From positions 1 through 46,956 of the forward strand of contig JAUNWX010000015.1 in assembly GCA_030540075.1 (NCBI GenBank): DNA of 46,956 nucleotides. Direction: 5' to 3'. This DNA is from Lachnospiraceae bacterium (lineage in GTDB: Bacteria; Bacillota; Clostridia; Lachnospirales; Lachnospiraceae). This document shows, one piece after another, positions 1 through 46,956 of this stretch. A model generated the notes under the pieces. That model had not been told where the DNA came from. It searched no databases and saw only the letters and a list, made by a program, of their open reading frames with translations. Each line of letters begins with the position of its first letter. Position 1 is the stretch's first letter. The position numbers and the translations under genes were made by a program.

Positions 1-21
1 GGGGGCAGGGGGTGTTTGAAG

Positions 22-50
22 ATGCCCGTTTCACAAACGGGCATTTTCTT
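22..50 (+). terminator. Rho-independent terminator of a gene left of the window
   Basis: A perfect 10-bp stem (ATGCCCGTTT at 22-31 with AAACGGGCAT at 35-44), a 3-base loop and a T-rich tail TTTTCTT. It ends a + strand transcript whose gene lies outside the window. Confidence 0.8.
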
Positions 51-184
51 GTATGTGGGTACAGGGACGAGGATGTTTGGATACAAAAATGGCAAAGTCA
101 GGTGACGATGCGTGGGTCGCCGGCAGATTCGACGACCACCGATCGTGAACGGAAGGCAGAGGAATTTCAGCATGAAATGAGGAG

Positions 185-214
185 GCCCCGGTGGAGCCGA
201 AGCTCCGCCGGGGC
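185..214. other. Strong GC-rich stem-loop
   Basis: GCCCCGG-T-GGAGC, loop CGAA, GCTCC-G-CCGGGGC: 13 pairs with one G-U in the middle. Neither strand has a T-tract after it, so it is not a standard terminator. It could be a transcript end processed from read-through, or a repeat element. Confidence 0.5.
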
Positions 215-411
215 AATTATGAAAAATCTATCAATTGGAGAAAAATACCAACATTCATATCGTACAGATGCTTTTCTTCATCTAACTTTCTGTACATTGT
301 TAATATAGTATCGAAATATGAATAAATTATGAACAAACAGTAAACGATTTTTGATTTCCGAAATATTTCGGCAGTTACGTGCCATGTCCCTTTTCAAGTA
401 CCTGCATTGAG

Positions 412-440
412 TTGCCGTCGCATTTGTGGTAACGTATAAC
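412..440 (+). promoter_or_regulatory. Putative promoter of the pyrophosphatase gene
   Basis: TTGCCG at 412-417, a 17-base spacer, then TATAAC at 435-440. A small hairpin AAGTAAA/TTTACTT (441-460) follows in the leader, just before the ribosome binding site GAGGAAA at about 462. Confidence 0.5.
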
Positions 441-473
441 AAGTAAAAATGGCTTTACTTGTGAGGAAAATAC

Positions 474-2192
474 ATGCCGAAAAATAAAACACTGATCCCA
501 CACAACACAGAGCGTGAGGTGCTGGTCACGGGCCATCGTAACCCGGATACCGACTCCATCTGCGCTGCGATCGCATACGCAAACCTGAAAAATAAAATCA
601 CCGGCAGCAATAAGTACATCCCATGCCGCGCAGGTGAACCGTCCCGTGAGACTGCCTTCGTCCTCGATTACTTCGAGGTGCCGGAGCCACGCCTGATCAC
701 GACCGTGAAGACCCAGGTCTCCGACATCGAGTACCGCCAGACCCCGGGTGTGAATAAAAACATGTCCCTCAAGAAGGCCTGGACCATGATGAACGAGGGC
801 AATGTCGTCACCCTTCCGGTCGTCACGAAGCGGAACGCCCTCGAAGGCGTCATCACCATCGGCGATATCGCGAAGTCTTATTTCAATGTCTATGACTCGC
901 AGATCATCTCGAAGGCACATACACAGTTTTCGAATATCCAGGAAACCCTGGAAGCGACCGTCGTCACCGGTGATGTCAAGCGCTTCTGCACCGAAGGAAA
1001 GGTGCTGATCGCGGCCGCAAACCCGGAGATGATGTCCTACTATATCGAGAAGCACGACATCGTCCTCCTCGGAAACCGTGCGGAGAATCAGCTCTCCGCG
1101 ATGGATAACGGTGCCGACTGCATCATCATCTGTGAGGGTGCCGATGTCTCCCCGACCATCAAGTCCCTGGCCGAGCAGAACGGTATGATCATCATGGTCA
1201 CCAGCTACGACGCCTATACCGCAGCGCGACTCATCAACCAGTCGATGCCGATCAATTACTTCATGACGGAGGATAATCTGATCACCTTTACCGAGGACGA
1301 CTTCGTGGATGATATCCATGACATCATGGCGAACAAGCGTCACCGAGATTTCCCGGTTCTCAGTAAGGATGGTACCTACCTCGGCATGATTTCCCGCCGA
1401 AATCTCCTCGGAAATCACGGCAAGCAGGTCATCCTCGTAGATCACAACGAAGCCGGCCAGGCAGTCGAGGGTATCGAGTCCGCCGACATCCTCGAGATCA
1501 TCGATCACCATAAGATCGGCGCCGTGCAGACCATGTCCCCGGTATACTTCCGGAACCAGCCGCTCGGCTGCTGCTCGACGATCATCACGATGATGTACCG
1601 CGAGAACGGTGTGGAGATCGACCGTCCGACGGCCGGTCTTCTGATGTCTGCGATCATCTCGGATACCCTTCTCTTCCGTTCGCCGACCTGCACACCGAAG
1701 GACGAGAAGACCGCACGTGAGCTCGCGGAGATCGTCGGCGTCGACATCGAGAAGTACGCCTTTGATATGTTCTCCGCCGGTTCAAACCTGAAGGGAAAAA
1801 CCATCAAGGAAATCTTCTACCAGGATTTCAAGCACTTCAAGGCCGGCAAGGTCGACTTCGGTGTCAGCCAGGTGACCTCCCTGAATAAGGAAGAGCTCGA
1901 AAGCATGAAGGACGCGCTGGAGGATTTCGCCCTCGAAGCGATGAAGGTCGAGGGCATCGACATGAGCTTCATCATGCTGACCAACATCCTCGAGCGAAGC
2001 ACCGACCTCCTGGCCATCGGATCCGGCGCAGGTCCGCTTGTGAACAATGCCTTCGCCGTGGAATCTGTGCGGAGACCTGCACGAAGAGAGGACGAGAAGG
2101 CGATCGATGCCTGGTCCGTCGAGCTTCCGGGTGTCGTCTCACGTAAGAAGCAGCTTGTGCCACAGCTGACCCTTTTCGCAGAGCAGCTGTAA
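474..2192 (+). CDS. ppaC: CBS/DRTGG-containing manganese-dependent inorganic pyrophosphatase
   Basis: Hydrolyses pyrophosphate to two phosphates in the cytoplasm, pulling biosynthetic reactions forward. It is a DHH-superfamily (family II) enzyme. HRNPDTDS (H21, D25, D27) gives the first metal ligands, DHNE begins at D323 and the DHH triad at D344-H346. Near the C-terminus is SRKKQLVPQL, the substrate-binding motif of the DHHA2 domain. At 572 residues it is far longer than the basic enzyme (about 310) because CBS domains (about 74-130 and 255-315) flank a DRTGG-like region. In characterised CBS-pyrophosphatases such modules bind AMP, ADP or diadenosine polyphosphates and tune activity; the same is inferred here. 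Start ATG follows GAGGAAA at a good distance. The gene appears to be transcribed from its own promoter, and a hairpin separates it from the next gene. Confidence 0.93.
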   Translation: MPKNKTLIPHNTEREVLVTGHRNPDTDSICAAIAYANLKNKITGSNKYIPCRAGEPSRETAFVLDYFEVPEPRLITTVKTQVSDIEYRQTPGVNKNMSLKKAWTMMNEGNVVTLPVVTKRNALEGVITIGDIAKSYFNVYDSQIISKAHTQFSNIQETLEATVVTGDVKRFCTEGKVLIAAANPEMMSYYIEKHDIVLLGNRAENQLSAMDNGADCIIICEGADVSPTIKSLAEQNGMIIMVTSYDAYTAARLINQSMPINYFMTEDNLITFTEDDFVDDIHDIMANKRHRDFPVLSKDGTYLGMISRRNLLGNHGKQVILVDHNEAGQAVEGIESADILEIIDHHKIGAVQTMSPVYFRNQPLGCCSTIITMMYRENGVEIDRPTAGLLMSAIISDTLLFRSPTCTPKDEKTARELAEIVGVDIEKYAFDMFSAGSNLKGKTIKEIFYQDFKHFKAGKVDFGVSQVTSLNKEELESMKDALEDFALEAMKVEGIDMSFIMLTNILERSTDLLAIGSGAGPLVNNAFAVESVRRPARREDEKAIDAWSVELPGVVSRKKQLVPQLTLFAEQL

Positions 2193-2239
2193 ACAGAAAT
2201 GCGTGCAGCCTGGAGATTCAGTCCTGTCGAATATGCGGG

Positions 2240-2284
2240 AGGGCGGACTTCCGGCTCCGGCAATCGGAGGCTGAAGTCCGCTCT
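2240..2284 (+). other. Intergenic hairpin between the pyrophosphatase and the kinase
   Basis: GCGGACTTC (2243-2251) pairs with GAAGTCCGC (2273-2281), and an inner GGCTCCG/CGGAGGC-like stem extends it. No T-run follows, so it is more likely an RNA-stability or attenuating element than a full terminator. Confidence 0.5.
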
Positions 2285-2317
2285 CCGGACGATGTAACAG
2301 AACAGAGAGGAGACACT

Positions 2318-2833
2318 ATGAACATTACGATGATCGGAATGCCATCCAGTGGCAAGTCCACCGTCGGCGTACTGCTGGCGAAGCGCCTCGGAATGAGCTT
2401 CGTGGATGTCGATATCGTCATCCAGGAGAAGACAGGGAAGCTTCTGAAGGAAATCATCGCTGAAAAAGGACAGCAGGGTTTCCTGCGGGTCGAAGGTGAT
2501 ATCGCGGCGAGCCTCGAGGTGGAAAACTCCGTCATCGCACCGGGCGGCTCCATCTGCTACGAGGACTGGGCGATGCAGCACCTCCGGTCCATCGGTAAGG
2601 TCGTCTACCTCGACATCAGTTACGATGAGATGGTACGCCGCATCGGCAACATCGTCGATCGTGGCGTCGCGATTCCGGACGGGTACACACTGAAGGATCT
2701 ATATGATGAGCGCACCCGCCTCTATGAAAAGTATGCGGATATCCGCATCGATGAGCGGGGCAAGAGCCTGGGACAGGTCGTGGATGAGCTTCGCAGGATC
2801 TTCACGACACAGTATAAGGAAGAACTGAATTAA
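2318..2833 (+). CDS. aroK: Shikimate kinase-like P-loop kinase
   Basis: At 171 residues this is the usual size of shikimate kinase, which phosphorylates shikimate at the 3-OH in aromatic amino acid synthesis. The N-terminus has a Walker A motif GMPSSGKST (about residues 7-15). FVDVDIVIQEKTG matches the shikimate-binding aspartate region, FLRVEGD gives the conserved arginine after the helix, and APGGS matches the family's GGG-type substrate loop, with two glycines here. A lid region with arginines is seen near DERTRLYEKYAD. A GAGAGGAG ribosome binding site precedes the ATG, and the stop lies one base before the next gene's ATG, so the two are probably co-transcribed. No other shikimate-pathway gene is nearby, so a shifted substrate (as in other AroK-like kinases) is possible. 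Confidence 0.8.
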   Translation: MNITMIGMPSSGKSTVGVLLAKRLGMSFVDVDIVIQEKTGKLLKEIIAEKGQQGFLRVEGDIAASLEVENSVIAPGGSICYEDWAMQHLRSIGKVVYLDISYDEMVRRIGNIVDRGVAIPDGYTLKDLYDERTRLYEKYADIRIDERGKSLGQVVDELRRIFTTQYKEELN

Positions 2834-2834
2834 G

Positions 2835-5468
2835 ATGGCGGACAATTATACAAAACGACTGGTACTGGGGATTCTCGCACATGTAGATGCGGGGAAGACG
2901 ACGCTGTCGGAGCGGATCCTCTATACTTCCGGACGTATTCAGAAGCTGGGAAGGGTAGATAAGGGCGACGCGTACCTCGATACTGACCAGATGGAGAAGG
3001 AACGTGGCATCACCATCTTCTCGAAGATGGCGAGTTTTCAGCTTCAGGATATCGCGGTGACCCTCCTTGATACCCCGGGTCATGTGGATTTTTCCGCTGA
3101 GATGGAGAAGACCCTGTCCGTGATGGACTATGCGATCCTCGTGATCAACGGTGCCGATGGTGTACAGGGACATACGGAGACCTTATGGCGTCTGCTGGAA
3201 CGCTACCATGTTCCGTGCTTCGTGTTCGTCAATAAGATGGACCAGCCGGGGACGGAGAAGGCGGCGTTGATGGCGGACCTGGAAAAGCACTTCGGCATGT
3301 CTCTCGTCGATTTCAGTGAGGCGGGACGTTATGCGATGTCCGACGCCCTCAAGGAAAACATCGCCATGTGCGACGAGCGCTGTATGGAGCGCTTCCTCGA
3401 AACCGGTGTCCTCGAGCCGAAGGACGTGCGGAACATGATCCTCGACCGGAAGCTCTTCCCTGTATTTTTCGGTTCGGCACTGAAGGGCGATGGCGTGGAG
3501 GCACTGCTCCAGGGCATGTACCAGCTGATCGAGATCCCGCTCTATCCGACGAGCTTCGGTGCCCGCGTGTTTAAGATCGGACGGGATGCACAGGGACATC
3601 GCCTTTCCTATATGAAGATTACCGGTGGCGAGCTGAAGGTGCGTACCGAGCTCCTGCCGGGGGAGAAGGTGCCGGAGCTTCGCTTCTACAGCGGCGTGAA
3701 GTATACCACCGCGGATACGGCGGAAGCTGGATCGGTTGTGGCGATTCCGGATCTTCCGGGCCTGAAAACCGGTGACAGCCTCGGCTGTGAGCCGGCGGGA
3801 CGTGACCCGAGCCTGCGTCCGGTGCTGGATTATCAGCTGGTGTCCGAGGATGTGGATGCACTGGAGCTCTATCGGAAGCTGCAGTCCCTCGCGGATGAAT
3901 TTCCGGAGCTGCACATCCGCTGGGACAGCACGCAGAAGGAAATTCACATTCAGCTCATGGGAGCGGTCCAGACCGAGATCCTGAAGCGTATGGTGAAGGA
4001 GCGTTACGGCATCGAGATCGATTTTTCAGCCGGTCGTATCCTGTATCAGGAAACGATCGCAGCACCGGTCGAGGGTGTCGGCCATTTCGAGCCGCTTCGT
4101 CACTATGCGGAGGTACATCTACTGCTGGAGCCGCTCCCGCGCGGCAGCGGTCTTCAGTTCCGAACCGACTGTTCGACGGATGCGCTGGCCATCAACTGGC
4201 AGCGTCTCGTACTGACCCATCTCAAGGTGCGGGAGCATATCGGGGTGCTCACCGGCAGCCCGGTCACCGACATTCGCTTCACACTCGTTGCCGGACGGGC
4301 CAGCAACAAGCATACCGAGGGTGGCGATTTCCGTGAGGCGACCTACCGTGCGGTGCGCCAGGGACTGCGAAAGGCGGAGAACATCCTGCTGGAGCCGTAT
4401 TATGCCTTCACGCTGGAAATCCCGGGCGACTATGTCGGACGTGCGATGACCGATCTCTCGAACATGAACGCTCATTTCGGTGCACCGGAGCTGAAGGGAG
4501 AGCGGGCGGTACTCGAAGGGACCGCTCCTGTCGTGGCGATGCGGAACTATCACCAGGAGCTGATGGTCTACACGAAGGGACTGGGAAATCTCACCCTGCG
4601 CTTCAGCGGCTATGATCGTTGCCATAATCCGGAGGAGGTGATCCTCGCCAGGGGCTATGATCCGGATCAGGATATCCTGAATCCATGTTCTTCCGTCTTC
4701 TGTGCCCATGGGACCGGCTTTCTCGTGCCGTTTGACGAGGTGGAGAGCTACATGCATGTCGAGTCGCCGCTCGAGCTGGATGGCCCGGTGGAGAAGCGCG
4801 ACTTCGAAGCGGATGCACTGCGCCTCGAGCGTATGCATGAGGGAAAGAAGGACGAGGGCTATAAGAGCGGCGGTCATTACATCGCCGATCAGGAGCTCGA
4901 GGATATCTTCGTGCGTACCTACGGACCGATCAAAAACCGGGCGAAGGACATGAATATCGCGAGTGCCCGCACCATCCACGCGCGGGAAAAGGAAGAAAAC
5001 CTCACGCAGAACCGCCGCGAGAAGAAGCCGCTGGTGAAGAAAAAGAACTACCTGCTCGTCGATGGCTATAATATCGTGTTCGCCTGGGAGGAGCTGAAGG
5101 CGCTGGCGGCGGTGAACCTCGATGCCGCGCGTGGAAAACTCCTCGATATCCTCTCGAACTATGCCGGCTACACCGGTGTCGAGCTGATCGTCGTCTTCGA
5201 CGCCTACCGTGTGGCAGGGCACGTCGTGGAGCAGACGAAGTACCATAATATCTATGTCGTCTTCACGCGGGAAGCGATGACGGCTGACGAGTACATCGAA
5301 GAGGAGACCCACGAGCTCTCGAAGCAGTATAACGTGACCGTGGCGACCTCGGACAAAGTCGTACAGGTCATCACCTGGGGAAGCGGCGCCATCCTGTGGT
5401 CTGCCCAGGACCTGCTGCACGAGGTACAGCGCTGTGAAGGAGAGATCCGAAAGGAGTGGCATGTTTAA
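2835..5468 (+). CDS. Tet(M)/EF-G-like ribosomal GTPase fused to a YacP/Rae1-like NYN nuclease domain
   Basis: 877 residues. The first roughly 650 form a translational GTPase of the ribosomal-protection type: G1 AHVDAGKTT (15-23), effector RGITI, G3 DTPGH (79-83), G4 NKMD (133-136), then EF-G domain II, III, IV and V-like segments. Such proteins bind the ribosomal A site; Tet(M) releases tetracycline there. After a charged linker, residues about 735-877 match YacP/Rae1 (NYN, PIN-like): LVDGYN (D743), VVFDA (D789), TADEYIE (D818, E819), ATSD (D840), then GSGAILWSAQDLLHEV. Bacillus Rae1 is a ribosome-associated endonuclease that cuts mRNA in the A site. All the acidic residues expected for metal binding are present. 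The gene starts one base after the kinase stop and overlaps the histidine kinase start by 8 bases. Base and codon use match its neighbours, so it does not look like a recently acquired resistance gene. Function of the fusion is inferred. Confidence 0.9.
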   Translation: MADNYTKRLVLGILAHVDAGKTTLSERILYTSGRIQKLGRVDKGDAYLDTDQMEKERGITIFSKMASFQLQDIAVTLLDTPGHVDFSAEMEKTLSVMDYAILVINGADGVQGHTETLWRLLERYHVPCFVFVNKMDQPGTEKAALMADLEKHFGMSLVDFSEAGRYAMSDALKENIAMCDERCMERFLETGVLEPKDVRNMILDRKLFPVFFGSALKGDGVEALLQGMYQLIEIPLYPTSFGARVFKIGRDAQGHRLSYMKITGGELKVRTELLPGEKVPELRFYSGVKYTTADTAEAGSVVAIPDLPGLKTGDSLGCEPAGRDPSLRPVLDYQLVSEDVDALELYRKLQSLADEFPELHIRWDSTQKEIHIQLMGAVQTEILKRMVKERYGIEIDFSAGRILYQETIAAPVEGVGHFEPLRHYAEVHLLLEPLPRGSGLQFRTDCSTDALAINWQRLVLTHLKVREHIGVLTGSPVTDIRFTLVAGRASNKHTEGGDFREATYRAVRQGLRKAENILLEPYYAFTLEIPGDYVGRAMTDLSNMNAHFGAPELKGERAVLEGTAPVVAMRNYHQELMVYTKGLGNLTLRFSGYDRCHNPEEVILARGYDPDQDILNPCSSVFCAHGTGFLVPFDEVESYMHVESPLELDGPVEKRDFEADALRLERMHEGKKDEGYKSGGHYIADQELEDIFVRTYGPIKNRAKDMNIASARTIHAREKEENLTQNRREKKPLVKKKNYLLVDGYNIVFAWEELKALAAVNLDAARGKLLDILSNYAGYTGVELIVVFDAYRVAGHVVEQTKYHNIYVVFTREAMTADEYIEEETHELSKQYNVTVATSDKVVQVITWGSGAILWSAQDLLHEVQRCEGEIRKEWHV

Positions 5469-6945
5469 ACGTCAGTGGTGGCGTATGTCCATCGACCGGA
5501 AGGTACAGAGTTTTGCGGCTGTGATCGTATTCATCATACTGGTCTCGGCCGGCTTCGCCATGTTCACGATGAGCTATTCTCTTCGCGACTACGGTCAGCT
5601 CCTCGATGAGAACCGCGCCTGCCAGTCCTTTATGAAGGCGATGGAGGACGAGGGCAATGCTTTCGCCGGCTATGTTTCCGCCGGTACCGAAACGGCACGG
5701 GATACGCTGGAAAAAGCTATCCACCGCACAGAGCGTTCGATCGATGCGCTTCCGTTTAACTATGAAGTCATCGGAGCGGAGCGTTATGCCCGAACCTGGA
5801 ATATAAAAAACGCATATCAGCAGTATGCGGCGTTCCGTGATGAGATGCTGGCGGACAGCAGGAACCGGACCGGCTTTCTGAAGCGTCTCAATGAATACAA
5901 TCAGCGGGAGGATTACCTCGAGCAGTATTCCCGCCGGCTGCTGCAGCTGACCGTAGAGGCGGGCTCGAGTGCGTATACCGAGAAGCTTCCGCTCTTCCGG
6001 GTGCTTCCGTTTATTTTTATCAACTTTACCCTGATTATGCTCGTCATCGTCGTAGAGATGGGAAACGTGATGAAGGAATCCATCGCGAAACCGGTCCGGG
6101 AGCTCAGCCAGGAGGCGCAGCGCATCGCCCGTTCCGATTTTTCGGGAGAGGATATCCACGTAGAAAACCGGGACGATCTCGGTGAGCTCGTGTCGATCTT
6201 CAACGATATGAAGCATGCGATGGAAGAAAATATCCAGACCATACAGGAAAACCATCGGATGACGGAGCTTCTGCAGCAGGAGAAGCTTGAGAACAGTGAG
6301 ATGGAGAAGCGACTGAATGCCAACCGCCTCGAGCTTTTGAAGAGTCAGATCAATCCGCACTTCCTCTTTAATACCCTGAATATGATCGGCTCCATGGCGG
6401 ATCTCGAGGATGCACCGACGACCGAGAAGATGACGCAGTCGCTCGCGCAGCTCTTCCGGTATAATCTGAATACCCACGAGCAGATCGTGCCCATCGAAAT
6501 GGAGCTTCGCATCGCTGAAAACTATATGTACCTTCAGAAGATGCGTTTCGGAAACCGTATACAGTATCAGGTGAATGCGCCGGAAGACATCAGTCAGATC
6601 CGCATTCCGTCCTTTACGATGCAGCCGCTGGTGGAAAATGCCATCGTGCATGGTCTGTCGAAGAAGGAGCAGGGCGGTACGGTCTCCGTTACCGTGACCG
6701 AGGATCCGAAGACGCAGATCGTCACCCTCCTGATCGAGGACGACGGACTGGGCATCGCGGAAGAACGGCTGTCTGCACTGATCGCCCGCATGCATAACCC
6801 GGAGGAGAATAAGACCGCGCGGATCGGCATCGGTCTCGGCAATATCTACCGTCGGATTCGTACCCTCTATCCGGAGCACGGTGATCTCAGCATTGACGCA
6901 AAGGAAGGCGTCGGTACACGGATCACCCTGACGATCCCGCAGTAG
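5461..6945 (+). CDS. Sensor histidine kinase, YesM/LytS type
   Basis: A 494-residue membrane kinase. TM1 (about 16-37) and TM2 (about 180-202) enclose an extracellular helical sensor of roughly 140 residues. A HAMP-like segment (KPVRELSQEAQRIA) and a coiled coil (QENHRMTELLQQEKLENSEM) follow. The phospho-acceptor is H300 in QINPHFLFNTL, typical of the His_kinase family PF06580. The ATPase has an N-box LVENAIVHGL (N393), IEDDGLGI and GIGLGNIYRRI. ATG 5461 was chosen because AAAGGAG lies just before it; an upstream in-frame ATG at 5434 lacks a good site. The start overlaps the end of the fusion GTPase gene, implying translational coupling. Its partner regulator follows after 29 bases. The ligand is unknown; the TRAP transporter downstream is the obvious candidate target. 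Confidence 0.92.
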   Translation: MFKRQWWRMSIDRKVQSFAAVIVFIILVSAGFAMFTMSYSLRDYGQLLDENRACQSFMKAMEDEGNAFAGYVSAGTETARDTLEKAIHRTERSIDALPFNYEVIGAERYARTWNIKNAYQQYAAFRDEMLADSRNRTGFLKRLNEYNQREDYLEQYSRRLLQLTVEAGSSAYTEKLPLFRVLPFIFINFTLIMLVIVVEMGNVMKESIAKPVRELSQEAQRIARSDFSGEDIHVENRDDLGELVSIFNDMKHAMEENIQTIQENHRMTELLQQEKLENSEMEKRLNANRLELLKSQINPHFLFNTLNMIGSMADLEDAPTTEKMTQSLAQLFRYNLNTHEQIVPIEMELRIAENYMYLQKMRFGNRIQYQVNAPEDISQIRIPSFTMQPLVENAIVHGLSKKEQGGTVSVTVTEDPKTQIVTLLIEDDGLGIAEERLSALIARMHNPEENKTARIGIGLGNIYRRIRTLYPEHGDLSIDAKEGVGTRITLTIPQ

Positions 6946-6974
6946 ATAAATCATAGTGAGAAGGGAGAAGCTAT

Positions 6975-7793
6975 ATGTACAGAGTCCTGGTGGCAGATGA
7001 TGAGGCCATCGAGCGAAAGGTGCTGGTGAAAAAGCTGCGCCAGAAGTTCGGTGAGGAAACAGCGGAATTTTACGAGGCGGAGAATGGCCGTGAGGTGCTG
7101 AAGCTGTATGCGGAAAAGGGCGCGGATATCCTGCTGCTGGACATCGAGATGCCAGGCATCACGGGACTGGAGGCAGCGGAGCAGATCCGTCAGAAGGACC
7201 GGAACTGTGCCATTCTCTTTCTGACCGCCTTTAACGAGTTTGACTATGCGCGGAAGGCGATTTCCGTGCATGCGCTCGATTATCTGCTGAAGCCGTACGA
7301 TGAGACGGAACTCTTTCTCTCGATCGATTCGGCGATGCACTATGTCGATCAGGTGAAGGCCGGTCAGCTGCAGCCACTGCCACAGCTGGAAACGCAGGCA
7401 GCGGCAGATGGATCCTCCGGGCTGGAAACGTCGGGTGAAGGAGAAGAAGGCCTTGCGCAGGAAGAGAGTGGTGAGGATAAGATCGTATCCCGCATGCGCC
7501 ACTACGTGGAGGAGCATTATATGGAGGATATCTCCGTACTGGATATCGCGAGTGCCTTCGGCTACAGCGAAGCGTACTTCTGTAAGCTCTTCAAGCAGAA
7601 CTTCGGAAAGAATTTCGTGACCTATCTGACAGAGTACAGGGTAGAGCTCGCGAAGAAGTCACTCGCGGATCTTTCCTGCAACGTAAAGGAAGTCGGGCAG
7701 CGGGTCGGCTATGCGGACAGTAATTATTTCACGAAGGTGTTTCGCCGGATCACCGGCATGAGCCCGTCGGAGTATCGGAATCAGCTGGGCTGA
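6975..7793 (+). CDS. AraC-type response regulator, YesN family
   Basis: 272 residues. The receiver domain has the acidic pocket ADDEA near the start, phospho-acceptor D56 in LLLDIEMPG, a switch threonine in FLTAF and the lysine in LLKPYD. A glutamine/glutamate-rich linker (about 130-165) leads to an AraC double helix-turn-helix domain (about 170-270), recognisable from YVEEHYMEDISVLDIASAFGYSEAYFCKLFKQ (read as two helices) and the final RRITGMSPSEYRNQ. It should bind DNA when phosphorylated by the kinase before it. A GAAGGGAGAAG ribosome binding site precedes the ATG. A perfect terminator follows the stop, so kinase and regulator end one transcript and the TRAP genes begin another. Confidence 0.93.
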   Translation: MYRVLVADDEAIERKVLVKKLRQKFGEETAEFYEAENGREVLKLYAEKGADILLLDIEMPGITGLEAAEQIRQKDRNCAILFLTAFNEFDYARKAISVHALDYLLKPYDETELFLSIDSAMHYVDQVKAGQLQPLPQLETQAAADGSSGLETSGEGEEGLAQEESGEDKIVSRMRHYVEEHYMEDISVLDIASAFGYSEAYFCKLFKQNFGKNFVTYLTEYRVELAKKSLADLSCNVKEVGQRVGYADSNYFTKVFRRITGMSPSEYRNQLG

Positions 7794-7820
7794 TTGTTCA
7801 TAAAAACGTCATGATAGTGA

Positions 7821-7871
7821 GAGAAACTATAATTTGTTGTGCATATCGTACAAATTATAGTTTCTCTTTTT
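7821..7871 (+). terminator. Strong rho-independent terminator after the regulator gene
   Basis: A perfect 17-bp stem (GAGAAACTATAATTTGT at 7821-7837 with its complement at 7850-7866) and a T-run. The inverted repeat is nearly symmetrical, so it could also serve as a binding site. Confidence 0.9.
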
Positions 7872-7969
7872 GTATACATTGATAAATGTGAATAAGAATT
7901 GTGAACAAAATGTTAAAATAGTACGGCAAATGTCAGAATTTTCCCCTGTCTCAACGCAGGATTGTTCTT

Positions 7970-7975
7970 TATAAT
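7970..7975 (+). promoter_or_regulatory. Putative -10 box of the TRAP operon
   Basis: TATAAT lies about 70 bases before the dctP start. The base string 17 upstream (TGTCTC) is a poor -35, which would fit a promoter needing an activator such as the adjacent AraC-type regulator. The activation is inference. Confidence 0.4.
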
Positions 7976-8043
7976 GTACTTGTGTGTGAAAGACGTCCGC
8001 AGAGTGTGGATGTCTAAATTATACAAAATGGAGGATATCTATT

Positions 8044-9195
8044 ATGAAGAAGAGAATCTTAAGTGGCGTTCTCGCCGCAACCATGGTTGCATCTCTTGCA
8101 GCCTGTGGCTCATCCAAGCCGGCTGAGACCACTGCAGCAGCTACGACTGCAGCAGCTACCGAGGCAGCCGCTGAGGAGACCACTGCAGCAGCAGAGGAGA
8201 AGACAACGGAGGCCGCAGCAGCAGACGGTGAGTACACTGTGAACGAGGCTGCAGCAGCTGATCCTGCAGTAACCCTGACCATGGCTGAGGTTAATCCGCT
8301 CGAGGGTACCATCTGCGGACAGATGGATACCAAGTTCAAGGAGGCTGTTGAGGCCATCTCCGGTGGTTCCATCACCATCGACCTTCAGGCATCCGGCGTA
8401 CTCGGCGCAGAGCAGGACGTTCTTGACTCTATGCTCGGCGGTGGCGGAGACATCGATATGTCCCGTATCTCTGCATTCGCTCTGACTTCCTACGGCGCAT
8501 CCAAGTCCGTTCTTCTTTCTCTCCCGTACGTTTTCGAGTCCAGAGAGCATTTCTGGAACTTCGTTCACAGCGATCTCGGCGCAGAGATTCTGAACGAGTC
8601 TGAGGAGGCTGGTGTTGGTATCAAGGGTCTCTTCTACGGCGAGGAGGGCTTCAGACACTTCTTCACTGTTGAGAGCAAGCCGGTTTCAACCGTTGCTGAT
8701 CTTAAGAACATGAAGATCCGTGTTTCCAACGACCCGATCATGCAGAAGATGGTTTCTTCTCTCGGTGCAAACCCTGCATCTGTTTCCATGACCGAACTCT
8801 ACTCCGCACTTCAGACAAACACCGTTGATGGTGCTGGTCAGCCGATCGCAAACTACGCTTCCAACCGTTTCGACGAGGTTGGTCCGAACCTTACACTGGA
8901 TGGTCACACACTGGGCGCAATCGAGGTTGTTATCTCTGATGATTCCTGGAACAACAAGCTGACCGACAACCAGAGAGACGTTATCACGGAGGCTTCCAAG
9001 ATCGCTTCTGATTACTGCCAGAAGATCGCTGCTGAGACCGAGGATAAGGTTCTCGAGGAGCTCAAGGGCCGTGGCTGCAACGTGATCGAGATCACAGATA
9101 AGTCCGAGTGGGAGGCAGCTTGCGCACCGATCACTGAGGAGTACGCAACTGGCGAGCTTAAGGATGTTCTTGATCAGATCAAGGCACTTGCTTAA
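8044..9195 (+). CDS. dctP: TRAP transporter solute-binding lipoprotein, DctP family
   Basis: 383 residues. A lipoprotein signal ends in the lipobox SLAAC with C21 as the lipid-anchored residue. An alanine/threonine/glutamate-rich low-complexity tether (about 22-65) follows, then the DctP fold, with DLKNMKIRVSNDPIMQKM supplying the conserved arginine that usually contacts a ligand carboxylate. The segment TVDGAGQPI takes the place of the family's DGAEN. It captures a small organic acid or similar solute outside the membrane and hands it to the DctQM permease encoded next. Codons (GTT, TCT, AAG, GAG) resemble the ribosomal genes rather than its neighbours, pointing to very high expression. A hairpin separates it from dctQ, as often seen where the binding protein is made in excess. 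Substrate not predictable. Confidence 0.93.
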   Translation: MKKRILSGVLAATMVASLAACGSSKPAETTAAATTAAATEAAAEETTAAAEEKTTEAAAADGEYTVNEAAAADPAVTLTMAEVNPLEGTICGQMDTKFKEAVEAISGGSITIDLQASGVLGAEQDVLDSMLGGGGDIDMSRISAFALTSYGASKSVLLSLPYVFESREHFWNFVHSDLGAEILNESEEAGVGIKGLFYGEEGFRHFFTVESKPVSTVADLKNMKIRVSNDPIMQKMVSSLGANPASVSMTELYSALQTNTVDGAGQPIANYASNRFDEVGPNLTLDGHTLGAIEVVISDDSWNNKLTDNQRDVITEASKIASDYCQKIAAETEDKVLEELKGRGCNVIEITDKSEWEAACAPITEEYATGELKDVLDQIKALA

Positions 9196-9239
9196 TCTGT
9201 ACAAAAGCAACGAAACGTCATTTTCGAATGACATGTAGT

Positions 9240-9276
9240 GAGGTGCTCACGGCGTGTCCGTGAGCACCTCAACGTT
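9240..9276 (+). terminator. Hairpin between dctP and dctQ, likely partial terminator
   Basis: A 13-bp perfect stem (GAGGTGCTCACGG at 9240-9252 with its complement at 9258-9270), followed only by AACGTTTTAG. The weak tail suggests partial termination or protection of the dctP mRNA end. Confidence 0.65.
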
Positions 9277-9292
9277 TTAGAAGGGGGATTCT

Positions 9293-9853
9293 ATGCTTGA
9301 CGCTTTAAAAAAGTTTGAGCCAATCTATGATTGGGTTTACAAAATCGTCATGGTGCTCTGTAAGCTGCTTCTCGTAGCTGATATCCTCATCATGACCTGG
9401 GTTGTACTGGGACGTTACCTCACCTTCTTACCGGCGCCAGGCTGGGGCGAGGAAACGATTCTGACACTGATGGCCTATATGTCCGTTCTTTCAGCGGCAC
9501 TGGCCATCCGTCGTAATGCACATATTCGTATGACGACCTTCGATCGTTATCTTCCGGTTGGGCTTCTGAAGGTTCTGGATCTTCTTGATGATATCGCCGT
9601 TATGGTGCTTGCGTTCATCATGCTGATCGTCGGCTGGAAGTATGCGAACGGCATCGGCGCGAAGGGCTCCTTCATCTCCATGCCATGGCTCAGTAAGAAG
9701 TGGATGTACTTCCCGATTCCGCTGGCCGGCTTCGCGATGATCTTCTTCGAGCTGGAATGTCTGGTCATCGATATCGAGCATATCATGGATAAGAATTATA
9801 AGCCGGATGACGGCATGCATTTTGACACACCGGATGAAAAGGAGGCGAAATAA
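9293..9853 (+). CDS. dctQ: TRAP transporter small permease, DctQ family
   Basis: 186 residues with four predicted membrane helices (around IVMVLCKLLLVADILIMTW, ILTLMAYMSVLSAALAI, DIAVMVLAFIMLIVGW and FPIPLAGFAMIFFELECLVI). WGEETILTLMAYMS is typical of DctQ. The protein pairs with DctM to form the membrane part of the TRAP carrier, which is driven by an ion gradient rather than ATP. A GAAGGGGG ribosome binding site precedes the ATG. The dctM start lies two bases after its stop, so the two subunits are coupled. Confidence 0.93.
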   Translation: MLDALKKFEPIYDWVYKIVMVLCKLLLVADILIMTWVVLGRYLTFLPAPGWGEETILTLMAYMSVLSAALAIRRNAHIRMTTFDRYLPVGLLKVLDLLDDIAVMVLAFIMLIVGWKYANGIGAKGSFISMPWLSKKWMYFPIPLAGFAMIFFELECLVIDIEHIMDKNYKPDDGMHFDTPDEKEAK

Positions 9854-9855
9854 TT

Positions 9856-11190
9856 ATGGCAAATACAACCGCTATTGCAGTTCTCCTGATTACATTCTTC
9901 GTACTGATTTTCCTCAGAGTGCCGATCGCGTACTCTGTAGCACTTTCATCTGTCTGCTGTCTGATGTATCAGGGACTTCCTCTGAATACTGTTGCACAGC
10001 AGATGGTAAAGGGTATTTCTTCTTTCTCACTGATGGCCGTTCCGTTCTTCATCACCATGGGTGTATATATGGGAACCGGTGGTATCTCTGAGAAGCTCCT
10101 GGATTTGGCAGACGCCTGTGTCGGCTGGATGACCGGTGGTCTCGCCATGGTAAACATCCTGGCATCCTACTTCTTCGGTGGTATCTCCGGATCCGCTTCT
10201 GCAGATACGGCGTCCCTCGGTTCGCTTGAGATCCCGATGATGGTCAACCGTGGATATGATGTTGACTTCGCGACGGCCGTTACCATCGCATCCTCTGTCG
10301 AGGGTATGCTGGTTCCGCCATCTCATAACATGGTTATCTATGCGACCACCGCAGGTGGTATCTCCATCGGCTCCCTCTTCCTCGCAGGTTACCTTCCGGG
10401 CGTTGTTCTCGCAGGTTCCCTGATGATCGGTTCCTACATCATCTCGAAGAAGAGACATTATCCAAAGGGAGAGCCGTTCTCTCTGAAGAGACTGGGCCGC
10501 ACCCTGGCAACCTCGATCTGGGCACTGATGTGCATCCTGATCGTCGTAGTCGGTGTCGTAGCCGGTGTGTTCACCGCGACCGAGTCTGCTGCGATTGCCG
10601 TTATCTACTCACTGCTTGTATCGATTTACGTTTATAAGGGTATCACCTGGAAGCAGGCATGGGAGTGCCTCGACAGCTGTGTAGAGACACTCGGTATCGT
10701 ACTGATCCTCATCTCTACCTCCTCCATCTTCGGCTACTGCCTGACCAGACTTCACGTTCCGGATCTCGCAGCAAACCTGATCACCGGCGTTTCGAATAAC
10801 CCGGTTGTCATCGCACTGCTCGTGAACCTCATCCTTCTGATCCTCGGCTGTATCATGGATATGGCGCCGATCATCCTGATTTCGACCCCGATCCTTCTCC
10901 CGATCGTTATGAACATCGGTATGGATCCGGTTCAGTATGGTATCATCCTCGTCCTCAACTGTGGTATCGGTCTTCTGACACCGCCGGTTGGATCGGTTCT
11001 CTTTATCGGTGCAGCAATTGCGAAGCGTCCGATGGAGAAGATCGTCGTAGCGATGCTTCCGTTCTATCTGATGATGGTTGTCGCACTGATGCTGATCACC
11101 TTCGTTCCGAATATCTCCCTCATCATCCCGAAGCTCTTCGGATATGTACAGCAGGGTACCGGTGTTCTTTCCATGATTGGCAAGCTGTAA
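9856..11190 (+). CDS. dctM: TRAP transporter large permease, DctM family
   Basis: 444 residues, very hydrophobic throughout, with the dozen or so helices expected of DctM. FFGGISGSASADTASLG is the conserved re-entrant loop near ion and substrate sites, and VPPSHNMVIYATTAGGIS and LNCGIGLLTPPVGSVLFIG are the matching second-half motifs. It forms the translocation path for the solute delivered by DctP. The ribosome binding site GGAGG lies inside the end of dctQ. A strong terminator follows, closing the dctP-dctQ-dctM transcript. Confidence 0.95.
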   Translation: MANTTAIAVLLITFFVLIFLRVPIAYSVALSSVCCLMYQGLPLNTVAQQMVKGISSFSLMAVPFFITMGVYMGTGGISEKLLDLADACVGWMTGGLAMVNILASYFFGGISGSASADTASLGSLEIPMMVNRGYDVDFATAVTIASSVEGMLVPPSHNMVIYATTAGGISIGSLFLAGYLPGVVLAGSLMIGSYIISKKRHYPKGEPFSLKRLGRTLATSIWALMCILIVVVGVVAGVFTATESAAIAVIYSLLVSIYVYKGITWKQAWECLDSCVETLGIVLILISTSSIFGYCLTRLHVPDLAANLITGVSNNPVVIALLVNLILLILGCIMDMAPIILISTPILLPIVMNIGMDPVQYGIILVLNCGIGLLTPPVGSVLFIGAAIAKRPMEKIVVAMLPFYLMMVVALMLITFVPNISLIIPKLFGYVQQGTGVLSMIGKL

Positions 11191-11225
11191 GCAGTGTGTC
11201 TACATGTGAATTTATGCGATTAAAA

Positions 11226-11257
11226 AGCGCGGCGGTTGAATCCGCCGTGCTTTTTTT
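11226..11257 (+). terminator. Terminator of the TRAP operon
   Basis: AGCGCGGCGG pairs with CCGCCGTGCT (one G-U), with a six-base loop and a seven-T tail at 11251-11257. Confidence 0.9.
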
Positions 11258-11292
11258 ATAAGATGGATGCGGACAGAAAGAGAGGTATATGC

Positions 11293-11793
11293 ATGCGCTA
11301 TCATTTTAAATACAGAAACGGTGTGAAGGAGATGTGGGAGCTCGCGATGATTTATCAGTACAGCTCCCTGGTGGGCGTGGTCAATGTCGTCTTTACCTTT
11401 GCGATGGCGGTCCTCGCAGGTGCCAGCTACGGAAATCACTGGATGGGCTGGCTCATCGTCTCGGCGATCGGTACAATTTATTTTCCACTCATTCAGCCGA
11501 TCATCGTCTATATCCGCTGCAGGAAAAATGCAGTAAAGATCCAGGAGGATACGGAGCTTGCATTTTCGGAGGAGCACATCTATATCACCGTTGGGGAACA
11601 GCACCAGACACTGACATGGAAGGAAATCTATGCGGTTCGCCGTTATCTGAATCTCACAGTGCTGTACACAGGACGCGGTCACGGACTGGTGATTCCGGGT
11701 TATGCTTTCCAGAGTAAGGAAGAAAGTAAATCCTTCCTGCAGTTTGCAGAGGAAAGTGCGGCGAAGGCCCATCCGGCGAAGAAGACGAAGTGA
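11293..11793 (+). CDS. YcxB-like membrane protein
   Basis: 166 residues. Two adjacent membrane helices (about 22-42 and 48-70, VGVVNVVFTFAMAVLAG and MGWLIVSAIGTIYFPLI) are followed by a soluble C-terminal domain with EDTELAFSEEHIYITV and TLTWKEIYAVRRYLNLTVLYT. This helix-pair plus beta-rich layout is that of the YcxB-like family, whose function is not known. ATG 11293 was chosen because AGAGAGGT lies just before it; an in-frame ATG at 11236 is inside the terminator. The gene is only ten bases from the following binding-protein gene and may share a transcript with it. Confidence 0.65.
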   Translation: MRYHFKYRNGVKEMWELAMIYQYSSLVGVVNVVFTFAMAVLAGASYGNHWMGWLIVSAIGTIYFPLIQPIIVYIRCRKNAVKIQEDTELAFSEEHIYITVGEQHQTLTWKEIYAVRRYLNLTVLYTGRGHGLVIPGYAFQSKEESKSFLQFAEESAAKAHPAKKTK

Positions 11794-11802
11794 CGGTGGA
11801 CA

Positions 11803-12987
11803 GTGAAAAGACGCAGTGATATGAAGAGACAGAGGATTTTTTCTTTCAGAGGACGCAGAAAGTGCCTGCTGTTGAGCCTCGGCGGCATCGCTCTGCTGAG
11901 TCAGCTGCCTGGATGCAGCGCGGCAGTAGCCGGCGAACCGAAGCAGACGACATCACAGGAAACGGGTGCCGCCGGTATGACACCGACATCTGGAGAAGAT
12001 ACTGCGAAGACCGCAGGTGCAGATGCGCAACAGGAGCGGACGCAGACAGGCCAGGCGAAGCAGAAAAAAGTGCCGGATTATGTTCTGAGCTATGCCGATA
12101 ACCAGACCGGGAACTATCCGACGGTGCAGGCAGCACGTCGTTTCGCAGAGCAGGTGAATAAAGAAACGGATGGGCGGATCGAGATCCGCGTGTATCCGAA
12201 TGCAGAGCTCGGTGATGAGGTATCGACGGTACAGCAGCTGACGTTCGGCGGGATCGATTTCTGCCGCTGCTCCCTCTCAAATCTTTCGGATTACAGCGAA
12301 GAAGCCATCGTCCTGCAGATGCCGTATCTATATGCAGATCAGGAGCATATGTGGCGGGTACTGGATGGCGACATCGGTGCACAGGTGAAGCAGAGCTTCC
12401 GGGGAAGCGGTATGCTTGCACTGACCTGGTTCGATGCAGGTGTTCGTAATTTCTATACGACGGATCGGGAAATTCGCTCTCTCGAGGATATGCAGGGGCT
12501 GAAGATTCGTGTCCAGCAGTCTGCGCTTGCGGAGGATATGGTGGAGGCGCTGGGCGCGGAGGCGGTGCCGATCGTCTATGAAGCGGTCAAGGATGCACTC
12601 CGGACCGGCGAAATCGACGGCGCAGAGAACAACTGGGCCTCCTATGAGGCGATGGAGCACGATGAAATCGCCCGCAACTATACCGTGGATGAGCATATGC
12701 GTGTTCCGGAGTTGATGCTCGTCAGCAGTGCGACCTGGGAACAGCTGTCGCCGGACGATCAGGCGACGATCCAGCGCTGTGCAGATGCCGCCGGTCTCTA
12801 TGAGCGGGAGCTCTGGACGGCGCGTGAAGCGAGTGCCCGGGAGAAGTGTCTTCGGGAGGGCACGGTCGAAATCGTGCTCCCGGAGCGGGAAAAGAAGCGC
12901 TTCCGGGATGCCGTTTCTCCTCTTTACAAAAAGTACTGCGGGGATTATGCTGAACTCATTGATAAAATCAATGAAATAAGAGATTGA
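11803..12987 (+). CDS. Second DctP-type solute-binding lipoprotein, no permease of its own
   Basis: 394 residues from GTG 11803, or 388 from ATG 11821; neither start has a clear ribosome binding site. A basic N-terminus and a hydrophobic stretch end at C38 in LPGC, a likely though imperfect lipobox. A polar linker (about 40-85) precedes the DctP fold: VLSYADNQTGNYPTVQAARR, the sensor region QGLKIRVQQSALAEDMVEAL with the conserved ligand arginine, and RTGEIDGAENNW, which is closer to the DctP consensus than the same part of the first binding protein. It shares little sequence with that protein outside family motifs. It either feeds the DctQM permease nearby with another solute or acts as a ligand sensor for the kinase; both are inference. 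murC follows after 18 bases. Confidence 0.88.
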   Translation: MKRRSDMKRQRIFSFRGRRKCLLLSLGGIALLSQLPGCSAAVAGEPKQTTSQETGAAGMTPTSGEDTAKTAGADAQQERTQTGQAKQKKVPDYVLSYADNQTGNYPTVQAARRFAEQVNKETDGRIEIRVYPNAELGDEVSTVQQLTFGGIDFCRCSLSNLSDYSEEAIVLQMPYLYADQEHMWRVLDGDIGAQVKQSFRGSGMLALTWFDAGVRNFYTTDREIRSLEDMQGLKIRVQQSALAEDMVEALGAEAVPIVYEAVKDALRTGEIDGAENNWASYEAMEHDEIARNYTVDEHMRVPELMLVSSATWEQLSPDDQATIQRCADAAGLYERELWTAREASAREKCLREGTVEIVLPEREKKRFRDAVSPLYKKYCGDYAELIDKINEIRD

Positions 12988-13005
12988 TAAGAAGGTAGAG
13001 AATAT

Positions 13006-14409
13006 ATGTATCAGATTCAGTTTGATAAGCCTGTACACGTTCATTTCATCGGTATCGGCGGTATTTCCATGAGTGGTCTCGCCGAGATCCTGCTCTCGCG
13101 GAAGTTCCCGGTATCCGGCTCCGACAGCCATGAGTCCGCATTGACTGATCAGCTGGCAGCGCAGGGCGCGGTGATTCACTATCCGCAGAGGACGGAGAAT
13201 ATCACGGATGACATCGATGTCGTCGTTTATACAGCGGCGATTCACCCGGATAACCCGGAGTTCAGAGCCGCACAGGAGAAGAATCTCCCGATGCTGACCC
13301 GTGCACAGCTTCTCGGTGAGATCATGCGGAACTATAAGGAAGCGATCAATGTCTCGGGCACCCATGGAAAGACGACCACGACCTCGATGATTACGGAGAT
13401 TCTGCTTGAGGCTCATAAGGATCCGACCGTTTCCGTCGGCGGCATGCTGAAGGACATCGGTGGCAACATCCGCGTCGGTGGACAGGAGACCTTCGTCGTG
13501 GAGGCCTGTGAGTACACGAACTCCTTCCTGAGCTTCTTCCCGACCATCGAGGTCATCCTGAATGTTGAAGCCGACCACCTCGACTTCTTTAAGGATATCG
13601 ATGATATCCGCCACAGCTTTAAGCTCTTCGCAGAGAAGCTGCCGGAGGATGGCCTGCTGGTGATCAATAAGGACATCAAGCACTGCGAGTACTTCACGCA
13701 GGCGCTGAAGTGTCGGGTAGTCACCTTCGGACACGAGAAGGACGCCGATTATACGGCAAACTTCATCAGCTACGATAAGTTCGCACACCCGAGCTATACC
13801 CTTTTCTATAAGGGCGAGGAGCTGGCTAAGGTGGAGCTCGGCGTCACCGGTGAGCATAATATCTATAATTCGCTGGCAGCAATCGCCGTTGCACGTTCCC
13901 TCGATATCCCGATGGAAGTGATCCTGCGCGGCCTGAAGCGCTTCACCGGCACAGACCGCCGCTTCCAGAAGAAGGGCAGTGTGAACGGCTTCACCATCAT
14001 CGATGACTATGCGCATCATCCGCAGGAGATCGCAGCGACCATCGAGGCGGCGAAGAAGTATCCGCACCGGAAGCTCTGGATCGCCTTCCAGCCACATACC
14101 TACAGCCGTACCGCGGCACTGATGGATGACTTTGCAGGTGCACTGAGCCAGGCGGATGAGATCGTGCTCGCGGACATCTATGCGGCCAGAGAGAAGAACA
14201 CCATCGGTATCAGCTCCGATGATCTTCGGAAGCATATGCTCGAGCAGAACACCAATGTATATTACATTCCGAAGTTTGAAGACATCGAGGACTTCCTCCT
14301 ACAGCATGTAGAGGAGGGGGATGTCCTGATTACGATGGGCGCAGGCGACATCTATAAGGTCGGCGACGATCTGCTGAAGCAGCCGGGCGCCATCGTGGAA
14401 GAAGCCTGA
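13006..14409 (+). CDS. murC: UDP-N-acetylmuramate--L-alanine ligase
   Basis: Adds L-alanine to UDP-MurNAc, the first step in building the peptidoglycan stem peptide, in the cytoplasm. 467 residues, the normal length. The N-terminal Rossmann domain begins HFIGIGGISMSGLAE. The central ATPase domain has SGTHGKTTTTSM (G118-T123) and the C-terminal ligase domain shows the GTDRRFQ and DDYAHHPQEI motifs. GAAGGTAGAG precedes the ATG. It sits directly after the second binding-protein gene and ends in a strong terminator. Confidence 0.97.
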   Translation: MYQIQFDKPVHVHFIGIGGISMSGLAEILLSRKFPVSGSDSHESALTDQLAAQGAVIHYPQRTENITDDIDVVVYTAAIHPDNPEFRAAQEKNLPMLTRAQLLGEIMRNYKEAINVSGTHGKTTTTSMITEILLEAHKDPTVSVGGMLKDIGGNIRVGGQETFVVEACEYTNSFLSFFPTIEVILNVEADHLDFFKDIDDIRHSFKLFAEKLPEDGLLVINKDIKHCEYFTQALKCRVVTFGHEKDADYTANFISYDKFAHPSYTLFYKGEELAKVELGVTGEHNIYNSLAAIAVARSLDIPMEVILRGLKRFTGTDRRFQKKGSVNGFTIIDDYAHHPQEIAATIEAAKKYPHRKLWIAFQPHTYSRTAALMDDFAGALSQADEIVLADIYAAREKNTIGISSDDLRKHMLEQNTNVYYIPKFEDIEDFLLQHVEEGDVLITMGAGDIYKVGDDLLKQPGAIVEEA

Positions 14410-14415
14410 TCAAAC

Positions 14416-14456
14416 GAGGCCGGAATCCCTTTCGGGGGTTCTGGCCTCGTTTTGTT
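14416..14456 (+). terminator. Terminator of murC
   Basis: GAGGCCGGAATCCC (14416-14429) pairs with GGGGGTTCTGGCCTC (14434-14448) and is followed by TTTTGTTT. Confidence 0.9.
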
Positions 14457-14578
14457 TAATGAATCTGATAGGTGCCCCGGCGGGACGGCAACGGAGTTTA
14501 TTCAATCGAAAATGAAAACGTTTACAGAAAGGAAATTAGTTTTCATCAACAGAAAAATAAGGAAATCCACCGCTAATA

Positions 14579-14587
14579 TGTGGATAA
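14579..14587 (-). promoter_or_regulatory. DnaA box (perfect)
   Basis: TGTGGATAA on the + strand, the exact complement of TTATCCACA, the consensus binding site of the replication initiator DnaA. It lies 132 bases before the main cluster. Confidence 0.7.
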
Positions 14588-14646
14588 GTCGCGATTGTAT
14601 TTTTAAAATACATTTTGCTGCTGCTCTTGACATCGATTTTACGTGC

Positions 14647-14655
14647 TTTTACACA
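14647..14655 (+). promoter_or_regulatory. DnaA box (relaxed consensus)
   Basis: TTTTACACA fits the relaxed form TTWTNCACA. It lies in the AT-rich segment between the outlying box and the cluster. Confidence 0.4.
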
Positions 14656-14718
14656 TTGCAATAAAATTGTAAACAATTTAGAATCGTGATGTAGGTCTTG
14701 ACTTTTCAGCTGTGAACA

Positions 14719-14753
14719 TTATCCACCGTGATGTGGATAACTTAGGTGGATAA
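14719..14753. promoter_or_regulatory. Cluster of three DnaA boxes spaced 13 bases apart
   Basis: TTATCCACC (14719-14727, +), TGTGGATAA (14732-14740, - orientation, perfect) and GGTGGATAA (14745-14753, - orientation). Start-to-start spacing is exactly 13 bases in both intervals. The cluster ends 18 bases before the -35 box of the dnaD promoter, the position expected for direct control of that promoter by DnaA. Confidence 0.7.
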
Positions 14754-14771
14754 AGTTGTGGACTGGGTCGC

Positions 14772-14800
14772 TTGAAGAGCTTTGTACCCTGTGTTATCAT
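14772..14800 (+). promoter_or_regulatory. Promoter of the dnaD-dnaI operon
   Basis: TTGAAG (14772-14777), a 17-base spacer, TATCAT (14795-14800). Expected transcription start is near 14807. Confidence 0.6.
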
Positions 14801-14806
14801 CATTTC

Positions 14807-14900
14807 ACCGAAGCAAACGGTGGTCCTGCCACCGGGCATTGCGGTGGGCTCGTCCCCTGGGAACGACGTCTGCGTGATCGCTTTTGCATCGGATTTTTTT
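14807..14900 (+). promoter_or_regulatory. Structured leader before the dnaD-like gene, possible attenuator
   Basis: CGGTGG/CCACCG (about 14818-14834) and TCGTCCC/GGGAACGA form hairpins. A short stem GATCGC/GCATC then sits directly before a run of seven Ts. It could end transcription early. No known riboswitch was recognised in it. Confidence 0.35.
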
Positions 14901-14949
14901 AACTGTGGATTTCCGTATCACGGAATGTAGATAGAACCGGGTAGTTGAG

Positions 14950-15759
14950 ATGGGCACAAATATTGTTGATAACCTTGCGGTACATGCGACCTGTATTTCG
15001 AACGATTTTCTGGATAAGTATCTGGGATCGGCGAACGGGGACTATATAAAAGTATATCTGCTGATGCTTCGGCATAAGGGAGAGCAGTTTACGGTGACGG
15101 ATGCGGCGGATGCCCTGAATCTGACCGACGGCGATATCGAGCGTGCCGTACGCTACTGGGAGAAGCAGGGTGTGTTTAAGGCGGGGACCGATGCCCTCGT
15201 TCGCGAGGAACTTCATCAGGCATGCGAGATGGAGACAGACGTGGAGATGCAGAGCGCGGCAGCGGCTGCGCCGACTACGATTCCGGCACAGGCGATGGAG
15301 CAGGCAGAGCAGAAGCTCGAGAAGCTTTCCGGTACCGTCGATGATGTGTTCGATGACGAAGAGTTCGCCGGCATCCTGTTTGTGGCGAAGCATGTACTGC
15401 CGACACTTCCGAGCATCCGTCAGGTGGAGACGCTTCAGTATATGTATAAGGATCTCCACATGCAGGCAGACGTCATCGAGTATCTGCTTGAGTACTGTGC
15501 GAGCATCAAGAAGACGACCAGCAAGTATCTGCAGGCGGTTGCGATCAACTGGCACGAGCAGGGCATCCTGACGCTTGCACAGGCACGGGAGCTGACGAAG
15601 TCGTTCGAGGAGAAGAAGACGAAAAAGAAGACCGGTGGTTCCAGCTCCAGAAACAACAAGTTCCTTAACATCGAAAAGTCGGAAATCGATTATGACAGCA
15701 TCGCACAGAAGCGTGTGCTGGACAGGATGAAGAATGGCACTCACGAATGCACAGTATAA
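14950..15759 (+). CDS. dnaD: DnaD/DnaB-type primosomal replication initiation protein
   Basis: 269 residues. The N-terminal part (about 1-90) is a winged-helix DDBH1-type domain (KVYLLMLRHKGEQFTVTDAADALNL, read as two pieces). The C-terminal DnaD domain (about 160-225) holds the ADVIEYLLEYC and YLQAVAINWHEQGI signature, the YxxxIxxxW-like motif of the family. A lysine-rich tail (EEKKTKKKT) follows, suited to DNA binding. In Bacillus, DnaD and DnaB recruit the replicative helicase to the origin with the loader DnaI; here a DnaI-like gene overlaps the 3' end by 26 bases, the usual Clostridia arrangement. No good ribosome binding site is seen before the ATG; only a weak GTTGAG. The promoter carries DnaA boxes. 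Confidence 0.88.
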   Translation: MGTNIVDNLAVHATCISNDFLDKYLGSANGDYIKVYLLMLRHKGEQFTVTDAADALNLTDGDIERAVRYWEKQGVFKAGTDALVREELHQACEMETDVEMQSAAAAAPTTIPAQAMEQAEQKLEKLSGTVDDVFDDEEFAGILFVAKHVLPTLPSIRQVETLQYMYKDLHMQADVIEYLLEYCASIKKTTSKYLQAVAINWHEQGILTLAQARELTKSFEEKKTKKKTGGSSSRNNKFLNIEKSEIDYDSIAQKRVLDRMKNGTHECTV

Positions 15760-16705
15760 TCAAATCATGCACGTCTACGACGTCCGTCGTATGAAGGATG
15801 CGCTGCATCTCGAGGCACGGAAAAAGGACGCGTATCAGAAGCTTCCGGAGCTGAAGGCTCTGGAGGCTTCTGTGCGCGCTGAGGCAGGACGTACGCTCCA
15901 GCTGATGCGGGAGGGGCAGAAAGAGGAACTTCGGAATCTGAAGGACCATATCCGCGCCATCGGCGACGAGAAGCGGGATCTGCTCGTACGAAACGGCTTA
16001 CCGGCAGACTATCTCGAGATGCAGTATACCTGCCCGGACTGCCAGGATACCGGTTTCATCGGTGGGGAGAAGTGTCACTGCTTCAAGAAGATGCAGATGC
16101 AGTTCATCTACCAGCAGTCCCATCTTGGACGCATCGTACGGACACAGAACTTCGATCACTTCGATCTCACACGCTTCGATGATCGGGAACTGATCGATGG
16201 GGCGGGCGGAAAGACGAACCGTCAGTATATGGCAGAGGTCCGGAATCTGCTGCTGGACTGGACGCAGAACTTCGATGAGCGCCATGGCAACGTGATCCTG
16301 ATGGGAAATCCGGGTACCGGAAAGACCTTCCTCATCAACTGCGTGGCGAAGGCACTGATGGACAGCTATCATTCGGTGATCTATTTCACCAGTACAGATC
16401 TCTTCGACAGCTTTTCGAGGGCCCTCAGGCATGATGTGGAGGAGCAGGAGGAGACGGAGGACGCGATCCTCAACTGTGACCTCCTGGTAATCGACGATCT
16501 CGGTACGGAGATGAACAACAGCTATACCACGTCGAGACTCTTCTATGTACTGAACCAGCGCATGGTACTGCATAAGTCGGTGATGATTTCGACGAACCTG
16601 AATTTCCGGGCGATGCAGGACCGTTATTCCGACCGTATCGTCTCCCGTATCATGGCGGAGTACGATTACATCCCGCTCTATGGTGTAGACCAGCGGCTGC
16701 GCTGA
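15734..16705 (+). CDS. dnaI: DnaI/DnaC-type helicase loader ATPase
   Basis: 323 residues, close to Bacillus DnaI (311). A helical N-terminal domain, which in DnaI contacts the helicase, is followed by a zinc-binding site: C100, C103, C114 and C116, in CPDCQDTG and EKCHCF. The AAA+ core has Walker A GNPGTGKT (G191-T198), Walker B LLVIDDLGTE (D254, D255), a sensor region STNLNF and an arginine-rich YSDRIVSRI. It should load the replicative helicase onto origin DNA with the DnaD-like partner. The start lies inside the end of the preceding gene in another frame, with AGGATGAAGA acting as ribosome binding site, so translation is coupled. Confidence 0.92.
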   Translation: MALTNAQYNQIMHVYDVRRMKDALHLEARKKDAYQKLPELKALEASVRAEAGRTLQLMREGQKEELRNLKDHIRAIGDEKRDLLVRNGLPADYLEMQYTCPDCQDTGFIGGEKCHCFKKMQMQFIYQQSHLGRIVRTQNFDHFDLTRFDDRELIDGAGGKTNRQYMAEVRNLLLDWTQNFDERHGNVILMGNPGTGKTFLINCVAKALMDSYHSVIYFTSTDLFDSFSRALRHDVEEQEETEDAILNCDLLVIDDLGTEMNNSYTTSRLFYVLNQRMVLHKSVMISTNLNFRAMQDRYSDRIVSRIMAEYDYIPLYGVDQRLR

Positions 16706-16845
16706 GCCGGAAGCGGCGAGGCAGGACGCGGTCACACAGCAGCTCTGCTGCGCCCGAAGCGGATCGGCAGATGCACGGAAACGGCCAGGAGCCTCCTGGA
16801 AGAGGTGAGAAAAGCTGCCATTATAGAATGTATGGGAAAAAGATG

Positions 16846-16875
16846 TTGACAGGCAGGACTGTTTACATATATAAA
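16846..16875 (+). promoter_or_regulatory. Promoter of prs
   Basis: TTGACA at 16846-16851, with TATATA (spacer 16) overlapping TATAAA (spacer 18) at 16868-16875. The AAGGAGGAGAG ribosome binding site follows at about 16905. Confidence 0.7.
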
Positions 16876-16919
16876 GAAGGTTGATTTGAGATTGGAACGT
16901 TTCTAAGGAGGAGAGAGAA

Positions 16920-18134
16920 ATGTCAGATTCCAGAACTTCAGAGTTTATTGAGCGTATCCCGGTGGGACCACTGGCACTGATGCCGCTCGATTCGATCCAG
17001 CCACTGGGCCAGAAGGTCGATGAGTATCTTTCTACATGGCGTACCCGTCGTGAGAGTGATCACAAGGAGACCATCGCCTTCAACGGCTACCAGAAGGACA
17101 GCTACATCGTACAGGCGAAGGTGTCCCGCTTCGGCTCCGGTGAGGCCAAGGCGAACATCCTCGAGACCGTACGTGGTGTGGATCTGTATCTGATGGTTGA
17201 TGTCATGAACTATTCACAGACCTACAGCCTGTTCGGCCAGGTGAACCACATGTCCCCGGACGACCACTACAGCGATCTGAAGCGTGTGATCGCAGCGACC
17301 ACCGGTAAGGCGAAGCGCATCAACGTCATCATGCCGTTCATGTATGAGTCCCGCCAGCACAAGCGTACCGGCCGTGAGTCCCTCGACTGTGCGATGATGC
17401 TTCAGGAGCTTCATGCGATGGGCGTGGAGAACTTCATCACCTTCGATGCACATGATCCACGTGTCATGAATGCGATCCCGCAGGACAGCTTCGATAACAT
17501 TTCCTGCTCCTACCAGTTCATCAAGGCCATCCTCTCACATGTAGAGGACCTCGACATCGATAAGAACCACATGATGATCATCTCTCCGGATGAGGGTGGT
17601 ATGAGCCGTGCGATCTACTACGCAAACGTGCTCGGTATCGATATGGGTATGTTCTATAAGAGACGTGACTACTCGAAGGTCGTGAACGGCCGTAACCCGA
17701 TCGTAGCCCATGAGTTCCTCGGTGCAGATGTAGAGGGTAAGGATGTATTTATCATCGACGATATGATCTCCTCCGGTGAGTCCCTCATCGACACGGCGAA
17801 GGAGCTGAAGGAGCGTAAGGCGAGACGTGTATTTGCCTGCTGCACCTTCGGTCTCTTCACCTCCGGCTTCAACAAGTTCGACCAGGCGTACGCAAACGGC
17901 ACCTTAAACGGTGTCTTCACCACGAACCTGATCTACCAGCAGCCGGAGCTGCTCACGAAGCCGTGGTACATCAGCGTCGATATGGCGAAGTACATCGCCC
18001 TCATCATCGACAATCTGAACCACGATATGTCGATCTCCTCGATCCTGGATTCCAGCCAGAAGATCAACGATAAGGTCGCGGCTTACAGAGCACATCGCGA
18101 AGAGATGACCCAGCAGATGGAGCTTCCGCTGTAA
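16920..18134 (+). CDS. prs: Ribose-phosphate pyrophosphokinase, long Clostridial form
   Basis: Makes PRPP from ribose 5-phosphate and ATP for nucleotide, histidine and tryptophan synthesis. At 404 residues it is about 90 longer than the common form (about 315), with an N-terminal extension and inserts. The key parts remain: ESRQHKR takes the place of the RQDRK-type ATP loop, FDAHDPRVM holds the catalytic histidine region, SPDEGGM matches the ribose-phosphate loop, and VFIIDDMISSGES (D280-S288) is the PRPP-binding loop. An ideal ribosome binding site (AAGGAGG) precedes the ATG. It stands alone between its own promoter and terminator. Confidence 0.93.
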   Translation: MSDSRTSEFIERIPVGPLALMPLDSIQPLGQKVDEYLSTWRTRRESDHKETIAFNGYQKDSYIVQAKVSRFGSGEAKANILETVRGVDLYLMVDVMNYSQTYSLFGQVNHMSPDDHYSDLKRVIAATTGKAKRINVIMPFMYESRQHKRTGRESLDCAMMLQELHAMGVENFITFDAHDPRVMNAIPQDSFDNISCSYQFIKAILSHVEDLDIDKNHMMIISPDEGGMSRAIYYANVLGIDMGMFYKRRDYSKVVNGRNPIVAHEFLGADVEGKDVFIIDDMISSGESLIDTAKELKERKARRVFACCTFGLFTSGFNKFDQAYANGTLNGVFTTNLIYQQPELLTKPWYISVDMAKYIALIIDNLNHDMSISSILDSSQKINDKVAAYRAHREEMTQQMELPL

Positions 18135-18155
18135 AATACATGGATTCGATATATG

Positions 18156-18186
18156 AAAGAGTCGCCGTTGCAGGCGGCTCTTTTTC
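18156..18186 (+). terminator. Terminator of prs
   Basis: AAAGAGTCGCC pairs with GGCGGCTCTTT with loop GTTGCA and a T-tail at 18181-18185. Confidence 0.9.
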
Positions 18187-18203
18187 TATGTAAAATAAAG
18201 GCT

Positions 18204-19526
18204 ATGAATCCGACACAAGAAAACCGATTTCGAAATAAAATAAACTGGTACGTCTTCCTGATGTCCCTCCTCGTCGTCCTGATTCACAGCGTAAACCTCG
18301 CGATCGACAACACGACGCTCAGCTCGATGATCCTGACCGCAGACCATACCGGTGCGACACTGCCGGGCATCACCGGCGTCGCCGGCCATATCGAGCATCT
18401 CCTGTCGAACGCCCTCGGGCAGATGGCGGTGCCGGGCTTCTTTCTGATCTCCGGCTACCTCTTCTTCCGGACGCTGCATGGCTTCCGGGACATCGGACGG
18501 AAGTGGCAGGAGAGGGTCTGGTCGCTGCTTGTGCCGTACGGCGCATGGAATACACTCTGGTACCTCGCCTATGTACTGAGTGGCCGCGAGCGATTCTCCT
18601 TTGATGCACTGACCCTGGCTGCCGCGAACTACCGTTGCAACCCGACCTTCTGGTACATGTACCAGCTGATGCTGCTGACGCTCCTCGCGCCCCTTCTCTA
18701 TCTGCTGCTCCGAAACGCGTTTGTGATGCTCCTGTCGCTTCTGCTGCTCGCCGCCGCGATCGGTGCAGGCGTCCTCCTTCCGATGGTCAATGCAGACGCC
18801 CTCATCTATTATGGTGTCGGCGCCCTGTTCGCCTGCCACGGGAGGGGACTCTTTGAAAGCGCCACAGCGGACGCAGCTTCTGCCCGGAAGCGGAGGCCGT
18901 GCGTGGAAAAGGCCGCAGAAGAGGGCGCGGAGATCCTCGTCCTGCCGGCGGCAGCGAGCGCCCGTACGCAGCGCGACCAGCTGGAGAGAGGGTGCCGCAT
19001 CGCCGGCATTGGCCTCCTGCTGCTGGCATGGCTGCTGCAGATCCTGACCCCGGCGAAGCTGATGAGCTTCGTGCTCTATGACGGAAGCGGGATCGCGCGG
19101 ATGTCGATGCCGGCGTATCTCATGAGTGGCGGTCCGCTGGCGCGCTGGATCGGAAAGGGACTTCAGCAGTTCCCGCTGTTTGTACTTTCACTGTCCGGCA
19201 GTGGTGCGCAGGCGCTCGTCGCCATCACACGACGCCTGCTGCTCGTGCTCGGCGTCTGGTTCGTCCTGCCGGGAGACCGTCTGCCGGAGGCACGGCCCTA
19301 TATGAAAAACAGCTTCTTTCTGTACGCGGTGCATTATCCGATTGCGCGCGCACAGTATTATATGATACAGTACTTGGGCATTCCGTATGCCGGATGGGGA
19401 GAGGCTGTGCGCCTCGCACTGTACCTGATCACCCCGGTGGTCGCCGTTGCGGCCGCGTACGGACTGAAGCGTGTATTACAACGATACCTGCCGCTGCAGT
19501 GGACCATTCTCAGCGGAGGACGATAG
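18204..19526 (+). CDS. Integral membrane acyltransferase, family 3
   Basis: 440 residues from ATG 18204, which has AAAGG before it; the in-frame ATG at 18153 lies in the prs terminator. About ten hydrophobic segments are visible. The N-terminal LLVVLIHSVN carries the histidine typical of acyltransferase family 3, which transfers acyl groups to exported sugars, cell wall polymers or lipids. FFLISGYLFFRTL is the second typical motif. A hydrophilic insert (about residues 215-265, rich in R, A and E) splits the membrane helices and probably lies in the cytoplasm. The methyltransferase gene begins seven bases after its stop, so the two are co-transcribed. Acceptor unknown. Confidence 0.85.
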   Translation: MNPTQENRFRNKINWYVFLMSLLVVLIHSVNLAIDNTTLSSMILTADHTGATLPGITGVAGHIEHLLSNALGQMAVPGFFLISGYLFFRTLHGFRDIGRKWQERVWSLLVPYGAWNTLWYLAYVLSGRERFSFDALTLAAANYRCNPTFWYMYQLMLLTLLAPLLYLLLRNAFVMLLSLLLLAAAIGAGVLLPMVNADALIYYGVGALFACHGRGLFESATADAASARKRRPCVEKAAEEGAEILVLPAAASARTQRDQLERGCRIAGIGLLLLAWLLQILTPAKLMSFVLYDGSGIARMSMPAYLMSGGPLARWIGKGLQQFPLFVLSLSGSGAQALVAITRRLLLVLGVWFVLPGDRLPEARPYMKNSFFLYAVHYPIARAQYYMIQYLGIPYAGWGEAVRLALYLITPVVAVAAAYGLKRVLQRYLPLQWTILSGGR

Positions 19527-19533
19527 GAGTTTT

Positions 19534-20547
19534 ATGTTTATTGCAGATCATTGGAAAGATTATGAGGTTATCGACACATCAAACGGCGACAAGCTGGAGC
19601 GCTGGGGGAAGTACATCCTCCGTCGCCCGGATCCGCAGGTTATCTGGCAGACGTCCTTCCGAAATCCGTACTGGAAGAAGCTGAACGGCCACTATCACCG
19701 CTCGAACAAGGGCGGCGGCGAGTGGGAGTTCTTCGATCTGCCGAAGCAGTGGAAGATTTCCTATGTGCTCGGCGGTGCGGATCCAGCTGCGTCGACACTG
19801 CGGCCGGATATGCGGGAGACCTACTGCCCGACGGCACCGGTCTATGCACATCTCGAGAAGCTTCCTATAGAAAAGCGCACCCTGACCTTCCACCTGAAGC
19901 CGTTTACCTTTAAACATACCGGCCTTTTCCCGGAGCAGGCGGCGAACTGGGACTGGTTCTCGGATCGTATCCTCGGCGAGGTGGAGCGTCGGAAGCAGGC
20001 GGGCATCGACCGTCCGGTGAAGGTGCTGAATCTCTTCGCGTATACCGGTGGTGCGACACTGGCGGCCGCGGCAGCCGGTGCCCAGGTGACCCATGTGGAT
20101 GCCTCGAAGGGTATGGTGCAGTGGGCGAAGGAAAACGCAGAGGCCTCGCAGCTCAAGGATGCGCCGATCCGCTGGCTTGTCGATGACTGTATGAAGTTCG
20201 TCGAGCGGGAAATCCGTCGGGGCAATGTCTATGACGCGATCATCATGGATCCGCCTTCCTATGGCCGTGGACCGAAGGGGGAGATCTGGAAGATCGAGGA
20301 CTCGGTCTATCCGCTCGTGCAGCAGGCCGCGAAGCTGCTGACAGAGGACAGCATCTTCTTCCTCATCAATTCCTACACGACGGGACTCCAGCCGGCGGTT
20401 ATGAGCTACATGCTCGGCACGGCGATCCGCGCACGCCTCGGCGGTGTGATCCACTCGGAAGAGGTCGGCCTGCCGGTGACGGAGACCGGACTTGTGCTGC
20501 CATGCGGCTGCAGCGGCCGCTGGGAGAGCTGCGAAAAGTCAAAATAG
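19534..20547 (+). CDS. Class I SAM-dependent methyltransferase, RlmK/RlmI-like
   Basis: 337 residues from ATG 19534, chosen because ATAGGAG lies just before it; a longer in-frame start would run into the acyltransferase gene. The N-terminal domain (about 1-140) is rich in W and Y. The Rossmann domain has motif I VLNLFAYTGGATLAAA (from V164), acidic loop HVDASKGMVQWAKEN, and catalytic DPPSYGRG (D239-G246). These match the PF10672 group containing RlmI and the RlmK half of RlmKL, which methylate 23S rRNA. No PUA or THUMP domain was recognised, so the exact rRNA target is open. Confidence 0.82.
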   Translation: MFIADHWKDYEVIDTSNGDKLERWGKYILRRPDPQVIWQTSFRNPYWKKLNGHYHRSNKGGGEWEFFDLPKQWKISYVLGGADPAASTLRPDMRETYCPTAPVYAHLEKLPIEKRTLTFHLKPFTFKHTGLFPEQAANWDWFSDRILGEVERRKQAGIDRPVKVLNLFAYTGGATLAAAAAGAQVTHVDASKGMVQWAKENAEASQLKDAPIRWLVDDCMKFVEREIRRGNVYDAIIMDPPSYGRGPKGEIWKIEDSVYPLVQQAAKLLTEDSIFFLINSYTTGLQPAVMSYMLGTAIRARLGGVIHSEEVGLPVTETGLVLPCGCSGRWESCEKSK

Positions 20548-20849
20548 TAGAGAAAACAGCATTGGCCGAAGGCGGGAAGCAGGATGACCGAAGCCATGGT
20601 GACGCGTGTGAATGTAAGAGAATCGTAAGCATTTCGCCGGGATTATTCAGTATTCTTCATGGAATAGAAATTGCATTTACATGAGTGAAAGGCTATTATA
20701 ATAGCATAAGTATGATGCAGGCCGGAAAATCGTCCGGTGAGGCGCACGCGCGTGCATGAATCCGGCCCGGAAGCGGGCGGTGACATCCGGTGATGCCAGT
20801 GCATCCACAAGCGTTGGGGCCGGCAGAGCCGGGTCCGGAGGGATACGAT
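20548..20849 (+). other. Promoter and structured leader before the cell-wall-binding protein gene
   Basis: A 302-base gap. TATAAT at 20697-20702 has TTTACA 15 bases upstream. The RNA from about 20709 is GC-rich: GGCCGGA pairs with TCCGGCC around a GCACGCGCGTGC hairpin, followed by GCCCG/CGGGC, GATGC/GCATC and CCGG/CCGG stems, ending at the ribosome binding site GGAGGG. It does not match a known riboswitch that I recognise. No terminator is evident after the methyltransferase gene. Confidence 0.5.
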
Positions 20850-22097
20850 ATGGTAAGAGAAAAGCTTAGAAAACTTCTGATCGCAGCCGGTGCGCTTGCG
20901 GTGATTTCCGCGACGAGTGCATTTGCAGCCGGCTGGACGACAAACACCAGCGGCGAGCCGGTATATATGCAGGATAACGGAACGGTAGCAGCGAACGCCT
21001 GGATCAAGGCCGAGAGCAACGGTCAGGTGATCTGGTACTACGCCACCGGGAACGGCACCCTGAAGAAGGGCGGCTGGCAGGTGGTCGGCGGCTATCGCTA
21101 CTACTTCGATGAGATGGGTGTGATGCAGACCGGCTGGGTCGATGGAAACAGCTACTACTGCAATCCGAACACAGGCGCCGCTGTTTCAGGCTGGCAGTAC
21201 CTCACGATTCCGGAGGAGGACCAGAGCTTCTACGAGGATGATGCGAACTACAGCACGAACCACGCAGCCTGGTATTTCTTCGCCACGGGAACGAATAAGA
21301 AGTACGCATCGGATAGCTATAACGTTACCGTGAAGACCATCAATGGTCTCAAGTACGGCTTCGATGAGAATGGCGTCATGCAGCTCGGCTGGTCGAAGGT
21401 GCAGGATACGACCCCGGAGATCAGCGGATATATGTACTTTGCGATGAAGACCGACGATCACTTTAAGCAGGGTCAGCTGATCGAGAACACCTGGTATACG
21501 ACGACCGGACCGCAGAACAGTGACGGTTCCTATGATGAGAGCCTCGCCAGCGGAGATGTAGAGTATTTCTACTTCCGTTCGAATGGACGTCCGGCAGCCG
21601 GCACGACAGGCAACTTCCTCGTGCAGTCCATCGGCGGTAAGAAGTACCTTTTCAATGAAAAGGGTAATCCGGTATACGGTATGCAGAAGGGCTCCACGAC
21701 GACCGACGCAAGCGTGCATTACTACTACTGCGGATCCAGCAGGGCAGACTGCTCTGTAAAGACCGGACGCTTCGTGATGACCGAGGCAGATGGCGATAAG
21801 ATTACCTACTATGCCGAGAGCAACGGCCGCGGCTACACCGGCGTGAAGAACGGTTACCTCTATTATGAGGGCAGACTGCAGCAGGCGGATCAGAGTGCGA
21901 AGTACCAGACCTGCTACGTAGATGGAAAGAACTACGTTATCTCTTACTCCGGCCTCGTCATGAAGAGTAAAACAAATCTCCGCGATGCGGATGGCAATAA
22001 GGTATCGACCAATGCCGACGGTACGCTGAAGGCGAACCTCGACGGCAGCCTCGAGGCACTGACCCCGGTGGCACCGGACGTCGATGATGTCGACTGA
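20850..22097 (+). CDS. Secreted protein with choline-binding-type cell wall repeats
   Basis: 415 residues. ATG 20850 follows GGAGGG and gives a classic signal peptide (KLRKLLIAAGALAVISATS) cleaved after A26 in AFA. The rest is made of tryptophan/tyrosine/glycine repeats of the CW_binding type, for example GGWQVVGGYRYYFDEMGVMQ followed by TGWVDGNSYYCNPNTGAAVSG. Such repeats bind choline or other wall polymer substituents. No enzyme domain is recognisable, so it is either a structural surface protein or a binding module for a partner. The C-terminus is acidic (DVDDVD). A terminator follows. A second protein of this class is encoded right after the ribosomal cluster. Confidence 0.87.
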   Translation: MVREKLRKLLIAAGALAVISATSAFAAGWTTNTSGEPVYMQDNGTVAANAWIKAESNGQVIWYYATGNGTLKKGGWQVVGGYRYYFDEMGVMQTGWVDGNSYYCNPNTGAAVSGWQYLTIPEEDQSFYEDDANYSTNHAAWYFFATGTNKKYASDSYNVTVKTINGLKYGFDENGVMQLGWSKVQDTTPEISGYMYFAMKTDDHFKQGQLIENTWYTTTGPQNSDGSYDESLASGDVEYFYFRSNGRPAAGTTGNFLVQSIGGKKYLFNEKGNPVYGMQKGSTTTDASVHYYYCGSSRADCSVKTGRFVMTEADGDKITYYAESNGRGYTGVKNGYLYYEGRLQQADQSAKYQTCYVDGKNYVISYSGLVMKSKTNLRDADGNKVSTNADGTLKANLDGSLEALTPVAPDVDDVD

Positions 22098-22118
22098 TGA
22101 TGATTTCCTTTCTATATA

Positions 22119-22157
22119 GAAGAGAGCCCGTTTCCGGAAGGAGCGGGCTCTCTTCTA
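22119..22157 (+). terminator. Terminator after the cell-wall-binding protein gene
   Basis: GAAGAGAGCCCG (22119-22130) pairs with CGGGCTCTCTTC (22144-22155), 12 perfect pairs; the tail TATTA is weak, so some read-through into the ribosomal region is possible. Confidence 0.75.
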
Positions 22158-22189
22158 TTATGGAACAGACGGCAGCGTTCGTTCGTTTA

Positions 22190-22235
22190 CAGTTCGGGCA
22201 GTGCCGCCCCTCCCCTCCGGCTCCCCACTGAACTG
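22190..22235. repeat. Small stem-loop repeat, copy 1
   Basis: CAGTTC (22190-22195) and GAACTG (22230-22235) frame a pyrimidine-rich core that includes CCTCCGGCTCCCC (22214-22226). A second copy with the same core and flanks lies at 39081-39124. This copy ends 14 bases before the -35 box of the first rpsJ promoter. Confidence 0.5.
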
Positions 22236-22249
22236 CAATCAAAAAATAC

Positions 22250-22278
22250 TTGCAATTCGGAAAAGCAGATGGTATGAT
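22250..22278 (+). promoter_or_regulatory. rpsJ promoter P1
   Basis: TTGCAA (22250-22255), 17-base spacer, TATGAT (22273-22278). The spacer begins TTCGG, very like the internal rpsH promoter. Confidence 0.7.
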
Positions 22279-22387
22279 ATGACACGCACGGTAAGGTGGT
22301 TACCTGCTGTGCTGTACATTATATCGTGATACACACGGCAGTGTGGAAACGTGTATGGGATTTTATACAGGTTTTCAGAAAAACTGC

Positions 22388-22416
22388 TTGCAATAAAAAA
22401 GCATGTGTGTTATCTT
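22388..22416 (+). promoter_or_regulatory. rpsJ promoter P2
   Basis: TTGCAA (22388-22393), 17-base spacer, TATCTT (22411-22416). Same -35 sequence as P1. Confidence 0.55.
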
Positions 22417-22745
22417 TGTACACGCTGTGACATGATAGCAATGAAATGAAGATTGCTTGCATGGACGAAAGCCAAGATCCGTACAACAGTATCCTTTGGA
22501 TCCAGTGAGCCTCCGGGCTCTTCCTGAGAGTTGAGACGGCAACCAAGTATAAGTCATGTAAGAGAACTTCAGGGAGCGAATGTCTAGTTTAGAAACTGAC
22601 GGCAGGTCACTGTACTACAATTTAATCCATCAAACAGCAGATGGATTTGCGCAGATCGATCCTTTATCTCACATGGGGCAGGTGTGCGCGTTAATGTACA
22701 GTCACCGACTTATCGTCAAATCACCGATAGGAGGCGACTTTTTTT

Positions 22746-23063
22746 ATGGCAAGTCAAGTAATGAGAATCACACTTAAGGCTTACGATCACGTCCTTGTAG
22801 ACGAGTCAGCCGCAAAGATTGTGGAGAACTGCAAGAAGACAGGTTCACAGGTATCCGGTCCGGTTCCACTTCCAACAAAGAAGGAGATCGTAACCATCCT
22901 TCGTGCTACGCACAAGTACAAGGACTCTCGTGAGCAGTTCGAGCAGAGAACACACAAGAGACTTATCGACGTTATCAGTCCGAACCAGAAGACCATGGAT
23001 GCTCTTCAGAGACTGGAGATGCCGGCTGGCGTTTACGTCGATATCAAGATGAAGAACAAGTAA
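22746..23063 (+). CDS. rpsJ: Ribosomal protein S10
   Basis: 105 residues. S10 sits in the head of the small subunit and, with NusB, also acts in rRNA antitermination. The core [28 protein letters not shown] and [20 protein letters not shown] are family signatures. The start ATG has ATAGGAGGCG ten bases before it; a second ATG five codons on would also fit but lies too far from that site. First gene of the S10 cluster, preceded by a long leader. Confidence 0.97.
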
Positions 23064-23115
23064 TGATTCTAGTATGAGTCTGAGAAATCGGGCTCCGCTG
23101 TAGAAAGGAGAACAC

Positions 23116-23745
23116 ATGAAGAAAGCTATTTTAGCAACAAAAGTAGGAATGACACAGATCTGGAACGAAGATGGCGTGTTAATTCCAGTAACTGTACTTC
23201 AGGCTGGCCCTTGTGTTGTTACACAGGTTAAGACAGTTGAGAACGACGGTTACGCAGCAATCCAGGTAGGCTTCCAGGATAAGAGAGAGAATCTCGTAAA
23301 CAAGCCTATGAAGGGTCAGTTCGACAAGGCTGGTGTTCCTTGCAAGAGATTTGTGAAGGAGTTCAGACTTGAGGACGCTGAGAACTACAACGTCAAGGAC
23401 GAGATCAAGGCAGACATCTTCGCTGAGGGCGACAAGATCGACGTTACCGCTATTTCCAAGGGTAAGGGATTCGAGTCCGCAATCAGAAAGTACGGCCAGT
23501 CCAGAGGACCGATGGGCCACGGCTCCAAGTTCCACCGTCACGCAGGATCCAATGGTACTTCCGCAACACCTTCACGTGTACTTCCGGGCAAGAAGATGCC
23601 GGGACACATGGGTGCTGTAAAGGTTACAACTCAGAACCTTACCATCGTTAAGGTAGATGCTGAGAACAACCTGCTTCTTGTAAAGGGAGCTGTACCGGGA
23701 CCTAAGAAGGCTCTTGTAACTGTTAAAGAAGCAGTGAAGGCCTGA
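23116..23745 (+). CDS. rplC: Ribosomal protein L3
   Basis: 209 residues, identical in length to Bacillus L3. It binds 23S rRNA early in assembly and its long loop reaches the peptidyl transferase centre. The N-terminus [15 protein letters not shown] and the loop [18 protein letters not shown] are diagnostic; KKMPGHMG follows. GAAAGGAG precedes the ATG. Placed 52 bases after rpsJ. Confidence 0.97.
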
Positions 23746-23770
23746 AACGTACGAAAGGAGGAACACATAA

Positions 23771-24391
23771 ATGGCTAACGTATCAGTATTTGATATGCAG
23801 GGCAAGGAAGTTGGAAAGATGGATCTGAATGATGCCGTATTCGGCGTTGAGATCAATGAGCATCTCCTTCACCTCGCAGTTGTTGCTCAGCTTGCAAACA
23901 AGCGTCAGGGCACACAGAAGGCATTAACTCGTGCAGAGGTTTCCGGAGGCGGAAGAAAGCCTTGGAGACAGAAGGGCACAGGTCATGCAAGACAGGGCTC
24001 CATCAGAGCACCGCAGTGGAAGGGCGGCGGAGTTGTATTCGCACCGGTACCACGTGACTATACAACAACCATGAACAAGAAGGAGAAGAGAGCAGCTCTT
24101 AAGTCTGCACTCACCAACGCTGTTCAGGAGAACAAGCTCATCGTAGTTGATGAGATCAAGTTCGACGAGATCAAGACCAAGAACTTCCAGGCTATGCTGG
24201 ATGCACTCAAGGTTGAGAAGGCATTCGTTCTTCTTGATTCGAACGATAAGAACACCGTTCTTTCAGCCAGAAACATCGCTGACATCAAGACAGCTGGTGT
24301 AAACGAGCTCAATGTATACGACGTTCTTAAGTACCAGACTGTAGTTGCTACGAAGGCAGCTGTAGAGAAGATCCAGGAGGTATACGCATAA
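23771..24391 (+). CDS. rplD: Ribosomal protein L4
   Basis: 206 residues. L4 lines the exit tunnel; in Escherichia coli it also represses its own operon through the leader and inhibits RNase E. The extended loop is seen in [21 protein letters not shown], the tunnel-reaching part, and the C-terminal core in [13 protein letters not shown]. An AAAGGAGG ribosome binding site precedes the ATG. The last base of its stop is the first base of rplW, so the two are coupled. Confidence 0.97.
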
Positions 24392-24690
24392 TGGCAGACA
24401 TTAAGTATTACGACGTTATTCTCCGCCCGGTTATCACTGAGAAGTCCATGGGCGAGATGGCATCCAAGAAGTATACATTCCTTGTAAATCCGGACGCAAC
24501 CAAGGCTCAGGTTCGTGAGGCCGTTGAGAAGATGTTCGAGGGTACAAAGGTAAAGGCTGTAAACACGATGAATGCTGACGGCAAGACCAAGAGAAGAGGT
24601 CTCAAGCTCGGCAAGACAGCTGCAACGAAGAAGGCTATCGTTACTTTAACTGAGGATTCCAAGGAAATCGAGATTTTCCAGGGCCTTTAA
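24391..24690 (+). CDS. rplW: Ribosomal protein L23
   Basis: 99 residues. L23 lies at the tunnel exit and is the docking point for trigger factor and the signal recognition particle. The N-terminus [15 protein letters not shown] and the segment [19 protein letters not shown] are typical. It overlaps rplD by one base. A hairpin follows in the 72-base gap to rplB. Confidence 0.97.
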
Positions 24691-24708
24691 TTACAGATAG
24701 CACAGTAC

Positions 24709-24739
24709 GTCACGTGAAAAATTCTCTATTATACGTGAC
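24709..24739 (+). other. Hairpin between rplW and rplB
   Basis: GTCACGT (24709-24715) pairs with ACGTGAC (24733-24739) around an A/T-rich loop. No T-run follows it, so it is probably an RNA processing or translation-control element. Confidence 0.45.
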
Positions 24740-24762
24740 AAGTAAAAAGGAGAAAATAAGTC

Positions 24763-25608
24763 ATGGGTATTAAGACATATAGACCTTATACACCTTCGAG
24801 AAGAAACATGACCGGTTCTGACTTTTCTGAGATTACGAAGAAGACTCCGGAGAGATCTCTTCTTTCTACAGTAAAGGAGAACGCTGGTAGAAACAATCAG
24901 GGTAAGATCACTGTTCGTCACCAGGGTGGCGGAAACAGACAGAAGTACAGAATCATCGATTTCAAGAGAAACAGCAAGGATGGTATCCCTGCAACCGTTA
25001 TCGGAATCGAGTATGATCCGAACAGAACTGCCAACATCGCACTCATCGCTTACGCTGATGGTGAGAAGGCATACATCCTCGCACCGAACGGCCTGACCGA
25101 CGGTATGAAGGTTATGAACGGACCAGAGGCTGAGGCAAGAGTTGGTAACTGCTTACCGCTTTCCAAGATTCCTGTAGGTACAAACGTTCACGCAATCGAG
25201 CTCATCCCTGGCAAGGGCGCACGTATGGTACGTTCTGCTGGTAACGCTGCTCAGCTGATGGCGAAGGAAGGCAAGTATGCAACTCTTCGTCTTCCGTCTG
25301 GCGAGATGAGAATGGTTCCTGTAGAGTGCCGTGCAACCATCGGTGTTGTAGGCAACGGTGACCACAACCTCATCAACCTTGGTAAGGCTGGTAGAAAGAG
25401 ACATATGGGTTGGAGACCTACTGTTCGTGGTTCTGTCATGAACCCTAACGATCACCCGCACGGTGGTGGAGAAGGTAAGGCACCTGTCGGAAGACCTGGT
25501 CCTTGCACTCCATGGGGCAAGCCAGCACTTGGTCTTAAGACACGTAATAAGAAGAAGGCTTCCAACAAGCTTATCATCAGAAGACGTGATGGTAGAGCCA
25601 TCAAGTAA
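24763..25608 (+). CDS. rplB: Ribosomal protein L2
   Basis: 281 residues. L2 is needed for subunit joining and peptidyl transfer. [16 protein letters not shown] at the N-terminus, [14 protein letters not shown] and the C-terminal [19 protein letters not shown], containing the conserved histidine segment NPNDHPHGG, identify it. AAAAAGGAG precedes the ATG. rpsS follows after 19 bases. Confidence 0.97.
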
Positions 25609-25627
25609 TTGAGGAGGAGAGAATAAT

Positions 25628-25900
25628 ATGGCACGTTCAGTTAAAAAAGGACCATTTATTGACGCTTCGCTGAAGAAGGCTGTCGATAACATGAATGCTT
25701 CCGGAAACAAGGCCGTTATCAAGACCTGGTCTCGTCGTTCCACCATCTTCCCGTCATTTGTTGGTCACACCATCGCAGTTCATGACGGTAGAAAGCACGT
25801 TCCTGTATACGTTACAGAGGACATGGTTGGACACAAGCTCGGAGAGTTCGTCGTAACCAGAACCTTCCACGGCCACACCGGCAACGAGAAGAGAGCATAA
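25628..25900 (+). CDS. rpsS: Ribosomal protein S19
   Basis: 90 residues, near the usual 92. S19 is in the small subunit head and contacts the A-site tRNA region with S13. [34 protein letters not shown] and [14 protein letters not shown] are signatures. TTGAGGAGGAGAG precedes the ATG. Confidence 0.97.
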
Positions 25901-25933
25901 CTCACGCATATTTGAAAGGAGGACATTTCTAAA

Positions 25934-26323
25934 ATGTCAAAGGGTCATAGATCTCAGATTAAGAGAGAGAGAAATGCGAATACTGTAAAGAGACCTTCAG
26001 CTACTCTTTCATATGCAAGAGTATCCGTACAGAAGGCATGCTTCGTTCTTGACGCCATCAGAGGCAAGAACCTCGACGAGGCACTCGGTATCGTTACATA
26101 CAATCCTAGATACGCTTCTACTTTAGTTAAGAAGCTTCTTGAGTCTGCTGCTGCAAACGCAGAGAACAACAACAACATGAACAGAGACAATCTTTATGTT
26201 GCTGAGTGCTACGCTGGTGCAGCTCCTACGATGAAGAGAATTCATCCGAGAGCACAGGGCAGAGCCTACAGAATTTTAAAGAGAAACTCACACATTACTG
26301 TAGTTTTAGACGAGAGAAAGTAA
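25934..26323 (+). CDS. rplV: Ribosomal protein L22
   Basis: 129 residues, longer than Bacillus L22 (113) because of a basic N-terminal extension (SKGHRSQIKRERNANTVKRP). The core follows: YARVSVQKACFVLDAIRGK, the tunnel hairpin AGAAPTMKRIHPRAQGRA and the ending SHITVVLDER. L22 spans the exit tunnel and its hairpin is where macrolide-resistance changes arise. AAAGGAGG precedes the ATG. Confidence 0.96.
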   Translation: MSKGHRSQIKRERNANTVKRPSATLSYARVSVQKACFVLDAIRGKNLDEALGIVTYNPRYASTLVKKLLESAAANAENNNNMNRDNLYVAECYAGAAPTMKRIHPRAQGRAYRILKRNSHITVVLDERK

Positions 26324-26338
26324 GAAGGAGGCATATAA

Positions 26339-27001
26339 ATGGGTCAGAAAGTCAATCCGCACGGCATGAGAGTCGGCGTTATTAAAGATTGGGATTCCAA
26401 GTGGTATGCTGACAAGAATACTTTTTCAGATGCACTTGTTGAAGACTACAACATCCGTAAGTTCCTGAAGAAGAGACTTTACTCTGCAGGAATTGCGAAG
26501 ATCGAGATCGAGAGAGCTGCAAACGATAAGGTTCGCGTAGTGATCTACACTGCAAAGCCAGGTTTCGTTATCGGTAAGGGCGGCGCTGAGATCGAGAAGG
26601 TAAGAAAGGAAGTTCAGAAGCTTACCTCCAAGAATGTCAACATCGATATCAAGGAGATCAAGAGACCGGATCGTGATGCACAGCTCGTAGCTGAGAACAT
26701 CGCACAGTCCCTTGAAAACCGTGTATCTTTCAGAAGAGCGATGAAGCAGGCAATGCAGAGAACAATGAAGTCCGGCGTACTTGGTATCAAGGCTTCCGTA
26801 AGTGGTCGTCTCGGCGGTGCAGATATCGCAAGACGTGAGTTCTACTCCGAGGGAACCATTCCTCTTCAGACACTCAGAGCTGACATCGACTATGGCTTCG
26901 CTGAGGCTGCTACCACATACGGCAGACTCGGTGTGAAGGTATGGATCTACAAGGGAGAGGTTCTTCCTACCAAGAATACCAAGGAAGGGAGCGATAAGTA
27001 A
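26339..27001 (+). CDS. rpsC: Ribosomal protein S3
   Basis: 220 residues. S3 forms the mRNA entry site and helps unwind m[23 protein letters not shown] opens the protein; a KH domain with [16 protein letters not shown] is in the middle, and the C-terminal domain has [27 protein letters not shown] precedes the ATG. Confidence 0.97.
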
Positions 27002-27003
27002 TT

Positions 27004-27432
27004 ATGTTAATGCCAAAGAGAACGAAGTATCGTAAGCAGATTCGTGGAAACATGAAGGGTAAGGCTACGAGAGGTAATAAGGTTACTTATGGTGAGTTCG
27101 GTCTTGTCGCAACTGAGCCTTGCTGGATCAGATCCAATCAGATCGAGGCAGCCAGAGTTGCCCTTACAAGATACATCAAGCGTGGCGGTCAGGTATGGAT
27201 CAAGATCTTCCCTGACAAGCCGATCACAGCTAAGCCACTCGGCGTCAGAATGGGTTCCGGAAAGGGCGCTGTAGAGTACTGGGTAGCTGTAGTTAAGCCA
27301 GGTAGAGTAATGTTTGAGATTTCCGGCGTACCTGAGGAGACGGCAAGAGAGGCACTTAGACTTGCTAGTCACAAGCTTCCTTGCAACTGCAAGATCGTTA
27401 CGAAGGCCGATCTGGAAGGCGGTGATAACTAA
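27004..27432 (+). CDS. rplP: Ribosomal protein L16
   Basis: 142 residues. L16 shapes the A-site tRNA binding region of the large subunit. [20 protein letters not shown] is the typical start; the first ATG was kept because the family usually has two residues before the [23 protein letters not shown] is diagnostic. The stop shares a base with the rpmC start. Confidence 0.96.
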
Positions 27433-27635
27433 TGAAGAAGAAAACTTACGTAGAAGAGTTACAGGCGAAGACAACAGAGCAGCTCAATGCTGAGCTTGTT
27501 TCTGCAAAGAAGGAGCTCTTTAATCTGAGATTCCAGAACGCTACCAACCAGCTCGATAATACAGCAAGAATCACCGAGGTTCGCAAGAACATCGCGCGTA
27601 TTCAGACAGTTATCACAGAGAAGACTAAAGCGTGA
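27432..27635 (+). CDS. rpmC: Ribosomal protein L29
   Basis: 67 residues, a two-helix protein by the tunnel exit. [27 protein letters not shown] and [17 protein letters not shown] (each quoted in part) are the family helices. Translation is coupled to rplP through a one-base overlap. Confidence 0.95.
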
Positions 27636-27652
27636 GAAAGGAGAGCACAACA

Positions 27653-27907
27653 ATGGAGAGAAATCTGAGAAAAACACGTACCGGTAAGGTCGTTAGTGCA
27701 AAGATGGACAAGACCATCGTTATCGCTATCGAGGATCACGTTAAGCATCCTGTAATCGGTAAGATCGTAAAGAGAACCGTTAAGGTATACGCTCACGACG
27801 AGAACAACGAAGCTGGCGTAGGCGATACCGTTAAGGTAATGGCTACAAGACCTCTTTCTAAGACAAAGAGATGGAGACTTGTTGAGATCGTTGAGAAGGC
27901 TAAGTAA
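27653..27907 (+). CDS. rpsQ: Ribosomal protein S17
   Basis: 84 residues from ATG 27653, chosen since AAAGGAG lies eight bases before it; the frame is open seven codons further but only from a GTG without a site. S17 is a primary 16S rRNA binder. [30 protein letters not shown] and [18 protein letters not shown] are characteristic. Confidence 0.96.
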
Positions 27908-27932
27908 TTAAGAGGCAAGGAAGGAGCATTAT

Positions 27933-28301
27933 ATGATTCAGCAGGAAACAAGACTTAGAGTTGCTGATAACACAGGTGCAAGAGAGCTTCTTTGCATCCG
28001 CGTTATGGGTGGCTCAACCAGAAGATATGCTGCTGTCGGAGATGTAATCATCGCATCCGTTAAGGATGCCATCCCTGGCGGTCAGGTAAAGAAGGGTGAC
28101 GTTGTCAAGGCTGTTGTAGTAAGAACCGTTGATGATATCCGTCGTAAGGACGGCAGCTACATCAAGTTCGACGAGAATGCAGCTGTTATCCTTAAGGACG
28201 ATGGAACACCTAAGGGAACACGTATTTTTGGACCGGTAGCAAGAGAGCTTCGTGATCATGGTTACATGAAGATCGTTTCCCTCGCTCCGGAAGTACTGTA
28301 A
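27933..28301 (+). CDS. rplN: Ribosomal protein L14
   Basis: 122 residues, the standard length. It forms an intersubunit bridge with 16S rRNA and is the site where the silencing factor RsfS binds. [19 protein letters not shown] and [20 protein letters not shown] are signatures. The AGGAGG for the next gene follows its stop directly. Confidence 0.97.
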
Positions 28302-28313
28302 GGAGGTTGCCAG

Positions 28314-28619
28314 ATGCGTAGAATTAAGAAAGACGATATGGTAAAGATCATTGCCGGTAAGGACAATGGTAAGCAGGGCAAGGTCCTTTCCTTTGACCCG
28401 GCAACCAATAAGGTAGTCGTTGAAGGCTGCAATATGGTAACCAAGCACCAGAAGCCATCTCAGGTTAATCCGCAGGGTGGCATCCTTCACAAGGAGGCTC
28501 CGATCGACGCTTCCAACGTGATGCTCGTTGTTGACGGACAGGCTACTCGCGTAGGCTTCGAGGTTAAGGACGGCAAGAAGGTAAGAGTTGCGAAGAAGAC
28601 CGGTAAGGTCGTTGAGTAA
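28314..28619 (+). CDS. rplX: Ribosomal protein L24
   Basis: 101 residues. L24 starts large-subunit assembly. A KOW motif is seen in [20 protein letters not shown], followed by [13 protein letters not shown] and [17 protein letters not shown]. Its ribosome binding site TAAGGAGG begins with the rplN stop. Confidence 0.97.
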
Positions 28620-28639
28620 GAGAAAGGAGGAATTTTAAG

Positions 28640-29179
28640 ATGGCTAGATTAAAGGATCTTTATAATAGCGAGATCAAGGAAGCTATGACGAAGAAGTTCG
28701 GTTACAAGAACGTTAACGAGATTCCTAAGCTTGATAAGATCGTTATCAACATGGGCGTTGGAGAAGCTAAGGAAAATTCCAAGGTTCTCGACAGCGCAGT
28801 GCGTGATCTTGAGATCATCACTGGTCAGCATGCTGTAACCACAAAGGCAAAGAAGTCTGTTGCAAACTTCAAGATCAGAGAGGGACAGGCTATCGGATGT
28901 AAGGTTACTCTTCGTGGCGAGAGAATGTACGAGTTCGCTGATCGTCTGATCAACCTCGCACTTCCGCGCGTAAGAGACTTCAGAGGCGTTAACCCGAACG
29001 CATTTGATGGCAGAGGTAACTATGCACTTGGCCTCAAGGAGCAGATCATTTTCCCTGAGATCGAGTTTGATAAGGTTGATAAGGTAAGAGGTATGGACAT
29101 CATCTTCGTTACGACTGCAAAGACGGACGAAGAGGCAAGAGAACTTCTTAGACTGTTCAACATGCCGTTCGCAAAGTAA
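28640..29179 (+). CDS. rplE: Ribosomal protein L5
   Basis: 179 residues, identical in length to Bacillus L5. It binds 5S rRNA and contacts the P-site t[14 protein letters not shown]-like segment ([16 protein letters not shown]), [20 protein letters not shown] and the [18 protein letters not shown] motif identify it. AAAGGAGG precedes the ATG. Confidence 0.97.
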
Positions 29180-29191
29180 TCGGAGGAAAAT

Positions 29192-29377
29192 ATGGCTAAG
29201 TTATCAATGAAGTTAAAGCAGCAGAAGGCTCCGAAGTTCTCCACCAGAGCATATACCAGATGCAAGATCTGCGGAAGACCTCACTCTGTTCTTAAGAAGT
29301 ACGGCATCTGCCGTGTATGCTTCCGTGAGCTTGCATACAAGGGCGAGATCCCTGGTGTTAAGAAGGCTTCCTGGTAA
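29192..29377 (+). CDS. rpsN: Ribosomal protein S14, zinc-binding type
   Basis: 61 residues, the short C+ form. Two CxxC pairs (TRCKICG and GICRVCF) bind zinc. It has the normal place after rplE, but here it ends the first part of the cluster: a 330-base gap separates it from rpsH, which normally follows closely. TCGGAGG precedes the ATG. Confidence 0.97.
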
Positions 29378-29707
29378 TCAGGACCTTCCACCATTTGAGC
29401 CTGCGGCAATGTGACCCTCCGGGGTTGTGTTGTCAAAGGCGATAATTTTCGGATTGTATTTAAAGAAGTACAGGATTTACTTCAAAAAGATACGCCGGAC
29501 CGGGTTGCAACTCGGAGAAAAATGGTTATAATGTAAATGTTGCGCCGCAGGCCGCACAGCATATGCTGTGCCATTTGACTAAGCATCGGATCCCGTATCC
29601 TATGGACTGGTCAGGTGAGATCACCCTGTTGACGCGGCATTTGCTTTGTCCGAAATTATGCGGACATATAACAAACTATATTTTTTTAAGAAAGGATATC
29701 CGTAAAC
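29378..29707 (+). promoter_or_regulatory. Promoter and structured leader in the rpsN-rpsH gap
   Basis: A 330-base gene-free region. It holds a promoter (29505-29532) and about 165 bases of leader. Stem-loops in the leader include the perfect palindrome GCACAGCATATGCTGTGC (29554-29571), GGTGA/TCACC (about 29612-29623) and GTCCG/CGGAC (about 29648-29665). No terminator with a T-run was seen after rpsN. No known leader family was recognised. Confidence 0.55.
29505..29532 (+). promoter_or_regulatory. Internal promoter before rpsH
   Basis: TTGCAA (29505-29510), 16-base spacer, TATAAT (29527-29532). TTGCAACTCGGAGAA closely resembles TTGCAATTCGGAAAA of rpsJ P1. Confidence 0.75.
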
Positions 29708-30109
29708 ATGAGTATGAGTGATCCAATCGCAGATATGCTTACAAGAATCCGTAATGCAAACACTGCAAAGCACGACACAGTAACTATCCCATCCTCCAAG
29801 ATGAAGCTTGCTATCGCTGACATCCTGGTAAATGAGGGCTACATCGCAAAGTATGAGCTCGTTGACAACGGCAAGTTCAAGGACATCAAGGTTACTCTTA
29901 AGTATGGCGCTACGAAGAACGATAAGATCATCGGCGGCATCCGTAAGATTTCCAAGCCGGGTCTGAGAGTATATGCTGGCAAGGAGAACATGCCTTCCGT
30001 ACTGGGCGGTCTTGGTATCGCCATTGTTTCCACCAATCAGGGCGTTATGACTGATCGTGAAGCAAGAGCAAAGGGCGTAGGCGGCGAAGTTCTGGCATTC
30101 GTTTGGTAA
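29708..30109 (+). CDS. rpsH: Ribosomal protein S8
   Basis: 133 residues. S8 organises the central domain of 16S rRNA; in Escherichia coli it represses the spc operon by binding its m[17 protein letters not shown] at the N-terminus, and [20 protein letters not shown] with [20 protein letters not shown] at the C-terminus, are diagnostic. A GAAAGGAT ribosome binding site precedes the ATG. Here the gene is preceded by its own promoter and leader. Confidence 0.97.
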
Positions 30110-30188
30110 TATAACTTACTTAACCCAATAAGCTGTATAACCGAATAAGCTGAACGAAGCTTACAAATAGTAACTAGTAATCTGAAAA

Positions 30189-30204
30189 CTGTCTGAAAAG
30201 ACAG
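30189..30204 (+). other. GAAA-capped hairpin between rpsH and rplF
   Basis: CTGTCT-GAAA-AGACAG: six perfect pairs and a GAAA tetraloop, 15 bases before the rplF ribosome binding site, in a 120-base gap that also has two copies of AATAAGCTG (about 30128 and 30143). Confidence 0.5.
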
Positions 30205-30229
30205 AGAATTTAAGAGAGGAGACATTAGT

Positions 30230-30772
30230 ATGTCACGTATCGGAAAATTACCGGTAGTAATCCCAGCAGGCGTTACTGTTGAGATCAAGGACAACAACGT
30301 TCTTTCTGTAAAGGGACCGAAGGGCACTCTTGAGAAGCAGTTCGCTCCGGAAATCACTATCGAGCAGAAGGACGGCGAGATCGTTGTCAGCAGACCAAAC
30401 GATAATAAGAAGGAGAAGTCCCTTCACGGACTTACCAGAGCGCTCATCCACAACATGGTGGATGGTGTAACCAACGGCTTCGAGAAGAAGCTCGAGATCA
30501 ACGGTGTAGGTTACAGAGCAGCAAAGCAGGGCAAGACCCTGACCCTTACACTCGGCTATTCTCACCCGGTTACCATGGAAGATCCAGAGGGTGTTGAGGC
30601 TGTACTTGAGGGCACAAATACCATCTTCGTACGCGGTATTGATAAGGAAGCAGTTGGTCAGTACGCAGCTGAGATCCGCAGCAAGAGAGGACCGGAGCCA
30701 TATAAGGGCAAGGGTATCAAGTATGCTGATGAGATCATCAGACGTAAGGTTGGTAAGACAGGTAAGAAATAA
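30230..30772 (+). CDS. rplF: Ribosomal protein L6
   Basis: 180 residues. L6 stabilises the factor-binding region near the sarcin-ricin loop. [36 protein letters not shown]-type helix and the C-terminal [20 protein letters not shown] are signatures. AGAGAGGAG precedes the ATG. Start of a tight run rplF-rplR-rpsE-rpmD-rplO-secY. Confidence 0.97.
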
Positions 30773-30788
30773 TTAGGAGGAAAGTGAA

Positions 30789-31151
30789 ATGGTAAGTAAG
30801 AGAAATAAAGCTGAACTTCGCCAGAAGAAGCACGAGAGACTTAGAAACCGTTTTTCTGGTACTCCAGAGAGACCACGTCTTTCCGTATTCAGATCTGACA
30901 AGCACATGTATGCACAGATTATCGATGATGTAGCAGGCAACACTCTTTGCGCTGCGTCTACTCTTGATAAGGATGCAAACTTAGAGAACACAAGCAATAT
31001 CGAGGCTGCTCAGTACGTTGGTAAGGCCATCGCAGAGAAGGCTCTGGCTAAGGGAATCAAGCAGGTTGTATTTGACCGTGGCGGCTTCCTGTATCATGGT
31101 AAGGTTCAGGCTCTCGCAGATGCTGCAAGAGAAGCTGGCCTTGAATTCTAA
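30789..31151 (+). CDS. rplR: Ribosomal protein L18
   Basis: 120 residues, standard length. It binds 5S rRNA. The basic N-terminal part ([19 protein letters not shown]) is followed by [20 protein letters not shown] and [28 protein letters not shown] precedes the ATG, 16 bases after rplF. Confidence 0.97.
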
Positions 31152-31172
31152 TCGAGAGGAGAAACAAGCAAG

Positions 31173-31682
31173 ATGAAGCGTGAAAGAATTGATGCAAATC
31201 AGTTAGAATTAAACGACAACGTCGTAGCCATCAAGCGTGTTGCGAAGACCGTTAAGGGTGGTCGTACCATGAGATTCTCTGCTCTCGTAGTAGTTGGTGA
31301 CGGCAATGGTCATGTAGGTTGTGGTATCGGTAAGGCAGTCGAGGTTCCAGAGGCGATCCGTAAGGCTCGTGAGGCTGCTGTAAAGGCTATCGTTACAATC
31401 CCTGTAACCGATGAGAAGTCCGTACCGCACGATTATGTTGGTAAGTTCGGAAGCTCTACTGTTCTTCTGAAGAAGGCACCGGAAGGAACTGGTATCATCG
31501 CTGGTGGTCCTGCTCGTTCTGTACTTGAGCTTGCTGGTATCAAGAACATTCGTACCAAGTCTCTGGGCTCCAACAATAAGACAAACGTTGTACTCGCTAC
31601 CCTTCAGGGCCTCACTTCCATGAAGACACCTGAGGAGTTTGCTGCACTCCGCGGCAAGACTGTAGCTGAGATCACAGGTTAA
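31173..31682 (+). CDS. rpsE: Ribosomal protein S5
   Basis: 169 residues. S5 acts in decoding accuracy and mRNA entry. The N-terminal dsRNA-binding part has [20 protein letters not shown] and [40 protein letters not shown] follows in the C-terminal part. GAGAGGAG precedes the ATG. Confidence 0.97.
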
Positions 31683-31696
31683 TAGGGGGTATCAAA

Positions 31697-31882
31697 ATGG
31701 CAGATAAGAAGTTAAAGATTACACTTGTTAAGTCTCCAATCGCAGCTATCCCTAAGCAGAGAGCTACTGTTCAGGCTCTTGGTCTCCGTAAGATCCGTCA
31801 GAGTGTAGAGCTTCCGGACAACGGTGCTACAAGAGGTATGATTCAGAGAGTTAACCATCTTGTAAAAGTTGAAGAAATCTAA
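31697..31882 (+). CDS. rpmD: Ribosomal protein L30
   Basis: 61 residues, close to Bacillus (59). [19 protein letters not shown] and the ending NDNGATRG-like [20 protein letters not shown] are typical. A GGGGG-rich site precedes the ATG, 14 bases after rpsE. Confidence 0.96.
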
Positions 31883-31893
31883 GGAGGCATACA

Positions 31894-32337
31894 ATGGAGT
31901 TAGCTAATTTAAAGCCGGCTGACGGCGCAAAGCAGTCAAAGAACTTCAGACGTGGCCGTGGCCATGGTTCAGGAAATGGCAAGACCGCAGGTAAGGGCGC
32001 AAAGGGCCAGAAGGCAAGATCCGGAGCACCAAGACCAGGATTTGAGGGTGGTCAGATGCCTCTGTTCAGACGTATCCCGAAGAGAGGATTCACTGATCGC
32101 AATTCCAAGGTTATCACAGGTATCAACCTTTCTACTCTTGACGCTCGTTTCAACGAGGGTGAGGAAGTAACCATCGAGGCTCTTTTTGCGAAGGGCATCA
32201 TCAAGAAGGTTAACGATGGCGTTAAGATTCTTGGTAACGGCGAGCTTACAAAGAAGCTCAACGTAAAGGTAAATGCTTTCTCTGCATCTGCTAAGGAGAA
32301 GATCGAAGCTTTAGGCGGCACCTGTGAGGTAATCTGA
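31894..32337 (+). CDS. rplO: Ribosomal protein L15
   Basis: 147 residues. L15 is a late-assembly protein of the large subunit. [20 protein letters not shown] and [18 protein letters not shown] are diagnostic. TAAGGAGG precedes the ATG. The secY start lies two bases after its stop. Confidence 0.97.
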
Positions 32338-32339
32338 TA

Positions 32340-33680
32340 ATGTTCAAATCACTACTTAATGCATTTAAGGTAAAAGAACTGAGGAAAAAGCTTCTGTTCG
32401 TTTTCCTGATGCTCGTAGTAATTAGGTTTGGATCGAATCTTCCTATCCCGGGTGTGAACGCGCAGTACTTTAGCGAGCTGTTTAACAGCATGTCCAATAA
32501 TGATGCATTCGGTTGGTTCAATACGATGACCGGTGGCTCCTTCGAGCAGCTGTCGATCTTCGCACTGTCCATCACACCGTACATCACTTCATCCATCATC
32601 ATCCAGCTGCTCACCGTGGCCATTCCGGCGCTCGAGGAGATGCAGAAGGATGGTGAAGAGGGAAGAAAGAAGCTCACTGAGTACACCAGATACGTAACGA
32701 TCGGTCTGGCTCTTATCGAGTCACTTGCGATGGCTATCGGATTTGGCGGTCAGGGACTTCTGATCGGTTTCGCCGAGGCGAGCACAGGAAGAAAGATCGC
32801 TGATATCGCGATCGCTGTTATAGCGATGACGGCGGGCTCGGCACTTCTGATGTGGATCGGTGAGCAGATCACAGATAAGGGTGTGGGCAATGGTATTTCC
32901 CTTGTCCTTCTCTTCAATATTCTGTCTTCTGTTCCGAGCGATTTCCAGACGCTGTACATCAGATTCATGAGCGGAAAGAATGTGGCAACGATGGTTGTCG
33001 CAGCGATCATCATCGTTGCAGCGATTATCGGACTCGTTGTATTTACCATCATCCTCAACGACGCGCAGAGAACCATTCCGGTTCAGTACAGCCGTCGTGT
33101 GCAGGGCAGAGGTCTGGTGGGCGGACAGTCCTCCAACATCCCTCTGAAGGTCAATACAGCAAGTGTTATGCCGGTTATCTTCGCCAGCTCACTGATGACC
33201 ATGCCGGTTGTCATCGGTCAGATCATCAAGGTGGATTACAGCACGATTCCTGGTCAGATCCTTATGGTGCTGAACTCAGGCTCCTGGTGCAATCCTGACA
33301 GACCGATTTATTCGATCGGACTGGTGATCTACATTCTGCTGCTTTACTTCTTTGCATATTTCTATACATCGATTTCCTTTAATCCGTTAGAGATTGCAAA
33401 TAACATGAAGAAGCAGGGTGGTTTTATCCCGGGTATCCGTCCGGGTAAGCCAACCAGCGATTACCTTGATAATATTCTTACATATATTATTTTCATCGGT
33501 GCGACAGGACTGGCCATCGTAGCGATCATTCCGATTTTTATCTCCGGAGTGTTCAATGTTGGTCGTATCTCCTTCGCCGGTACGTCTCTGATTATTATCG
33601 TTGGCGTCGTGCTTGAGACCGTGAAGGCAATTGAGTCTCAGATGGTTGTAAGAAACTACCAGGGATTCCTGAACGATTAA
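32340..33680 (+). CDS. secY: Preprotein translocase subunit SecY
   Basis: 446 residues with ten membrane helices; forms the protein-conducting channel through which the secreted and membrane proteins of this window would pass. [20 protein letters not shown]-type first helix with IPGVN plug region, [15 protein letters not shown] and [10 protein letters not shown] are signatures. The ribosome binding site GAGGT lies inside the end of rplO, so the two are coupled. A 12-bp hairpin follows. Confidence 0.97.
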
Positions 33681-33692
33681 TCGTCAACACCA

Positions 33693-33723
33693 AGCCTCCT
33701 CAGACGTACGATCTGGGGAGGCT
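33693..33723 (+). other. Hairpin between secY and adk
   Basis: AGCCTCCTCAGA (33693-33704) pairs with TCTGGGGAGGCT (33712-33723), 12 pairs with one G-U. The tail ATCAGTGTTTATT is a poor terminator, so it probably lowers rather than blocks expression of adk and map. Confidence 0.6.
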
Positions 33724-33762
33724 ATCAGTGTTTATTACTATAGTACTATCGGGAGAACGCAA

Positions 33763-34410
33763 ATGAAGATTGTTATGTTAGGTGCGCCTGGTGCCGGTAA
33801 GGGTACACAGGCAATCAAGATTGCTGATAAGTATGATATTCCACACATTTCGACGGGAGATATCTTCCGTGCGAACATCAAGGGTGGTACAGAGCTCGGA
33901 CAGAAGGCGAAGTCCTACATCGACAAGGGCGAGCTGGTTCCGGATGAGGTGACGATCGGAATGCTTCTGGATCGTATCACACAGGATGACTGTAAGAACG
34001 GTTATGTTCTCGACGGCTTCCCACGTACGATTCCGCAGGCAGAGAGCCTGACAGAGGCACTGAAGAGCCAGGGCGACAAGATTGACTTCGCACTGAACAT
34101 CGATGTTCCGGATGAAGCCATCATCGAGCGTATGTCCGGCAGACGTGCCTGCCCGAAGTGTGGTGCAACCTACCATATCGTATACGCAGCACCGAAGACA
34201 GAAAACATCTGTGATAAGTGTGGTACCGAGCTCATCATTCGTTCGGATGATAAGCCGGAGACCGTAAAGGATCGTCTCAATGTTTACCATCAGCAGACAG
34301 AGCCGCTCATCGCGTACTATAAGGCAGCCGGCGTGCTTCGTGAGGTTAACGGAACACAGGAGCTTCCAAAGGTATTTGAGGATGTCGTTGCAATCCTTTC
34401 CGAGAACTGA
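33763..34410 (+). CDS. adk: Adenylate kinase, zinc-lid type
   Basis: Interconverts AMP plus ATP with two ADP in the cytoplasm. 215 residues. The P-loop GAPGAGKGT is near the start (7-15), [10 protein letters not shown] is the signature, and the LID has four cysteines for zinc: C130, C133, C150 and C153, the form common in Gram-positive bacteria. Co-location with secY and map is standard. ATCGGGAG precedes the ATG. Confidence 0.97.
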
Positions 34411-34479
34411 TTCGGCGGAAGGTAAGCGACAGATCAGCCTCTGATGTGAAACATCAAGCGTATTCAGAAAGAAGTACTA

Positions 34480-35265
34480 ATGATCGAAATCAAATCAAAA
34501 CGTGAAATCGAACTGATGCGTGAGGCAGGCAAGATTCTCTTCGAGATGCACAACCGTCTCGGAGAGAAGATCGCCCCTGGTATCAGCACGAAGGAACTGG
34601 ATGAACTGGCCGAGGGCATCATGCGGAAGCTCGGTGGCTTCCCGAGCATGAAGGGTTTATATGACTTCCCGGGAACCTGCTGCATCTCCGTCAACGAAGA
34701 AGTTATCCATGGTATCCCTGATCGCCATGTGATTCTGAAGGATGGTGATATCGTTTCCATCGACACCTGCACCAGCTACCATGGCTATAATGCAGATGCG
34801 ACCAGAACCTGGGCAGTGGGTGAGATTTCCGAGGATGCGAAGCGGGTGATCAGAGTCTGCCAGCAGAGCTTCTTCGAAGGTATGAAGCAGGCCGTTGCCG
34901 GTAATCATCTGAATGATATTACAGCGGCCATCGGTAATTATGTAGAGTCTCAGGGCTGTGGCATCCTGAGAGAATACTGCGGACATGGTATCGGAGCGGA
35001 GATCCATCAGGATCCGGAAATTCCGAACTATGATATGCATCGGAAAGGCCCGAAGCTCTGCGCCGGTATGACGCTGGCGGTGGAGCCGATGATCACTTTA
35101 GGATCACCGATCTGCCATACACGGGATAACGGCTGGAATGTCGTTCCGGATGACGGCAGTCTTTCCTGCCACTATGAAAACACGATTCTCATCACCGACG
35201 GTGAGCCGGAGATTCTGACGATGCCGGGTGAGGATAAGAGTTTATTAATCACATTAAATAAATAA
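34480..35265 (+). CDS. map: Methionine aminopeptidase, type I
   Basis: Removes the initiator methionine from new proteins. 261 residues, slightly longer than Bacillus MapA (248). The metal ligands are in the expected order: D95 (SIDTCT), D106 (ADATRTW), H169 (CGHGIGAEIHQDP), then glutamates in AVEPMIT and CHYENTIL. No N-terminal SEC-C zinc tag is seen. GAAAGAAG precedes the ATG; infA follows after 13 bases. Confidence 0.96.
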   Translation: MIEIKSKREIELMREAGKILFEMHNRLGEKIAPGISTKELDELAEGIMRKLGGFPSMKGLYDFPGTCCISVNEEVIHGIPDRHVILKDGDIVSIDTCTSYHGYNADATRTWAVGEISEDAKRVIRVCQQSFFEGMKQAVAGNHLNDITAAIGNYVESQGCGILREYCGHGIGAEIHQDPEIPNYDMHRKGPKLCAGMTLAVEPMITLGSPICHTRDNGWNVVPDDGSLSCHYENTILITDGEPEILTMPGEDKSLLITLNK

Positions 35266-35278
35266 GAAGGAGAACTGA

Positions 35279-35497
35279 ATGTCTAAATCAGATGTAATCG
35301 AGATTACTGGCAAAGTAATTGAAAAACTTCCGAATGCCATGTTCCAGGTTGAGCTTGAGAATGGCCATCAGGTGCTGGCACATATTTCCGGAAAGCTTCG
35401 TATGAATTACATTCGAATTCTTCCAGGAGACAAGGTGACCATCGAACTTTCACCGTACGACCTTTCTAAGGGACGTATCATCTGGAGAGACAAATAA
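35279..35497 (+). CDS. infA: Translation initiation factor IF-1
   Basis: 72 residues, the standard size. An S1-like OB fold blocks the A site during initiation. [20 protein letters not shown] and [20 protein letters not shown] are diagnostic; the ending KGRIIWRDK has W in place of the usual TYR segment. AGAAGGAG precedes the ATG. The KOW-domain protein often found between map and infA in Clostridia is absent. Confidence 0.96.
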
Positions 35498-35533
35498 AGC
35501 GGTCGATATTCTTACAATTCCTTTAAAAAGGGC

Positions 35534-35562
35534 TTTACATTAGTGGAGCGTTTTGTTAGAAT
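35534..35562 (+). promoter_or_regulatory. Internal promoter before rpmJ
   Basis: TTTACA (35534-35539), 17-base spacer, TAGAAT (35557-35562). It would drive rpmJ-rpsM-rpsK-rpsD-rpoA-rplQ independently of the upstream genes. Confidence 0.65.
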
Positions 35563-35608
35563 GATACGGCAACTTTGTTCGAATTCGTTATTAGAAAGGG
35601 GAATTACT

Positions 35609-35722
35609 ATGAAGGTAAGATCATCAGTAAAGCCTATCTGCGAGAAATGCAAAGTCATCAAGCGGAAAGGCTCTATCAGAATTATCTGCGAAAACCCTAA
35701 GCACAAGCAGAGACAAGGTTAA
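35609..35722 (+). CDS. rpmJ: Ribosomal protein L36, zinc-binding type
   Basis: 37 residues, the standard length. [20 protein letters not shown] begins the protein; C11, C14, C27 and H32 fit the zinc site of the C+ form. GAAAGGGG lies before the ATG. Usual place between infA and rpsM. Confidence 0.95.
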
Positions 35723-35743
35723 TTTTTACAGGAGGAAACAAAA

Positions 35744-36112
35744 ATGGCTCGTATTGCAGGTGTCGATTTACCGAGAGAGAAGCGTATCGAGATTGGTCTG
35801 ACATACATTTATGGTATCGGTCAGTCCAGTGCTGATAAGATTCTCGCGGCAACAGGCGTTAACCCTGACACACGTGTTAAGGATCTCACTGACGATGAAG
35901 TCAAGGAGCTTGCGAACTACATCGCTGAGCACCAGGTAGTAGAAGGTGACCTCAGAAGATCAACAGCTCTGGACATCAAGAGACTTCAGGAGATCGGCTG
36001 CTACCGTGGCATCCGTCACAGAAGAGGCCTTCCGGTTAGAGGTCAGAAGACCAAGACCAATGCCAGAACACGTAAGGGACCGCGTAAGACTGTTGCTAAC
36101 AAGAAGAAGTAA
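35744..36112 (+). CDS. rpsM: Ribosomal protein S13
   Basis: 122 residues. S13 bridges the subunits and contacts P-site t[29 protein letters not shown] and [19 protein letters not shown] are signatures. ACAGGAGG precedes the ATG. A 142-base gap with hairpins separates it from rpsK. Confidence 0.97.
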
Positions 36113-36254
36113 TCTTTTAGAGAGTATTCTTCTTTAAGGTAAGAGAAAGTCCAGATCAGAAATGATCACTCTGATGTAGAATCAGAAGTAACTATTGTGA
36201 TCTTCATGTTTTAAATACAGGAAGACAGAAAAAGGAAAGTAGGTTAGTTTTAAT
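36113..36254 (+). other. Hairpin-containing gap between rpsM and rpsK
   Basis: 142 bases where these genes normally nearly touch. GATCA/TGATC and CTGAT/ATCAG hairpins lie near 36153-36187. No promoter of good quality was seen. Confidence 0.4.
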
Positions 36255-36644
36255 ATGGCGTCAGGTAAGAGAATTACAAAGAAGCGCGTGAAGAAAAACG
36301 TTGAACGCGGACAGGCACATATTCAGGCATCTTTCAACAACACTATCGTTACACTGACAGATGCTGAAGGAAACGCTCTTTCATGGGCAAGTGCTGGTGG
36401 TCTTGGTTTCAAGGGTTCAAGAAAATCTACTCCATATGCAGCTCAGATGGCTGCTGAAACTGCTGTTAAGGCAGCTTTAGTACACGGCTTAAAGTATGTG
36501 GATGTAAGTGTTAAGGGACCAGGATCAGGACGTGAGGCAGCTATTCGTGCACTCCAGGCAAATGGTCTCGAGGTTACTTCCATCAAGGATGTAACACCGG
36601 TTCCACACAACGGATGCCGTCCACCAAAGCGCAGAAGAGTATAA
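36255..36644 (+). CDS. rpsK: Ribosomal protein S11
   Basis: 129 residues. S11 lies on the platform near the E site. [38 protein letters not shown] and the ending [16 protein letters not shown] are diagnostic. AAAAAGGAAAG is the nearest ribosome binding site and stands rather far (about 18 bases) from the ATG. Confidence 0.97.
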
Positions 36645-36680
36645 TCTCAGTATTTCTGGATTATCTTGAATTGATTCACC

Positions 36681-36743
36681 ACAGACATAGGCCGCAGTAT
36701 GTATAAAATAGCGGCAGATCTGTCCGATGAAGCCTATGGGTGT
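36681..36743 (+). promoter_or_regulatory. Putative S4-type leader structure before rpsD
   Basis: ACA-GA-CATAGGC (36681-36692) pairs with GCCTATG-GG-TGT (36732-36743), and an inner CCGC/GCGG stem caps a loop. It lies in a 146-base gap between rpsK and rpsD. S4 is a known translational repressor of its own mRNA in several bacteria, which makes this a likely binding site; not tested. Confidence 0.45.
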
Positions 36744-36790
36744 AAAGGACGTATCACGTAAATTACTTGATATTATAAGGAGAAAGAATT

Positions 36791-37384
36791 ATGGCAGTTG
36801 ACAAAACTCCCGTACTTAAAAGATGCAGGTCACTCGGACTTGACCCTGTATTCTTAGGATATGATAAGAAGTCTAACAGACAGCTCAGAAACCAGCGTCG
36901 TAAGATGTCTGAGTACGGTCTTCAGCTTCGTGAGAAGCAGAAGGCAAAGTTCATCTACGGCGTACTTGAGAAGCCTTTCCGTAACTACTATGCAAAGGCT
37001 AACCAGATGAAGGGCCAGACCGGTACCAACCTCATGGTTCTTCTTGAGTCTCGTCTGGATAATGTGATCTTCCGTATGGGCCTTGCTCGTACTCGTCGTG
37101 AGGCACGTCAGATCGTTGATCACAGACTCATCACTGTAAATGGAAAGGTTGTTAACATTCCTTCCTACCTTGTATCCGCTGGCGACGTAGTTGCTGTCAA
37201 GGAGTCCAAGAAGTCTCTTCAGAGATTCAAGGATATCCTCGAGGTTACCAACGGCCGTATGGTTCCGGCATGGATCGATTGCGACCAGGAGAACCTCAAG
37301 GCGACTGTAAAGCAGCTTCCTTCCAGAGAGGAAATCGACGTTCCAGTAAACGAGATGCTGATCGTCGAGTTGTATTCGAAATAA
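36791..37384 (+). CDS. rpsD: Ribosomal protein S4
   Basis: 197 residues. S4 starts 16S rRNA assembly and helps decoding accuracy. It lacks the N-terminal cysteine cluster (zinc-free form). RDNVIFRMGLA-like LESRLDNVIFRMGLARTRRE is the S4 RNA-binding domain and ITVNGKVVNIPSYLVSAGDV its second part. TAAGGAG precedes the ATG. It lies inside the alpha cluster here, not alone as in Bacillus. Confidence 0.97.
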   Translation: MAVDKTPVLKRCRSLGLDPVFLGYDKKSNRQLRNQRRKMSEYGLQLREKQKAKFIYGVLEKPFRNYYAKANQMKGQTGTNLMVLLESRLDNVIFRMGLARTRREARQIVDHRLITVNGKVVNIPSYLVSAGDVVAVKESKKSLQRFKDILEVTNGRMVPAWIDCDQENLKATVKQLPSREEIDVPVNEMLIVELYSK

Positions 37385-37410
37385 TTAGCCTGCAATAAAG
37401 GAGGCATTGC

Positions 37411-38367
37411 ATGTTCGATTTTGAGAAACCAAACATTGAGATTGTTGAGATTTCAGATGATAAGAAGTACGGCAGATTCGTATGCGAGCCGCTGGAAAGA
37501 GGCTACGGTACTACACTGGGCAATGCGCTGAAGCGCATCATGCTCTCCGCTCTGACCGGTGCTGCAGTTTCTCAGGTCAAGATTACCGGTGCCGATCGGG
37601 ATGGCGATGCGATCCCGGGTGTAAAGGAGTCTCTGACTGAGGTCATCATGAACCTTAAGAGTCTCGAGATTCAGAACACTTCAGCCTCCGATGACGCAAT
37701 GGTTGTTTATCTTTCGCATGTGGGTGAGGGCGTCGTTACGGCGTCCGACATCCAGCTGGTTGAGGGTCTGGAGATCCTGAATCCGGAGCAGAAGATTGCA
37801 ACTCTTGACGCCCAGGATGCTAAGCTCGAGATGGAAATCACCATCACAACGGGCAGAGGCTATGTCGGTGCAGATCGTTCCAGAGCCGCAGAACTTCCGG
37901 AAGGAGTTTTCGACGTGGATGCGATCTACACACCAGTAGAGCGTGTAAATATGGCCATCAGCAATACGCGTGTCGGTAACAAGATCGATTACGATAAGCT
38001 GACACTGGATGTATTTACCAGCGGTAAGATGAGCCCGGATGATGCTGTTTCTGAAGCAGCGAAGATTCTCTCCGAGCATCTGACACTCTTCATTGATCTG
38101 TCTCAGAATACGCAGACGACCGAAGTTATGGTTGAGAAGCCGGTCGACGGTAAGGAGCGTATCCTCGAGATGAACATCGATGAGCTGGAGCTTTCCGTTC
38201 GCTCATATAACTGTCTCAAGAGAGCCGGTATCAACACCGTACAGCAGCTCTGTGCGAAGACACCGGATGATATGATGAAGGTTCGTAACCTGGGCCGTAA
38301 GTCACTTGAGGAAGTTCTTGCAAAACTGAAGGAGTTAAATCTCAGCCTTTCCACTCAGGAGGAGTGA
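37411..38367 (+). CDS. rpoA: RNA polymerase alpha subunit
   Basis: 318 residues. The N-terminal domain that assembles the core enzyme has EPLERGYGTTLGNALKRIML and VKESLTEVIMNLK. The C-terminal domain, which contacts UP elements and activators, has LELSVRSYNCLKRAGINTV and RNLGRKSLEEVLAKL. AAAGGAGG precedes the ATG. An autonomously folding hairpin lies in the gap after it. Confidence 0.97.
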   Translation: MFDFEKPNIEIVEISDDKKYGRFVCEPLERGYGTTLGNALKRIMLSALTGAAVSQVKITGADRDGDAIPGVKESLTEVIMNLKSLEIQNTSASDDAMVVYLSHVGEGVVTASDIQLVEGLEILNPEQKIATLDAQDAKLEMEITITTGRGYVGADRSRAAELPEGVFDVDAIYTPVERVNMAISNTRVGNKIDYDKLTLDVFTSGKMSPDDAVSEAAKILSEHLTLFIDLSQNTQTTEVMVEKPVDGKERILEMNIDELELSVRSYNCLKRAGINTVQQLCAKTPDDMMKVRNLGRKSLEEVLAKLKELNLSLSTQEE

Positions 38368-38391
38368 TCCATCCGGGATGGTCTGATTCGT

Positions 38392-38407
38392 CTGCAGGGA
38401 GCTGCAG
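38392..38407 (+). other. Hairpin between rpoA and rplQ
   Basis: CTGCAG-GGAG-CTGCAG, framed further out by GGTCT (about 38379) and AGACC (about 38433). No T-run follows. Confidence 0.4.
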
Positions 38408-38463
38408 AAGCTGAGATACAGAAAAACCGGTAAGACCGAAGTGCACGGTGGGGGAAATAGATT

Positions 38464-39000
38464 ATGTCAAATTATAGAAAGTTAGGTAGAGAGTCCAGCC
38501 AGAGACAGGCAATGCTTCGCGCACTGACCACTTCTCTGATCGCAAACGGCAAGATCGTTACGACCGAGGCTCGTGCTAAGGAAGTTCGTAAGCAGGCTGA
38601 GAAGCTGATCGCACTTGCAGTTCGTGAGAAGGACAACTACGAAGAGGTTACCGTTAAGGCTAAGGTTGCTCGTAAGGACGCCGATGGCAAGCGTGTAAAG
38701 GAAGTAGTTGATGGTAAGAAGGTTACCGTTTATGACGAGATCGAGAAGACCATCAAGAAGGATAAGCCATCCAGACTTCACGCACGTCGTCAGATGCTTG
38801 CATACCTTTATCCGGTAACAGAGGTTCCTGCAGCCAAGGCTGGTCAGAAGAAGAACACCAAGAGTGTTGATCTCGCTGCAAAGCTTTTCGACGAGTACGG
38901 TGCGAAGTATGCTACTCGTAACGGTGGTTACACTCGTATCGTAAAGATCGGTCTCCGTAAGGGTGACGCTGCGATGGAGGTTCTTCTTGAGCTCGTTTAA
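38464..39000 (+). CDS. rplQ: Ribosomal protein L17 with an internal insertion
   Basis: 178 residues, about 58 longer than Bacillus L17 (120). The N-terminal half ([20 protein letters not shown]) and the C-terminal half ([20 protein letters not shown]) are normal. The extra residues, roughly 55-100, lie between the helix ending [10 protein letters not shown] and the conserved [13 protein letters not shown], and are rich in K, V and D ([19 protein letters not shown] is part). L17 sits near the tunnel exit, so the insert probably projects on the ribosome surface. The ribosome binding site GGTGGGGG is unusual. Last ribosomal gene of the main cluster. Confidence 0.95.
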
Positions 39001-39026
39001 TGCTTAAGAGAACATCAGGCGATATT

Positions 39027-39066
39027 TAAGACGAAATCATCTTCGGATGGTTTCGTCTTTTGCTTT
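39027..39066 (+). terminator. Terminator of the alpha cluster
   Basis: AAGACGAAATCATC pairs with GATGGTTTCGTCTT around a TTCG loop; tail TTTTGCTTT. Confidence 0.92.
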
Positions 39067-39080
39067 ATGTGGAGAGGTAA

Positions 39081-39124
39081 CAGTTCACACCGTTGCCTCT
39101 CCTCCGGCTCCCCGGTCTGAACAG
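39081..39124. repeat. Small stem-loop repeat, copy 2
   Basis: CAGTTC (39081-39086) and GAACAG (39119-39124) frame a core with CCTCCGGCTCCCC (39101-39113), the same 13 bases as copy 1. An inner ACCG/CGGT pair exists here; copy 1 has AGTG/CACT-like pairing in the same place. Confidence 0.5.
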
Positions 39125-39164
39125 TATCTCTGTGGTGCGTCAGAATTTCGTAAACTATTTGAGA

Positions 39165-39192
39165 TTGATTGTTGATACAGGTCTAGTATACT
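39165..39192 (+). promoter_or_regulatory. Promoter of the second cell-wall-binding protein gene
   Basis: TTGATT (39165-39170), 16-base spacer, TATACT (39187-39192); the ribosome binding site GGGAGG follows at about 39211. Confidence 0.6.
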
Positions 39193-39221
39193 TAGGATAG
39201 AGAAGAAGCAGGGAGGTCTGT

Positions 39222-40796
39222 ATGAAAAGTCGTATGAAAAAACAGAAGGGGCAGCGTGCGAAGCGATCTGTATGGCATGGCATGATTCTGCTCATGATGC
39301 TTCTGATGATGAGCCTGACCGCATGGGCGGCGGATCGAAATGCCCGTATCAACAGTGTGAAGATCACGGTTTCTGATTACCTGAAGGATCTGAGCCTCGA
39401 GGGTGGAGACGATGATCTTCCGTCCCTGTCCGAGAGTGATTTCGCTGTTCCGGATACCGACCAGTATGTCATCGACAGTGCAGAGTGGTATGGCACGAAC
39501 GGCAGCCTCACGGTGGGCGCGCAGCCGAAGGTTCTTCTGTACCTTTCAGCGCAGGAGAAGGAACGCTCGAACGGTTACAGTACCTTCTACTACTTCACCG
39601 GCTCGTATAACAGCTCAAATGTCCGCATCAGCGGCGGTACCTTCGTGTCGGCCCAGACCGTCGGAAACTATGGACTGCGTGTCGTTCTTTCACTGAAGGG
39701 GATTAAGGGGACCTACGGAGAGCCGGTCAGCCCTTGCTGGAGTACGGCCCTCGGTATGGCGACCTGGGGTCAGCCGACGATGAGTTCCGGCTACTATAAA
39801 GTCACGCTCTATCGGGATGGCAGCCGTGTCGCGACGATCACGACGGATCAGACGAACCTGAACCTCTATCCATATATGACACGGGCCGGCGGGTACTACT
39901 TCGAGGTCAGCAGTGTACCGTATGGCACGAACCAGAGCGGCGGACAGGCTTCCCTTGGCATCCAGTCCGACAGCGTGATCATAACAGAGAGTCAGATCTC
40001 CTCAGGCTCCGGTCAGTACCCGAATGGCACGTATATCCTGAATCAGAACCAGAGCCAGAACCAGAACATCACAAATATATATGGCACCGGTACGAACGGT
40101 ACGAGCACCGGCGTCGACCTCTATAATTCCGGCACCTCCTATACGGTGTACAATGCAAACACCGGGCACACGAGCACCCTCCCGGGGGTGAACCTCGGTA
40201 CCGGAACCGGCACCACGACCGGCACGAACACGCTCGGCACAGGAAACAACACGAGCTATACGGTGTACGGTGATACGACGAGTGGCAGTACACAGTCCCA
40301 GGGTGTGCTCAGCGGCAGCTGGTATAAGAGTGGTGGCAGCTGGTACTTCCGCACCGTGAACGGTCAGAACATGGCGAACACCTGGCTCCTCTGGCAGGAT
40401 CACTACTATCGCTTCGATGCGAGCGGACGCATGCTGACCGGCTTCTACACCGACACCAACGGTGCCACCTATTACCTCCGGGATTCCGGCGCGATGAAGG
40501 TCTCCTGGGCCGTCATCAACGGCGCATGGTACTACTTCAACCCGGCCGAAGGCCCATACTACGGTATGATGTTTAAAAACCAGATCGCCAACGTCGGATC
40601 AAAGACCTACTACTTCGACCACGACGGACGCATGCGTACCGGCTGGGTCATCATGAAGGACAGCAGCAACCAGGACCAGTACTACTACTTCTATCCGAAG
40701 ACCTCGGAAAACGACAGCAATTACGGCCACATGGCGAAAAGTACCACCGTCCTCGGTGGGTACACCATCGCCGCCGACGGCCACTGGGTGCACTGA
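39222..40796 (+). CDS. Secreted cell-wall-binding repeat protein with Gly/Thr-rich linker
   Basis: 524 residues. A basic N-terminus and hydrophobic core (MILLMMLLMMSLT) form a signal peptide cleaved after A36 in AWA. Residues about 38-265 form two beta-rich domains I do not recognise. A linker of Q, N, G and T (about 270-365; QNQSQNQNITNIYGTGTNGT is part) leads to choline-binding-type repeats (about 366-524): GSWYKSGGSWYFR, YRFDASGRMLTGFY, YYFDHDGRMRTGWV. It should attach to the wall by these repeats and display the N-terminal domains. No catalytic motif is seen. ATG 39222 follows GGGAGG. It separates rplQ from the ECF genes, which usually come next, and ends in its own terminator. Confidence 0.87.
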   Translation: MKSRMKKQKGQRAKRSVWHGMILLMMLLMMSLTAWAADRNARINSVKITVSDYLKDLSLEGGDDDLPSLSESDFAVPDTDQYVIDSAEWYGTNGSLTVGAQPKVLLYLSAQEKERSNGYSTFYYFTGSYNSSNVRISGGTFVSAQTVGNYGLRVVLSLKGIKGTYGEPVSPCWSTALGMATWGQPTMSSGYYKVTLYRDGSRVATITTDQTNLNLYPYMTRAGGYYFEVSSVPYGTNQSGGQASLGIQSDSVIITESQISSGSGQYPNGTYILNQNQSQNQNITNIYGTGTNGTSTGVDLYNSGTSYTVYNANTGHTSTLPGVNLGTGTGTTTGTNTLGTGNNTSYTVYGDTTSGSTQSQGVLSGSWYKSGGSWYFRTVNGQNMANTWLLWQDHYYRFDASGRMLTGFYTDTNGATYYLRDSGAMKVSWAVINGAWYYFNPAEGPYYGMMFKNQIANVGSKTYYFDHDGRMRTGWVIMKDSSNQDQYYYFYPKTSENDSNYGHMAKSTTVLGGYTIAADGHWVH

Positions 40797-40861
40797 TTCA
40801 GAAACACATACCGGACAGTACCCATCGACGGAGACTTTTAAAAAGTTTAAAAAATGTATGA

Positions 40862-40896
40862 AAGAGCGGACCGCAGGGGTCCGCTCTTGTGTTTTC
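40862..40896 (+). terminator. Terminator after the second cell-wall-binding protein gene
   Basis: AAGAGCGGACC (40862-40872) pairs with GGTCCGCTCTT (40878-40888); tail GTGTTTT. Its tail overlaps the -35 box of the next promoter. Confidence 0.88.
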
Positions 40897-40915
40897 CAGC
40901 CGTTTTTAATATACT
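40887..40915 (+). promoter_or_regulatory. Promoter of the ecfA-ecfT-truA operon
   Basis: TTGTGT (40887-40892), 17-base spacer, TATACT (40910-40915). The -35 box uses the last bases of the preceding terminator stem. Confidence 0.55.
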
Positions 40916-40956
40916 AATTGAGCTATAAACCACAAAGCTGATATGAGGTTAACAAA

Positions 40957-42981
40957 TTGAAAATCATAGATGCATTACATCTGGCGTATGACTACATTCG
41001 CACAGATGAGAACGATAAAGTCGTAGAGAAGACCCGGGCCCTGGATAACATCAACCTGTCCATCGAGGCCGGGAGCTTCGTGTGCGTGCTCGGCCACAAC
41101 GGTTCCGGCAAGTCAACATTGGCCAAACTCATCAACGGTCTCAACCTGCCGAGTGAGGGTACCATGCTCGTCAGCGGGCGCGATACGAAGGATGAAAAGG
41201 AGATCTGGAACATCCGTAAGGAAACCGGCATGGTCTTCCAGAATCCGGATAATCAGATCATCGCCTCCGTCGTCGAGGAGGATGTCGGCTTCGGACCGGA
41301 GAACATCGGTGTACCGACCGACGAGATCTGGACACGCGTGAATCGTGCGCTCGAAGCCGTCGATATGGTGCCGTACCGTATGAAGTCCCCGAACCGCCTC
41401 AGTGGCGGACAGAAGCAGCGTGTCGCGATCGCCGGTACGATGGCGATGCTTCCGAAAACCATCGTTCTCGATGAGCCGACCGCGATGCTTGATCCGAGTG
41501 GCCGTAAGGAGGTCATCGCGACCGTCCGCGAGCTGAACCAGAAGATGGGCGTGACGATCATCCTCATCACCCACTATATGGAAGAAACCGTCGACGCGGA
41601 TCGTATCATCGTGATGGACGGCGGGAAGGTCGTCATGGATGGTGCACCGCGCGAAGTGTTCTGCCATGTCGAGGAGCTGAAGGCCATCCATATGGATGTA
41701 CCGGAGGTGACGGAGCTCGCCTGGAAGCTGCAGAAGGCCGGGATGCCGGTACCGGATGCCGTCCTCACCCGCGAGGAGCTCGTGGCCTGCCTCCAGTGCT
41801 GCCTGCCGAAACAGGTGGACTTCGAGCCGAACTTCGTGAAGAAGAAGCCGGCCCACATGGACATCACCGATCCGGTTATCCGTGTACAGCACCTGAGCCA
41901 TGTCTATCAGAAGGGCACGGCCATGGAGAGCTATGCCCTGAAGGATGTTTCCTTCGAAATCCAGCGGGGGTCGATCGTCGGCTTCATCGGCCACACAGGC
42001 TCCGGCAAGTCAACATTGACCCAGCATCTGAACGGCCTTCTGAAAGCGACTGAGGGCACGATCGAAGTGAAGTTCCGGGACGACACTGACTTCCGGAAGC
42101 CGCGGAAGGACCAGAGTGCGAAGACCCGGAAGGCGGCGCAGGCAGCGGATGCAGCCGCACTCGTCAGTCCGGACGGCGTCCTGAACATCTACGCGCCGGA
42201 GTTTAACATGAAGGAGCTCCGCTTCAAGGTGGGCCTCGTGTTCCAGTATCCGGAGTACCAGCTCTTCGAGGTAGACGTCATCACGGATGTCATGTTCGGA
42301 CCGAAGAACCAGGGTGTGCCGGAGGCAGAGGCTCGGAAACGCGCGGAGGAAGCCCTCCGCATGGTCGGCCTCGACGAGGCCTTCTGGCAGAAGTCGCCGT
42401 TTGAGCTTTCCGGCGGACAGAAGCGCCGTGTTGCGATCGCCGGTGTACTGGCGATGCGCCCGGAGGTCCTGATCCTCGACGAGCCGACCGCCGGCCTCGA
42501 CCCGGCCGGAAGAGATGACCTCTTCCATCAGATCCAGCTCCTGCATAAGCAGAGCGGCATGACGATCGTCCTCGTATCGCACTCGATGGACGACGTGGCA
42601 CGCTATACGGAGCAGGTCATCGTGCTGGATCACGGCGAGCTCCGCATGAGTGGCACCCCGGAGGAGATCTTCAAGCGATACCTCGAACTCGAGGAGATGG
42701 GCCTCGGTGCCCCGCAGATGACCTACCTCATCCATGAGCTGAAAGATGTCGGCATCCGCTTCAAGGACCGCCCGGACACCGTGGATGAGATGTGCGACGC
42801 CATCGTGGACCTCTGGAAGCGTTATACGAAATCCCTCGCCGGGAAGAAGCCGGTGAAAACAGCACAGGACGGCAGGACCGCAGCCGGCGTGTCGCCAGCG
42901 CAGGATGGCCAGATGAAGCCAGCCGCTGCGACGCCACAGGACAGTAGAAAACAGGCAGGAAAGGAGGACGGCGCATGCTGA
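40957..42981 (+). CDS. ecfA: Fused energy-coupling factor ATPase (EcfA1-EcfA2 in one chain)
   Basis: 674 residues holding two complete ABC ATPases. Half 1: Walker A GHNGSGKST (46-54), signature LSGGQ (148-152), Walker B with D172-E173. Half 2: GHTGSGKST (345-353), LSGGQ (484-488), D508-E509. The Q-loops (VFQNPDNQ and VFQYPEYQ) are of the EcfA type. Half 2 has an insert (about 365-405, charged, RKPRKDQSAKTR-like) after Walker A, and the protein ends in a lysine/alanine-rich tail. With EcfT it powers vitamin uptake by interchangeable S components encoded elsewhere. In most relatives the two ATPases are separate genes. The start is TTG, with TGAGG 8 bases before; no ATG or GTG gives a better fit. 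ecfT overlaps by 7 bases. Confidence 0.92.
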   Translation: MKIIDALHLAYDYIRTDENDKVVEKTRALDNINLSIEAGSFVCVLGHNGSGKSTLAKLINGLNLPSEGTMLVSGRDTKDEKEIWNIRKETGMVFQNPDNQIIASVVEEDVGFGPENIGVPTDEIWTRVNRALEAVDMVPYRMKSPNRLSGGQKQRVAIAGTMAMLPKTIVLDEPTAMLDPSGRKEVIATVRELNQKMGVTIILITHYMEETVDADRIIVMDGGKVVMDGAPREVFCHVEELKAIHMDVPEVTELAWKLQKAGMPVPDAVLTREELVACLQCCLPKQVDFEPNFVKKKPAHMDITDPVIRVQHLSHVYQKGTAMESYALKDVSFEIQRGSIVGFIGHTGSGKSTLTQHLNGLLKATEGTIEVKFRDDTDFRKPRKDQSAKTRKAAQAADAAALVSPDGVLNIYAPEFNMKELRFKVGLVFQYPEYQLFEVDVITDVMFGPKNQGVPEAEARKRAEEALRMVGLDEAFWQKSPFELSGGQKRRVAIAGVLAMRPEVLILDEPTAGLDPAGRDDLFHQIQLLHKQSGMTIVLVSHSMDDVARYTEQVIVLDHGELRMSGTPEEIFKRYLELEEMGLGAPQMTYLIHELKDVGIRFKDRPDTVDEMCDAIVDLWKRYTKSLAGKKPVKTAQDGRTAAGVSPAQDGQMKPAAATPQDSRKQAGKEDGAC

Positions 42982-43784
42982 GAGAAGTAACCTTAGGACA
43001 GTACTATCCGGTCGACTCCGTGATTCATCGCCTGGATCCGCGCGTGAAGCTGCTCGGCACCGTGCTTTTCCTGATTTCCCTCTTCATCGTGAAGAGCTGG
43101 ATCATGTATGGCGTCGCTGCCGTCGCCCTCGCGATCCTCATCAAAATCAGCAATGTACCGTTCCGTTTCATGACGCGCGGCCTGAAGAGCATCGTGATCC
43201 TGCTTCTGATTTCCGTGAGCTTCAACCTCTTCCTGACACCGGGTGAGGTGCTCGTGCAGTTCTGGATTCTGAAGATCACCCGCGAGGGTCTCCACATCGC
43301 GCTCATGATGGGCGCGCGACTCATCCTCCTCGTGCTCGGCTCCTCGCTCATGACCCTGACGACCACGCCGAACCAGCTCACCGACGGCCTCGAGAAGGGA
43401 CTCGGTGCCCTGAAAAAGGTCGGCGTACCGGTGCACGAAATCTCGATGATGATGTCGATCGCACTCCGTTTCATCCCGATCCTCATCGAGGAAACGGATA
43501 AGATCATGAAGGCCCAGCAGGCCCGCGGCGCCGACTTCGAGAGCGGAAATCTCCTCCAGCGCGCGAAGGCGATGGTGCCGATCCTGGTACCGCTCTTCAT
43601 CAGCGCCTTCCGCCGTGCGAACGACCTCGCGATGGCGATGGAGGCCCGCTGCTACCACGGCGGTGAGGGCCGCACGAAGATGAAGCCGCTCCGCTATGCC
43701 GCGCGCGACCGCATCGCCTACGCCCTTATGTTCCTCTACCTCGGCCTGTCCGTGGTATCGCGCTTCGTGGCGCTGCCGTTCTGA
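42975..43784 (+). CDS. ecfT: Energy-coupling factor transmembrane protein EcfT
   Basis: 269 residues. It links the ATPases to the vitamin-binding S component. Hydrophobic helices at about 27-60, 65-85, 110-130 and 245-265 frame a cytoplasmic coupling region with ARG motifs: MKAQQARGADFE and AMEARCYHGG. YYPVDSVIHRLDPRVKLL is the typical N-terminus. AAAGGAGG lies before the ATG, inside the end of ecfA. truA starts two bases after its stop. Confidence 0.96.
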   Translation: MLREVTLGQYYPVDSVIHRLDPRVKLLGTVLFLISLFIVKSWIMYGVAAVALAILIKISNVPFRFMTRGLKSIVILLLISVSFNLFLTPGEVLVQFWILKITREGLHIALMMGARLILLVLGSSLMTLTTTPNQLTDGLEKGLGALKKVGVPVHEISMMMSIALRFIPILIEETDKIMKAQQARGADFESGNLLQRAKAMVPILVPLFISAFRRANDLAMAMEARCYHGGEGRTKMKPLRYAARDRIAYALMFLYLGLSVVSRFVALPF

Positions 43785-43786
43785 AG

Positions 43787-44644
43787 ATGATGAGAAGAAT
43801 CAAGCTCACAATCGCATATGACGGCACGAACTACCGTGGCTGGCAGATCCAGCAGCCGACAGCAGCGCATCCGGAAGGCTCGGTGCCGACGATTCAGGGC
43901 GCGCTCCAGCGCGCGCTCGGACAGCTCCTGCCGAAGGAAGGAAATACCATCCCGGTCGTGGGCGCGAGCCGCACCGACAGCGGTGTCCATGCGCTTGGGA
44001 ACGTTGCCTGCTTCGACACCGAAAGCACGATCCCGACGGCGAACTTCCCGAAGGCCATCAACCGCTACCTGCCCGCGGACATCCGCGTGATGCAGGCAGA
44101 CGAGGTCAGCATGGATTTCCACCCGCGCTTCGTGCCCCACGAAAAGTGCTACGAATACCGCATCGATAATGGCCGCGTCGCGAACCCGCTGACCCGCCTC
44201 TATGCGTATCACTACACCTACCCGCTCGACCTCGAGCGCATGCGGGCCGCCGCCCGGGAGCTCGTCGGCGTCCATGACTTCACGAGCTTCGTAAACCCGG
44301 ACAGCCAGGTCTTCGAGCACGGCGGCGACGCCGTCCGCGAAATCTACAGCATGGACATCCTCGAGGAAGGCACACAGCTCGTCATCCGCATTCGCGGCAA
44401 CGGCTTCCTCTACCACATGATCCGCATCATCGTCGGCACCCTCCTCGTCATCGGAAACGGACGACGCGCGCCGGAGGACATTCGGACAATGCTGGTGGCG
44501 AAGGACAGAACCACCGCGGGACCGACCGTGCCTGCGCACGGACTCTGCCTCTGCGCACTGAACTACGACGCTGTCGTCACTGCAGAGGATGCGCGTGACG
44601 ATGGAGATGCAGAGACATTGGCCCAGGATGCAGAGAACGTCTGA
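43787..44644 (+). CDS. truA: tRNA pseudouridine(38-40) synthase TruA
   Basis: Makes pseudouridine at positions 38-40 in the tRNA anticodon arm. 285 residues, longer than Bacillus TruA (247). IAYDGTNYRGWQIQ starts the fold and the catalytic aspartate is D64 in ASRTDSGVHALGN. NGFLYHMIRIIVGTLLVIG is the second signature. The C-terminal tail (about 265-285, acidic) is extra. Standard place after ecfT. Confidence 0.96.
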   Translation: MMRRIKLTIAYDGTNYRGWQIQQPTAAHPEGSVPTIQGALQRALGQLLPKEGNTIPVVGASRTDSGVHALGNVACFDTESTIPTANFPKAINRYLPADIRVMQADEVSMDFHPRFVPHEKCYEYRIDNGRVANPLTRLYAYHYTYPLDLERMRAAARELVGVHDFTSFVNPDSQVFEHGGDAVREIYSMDILEEGTQLVIRIRGNGFLYHMIRIIVGTLLVIGNGRRAPEDIRTMLVAKDRTTAGPTVPAHGLCLCALNYDAVVTAEDARDDGDAETLAQDAENV

Positions 44645-44681
44645 GAATAAGGAAAACATGAGAGAGAAAGGGAGAAACAGT

Positions 44682-45368
44682 ATGACGTCAGAGAGACTTC
44701 CGATTAAGGCATTTATCTTCGATATGGACGGTACGCTCTTCGACACCGAGCGCCTGTACCGCACGATGTGGTTCAAGCTCGCACCGATCCGCGGCTTCCA
44801 CATCGACGACGAAATGCTCGATCAGATGCGCGGCGCCTCCCTCGAGTACGGATTGCAGGTCTTCGAGGCAGCGAATCCGGGCTTCAGCTACGCCGCAGAG
44901 CGCGAGATCCGCATGGAAGAGGTGTTCCGCTACGTCGACCGCGAAGGCGTGCCGAAGATGAAGGGCCTTGACGAAACCCTCGCCTGGCTGAAGGCGCACG
45001 GCTATAAAATCGCCATCGGCTCCTCGACGAGAACCCCGCAGGTCATGCACTACCTCCGCGAAGCGAAGATGGAGGATACCTTCGACTTCGTCGGCTGCGG
45101 TGACCTCACCACCCACGGAAAGCCGGAACCAGACCTCTTCCTCATCTGCGCTGAGCGCCTCGGCGTCGATCCACGCGCCTGCGTCGTCGTGGAAGACTCT
45201 GTAAACGGCGTGAAGGCCGGCTATGCCGCCGGTGGCTACGTCCTCGGCATCCCGGACATGAATGACCTCTCCGGCCTCGTGGACCTCTGCGACGCCCAGA
45301 TCGACAGCCTCGACCGCATCATCCCGTGGATGGAATCCCTCCCGAAGAAAATCTCCGGATTGGCATAG
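44682..45368 (+). CDS. HAD-superfamily phosphatase, beta-phosphoglucomutase-like
   Basis: 228 residues from ATG 44682, chosen because AAAGGGAG lies before it; an in-frame ATG at 44658 is also possible. Motif I FDMDGTLFDT holds the nucleophile D14 and acid D16, motif II is IGSSTRTP, a lysine lies in HGKPEPDLF, and VVVEDSVNGVKAG gives motif IV. A helical cap sits between motif I and II (type C1). This group dephosphorylates small sugar phosphates or similar metabolites. It stands between truA and rplM, which are often adjacent. Confidence 0.87.
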   Translation: MTSERLPIKAFIFDMDGTLFDTERLYRTMWFKLAPIRGFHIDDEMLDQMRGASLEYGLQVFEAANPGFSYAAEREIRMEEVFRYVDREGVPKMKGLDETLAWLKAHGYKIAIGSSTRTPQVMHYLREAKMEDTFDFVGCGDLTTHGKPEPDLFLICAERLGVDPRACVVVEDSVNGVKAGYAAGGYVLGIPDMNDLSGLVDLCDAQIDSLDRIIPWMESLPKKISGLA

Positions 45369-45385
45369 CACGGAAGAGGAGATTT

Positions 45386-45427
45386 GGCCTCGGAGTACTG
45401 TGCTTCTGGTGGCAGCCCTCCGAGGCC
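45386..45427 (+). terminator. Hairpin after the HAD gene, possible terminator
   Basis: GGCCTCGGAG (45386-45395) pairs perfectly with CTCCGAGGCC (45418-45427). The tail GGTCTGTTTGCC is weak. Confidence 0.5.
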
Positions 45428-45470
45428 GGTCTGTTTGCCTGGCTCGTAAACGGAATTTCACGAAAATCCA

Positions 45471-45499
45471 TTGACAGGCCGCGCGATTCCGCATATACT
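45471..45499 (+). promoter_or_regulatory. Promoter of rplM-rpsI
   Basis: TTGACA (45471-45476), 17-base spacer, TATACT (45494-45499): the best promoter in the window. Confidence 0.85.
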
Positions 45500-45505
45500 A
45501 TTAAA

Positions 45506-45724
45506 GCTGTCGCCCGAACGGGCATACCATGTCCGGAAAGCGACGGGGAACTAATTAAGCAAGGGCTCAGAAACTGAGACCCAGGCTACATTAAATACTG
45601 AAATCAGTCTCAGAGTGGACCACTTGCAGAGCGCGAGCATTCAAACCCAAATGCGGTGACCGTTTTACAGAAGTTCTGTTTTGGACAGAGACCAGAGTAA
45701 GTAGCCTTATCACAGGAGGTTGTT
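45506..45724 (+). promoter_or_regulatory. L13-type ribosomal leader RNA
   Basis: About 219 bases of 5' leader. GCCCG/CGGGC (near 45523), GGGCTCAG/CTGAGACCC (45563-45582) and ACAGA/TCTGT (45667-45679) form hairpins. GGCTAC (45584-45589) can pair with GTAGCC (45701-45706), just before the ribosome binding site at 45713. Low-GC Gram-positive bacteria are known to carry an L13 leader before rplM; I infer this is one from position and structure, not from a model search. Confidence 0.5.
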
Positions 45725-46153
45725 ATGAATTCATACGTAGCTACAGCTTCTACAATCGACAGAAAGTGGTATGTAGTAGATGCAGAGGGCAAGACGCTTG
45801 GACGTCTTGCATCAGAGGTTGCTAAGGTTCTTCGTGGTAAGAACAAGCCAACCTACACACCGTTCCTTGACTGCGGCGATTATGTTATCATCGTTAATGC
45901 AGACAAGATCGCTGTAACCGGCAAGAAGCTGGATCAGAAGGTTTATCGCACACACTCTAAGTATGTAGGTTCCATGAAGGAGACTACTCTTCGTGAGCTC
46001 CGCGATAACAAGCCTGAGAAGGTAATCGAGTATGCTGTTAAGGGTATGCTTCCTCACGGACCATTAGGCAGACAGATGTATAAGAAGCTTTTCGTATACG
46101 CTGGCGCAGATCACAAGCACCAGGCACAGAAGCCTGTTGAGCTTACATTCTAA
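45725..46153 (+). CDS. rplM: Ribosomal protein L13
   Basis: 142 residues. L13 is an early assembly protein of the large subunit. [40 protein letters not shown] and the [19 protein letters not shown] motif are diagnostic. CACAGGAGG precedes the ATG. rpsI follows after 14 bases. Confidence 0.97.
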
Positions 46154-46167
46154 GGGAGGATATTACA

Positions 46168-46560
46168 ATGGCTACAAACAGAAATTACGGTACAGGTAGA
46201 AGAAAGTCTTCCGTTGCCAGAGTATACATCATGCCGGGCACTGGTAAGATCACAATCAACAAGAGAAGCCTCGACGAGTATTTCGGCCTTGATACCCTCA
46301 AGACCATCGTTAATCAGCCGATCGTTCTGACTCAGAACGAGGGCAAGCTTGATATCCTCGTAAATGTTTGCGGTGGTGGTATCACTGGCCAGGCTGGTGC
46401 AATCCGTCACGGTATTGCAAGAGCTCTCTGCGAGATGGATGCTGAGTACAGACCAGCACTCAAGAAGGCAGGATTCCTCACCAGAGATCCGAGAATGAAG
46501 GAGAGAAAGAAGTACGGTCTCAAGTCCGCACGTCGTGCTCCTCAGTTCTCAAAGAGATAA
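46168..46560 (+). CDS. rpsI: Ribosomal protein S9
   Basis: 130 residues, the standard length. Its C-terminal tail reaches the P-site t[41 protein letters not shown] and the ending RRAPQFSKR are signatures. TAAGGGAGG precedes the ATG. A strong terminator follows. Confidence 0.97.
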
Positions 46561-46591
46561 TTACATCTCTACAGCGCATTCAGGTGCATCA

Positions 46592-46625
46592 AACCCGGAA
46601 AGCTTCGGCTTTCCGGGTTTTTCTA
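46592..46625 (+). terminator. Terminator of rplM-rpsI
   Basis: AACCCGGAAAGC, loop TTCG, GCTTTCCGGGTT, then TTTC: 12 perfect pairs. Confidence 0.93.
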
Positions 46626-46666
46626 TGCCCAAATATTTGAGTATAAGTAAACGCAGAAAATAAGAT

Positions 46667-46719
46667 CCGAAATAAAACAAGGAGCAGGACAACGGGAGAT
46701 GCCCCACAGTGTCCTGCTT
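46667..46719 (-). terminator. Terminator of the - strand gene at the right edge
   Basis: On the - strand AGCAGGACA pairs with TGTCCTGCT (46683-46691 with 46710-46718), followed by CCTTGTTTTATTTC. It lies seven bases after the gene's stop. Confidence 0.65.
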
Positions 46720-46725
46720 CCTGCT

Positions 46726-46956
46726 TTACTCGGTACGAACAGTAATATATTTTTGATTTTTGCTTTTTGGTTTGTCTGGTAACATCATTTCAAGTTTACC
46801 AGTGGATAATAAAGGCTTAAGGTAATATTTGCTGAAGTGAGAGCGGCTGGAAACATCAATATATGCTTGCATTTCATCTCGACTTTTAGGGTCTGCACAA
46901 AATTCCAATAGCAAGTTTTGCTTGCTGATCACAGATGTATCATGTGCGGCATCATG
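46726..46956 (-). CDS. 3' end of a gene with a Fic/AlbA-type C-terminal winged-helix tail (partial)
   Basis: The frame is open from the window edge to the stop at 46726, giving the last 76 residues; the start lies outside. The segment SRSHFSKYYLKPLLSTGKLE and the ending LPDKPKSKNQKYI match the C-terminal winged-helix seen in Fic-family proteins and in AlbA/RecG-like putative DNA-binding ATPases. Which of the two it is cannot be decided from this part. A GTG within the frame could be read as a start, but the upstream codons continue the frame without a stop, so a longer protein is more likely. It converges on rpsI. Confidence 0.6.
   Translation of the reverse strand, partial: HDAAHDTSVISKQNLLLEFCADPKSRDEMQAYIDVSSRSHFSKYYLKPLLSTGKLEMMLPDKPKSKNQKYITVRTE

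Follow-up and report, generated by a model that had tools for sequence, protein, structure and literature searches.

We found that the gene at positions 2835..5468 (forward strand) of the window, the 46,956-nucleotide stretch of Lachnospiraceae DNA analyzed here, encodes an EF-G/Tet-fold GTPase (residues 1–644) joined through a mostly disordered tether to a Rae1/YacP NYN nuclease. This fusion replaces standalone Rae1, and the slot of the old gene, where readable, is mostly empty or occupied by a pseudogene. The gene looks like a widespread clostridial Rae1 replacement rather than a simple tetracycline-resistance gene. Because the fusion takes the place of Rae1, ribosomal mRNA cleavage is its most likely predicted activity. 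Our main reading is that the protein is a GTPase-tethered Rae1 that, we infer, cuts mRNA on stalled ribosomes, and we give this reading a probability of roughly 0.55. The architecture was already known; the replacement of Rae1, the non-Tet nature of the GTPase, the likely single origin and the relaxation of certain nuclease residues are new.

The gene is a single open frame of 877 codons plus a stop codon, without internal stops and with full-length homologues. The preliminary description had proposed a single chain joining a Tet(M)/EF-G-like GTPase to a YacP/Rae1-like NYN domain, and a Pfam search bore this out within one intact frame. GTP_EFTU, EFG_IV and NYN_YacP were all found above their cut-offs; among the six domains identified, only EFG_III, at 23.6 bits, fell slightly below its own (27). 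The G domain (residues 9–232, 2859..3530) matched GTP_EFTU with 181.8 bits, and in a motif alignment its AHVDAGKTT, GITIFS, DTPGH (including the histidine) and NKMD motifs were intact. Domains II and III (residues 242–397, 3558..4025) correspond to EF-G_D2 (242–316) and EFG_III (341–397) and appear as strands and helices in the predicted model. Domain IV (residues 400–515, 4032..4379; EFG_IV, 63 bits) carries a tip loop III of the KHTEGGDFREATYRAVRQGL type, which is not that of Tet proteins, and is followed by domain V (residues 518–598, 4386..4628; EFG_C, 69.1 bits). A C-terminal extension peculiar to the subfamily (residues 599–644, 4629..4766) was delimited by row alignment and is folded in the predicted model, with block means of 90–95 across residues 601–640. 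All of these features, and the two described next, lie on the forward strand.

The tether (residues 645–737, 4767..5045) is charged and, judging from its low pLDDT, mostly disordered. Values fell below 50 at residues 650–656, 666–685 and 700–733, and two helices were predicted with low to middling confidence at 655–669 and 685–696. Tether length ranged from 64 to 138 residues among 103 fusions, with a median of 79. The NYN nuclease domain (residues 738–877, 5046..5465) matched NYN_YacP (PF05991) over residues 740–874 with 152.6 bits (cut-off, 24.6), and this part alone matched the solved B. subtilis YacP structure 5mq8 with an E value of 4.7e-25. Of the 12 other fusions compared, 10 extend approximately 20–45 residues further than the window fusion, which ends shortly past the NYN core. 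Structure prediction, built on 70 fusions, gave a mean pLDDT of 85.7 and two confident modules on either side of the low-confidence stretch at 650–733. The first module superposes on ribosome-bound EF-G and TetM structures (Foldseek, VIA). These Foldseek and VIA rows are those of the GTPase part; the fold of the fused NYN domain is assigned from sequence.

The catalytic residues of the nuclease are fixed. Residues D743, D789, D818, E822 and D840 were present in all 94 fused and all 41 standalone NYN rows, and the same five acids were invariant in a separate set of 70 fusions. Among the acids expected from the preliminary description, D743, D789, D818 and D840 therefore stood, and the fifth invariant acid proved to be E822 and not E819. 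Three residues outside the active site that were invariant in the 41 standalone proteins were relaxed in the fusions: a glutamate was retained in 52 of 94 rows, an arginine in 37 and a C-terminal arginine in 9, the last position being a gap in many fused rows. The window fusion has lost all three, with V843 in the glutamate column, L854 in the arginine column and no C-terminal tail, and in an alignment with the window NYN domain B. subtilis YacP retains the glutamate and the first arginine. We infer that, with the GTPase positioning the nuclease, the residues by which Rae1 places itself on the ribosome become less important.

The fusion is widespread. A scan of genome contigs returned at least 592 relatives, the best 80 of which span nearly the whole protein at 47–54% identity and include records from Lachnospiraceae, Oscillospiraceae, Anaerovorax, Fusibacter, Clostridium punense and Desulfosporosinus. 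In a sample of the class, the GTPase profile matched in 125 of 291 genomes, and 101 of the 291 had fusion-sized frames (at least 760 residues). The remaining matches were 16 unfused orthologues, three fragments, one of which (G462) is a broken fusion, and five with Tet-like scores only. A phylum sample yielded matches in 20 of 299 genomes; 14 of these lie outside the class, and 12 of the 14 have fusion-sized frames. Within the window's own family, for which the match lists appear complete, 111 of 131 genomes were counted as fusion-sized (including G298 and G385, whose frames are shorter at 601 and 516 residues), seven have a standalone NYN gene and 13 have neither. One genome (G541) carries two fused copies and another (G529) two unfused GTPase copies (L175, L176). 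We also noted that Ligilactobacillus salivarius plasmid records (H3–H15) hold an unfused relative, labeled tetracycline resistance, with approximately 47% identity over 640 residues; it is nearer to the window GTPase than L028 (41%), the sole clostridial unfused copy compared.

The preliminary description had raised the question of whether standalone yacP is missing where the fusion occurs, and with few exceptions it is. PF05991 matched in 338 of 392 genomes of the order. Genomes were typed from the matches listed rather than for all 338, and among these 131 were fusion-sized, 92 had a standalone-sized frame, one (G172) had a 372-residue frame and three (G183, G216, G241) had broken or partial frames. 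An intact standalone NYN gene accompanied the fusion in just two of the 131 typed fusion genomes (G195 and G221). Both have 5–6% contamination, and G221 has a single RlmB over the cut-off, on the contig that carries the standalone gene. A separate NYN over the cut-off was found in none of the 28 fusion genomes examined in the class sample, and the only PF05991 copy in the window's genome is the fused one.

The standalone gene typically lies between rlmB and sigH: across 41 loci, rlmB precedes it in 33 (median gap, 26 nt) and sigH follows it in 35 (median gap, 23 nt). We examined the RlmB loci of 30 fusion genomes, in 16 of which SigH was within reach. These 16 readable slots contained one intact NYN gene (in G221), three decayed remnants and 12 cases without detectable NYN, seven of which have gaps of just 15–58 nt. 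Among the remnants, that of G074 has stop codons and a deletion, that of G045 retains only about the first 30 codons and that of G437 has in-frame stops. No NYN was found near RlmB in the other 14 genomes, where SigH was out of reach; these include the window's genome (G000), whose RlmB locus (L266) has neither NYN nor SigH within approximately 1.5 kb. As G074 is congeneric with G195 and G221, the sequence of fusion gain and subsequent decay of the old gene is visible within a single genus. The fused NYN domain very likely performs the same cellular job as Rae1/YacP.

In B. subtilis, the reported action of Rae1 on mRNA depends on translation (PMC12320835, PMC10100781). In a tethered Rae1 acting on stalled ribosomes, the GTPase would dock at the factor site when the A site is free or badly occupied. 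Hydrolysis of GTP, or exit of domain IV, would then let the tethered NYN domain reach and cut the A-site mRNA. The cut mRNA would decay, and tmRNA would rescue the truncated complex. As competitors for one site, domain IV and a Rae1-type nuclease should act in turn. At approximately 3.5 Å per residue, a fully extended tether of the minimum length could span about 200 Å; by this estimate, which is not a docking result, reach is no obstacle. All 10 fusion genomes tested have tmRNA; as tmRNA is near-universal, its presence says little. We put forward only tentatively the full form of the model, in which the GTPase recognizes ribosomes that are stalled or bound by a drug, inspects or clears their A site and then passes it to the tethered Rae1 without a need for docking residues. 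The protein would then act as a surveillance nuclease in one chain, timed by GTP, that is widespread among Clostridia and replaces Rae1.

The same nuclease could instead serve in ribosome-associated RNA maturation, with the GTPase bringing it to precursors of rRNA or tRNA rather than to A-site mRNA. Maturation of rRNA and tRNA was the role originally suggested for the NYN domain (cited in PMC4342817), and its ancestral neighbor RlmB is an rRNA methylase. However, the translation-dependent action on mRNA reported for B. subtilis Rae1 argues against this alternative, and 13 of 131 family genomes lack a PF05991 match, which would be odd for a core maturation enzyme. That 13 genomes of the family do without any NYN also indicates that the function is dispensable. 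We consider a maturation role unlikely.

Phylogenetic analysis indicated that the fusion most likely arose once. In a tree of 113 GTPase rows, the fused label required three changes. Two of these correspond to L025 and L189, which are broken-frame copies and not clean separations; the third is the origin itself, with the unfused L111/L112 as sister to all fusions. The genomes of L111 and L112 (G080 and G264) have a separate NYN gene. A careful tree of 42 chosen GTPase rows required one change with 79/100 support, and a single origin was recovered in 75% of bootstrap trees. An NYN tree of 94 fused and 41 standalone rows likewise required one change (SH-aLRT 91). For both larger trees the 80 named loci were thinned to about half; the 113-row tree left out duplicates and matches spanning fewer than 550 model positions, and its rows L012 and L013 fill just 24% of the columns. 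All seven family genomes with a standalone NYN gene also carry an unfused GTPase (partial in G373), and the five of these copies in the tree (L113, L115, L116, L117 and L121) fall outside the fused clade and so are not fusions taken apart. The broken copies have unlike lesions near the same region; in L189 (from G462, 1408–1567) the fusion is split where seven A residues stand in succession, leaving two frames. Programmed frameshifting was considered and set aside; assembly errors or decay are probably responsible. For L189, the break could reflect sequencing error, decay or slippage.

A single origin also bears on whether the fusion is merely one of convenience, in which the GTPase would keep its own ribosomal function, as in the unfused relatives, and the NYN domain would simply be co-expressed. 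Each half can certainly live alone. Six of the 16 class genomes with an unfused GTPase (G472, G588, G440, G611, G445 and G488) lack any NYN, as does G035 (77% complete), so the GTPase does not need the NYN domain. Conversely, the GTPase was missing from 57 of 80 standalone-Rae1 genomes tested, so Rae1 does not need the GTPase, and the partnership is not obligatory in general. In the order, the GTPase occurred in 23 of 80 standalone-NYN genomes (taken from 91 listed) but in only one of 20 NYN-less genomes (of 54), with a Fisher p value of 0.037 that ignores kinship. In the class, NYN occurred in 10 of 16 unfused-GTPase genomes and in nine of 18 GTPase-less genomes (those listed of 166 without a match, minus two of the order), and the Fisher p value, again ignoring kinship, was 0.51. 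With these two outcomes, we rejected the idea that the GTPase implies NYN as evidence. Against a fusion of convenience, the sampled fusions have one origin, occur in many families and show no clean re-separation, as both split rows within the fused clade have broken frames. Moreover, three standalone copies have decayed where the fusion is present, and residues invariant in the standalone proteins are relaxed in the fusions. Decay and relaxation together point to dependence on the tether, and we regard mere co-expression as quite unlikely.

Although its fold is Tet(M)-like, the GTPase is not a Tet(M) by curated cut-offs or by its tip loops. The fold proposed in the preliminary description was thus upheld, whereas Tet(M) identity was not. 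The best NCBIfam model, tet_protect (NF012153), gave the window fusion 433.5 bits, short of the cut-off of 775, and two distant fusions scored 424.5 and 428.5; two Tet proteins from the survey reached 831.9 and 819.2. We aligned 13 fused or unfused subfamily members with four Tet and two EF-G rows. The Tet domain-IV tip loops, which are credited with dislodging tetracycline (PMC4342817), were replaced by motifs common, with variations, to fused and unfused members. The extension at 599–644 was present in 12 of the 13 subfamily rows (the exception being L130) and absent from all Tet and EF-G rows. With the GTPase profile, complete fused and unfused orthologues scored approximately 600–1110 bits, Tet and Tet-like proteins approximately 380–510 and EF-G no more than about 340. 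By profile score, the subfamily stands apart.

These results bear on the suggestion, already in print (Atkinson 2015, PMC4342817), that such proteins confer ribosomal protection against tetracycline, the GTPase dislodging the drug and the NYN domain adding RNA cleavage to resistance. The Tet fold, the 28% identity to TetM (3j9y) and the naming of some relatives' records as TetM/TetW/TetO/TetS family are consistent with this proposal. In addition to the low tet_protect score and the replaced tip loops, however, the fusion is nearly always single-copy with a taxon-wide distribution, its start lies 1 nt past the upstream stop and leaves no room for a leader of its own, and only two of 1264 matching plasmid records cover 80% of the fusion protein. 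We therefore judge a resistance function to be improbable. That an assembly error or frameshift joined two genes, a possibility raised in the preliminary description, is refuted by full-length homologues in ten other genomes of the same genus (nine at 58–74% identity and G007 at 50%) and by well over a hundred full-length relatives, from isolates and metagenome-assembled genomes alike.

Inspection of the region downstream revealed a histidine kinase gene (5461..6945, forward strand) whose ATG start at 5461 overlaps the fusion gene's end by 8 nt; a GTG at 5434 would give a longer kinase frame. The preliminary description took this overlap as a hint of stress control, which was not supported: the kinase adjoins the fusion in only five of 11 same-genus loci (flanks of approximately 1.5 kb, some contigs ending sooner), and beyond the genus a single weak match (L075, 20% identity) was found within the flanks fetched. 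The overlap is a local feature, and we place the kinase outside the device. This His_kinase/HAMP-type kinase precedes an AraC-type regulator, DctP, DctQ and DctM. Its likelier target would be this TRAP transporter, not the fusion. The span 5461–11190, holding the histidine kinase, the AraC-type response regulator and the complete transporter, is probably one sensing and uptake unit. DctP is encoded at 8044–9195, and the product of 11803–12987 is similarly of the solute-binding type, by eye only; both lie near one TRAP transporter. Upstream, a shikimate-kinase-like gene (2318–2833) ends 1 nt before the fusion and is near it in 10 of 11 same-genus loci. A DHH/DHHA2 protein with CBS and DRTGG Pfam domains (474–2192), presumably a regulated inorganic pyrophosphatase, is near the fusion in nine of 11. 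Among 80 named loci of other genomes (with the fusion frame in 78), no conserved neighbor emerged, the largest cluster covering at most 12 loci in mixed orientations, and gene neighborhood was set aside as a functional clue. A defense-system reading was also rejected, as PADLOC returned no match.

If the main reading is correct, a GTPase-driven A-site nuclease serves as the version of Rae1 in many Clostridia. Some genes in this group labeled tetracycline resistance would then be translation quality-control factors, and resistome counts would be distorted. A natural tethered Rae1 whose catalytic residues are fixed and whose other residues are relaxed could also reveal which parts of Rae1 find the ribosome.

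The preliminary description knew of no described function for the fusion, but Atkinson 2015 both describes the architecture, as NYN-bearing Tet proteins in ten clostridial species, and suggests a function, RNase-based tetracycline resistance. We recognized no experimental follow-up of this fusion in the open-access literature, outside of which the main Rae1 papers lie; a 2018 paper on Rae1 distribution may already count these fusions.

Compared with known systems, the fused NYN domain is like B. subtilis Rae1/YacP (PDB 5mq8, 5mq9) by sequence and has all five catalytic acids. The surveyed standalone proteins are free, of approximately 170 residues and mostly encoded between rlmB and sigH, whereas the fused domain is tethered and encoded away from that locus. 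Tet(M) and Tet(O) share with the fusion the EF-G-like five-domain GTPase and the same G motifs. The fusion differs from them in falling below the curated cut-offs, in its domain-IV loops and in possessing the 599–644 extension, the tether and the nuclease. The unfused subfamily GTPases (639–724 residues when complete; for example L111 and L172) have the same GTPase, including the tip loops, but their genomes either have no NYN or encode it separately at another locus. The NYN–Tet proteins of Atkinson 2015 have the same architecture as the window fusion, a Tet-like translational GTPase plus a YacP-like NYN RNase. That work files the architecture under Tet, whereas we assign it to a separate subfamily that has non-Tet loops, takes the place of rae1 and extends to far more lineages.
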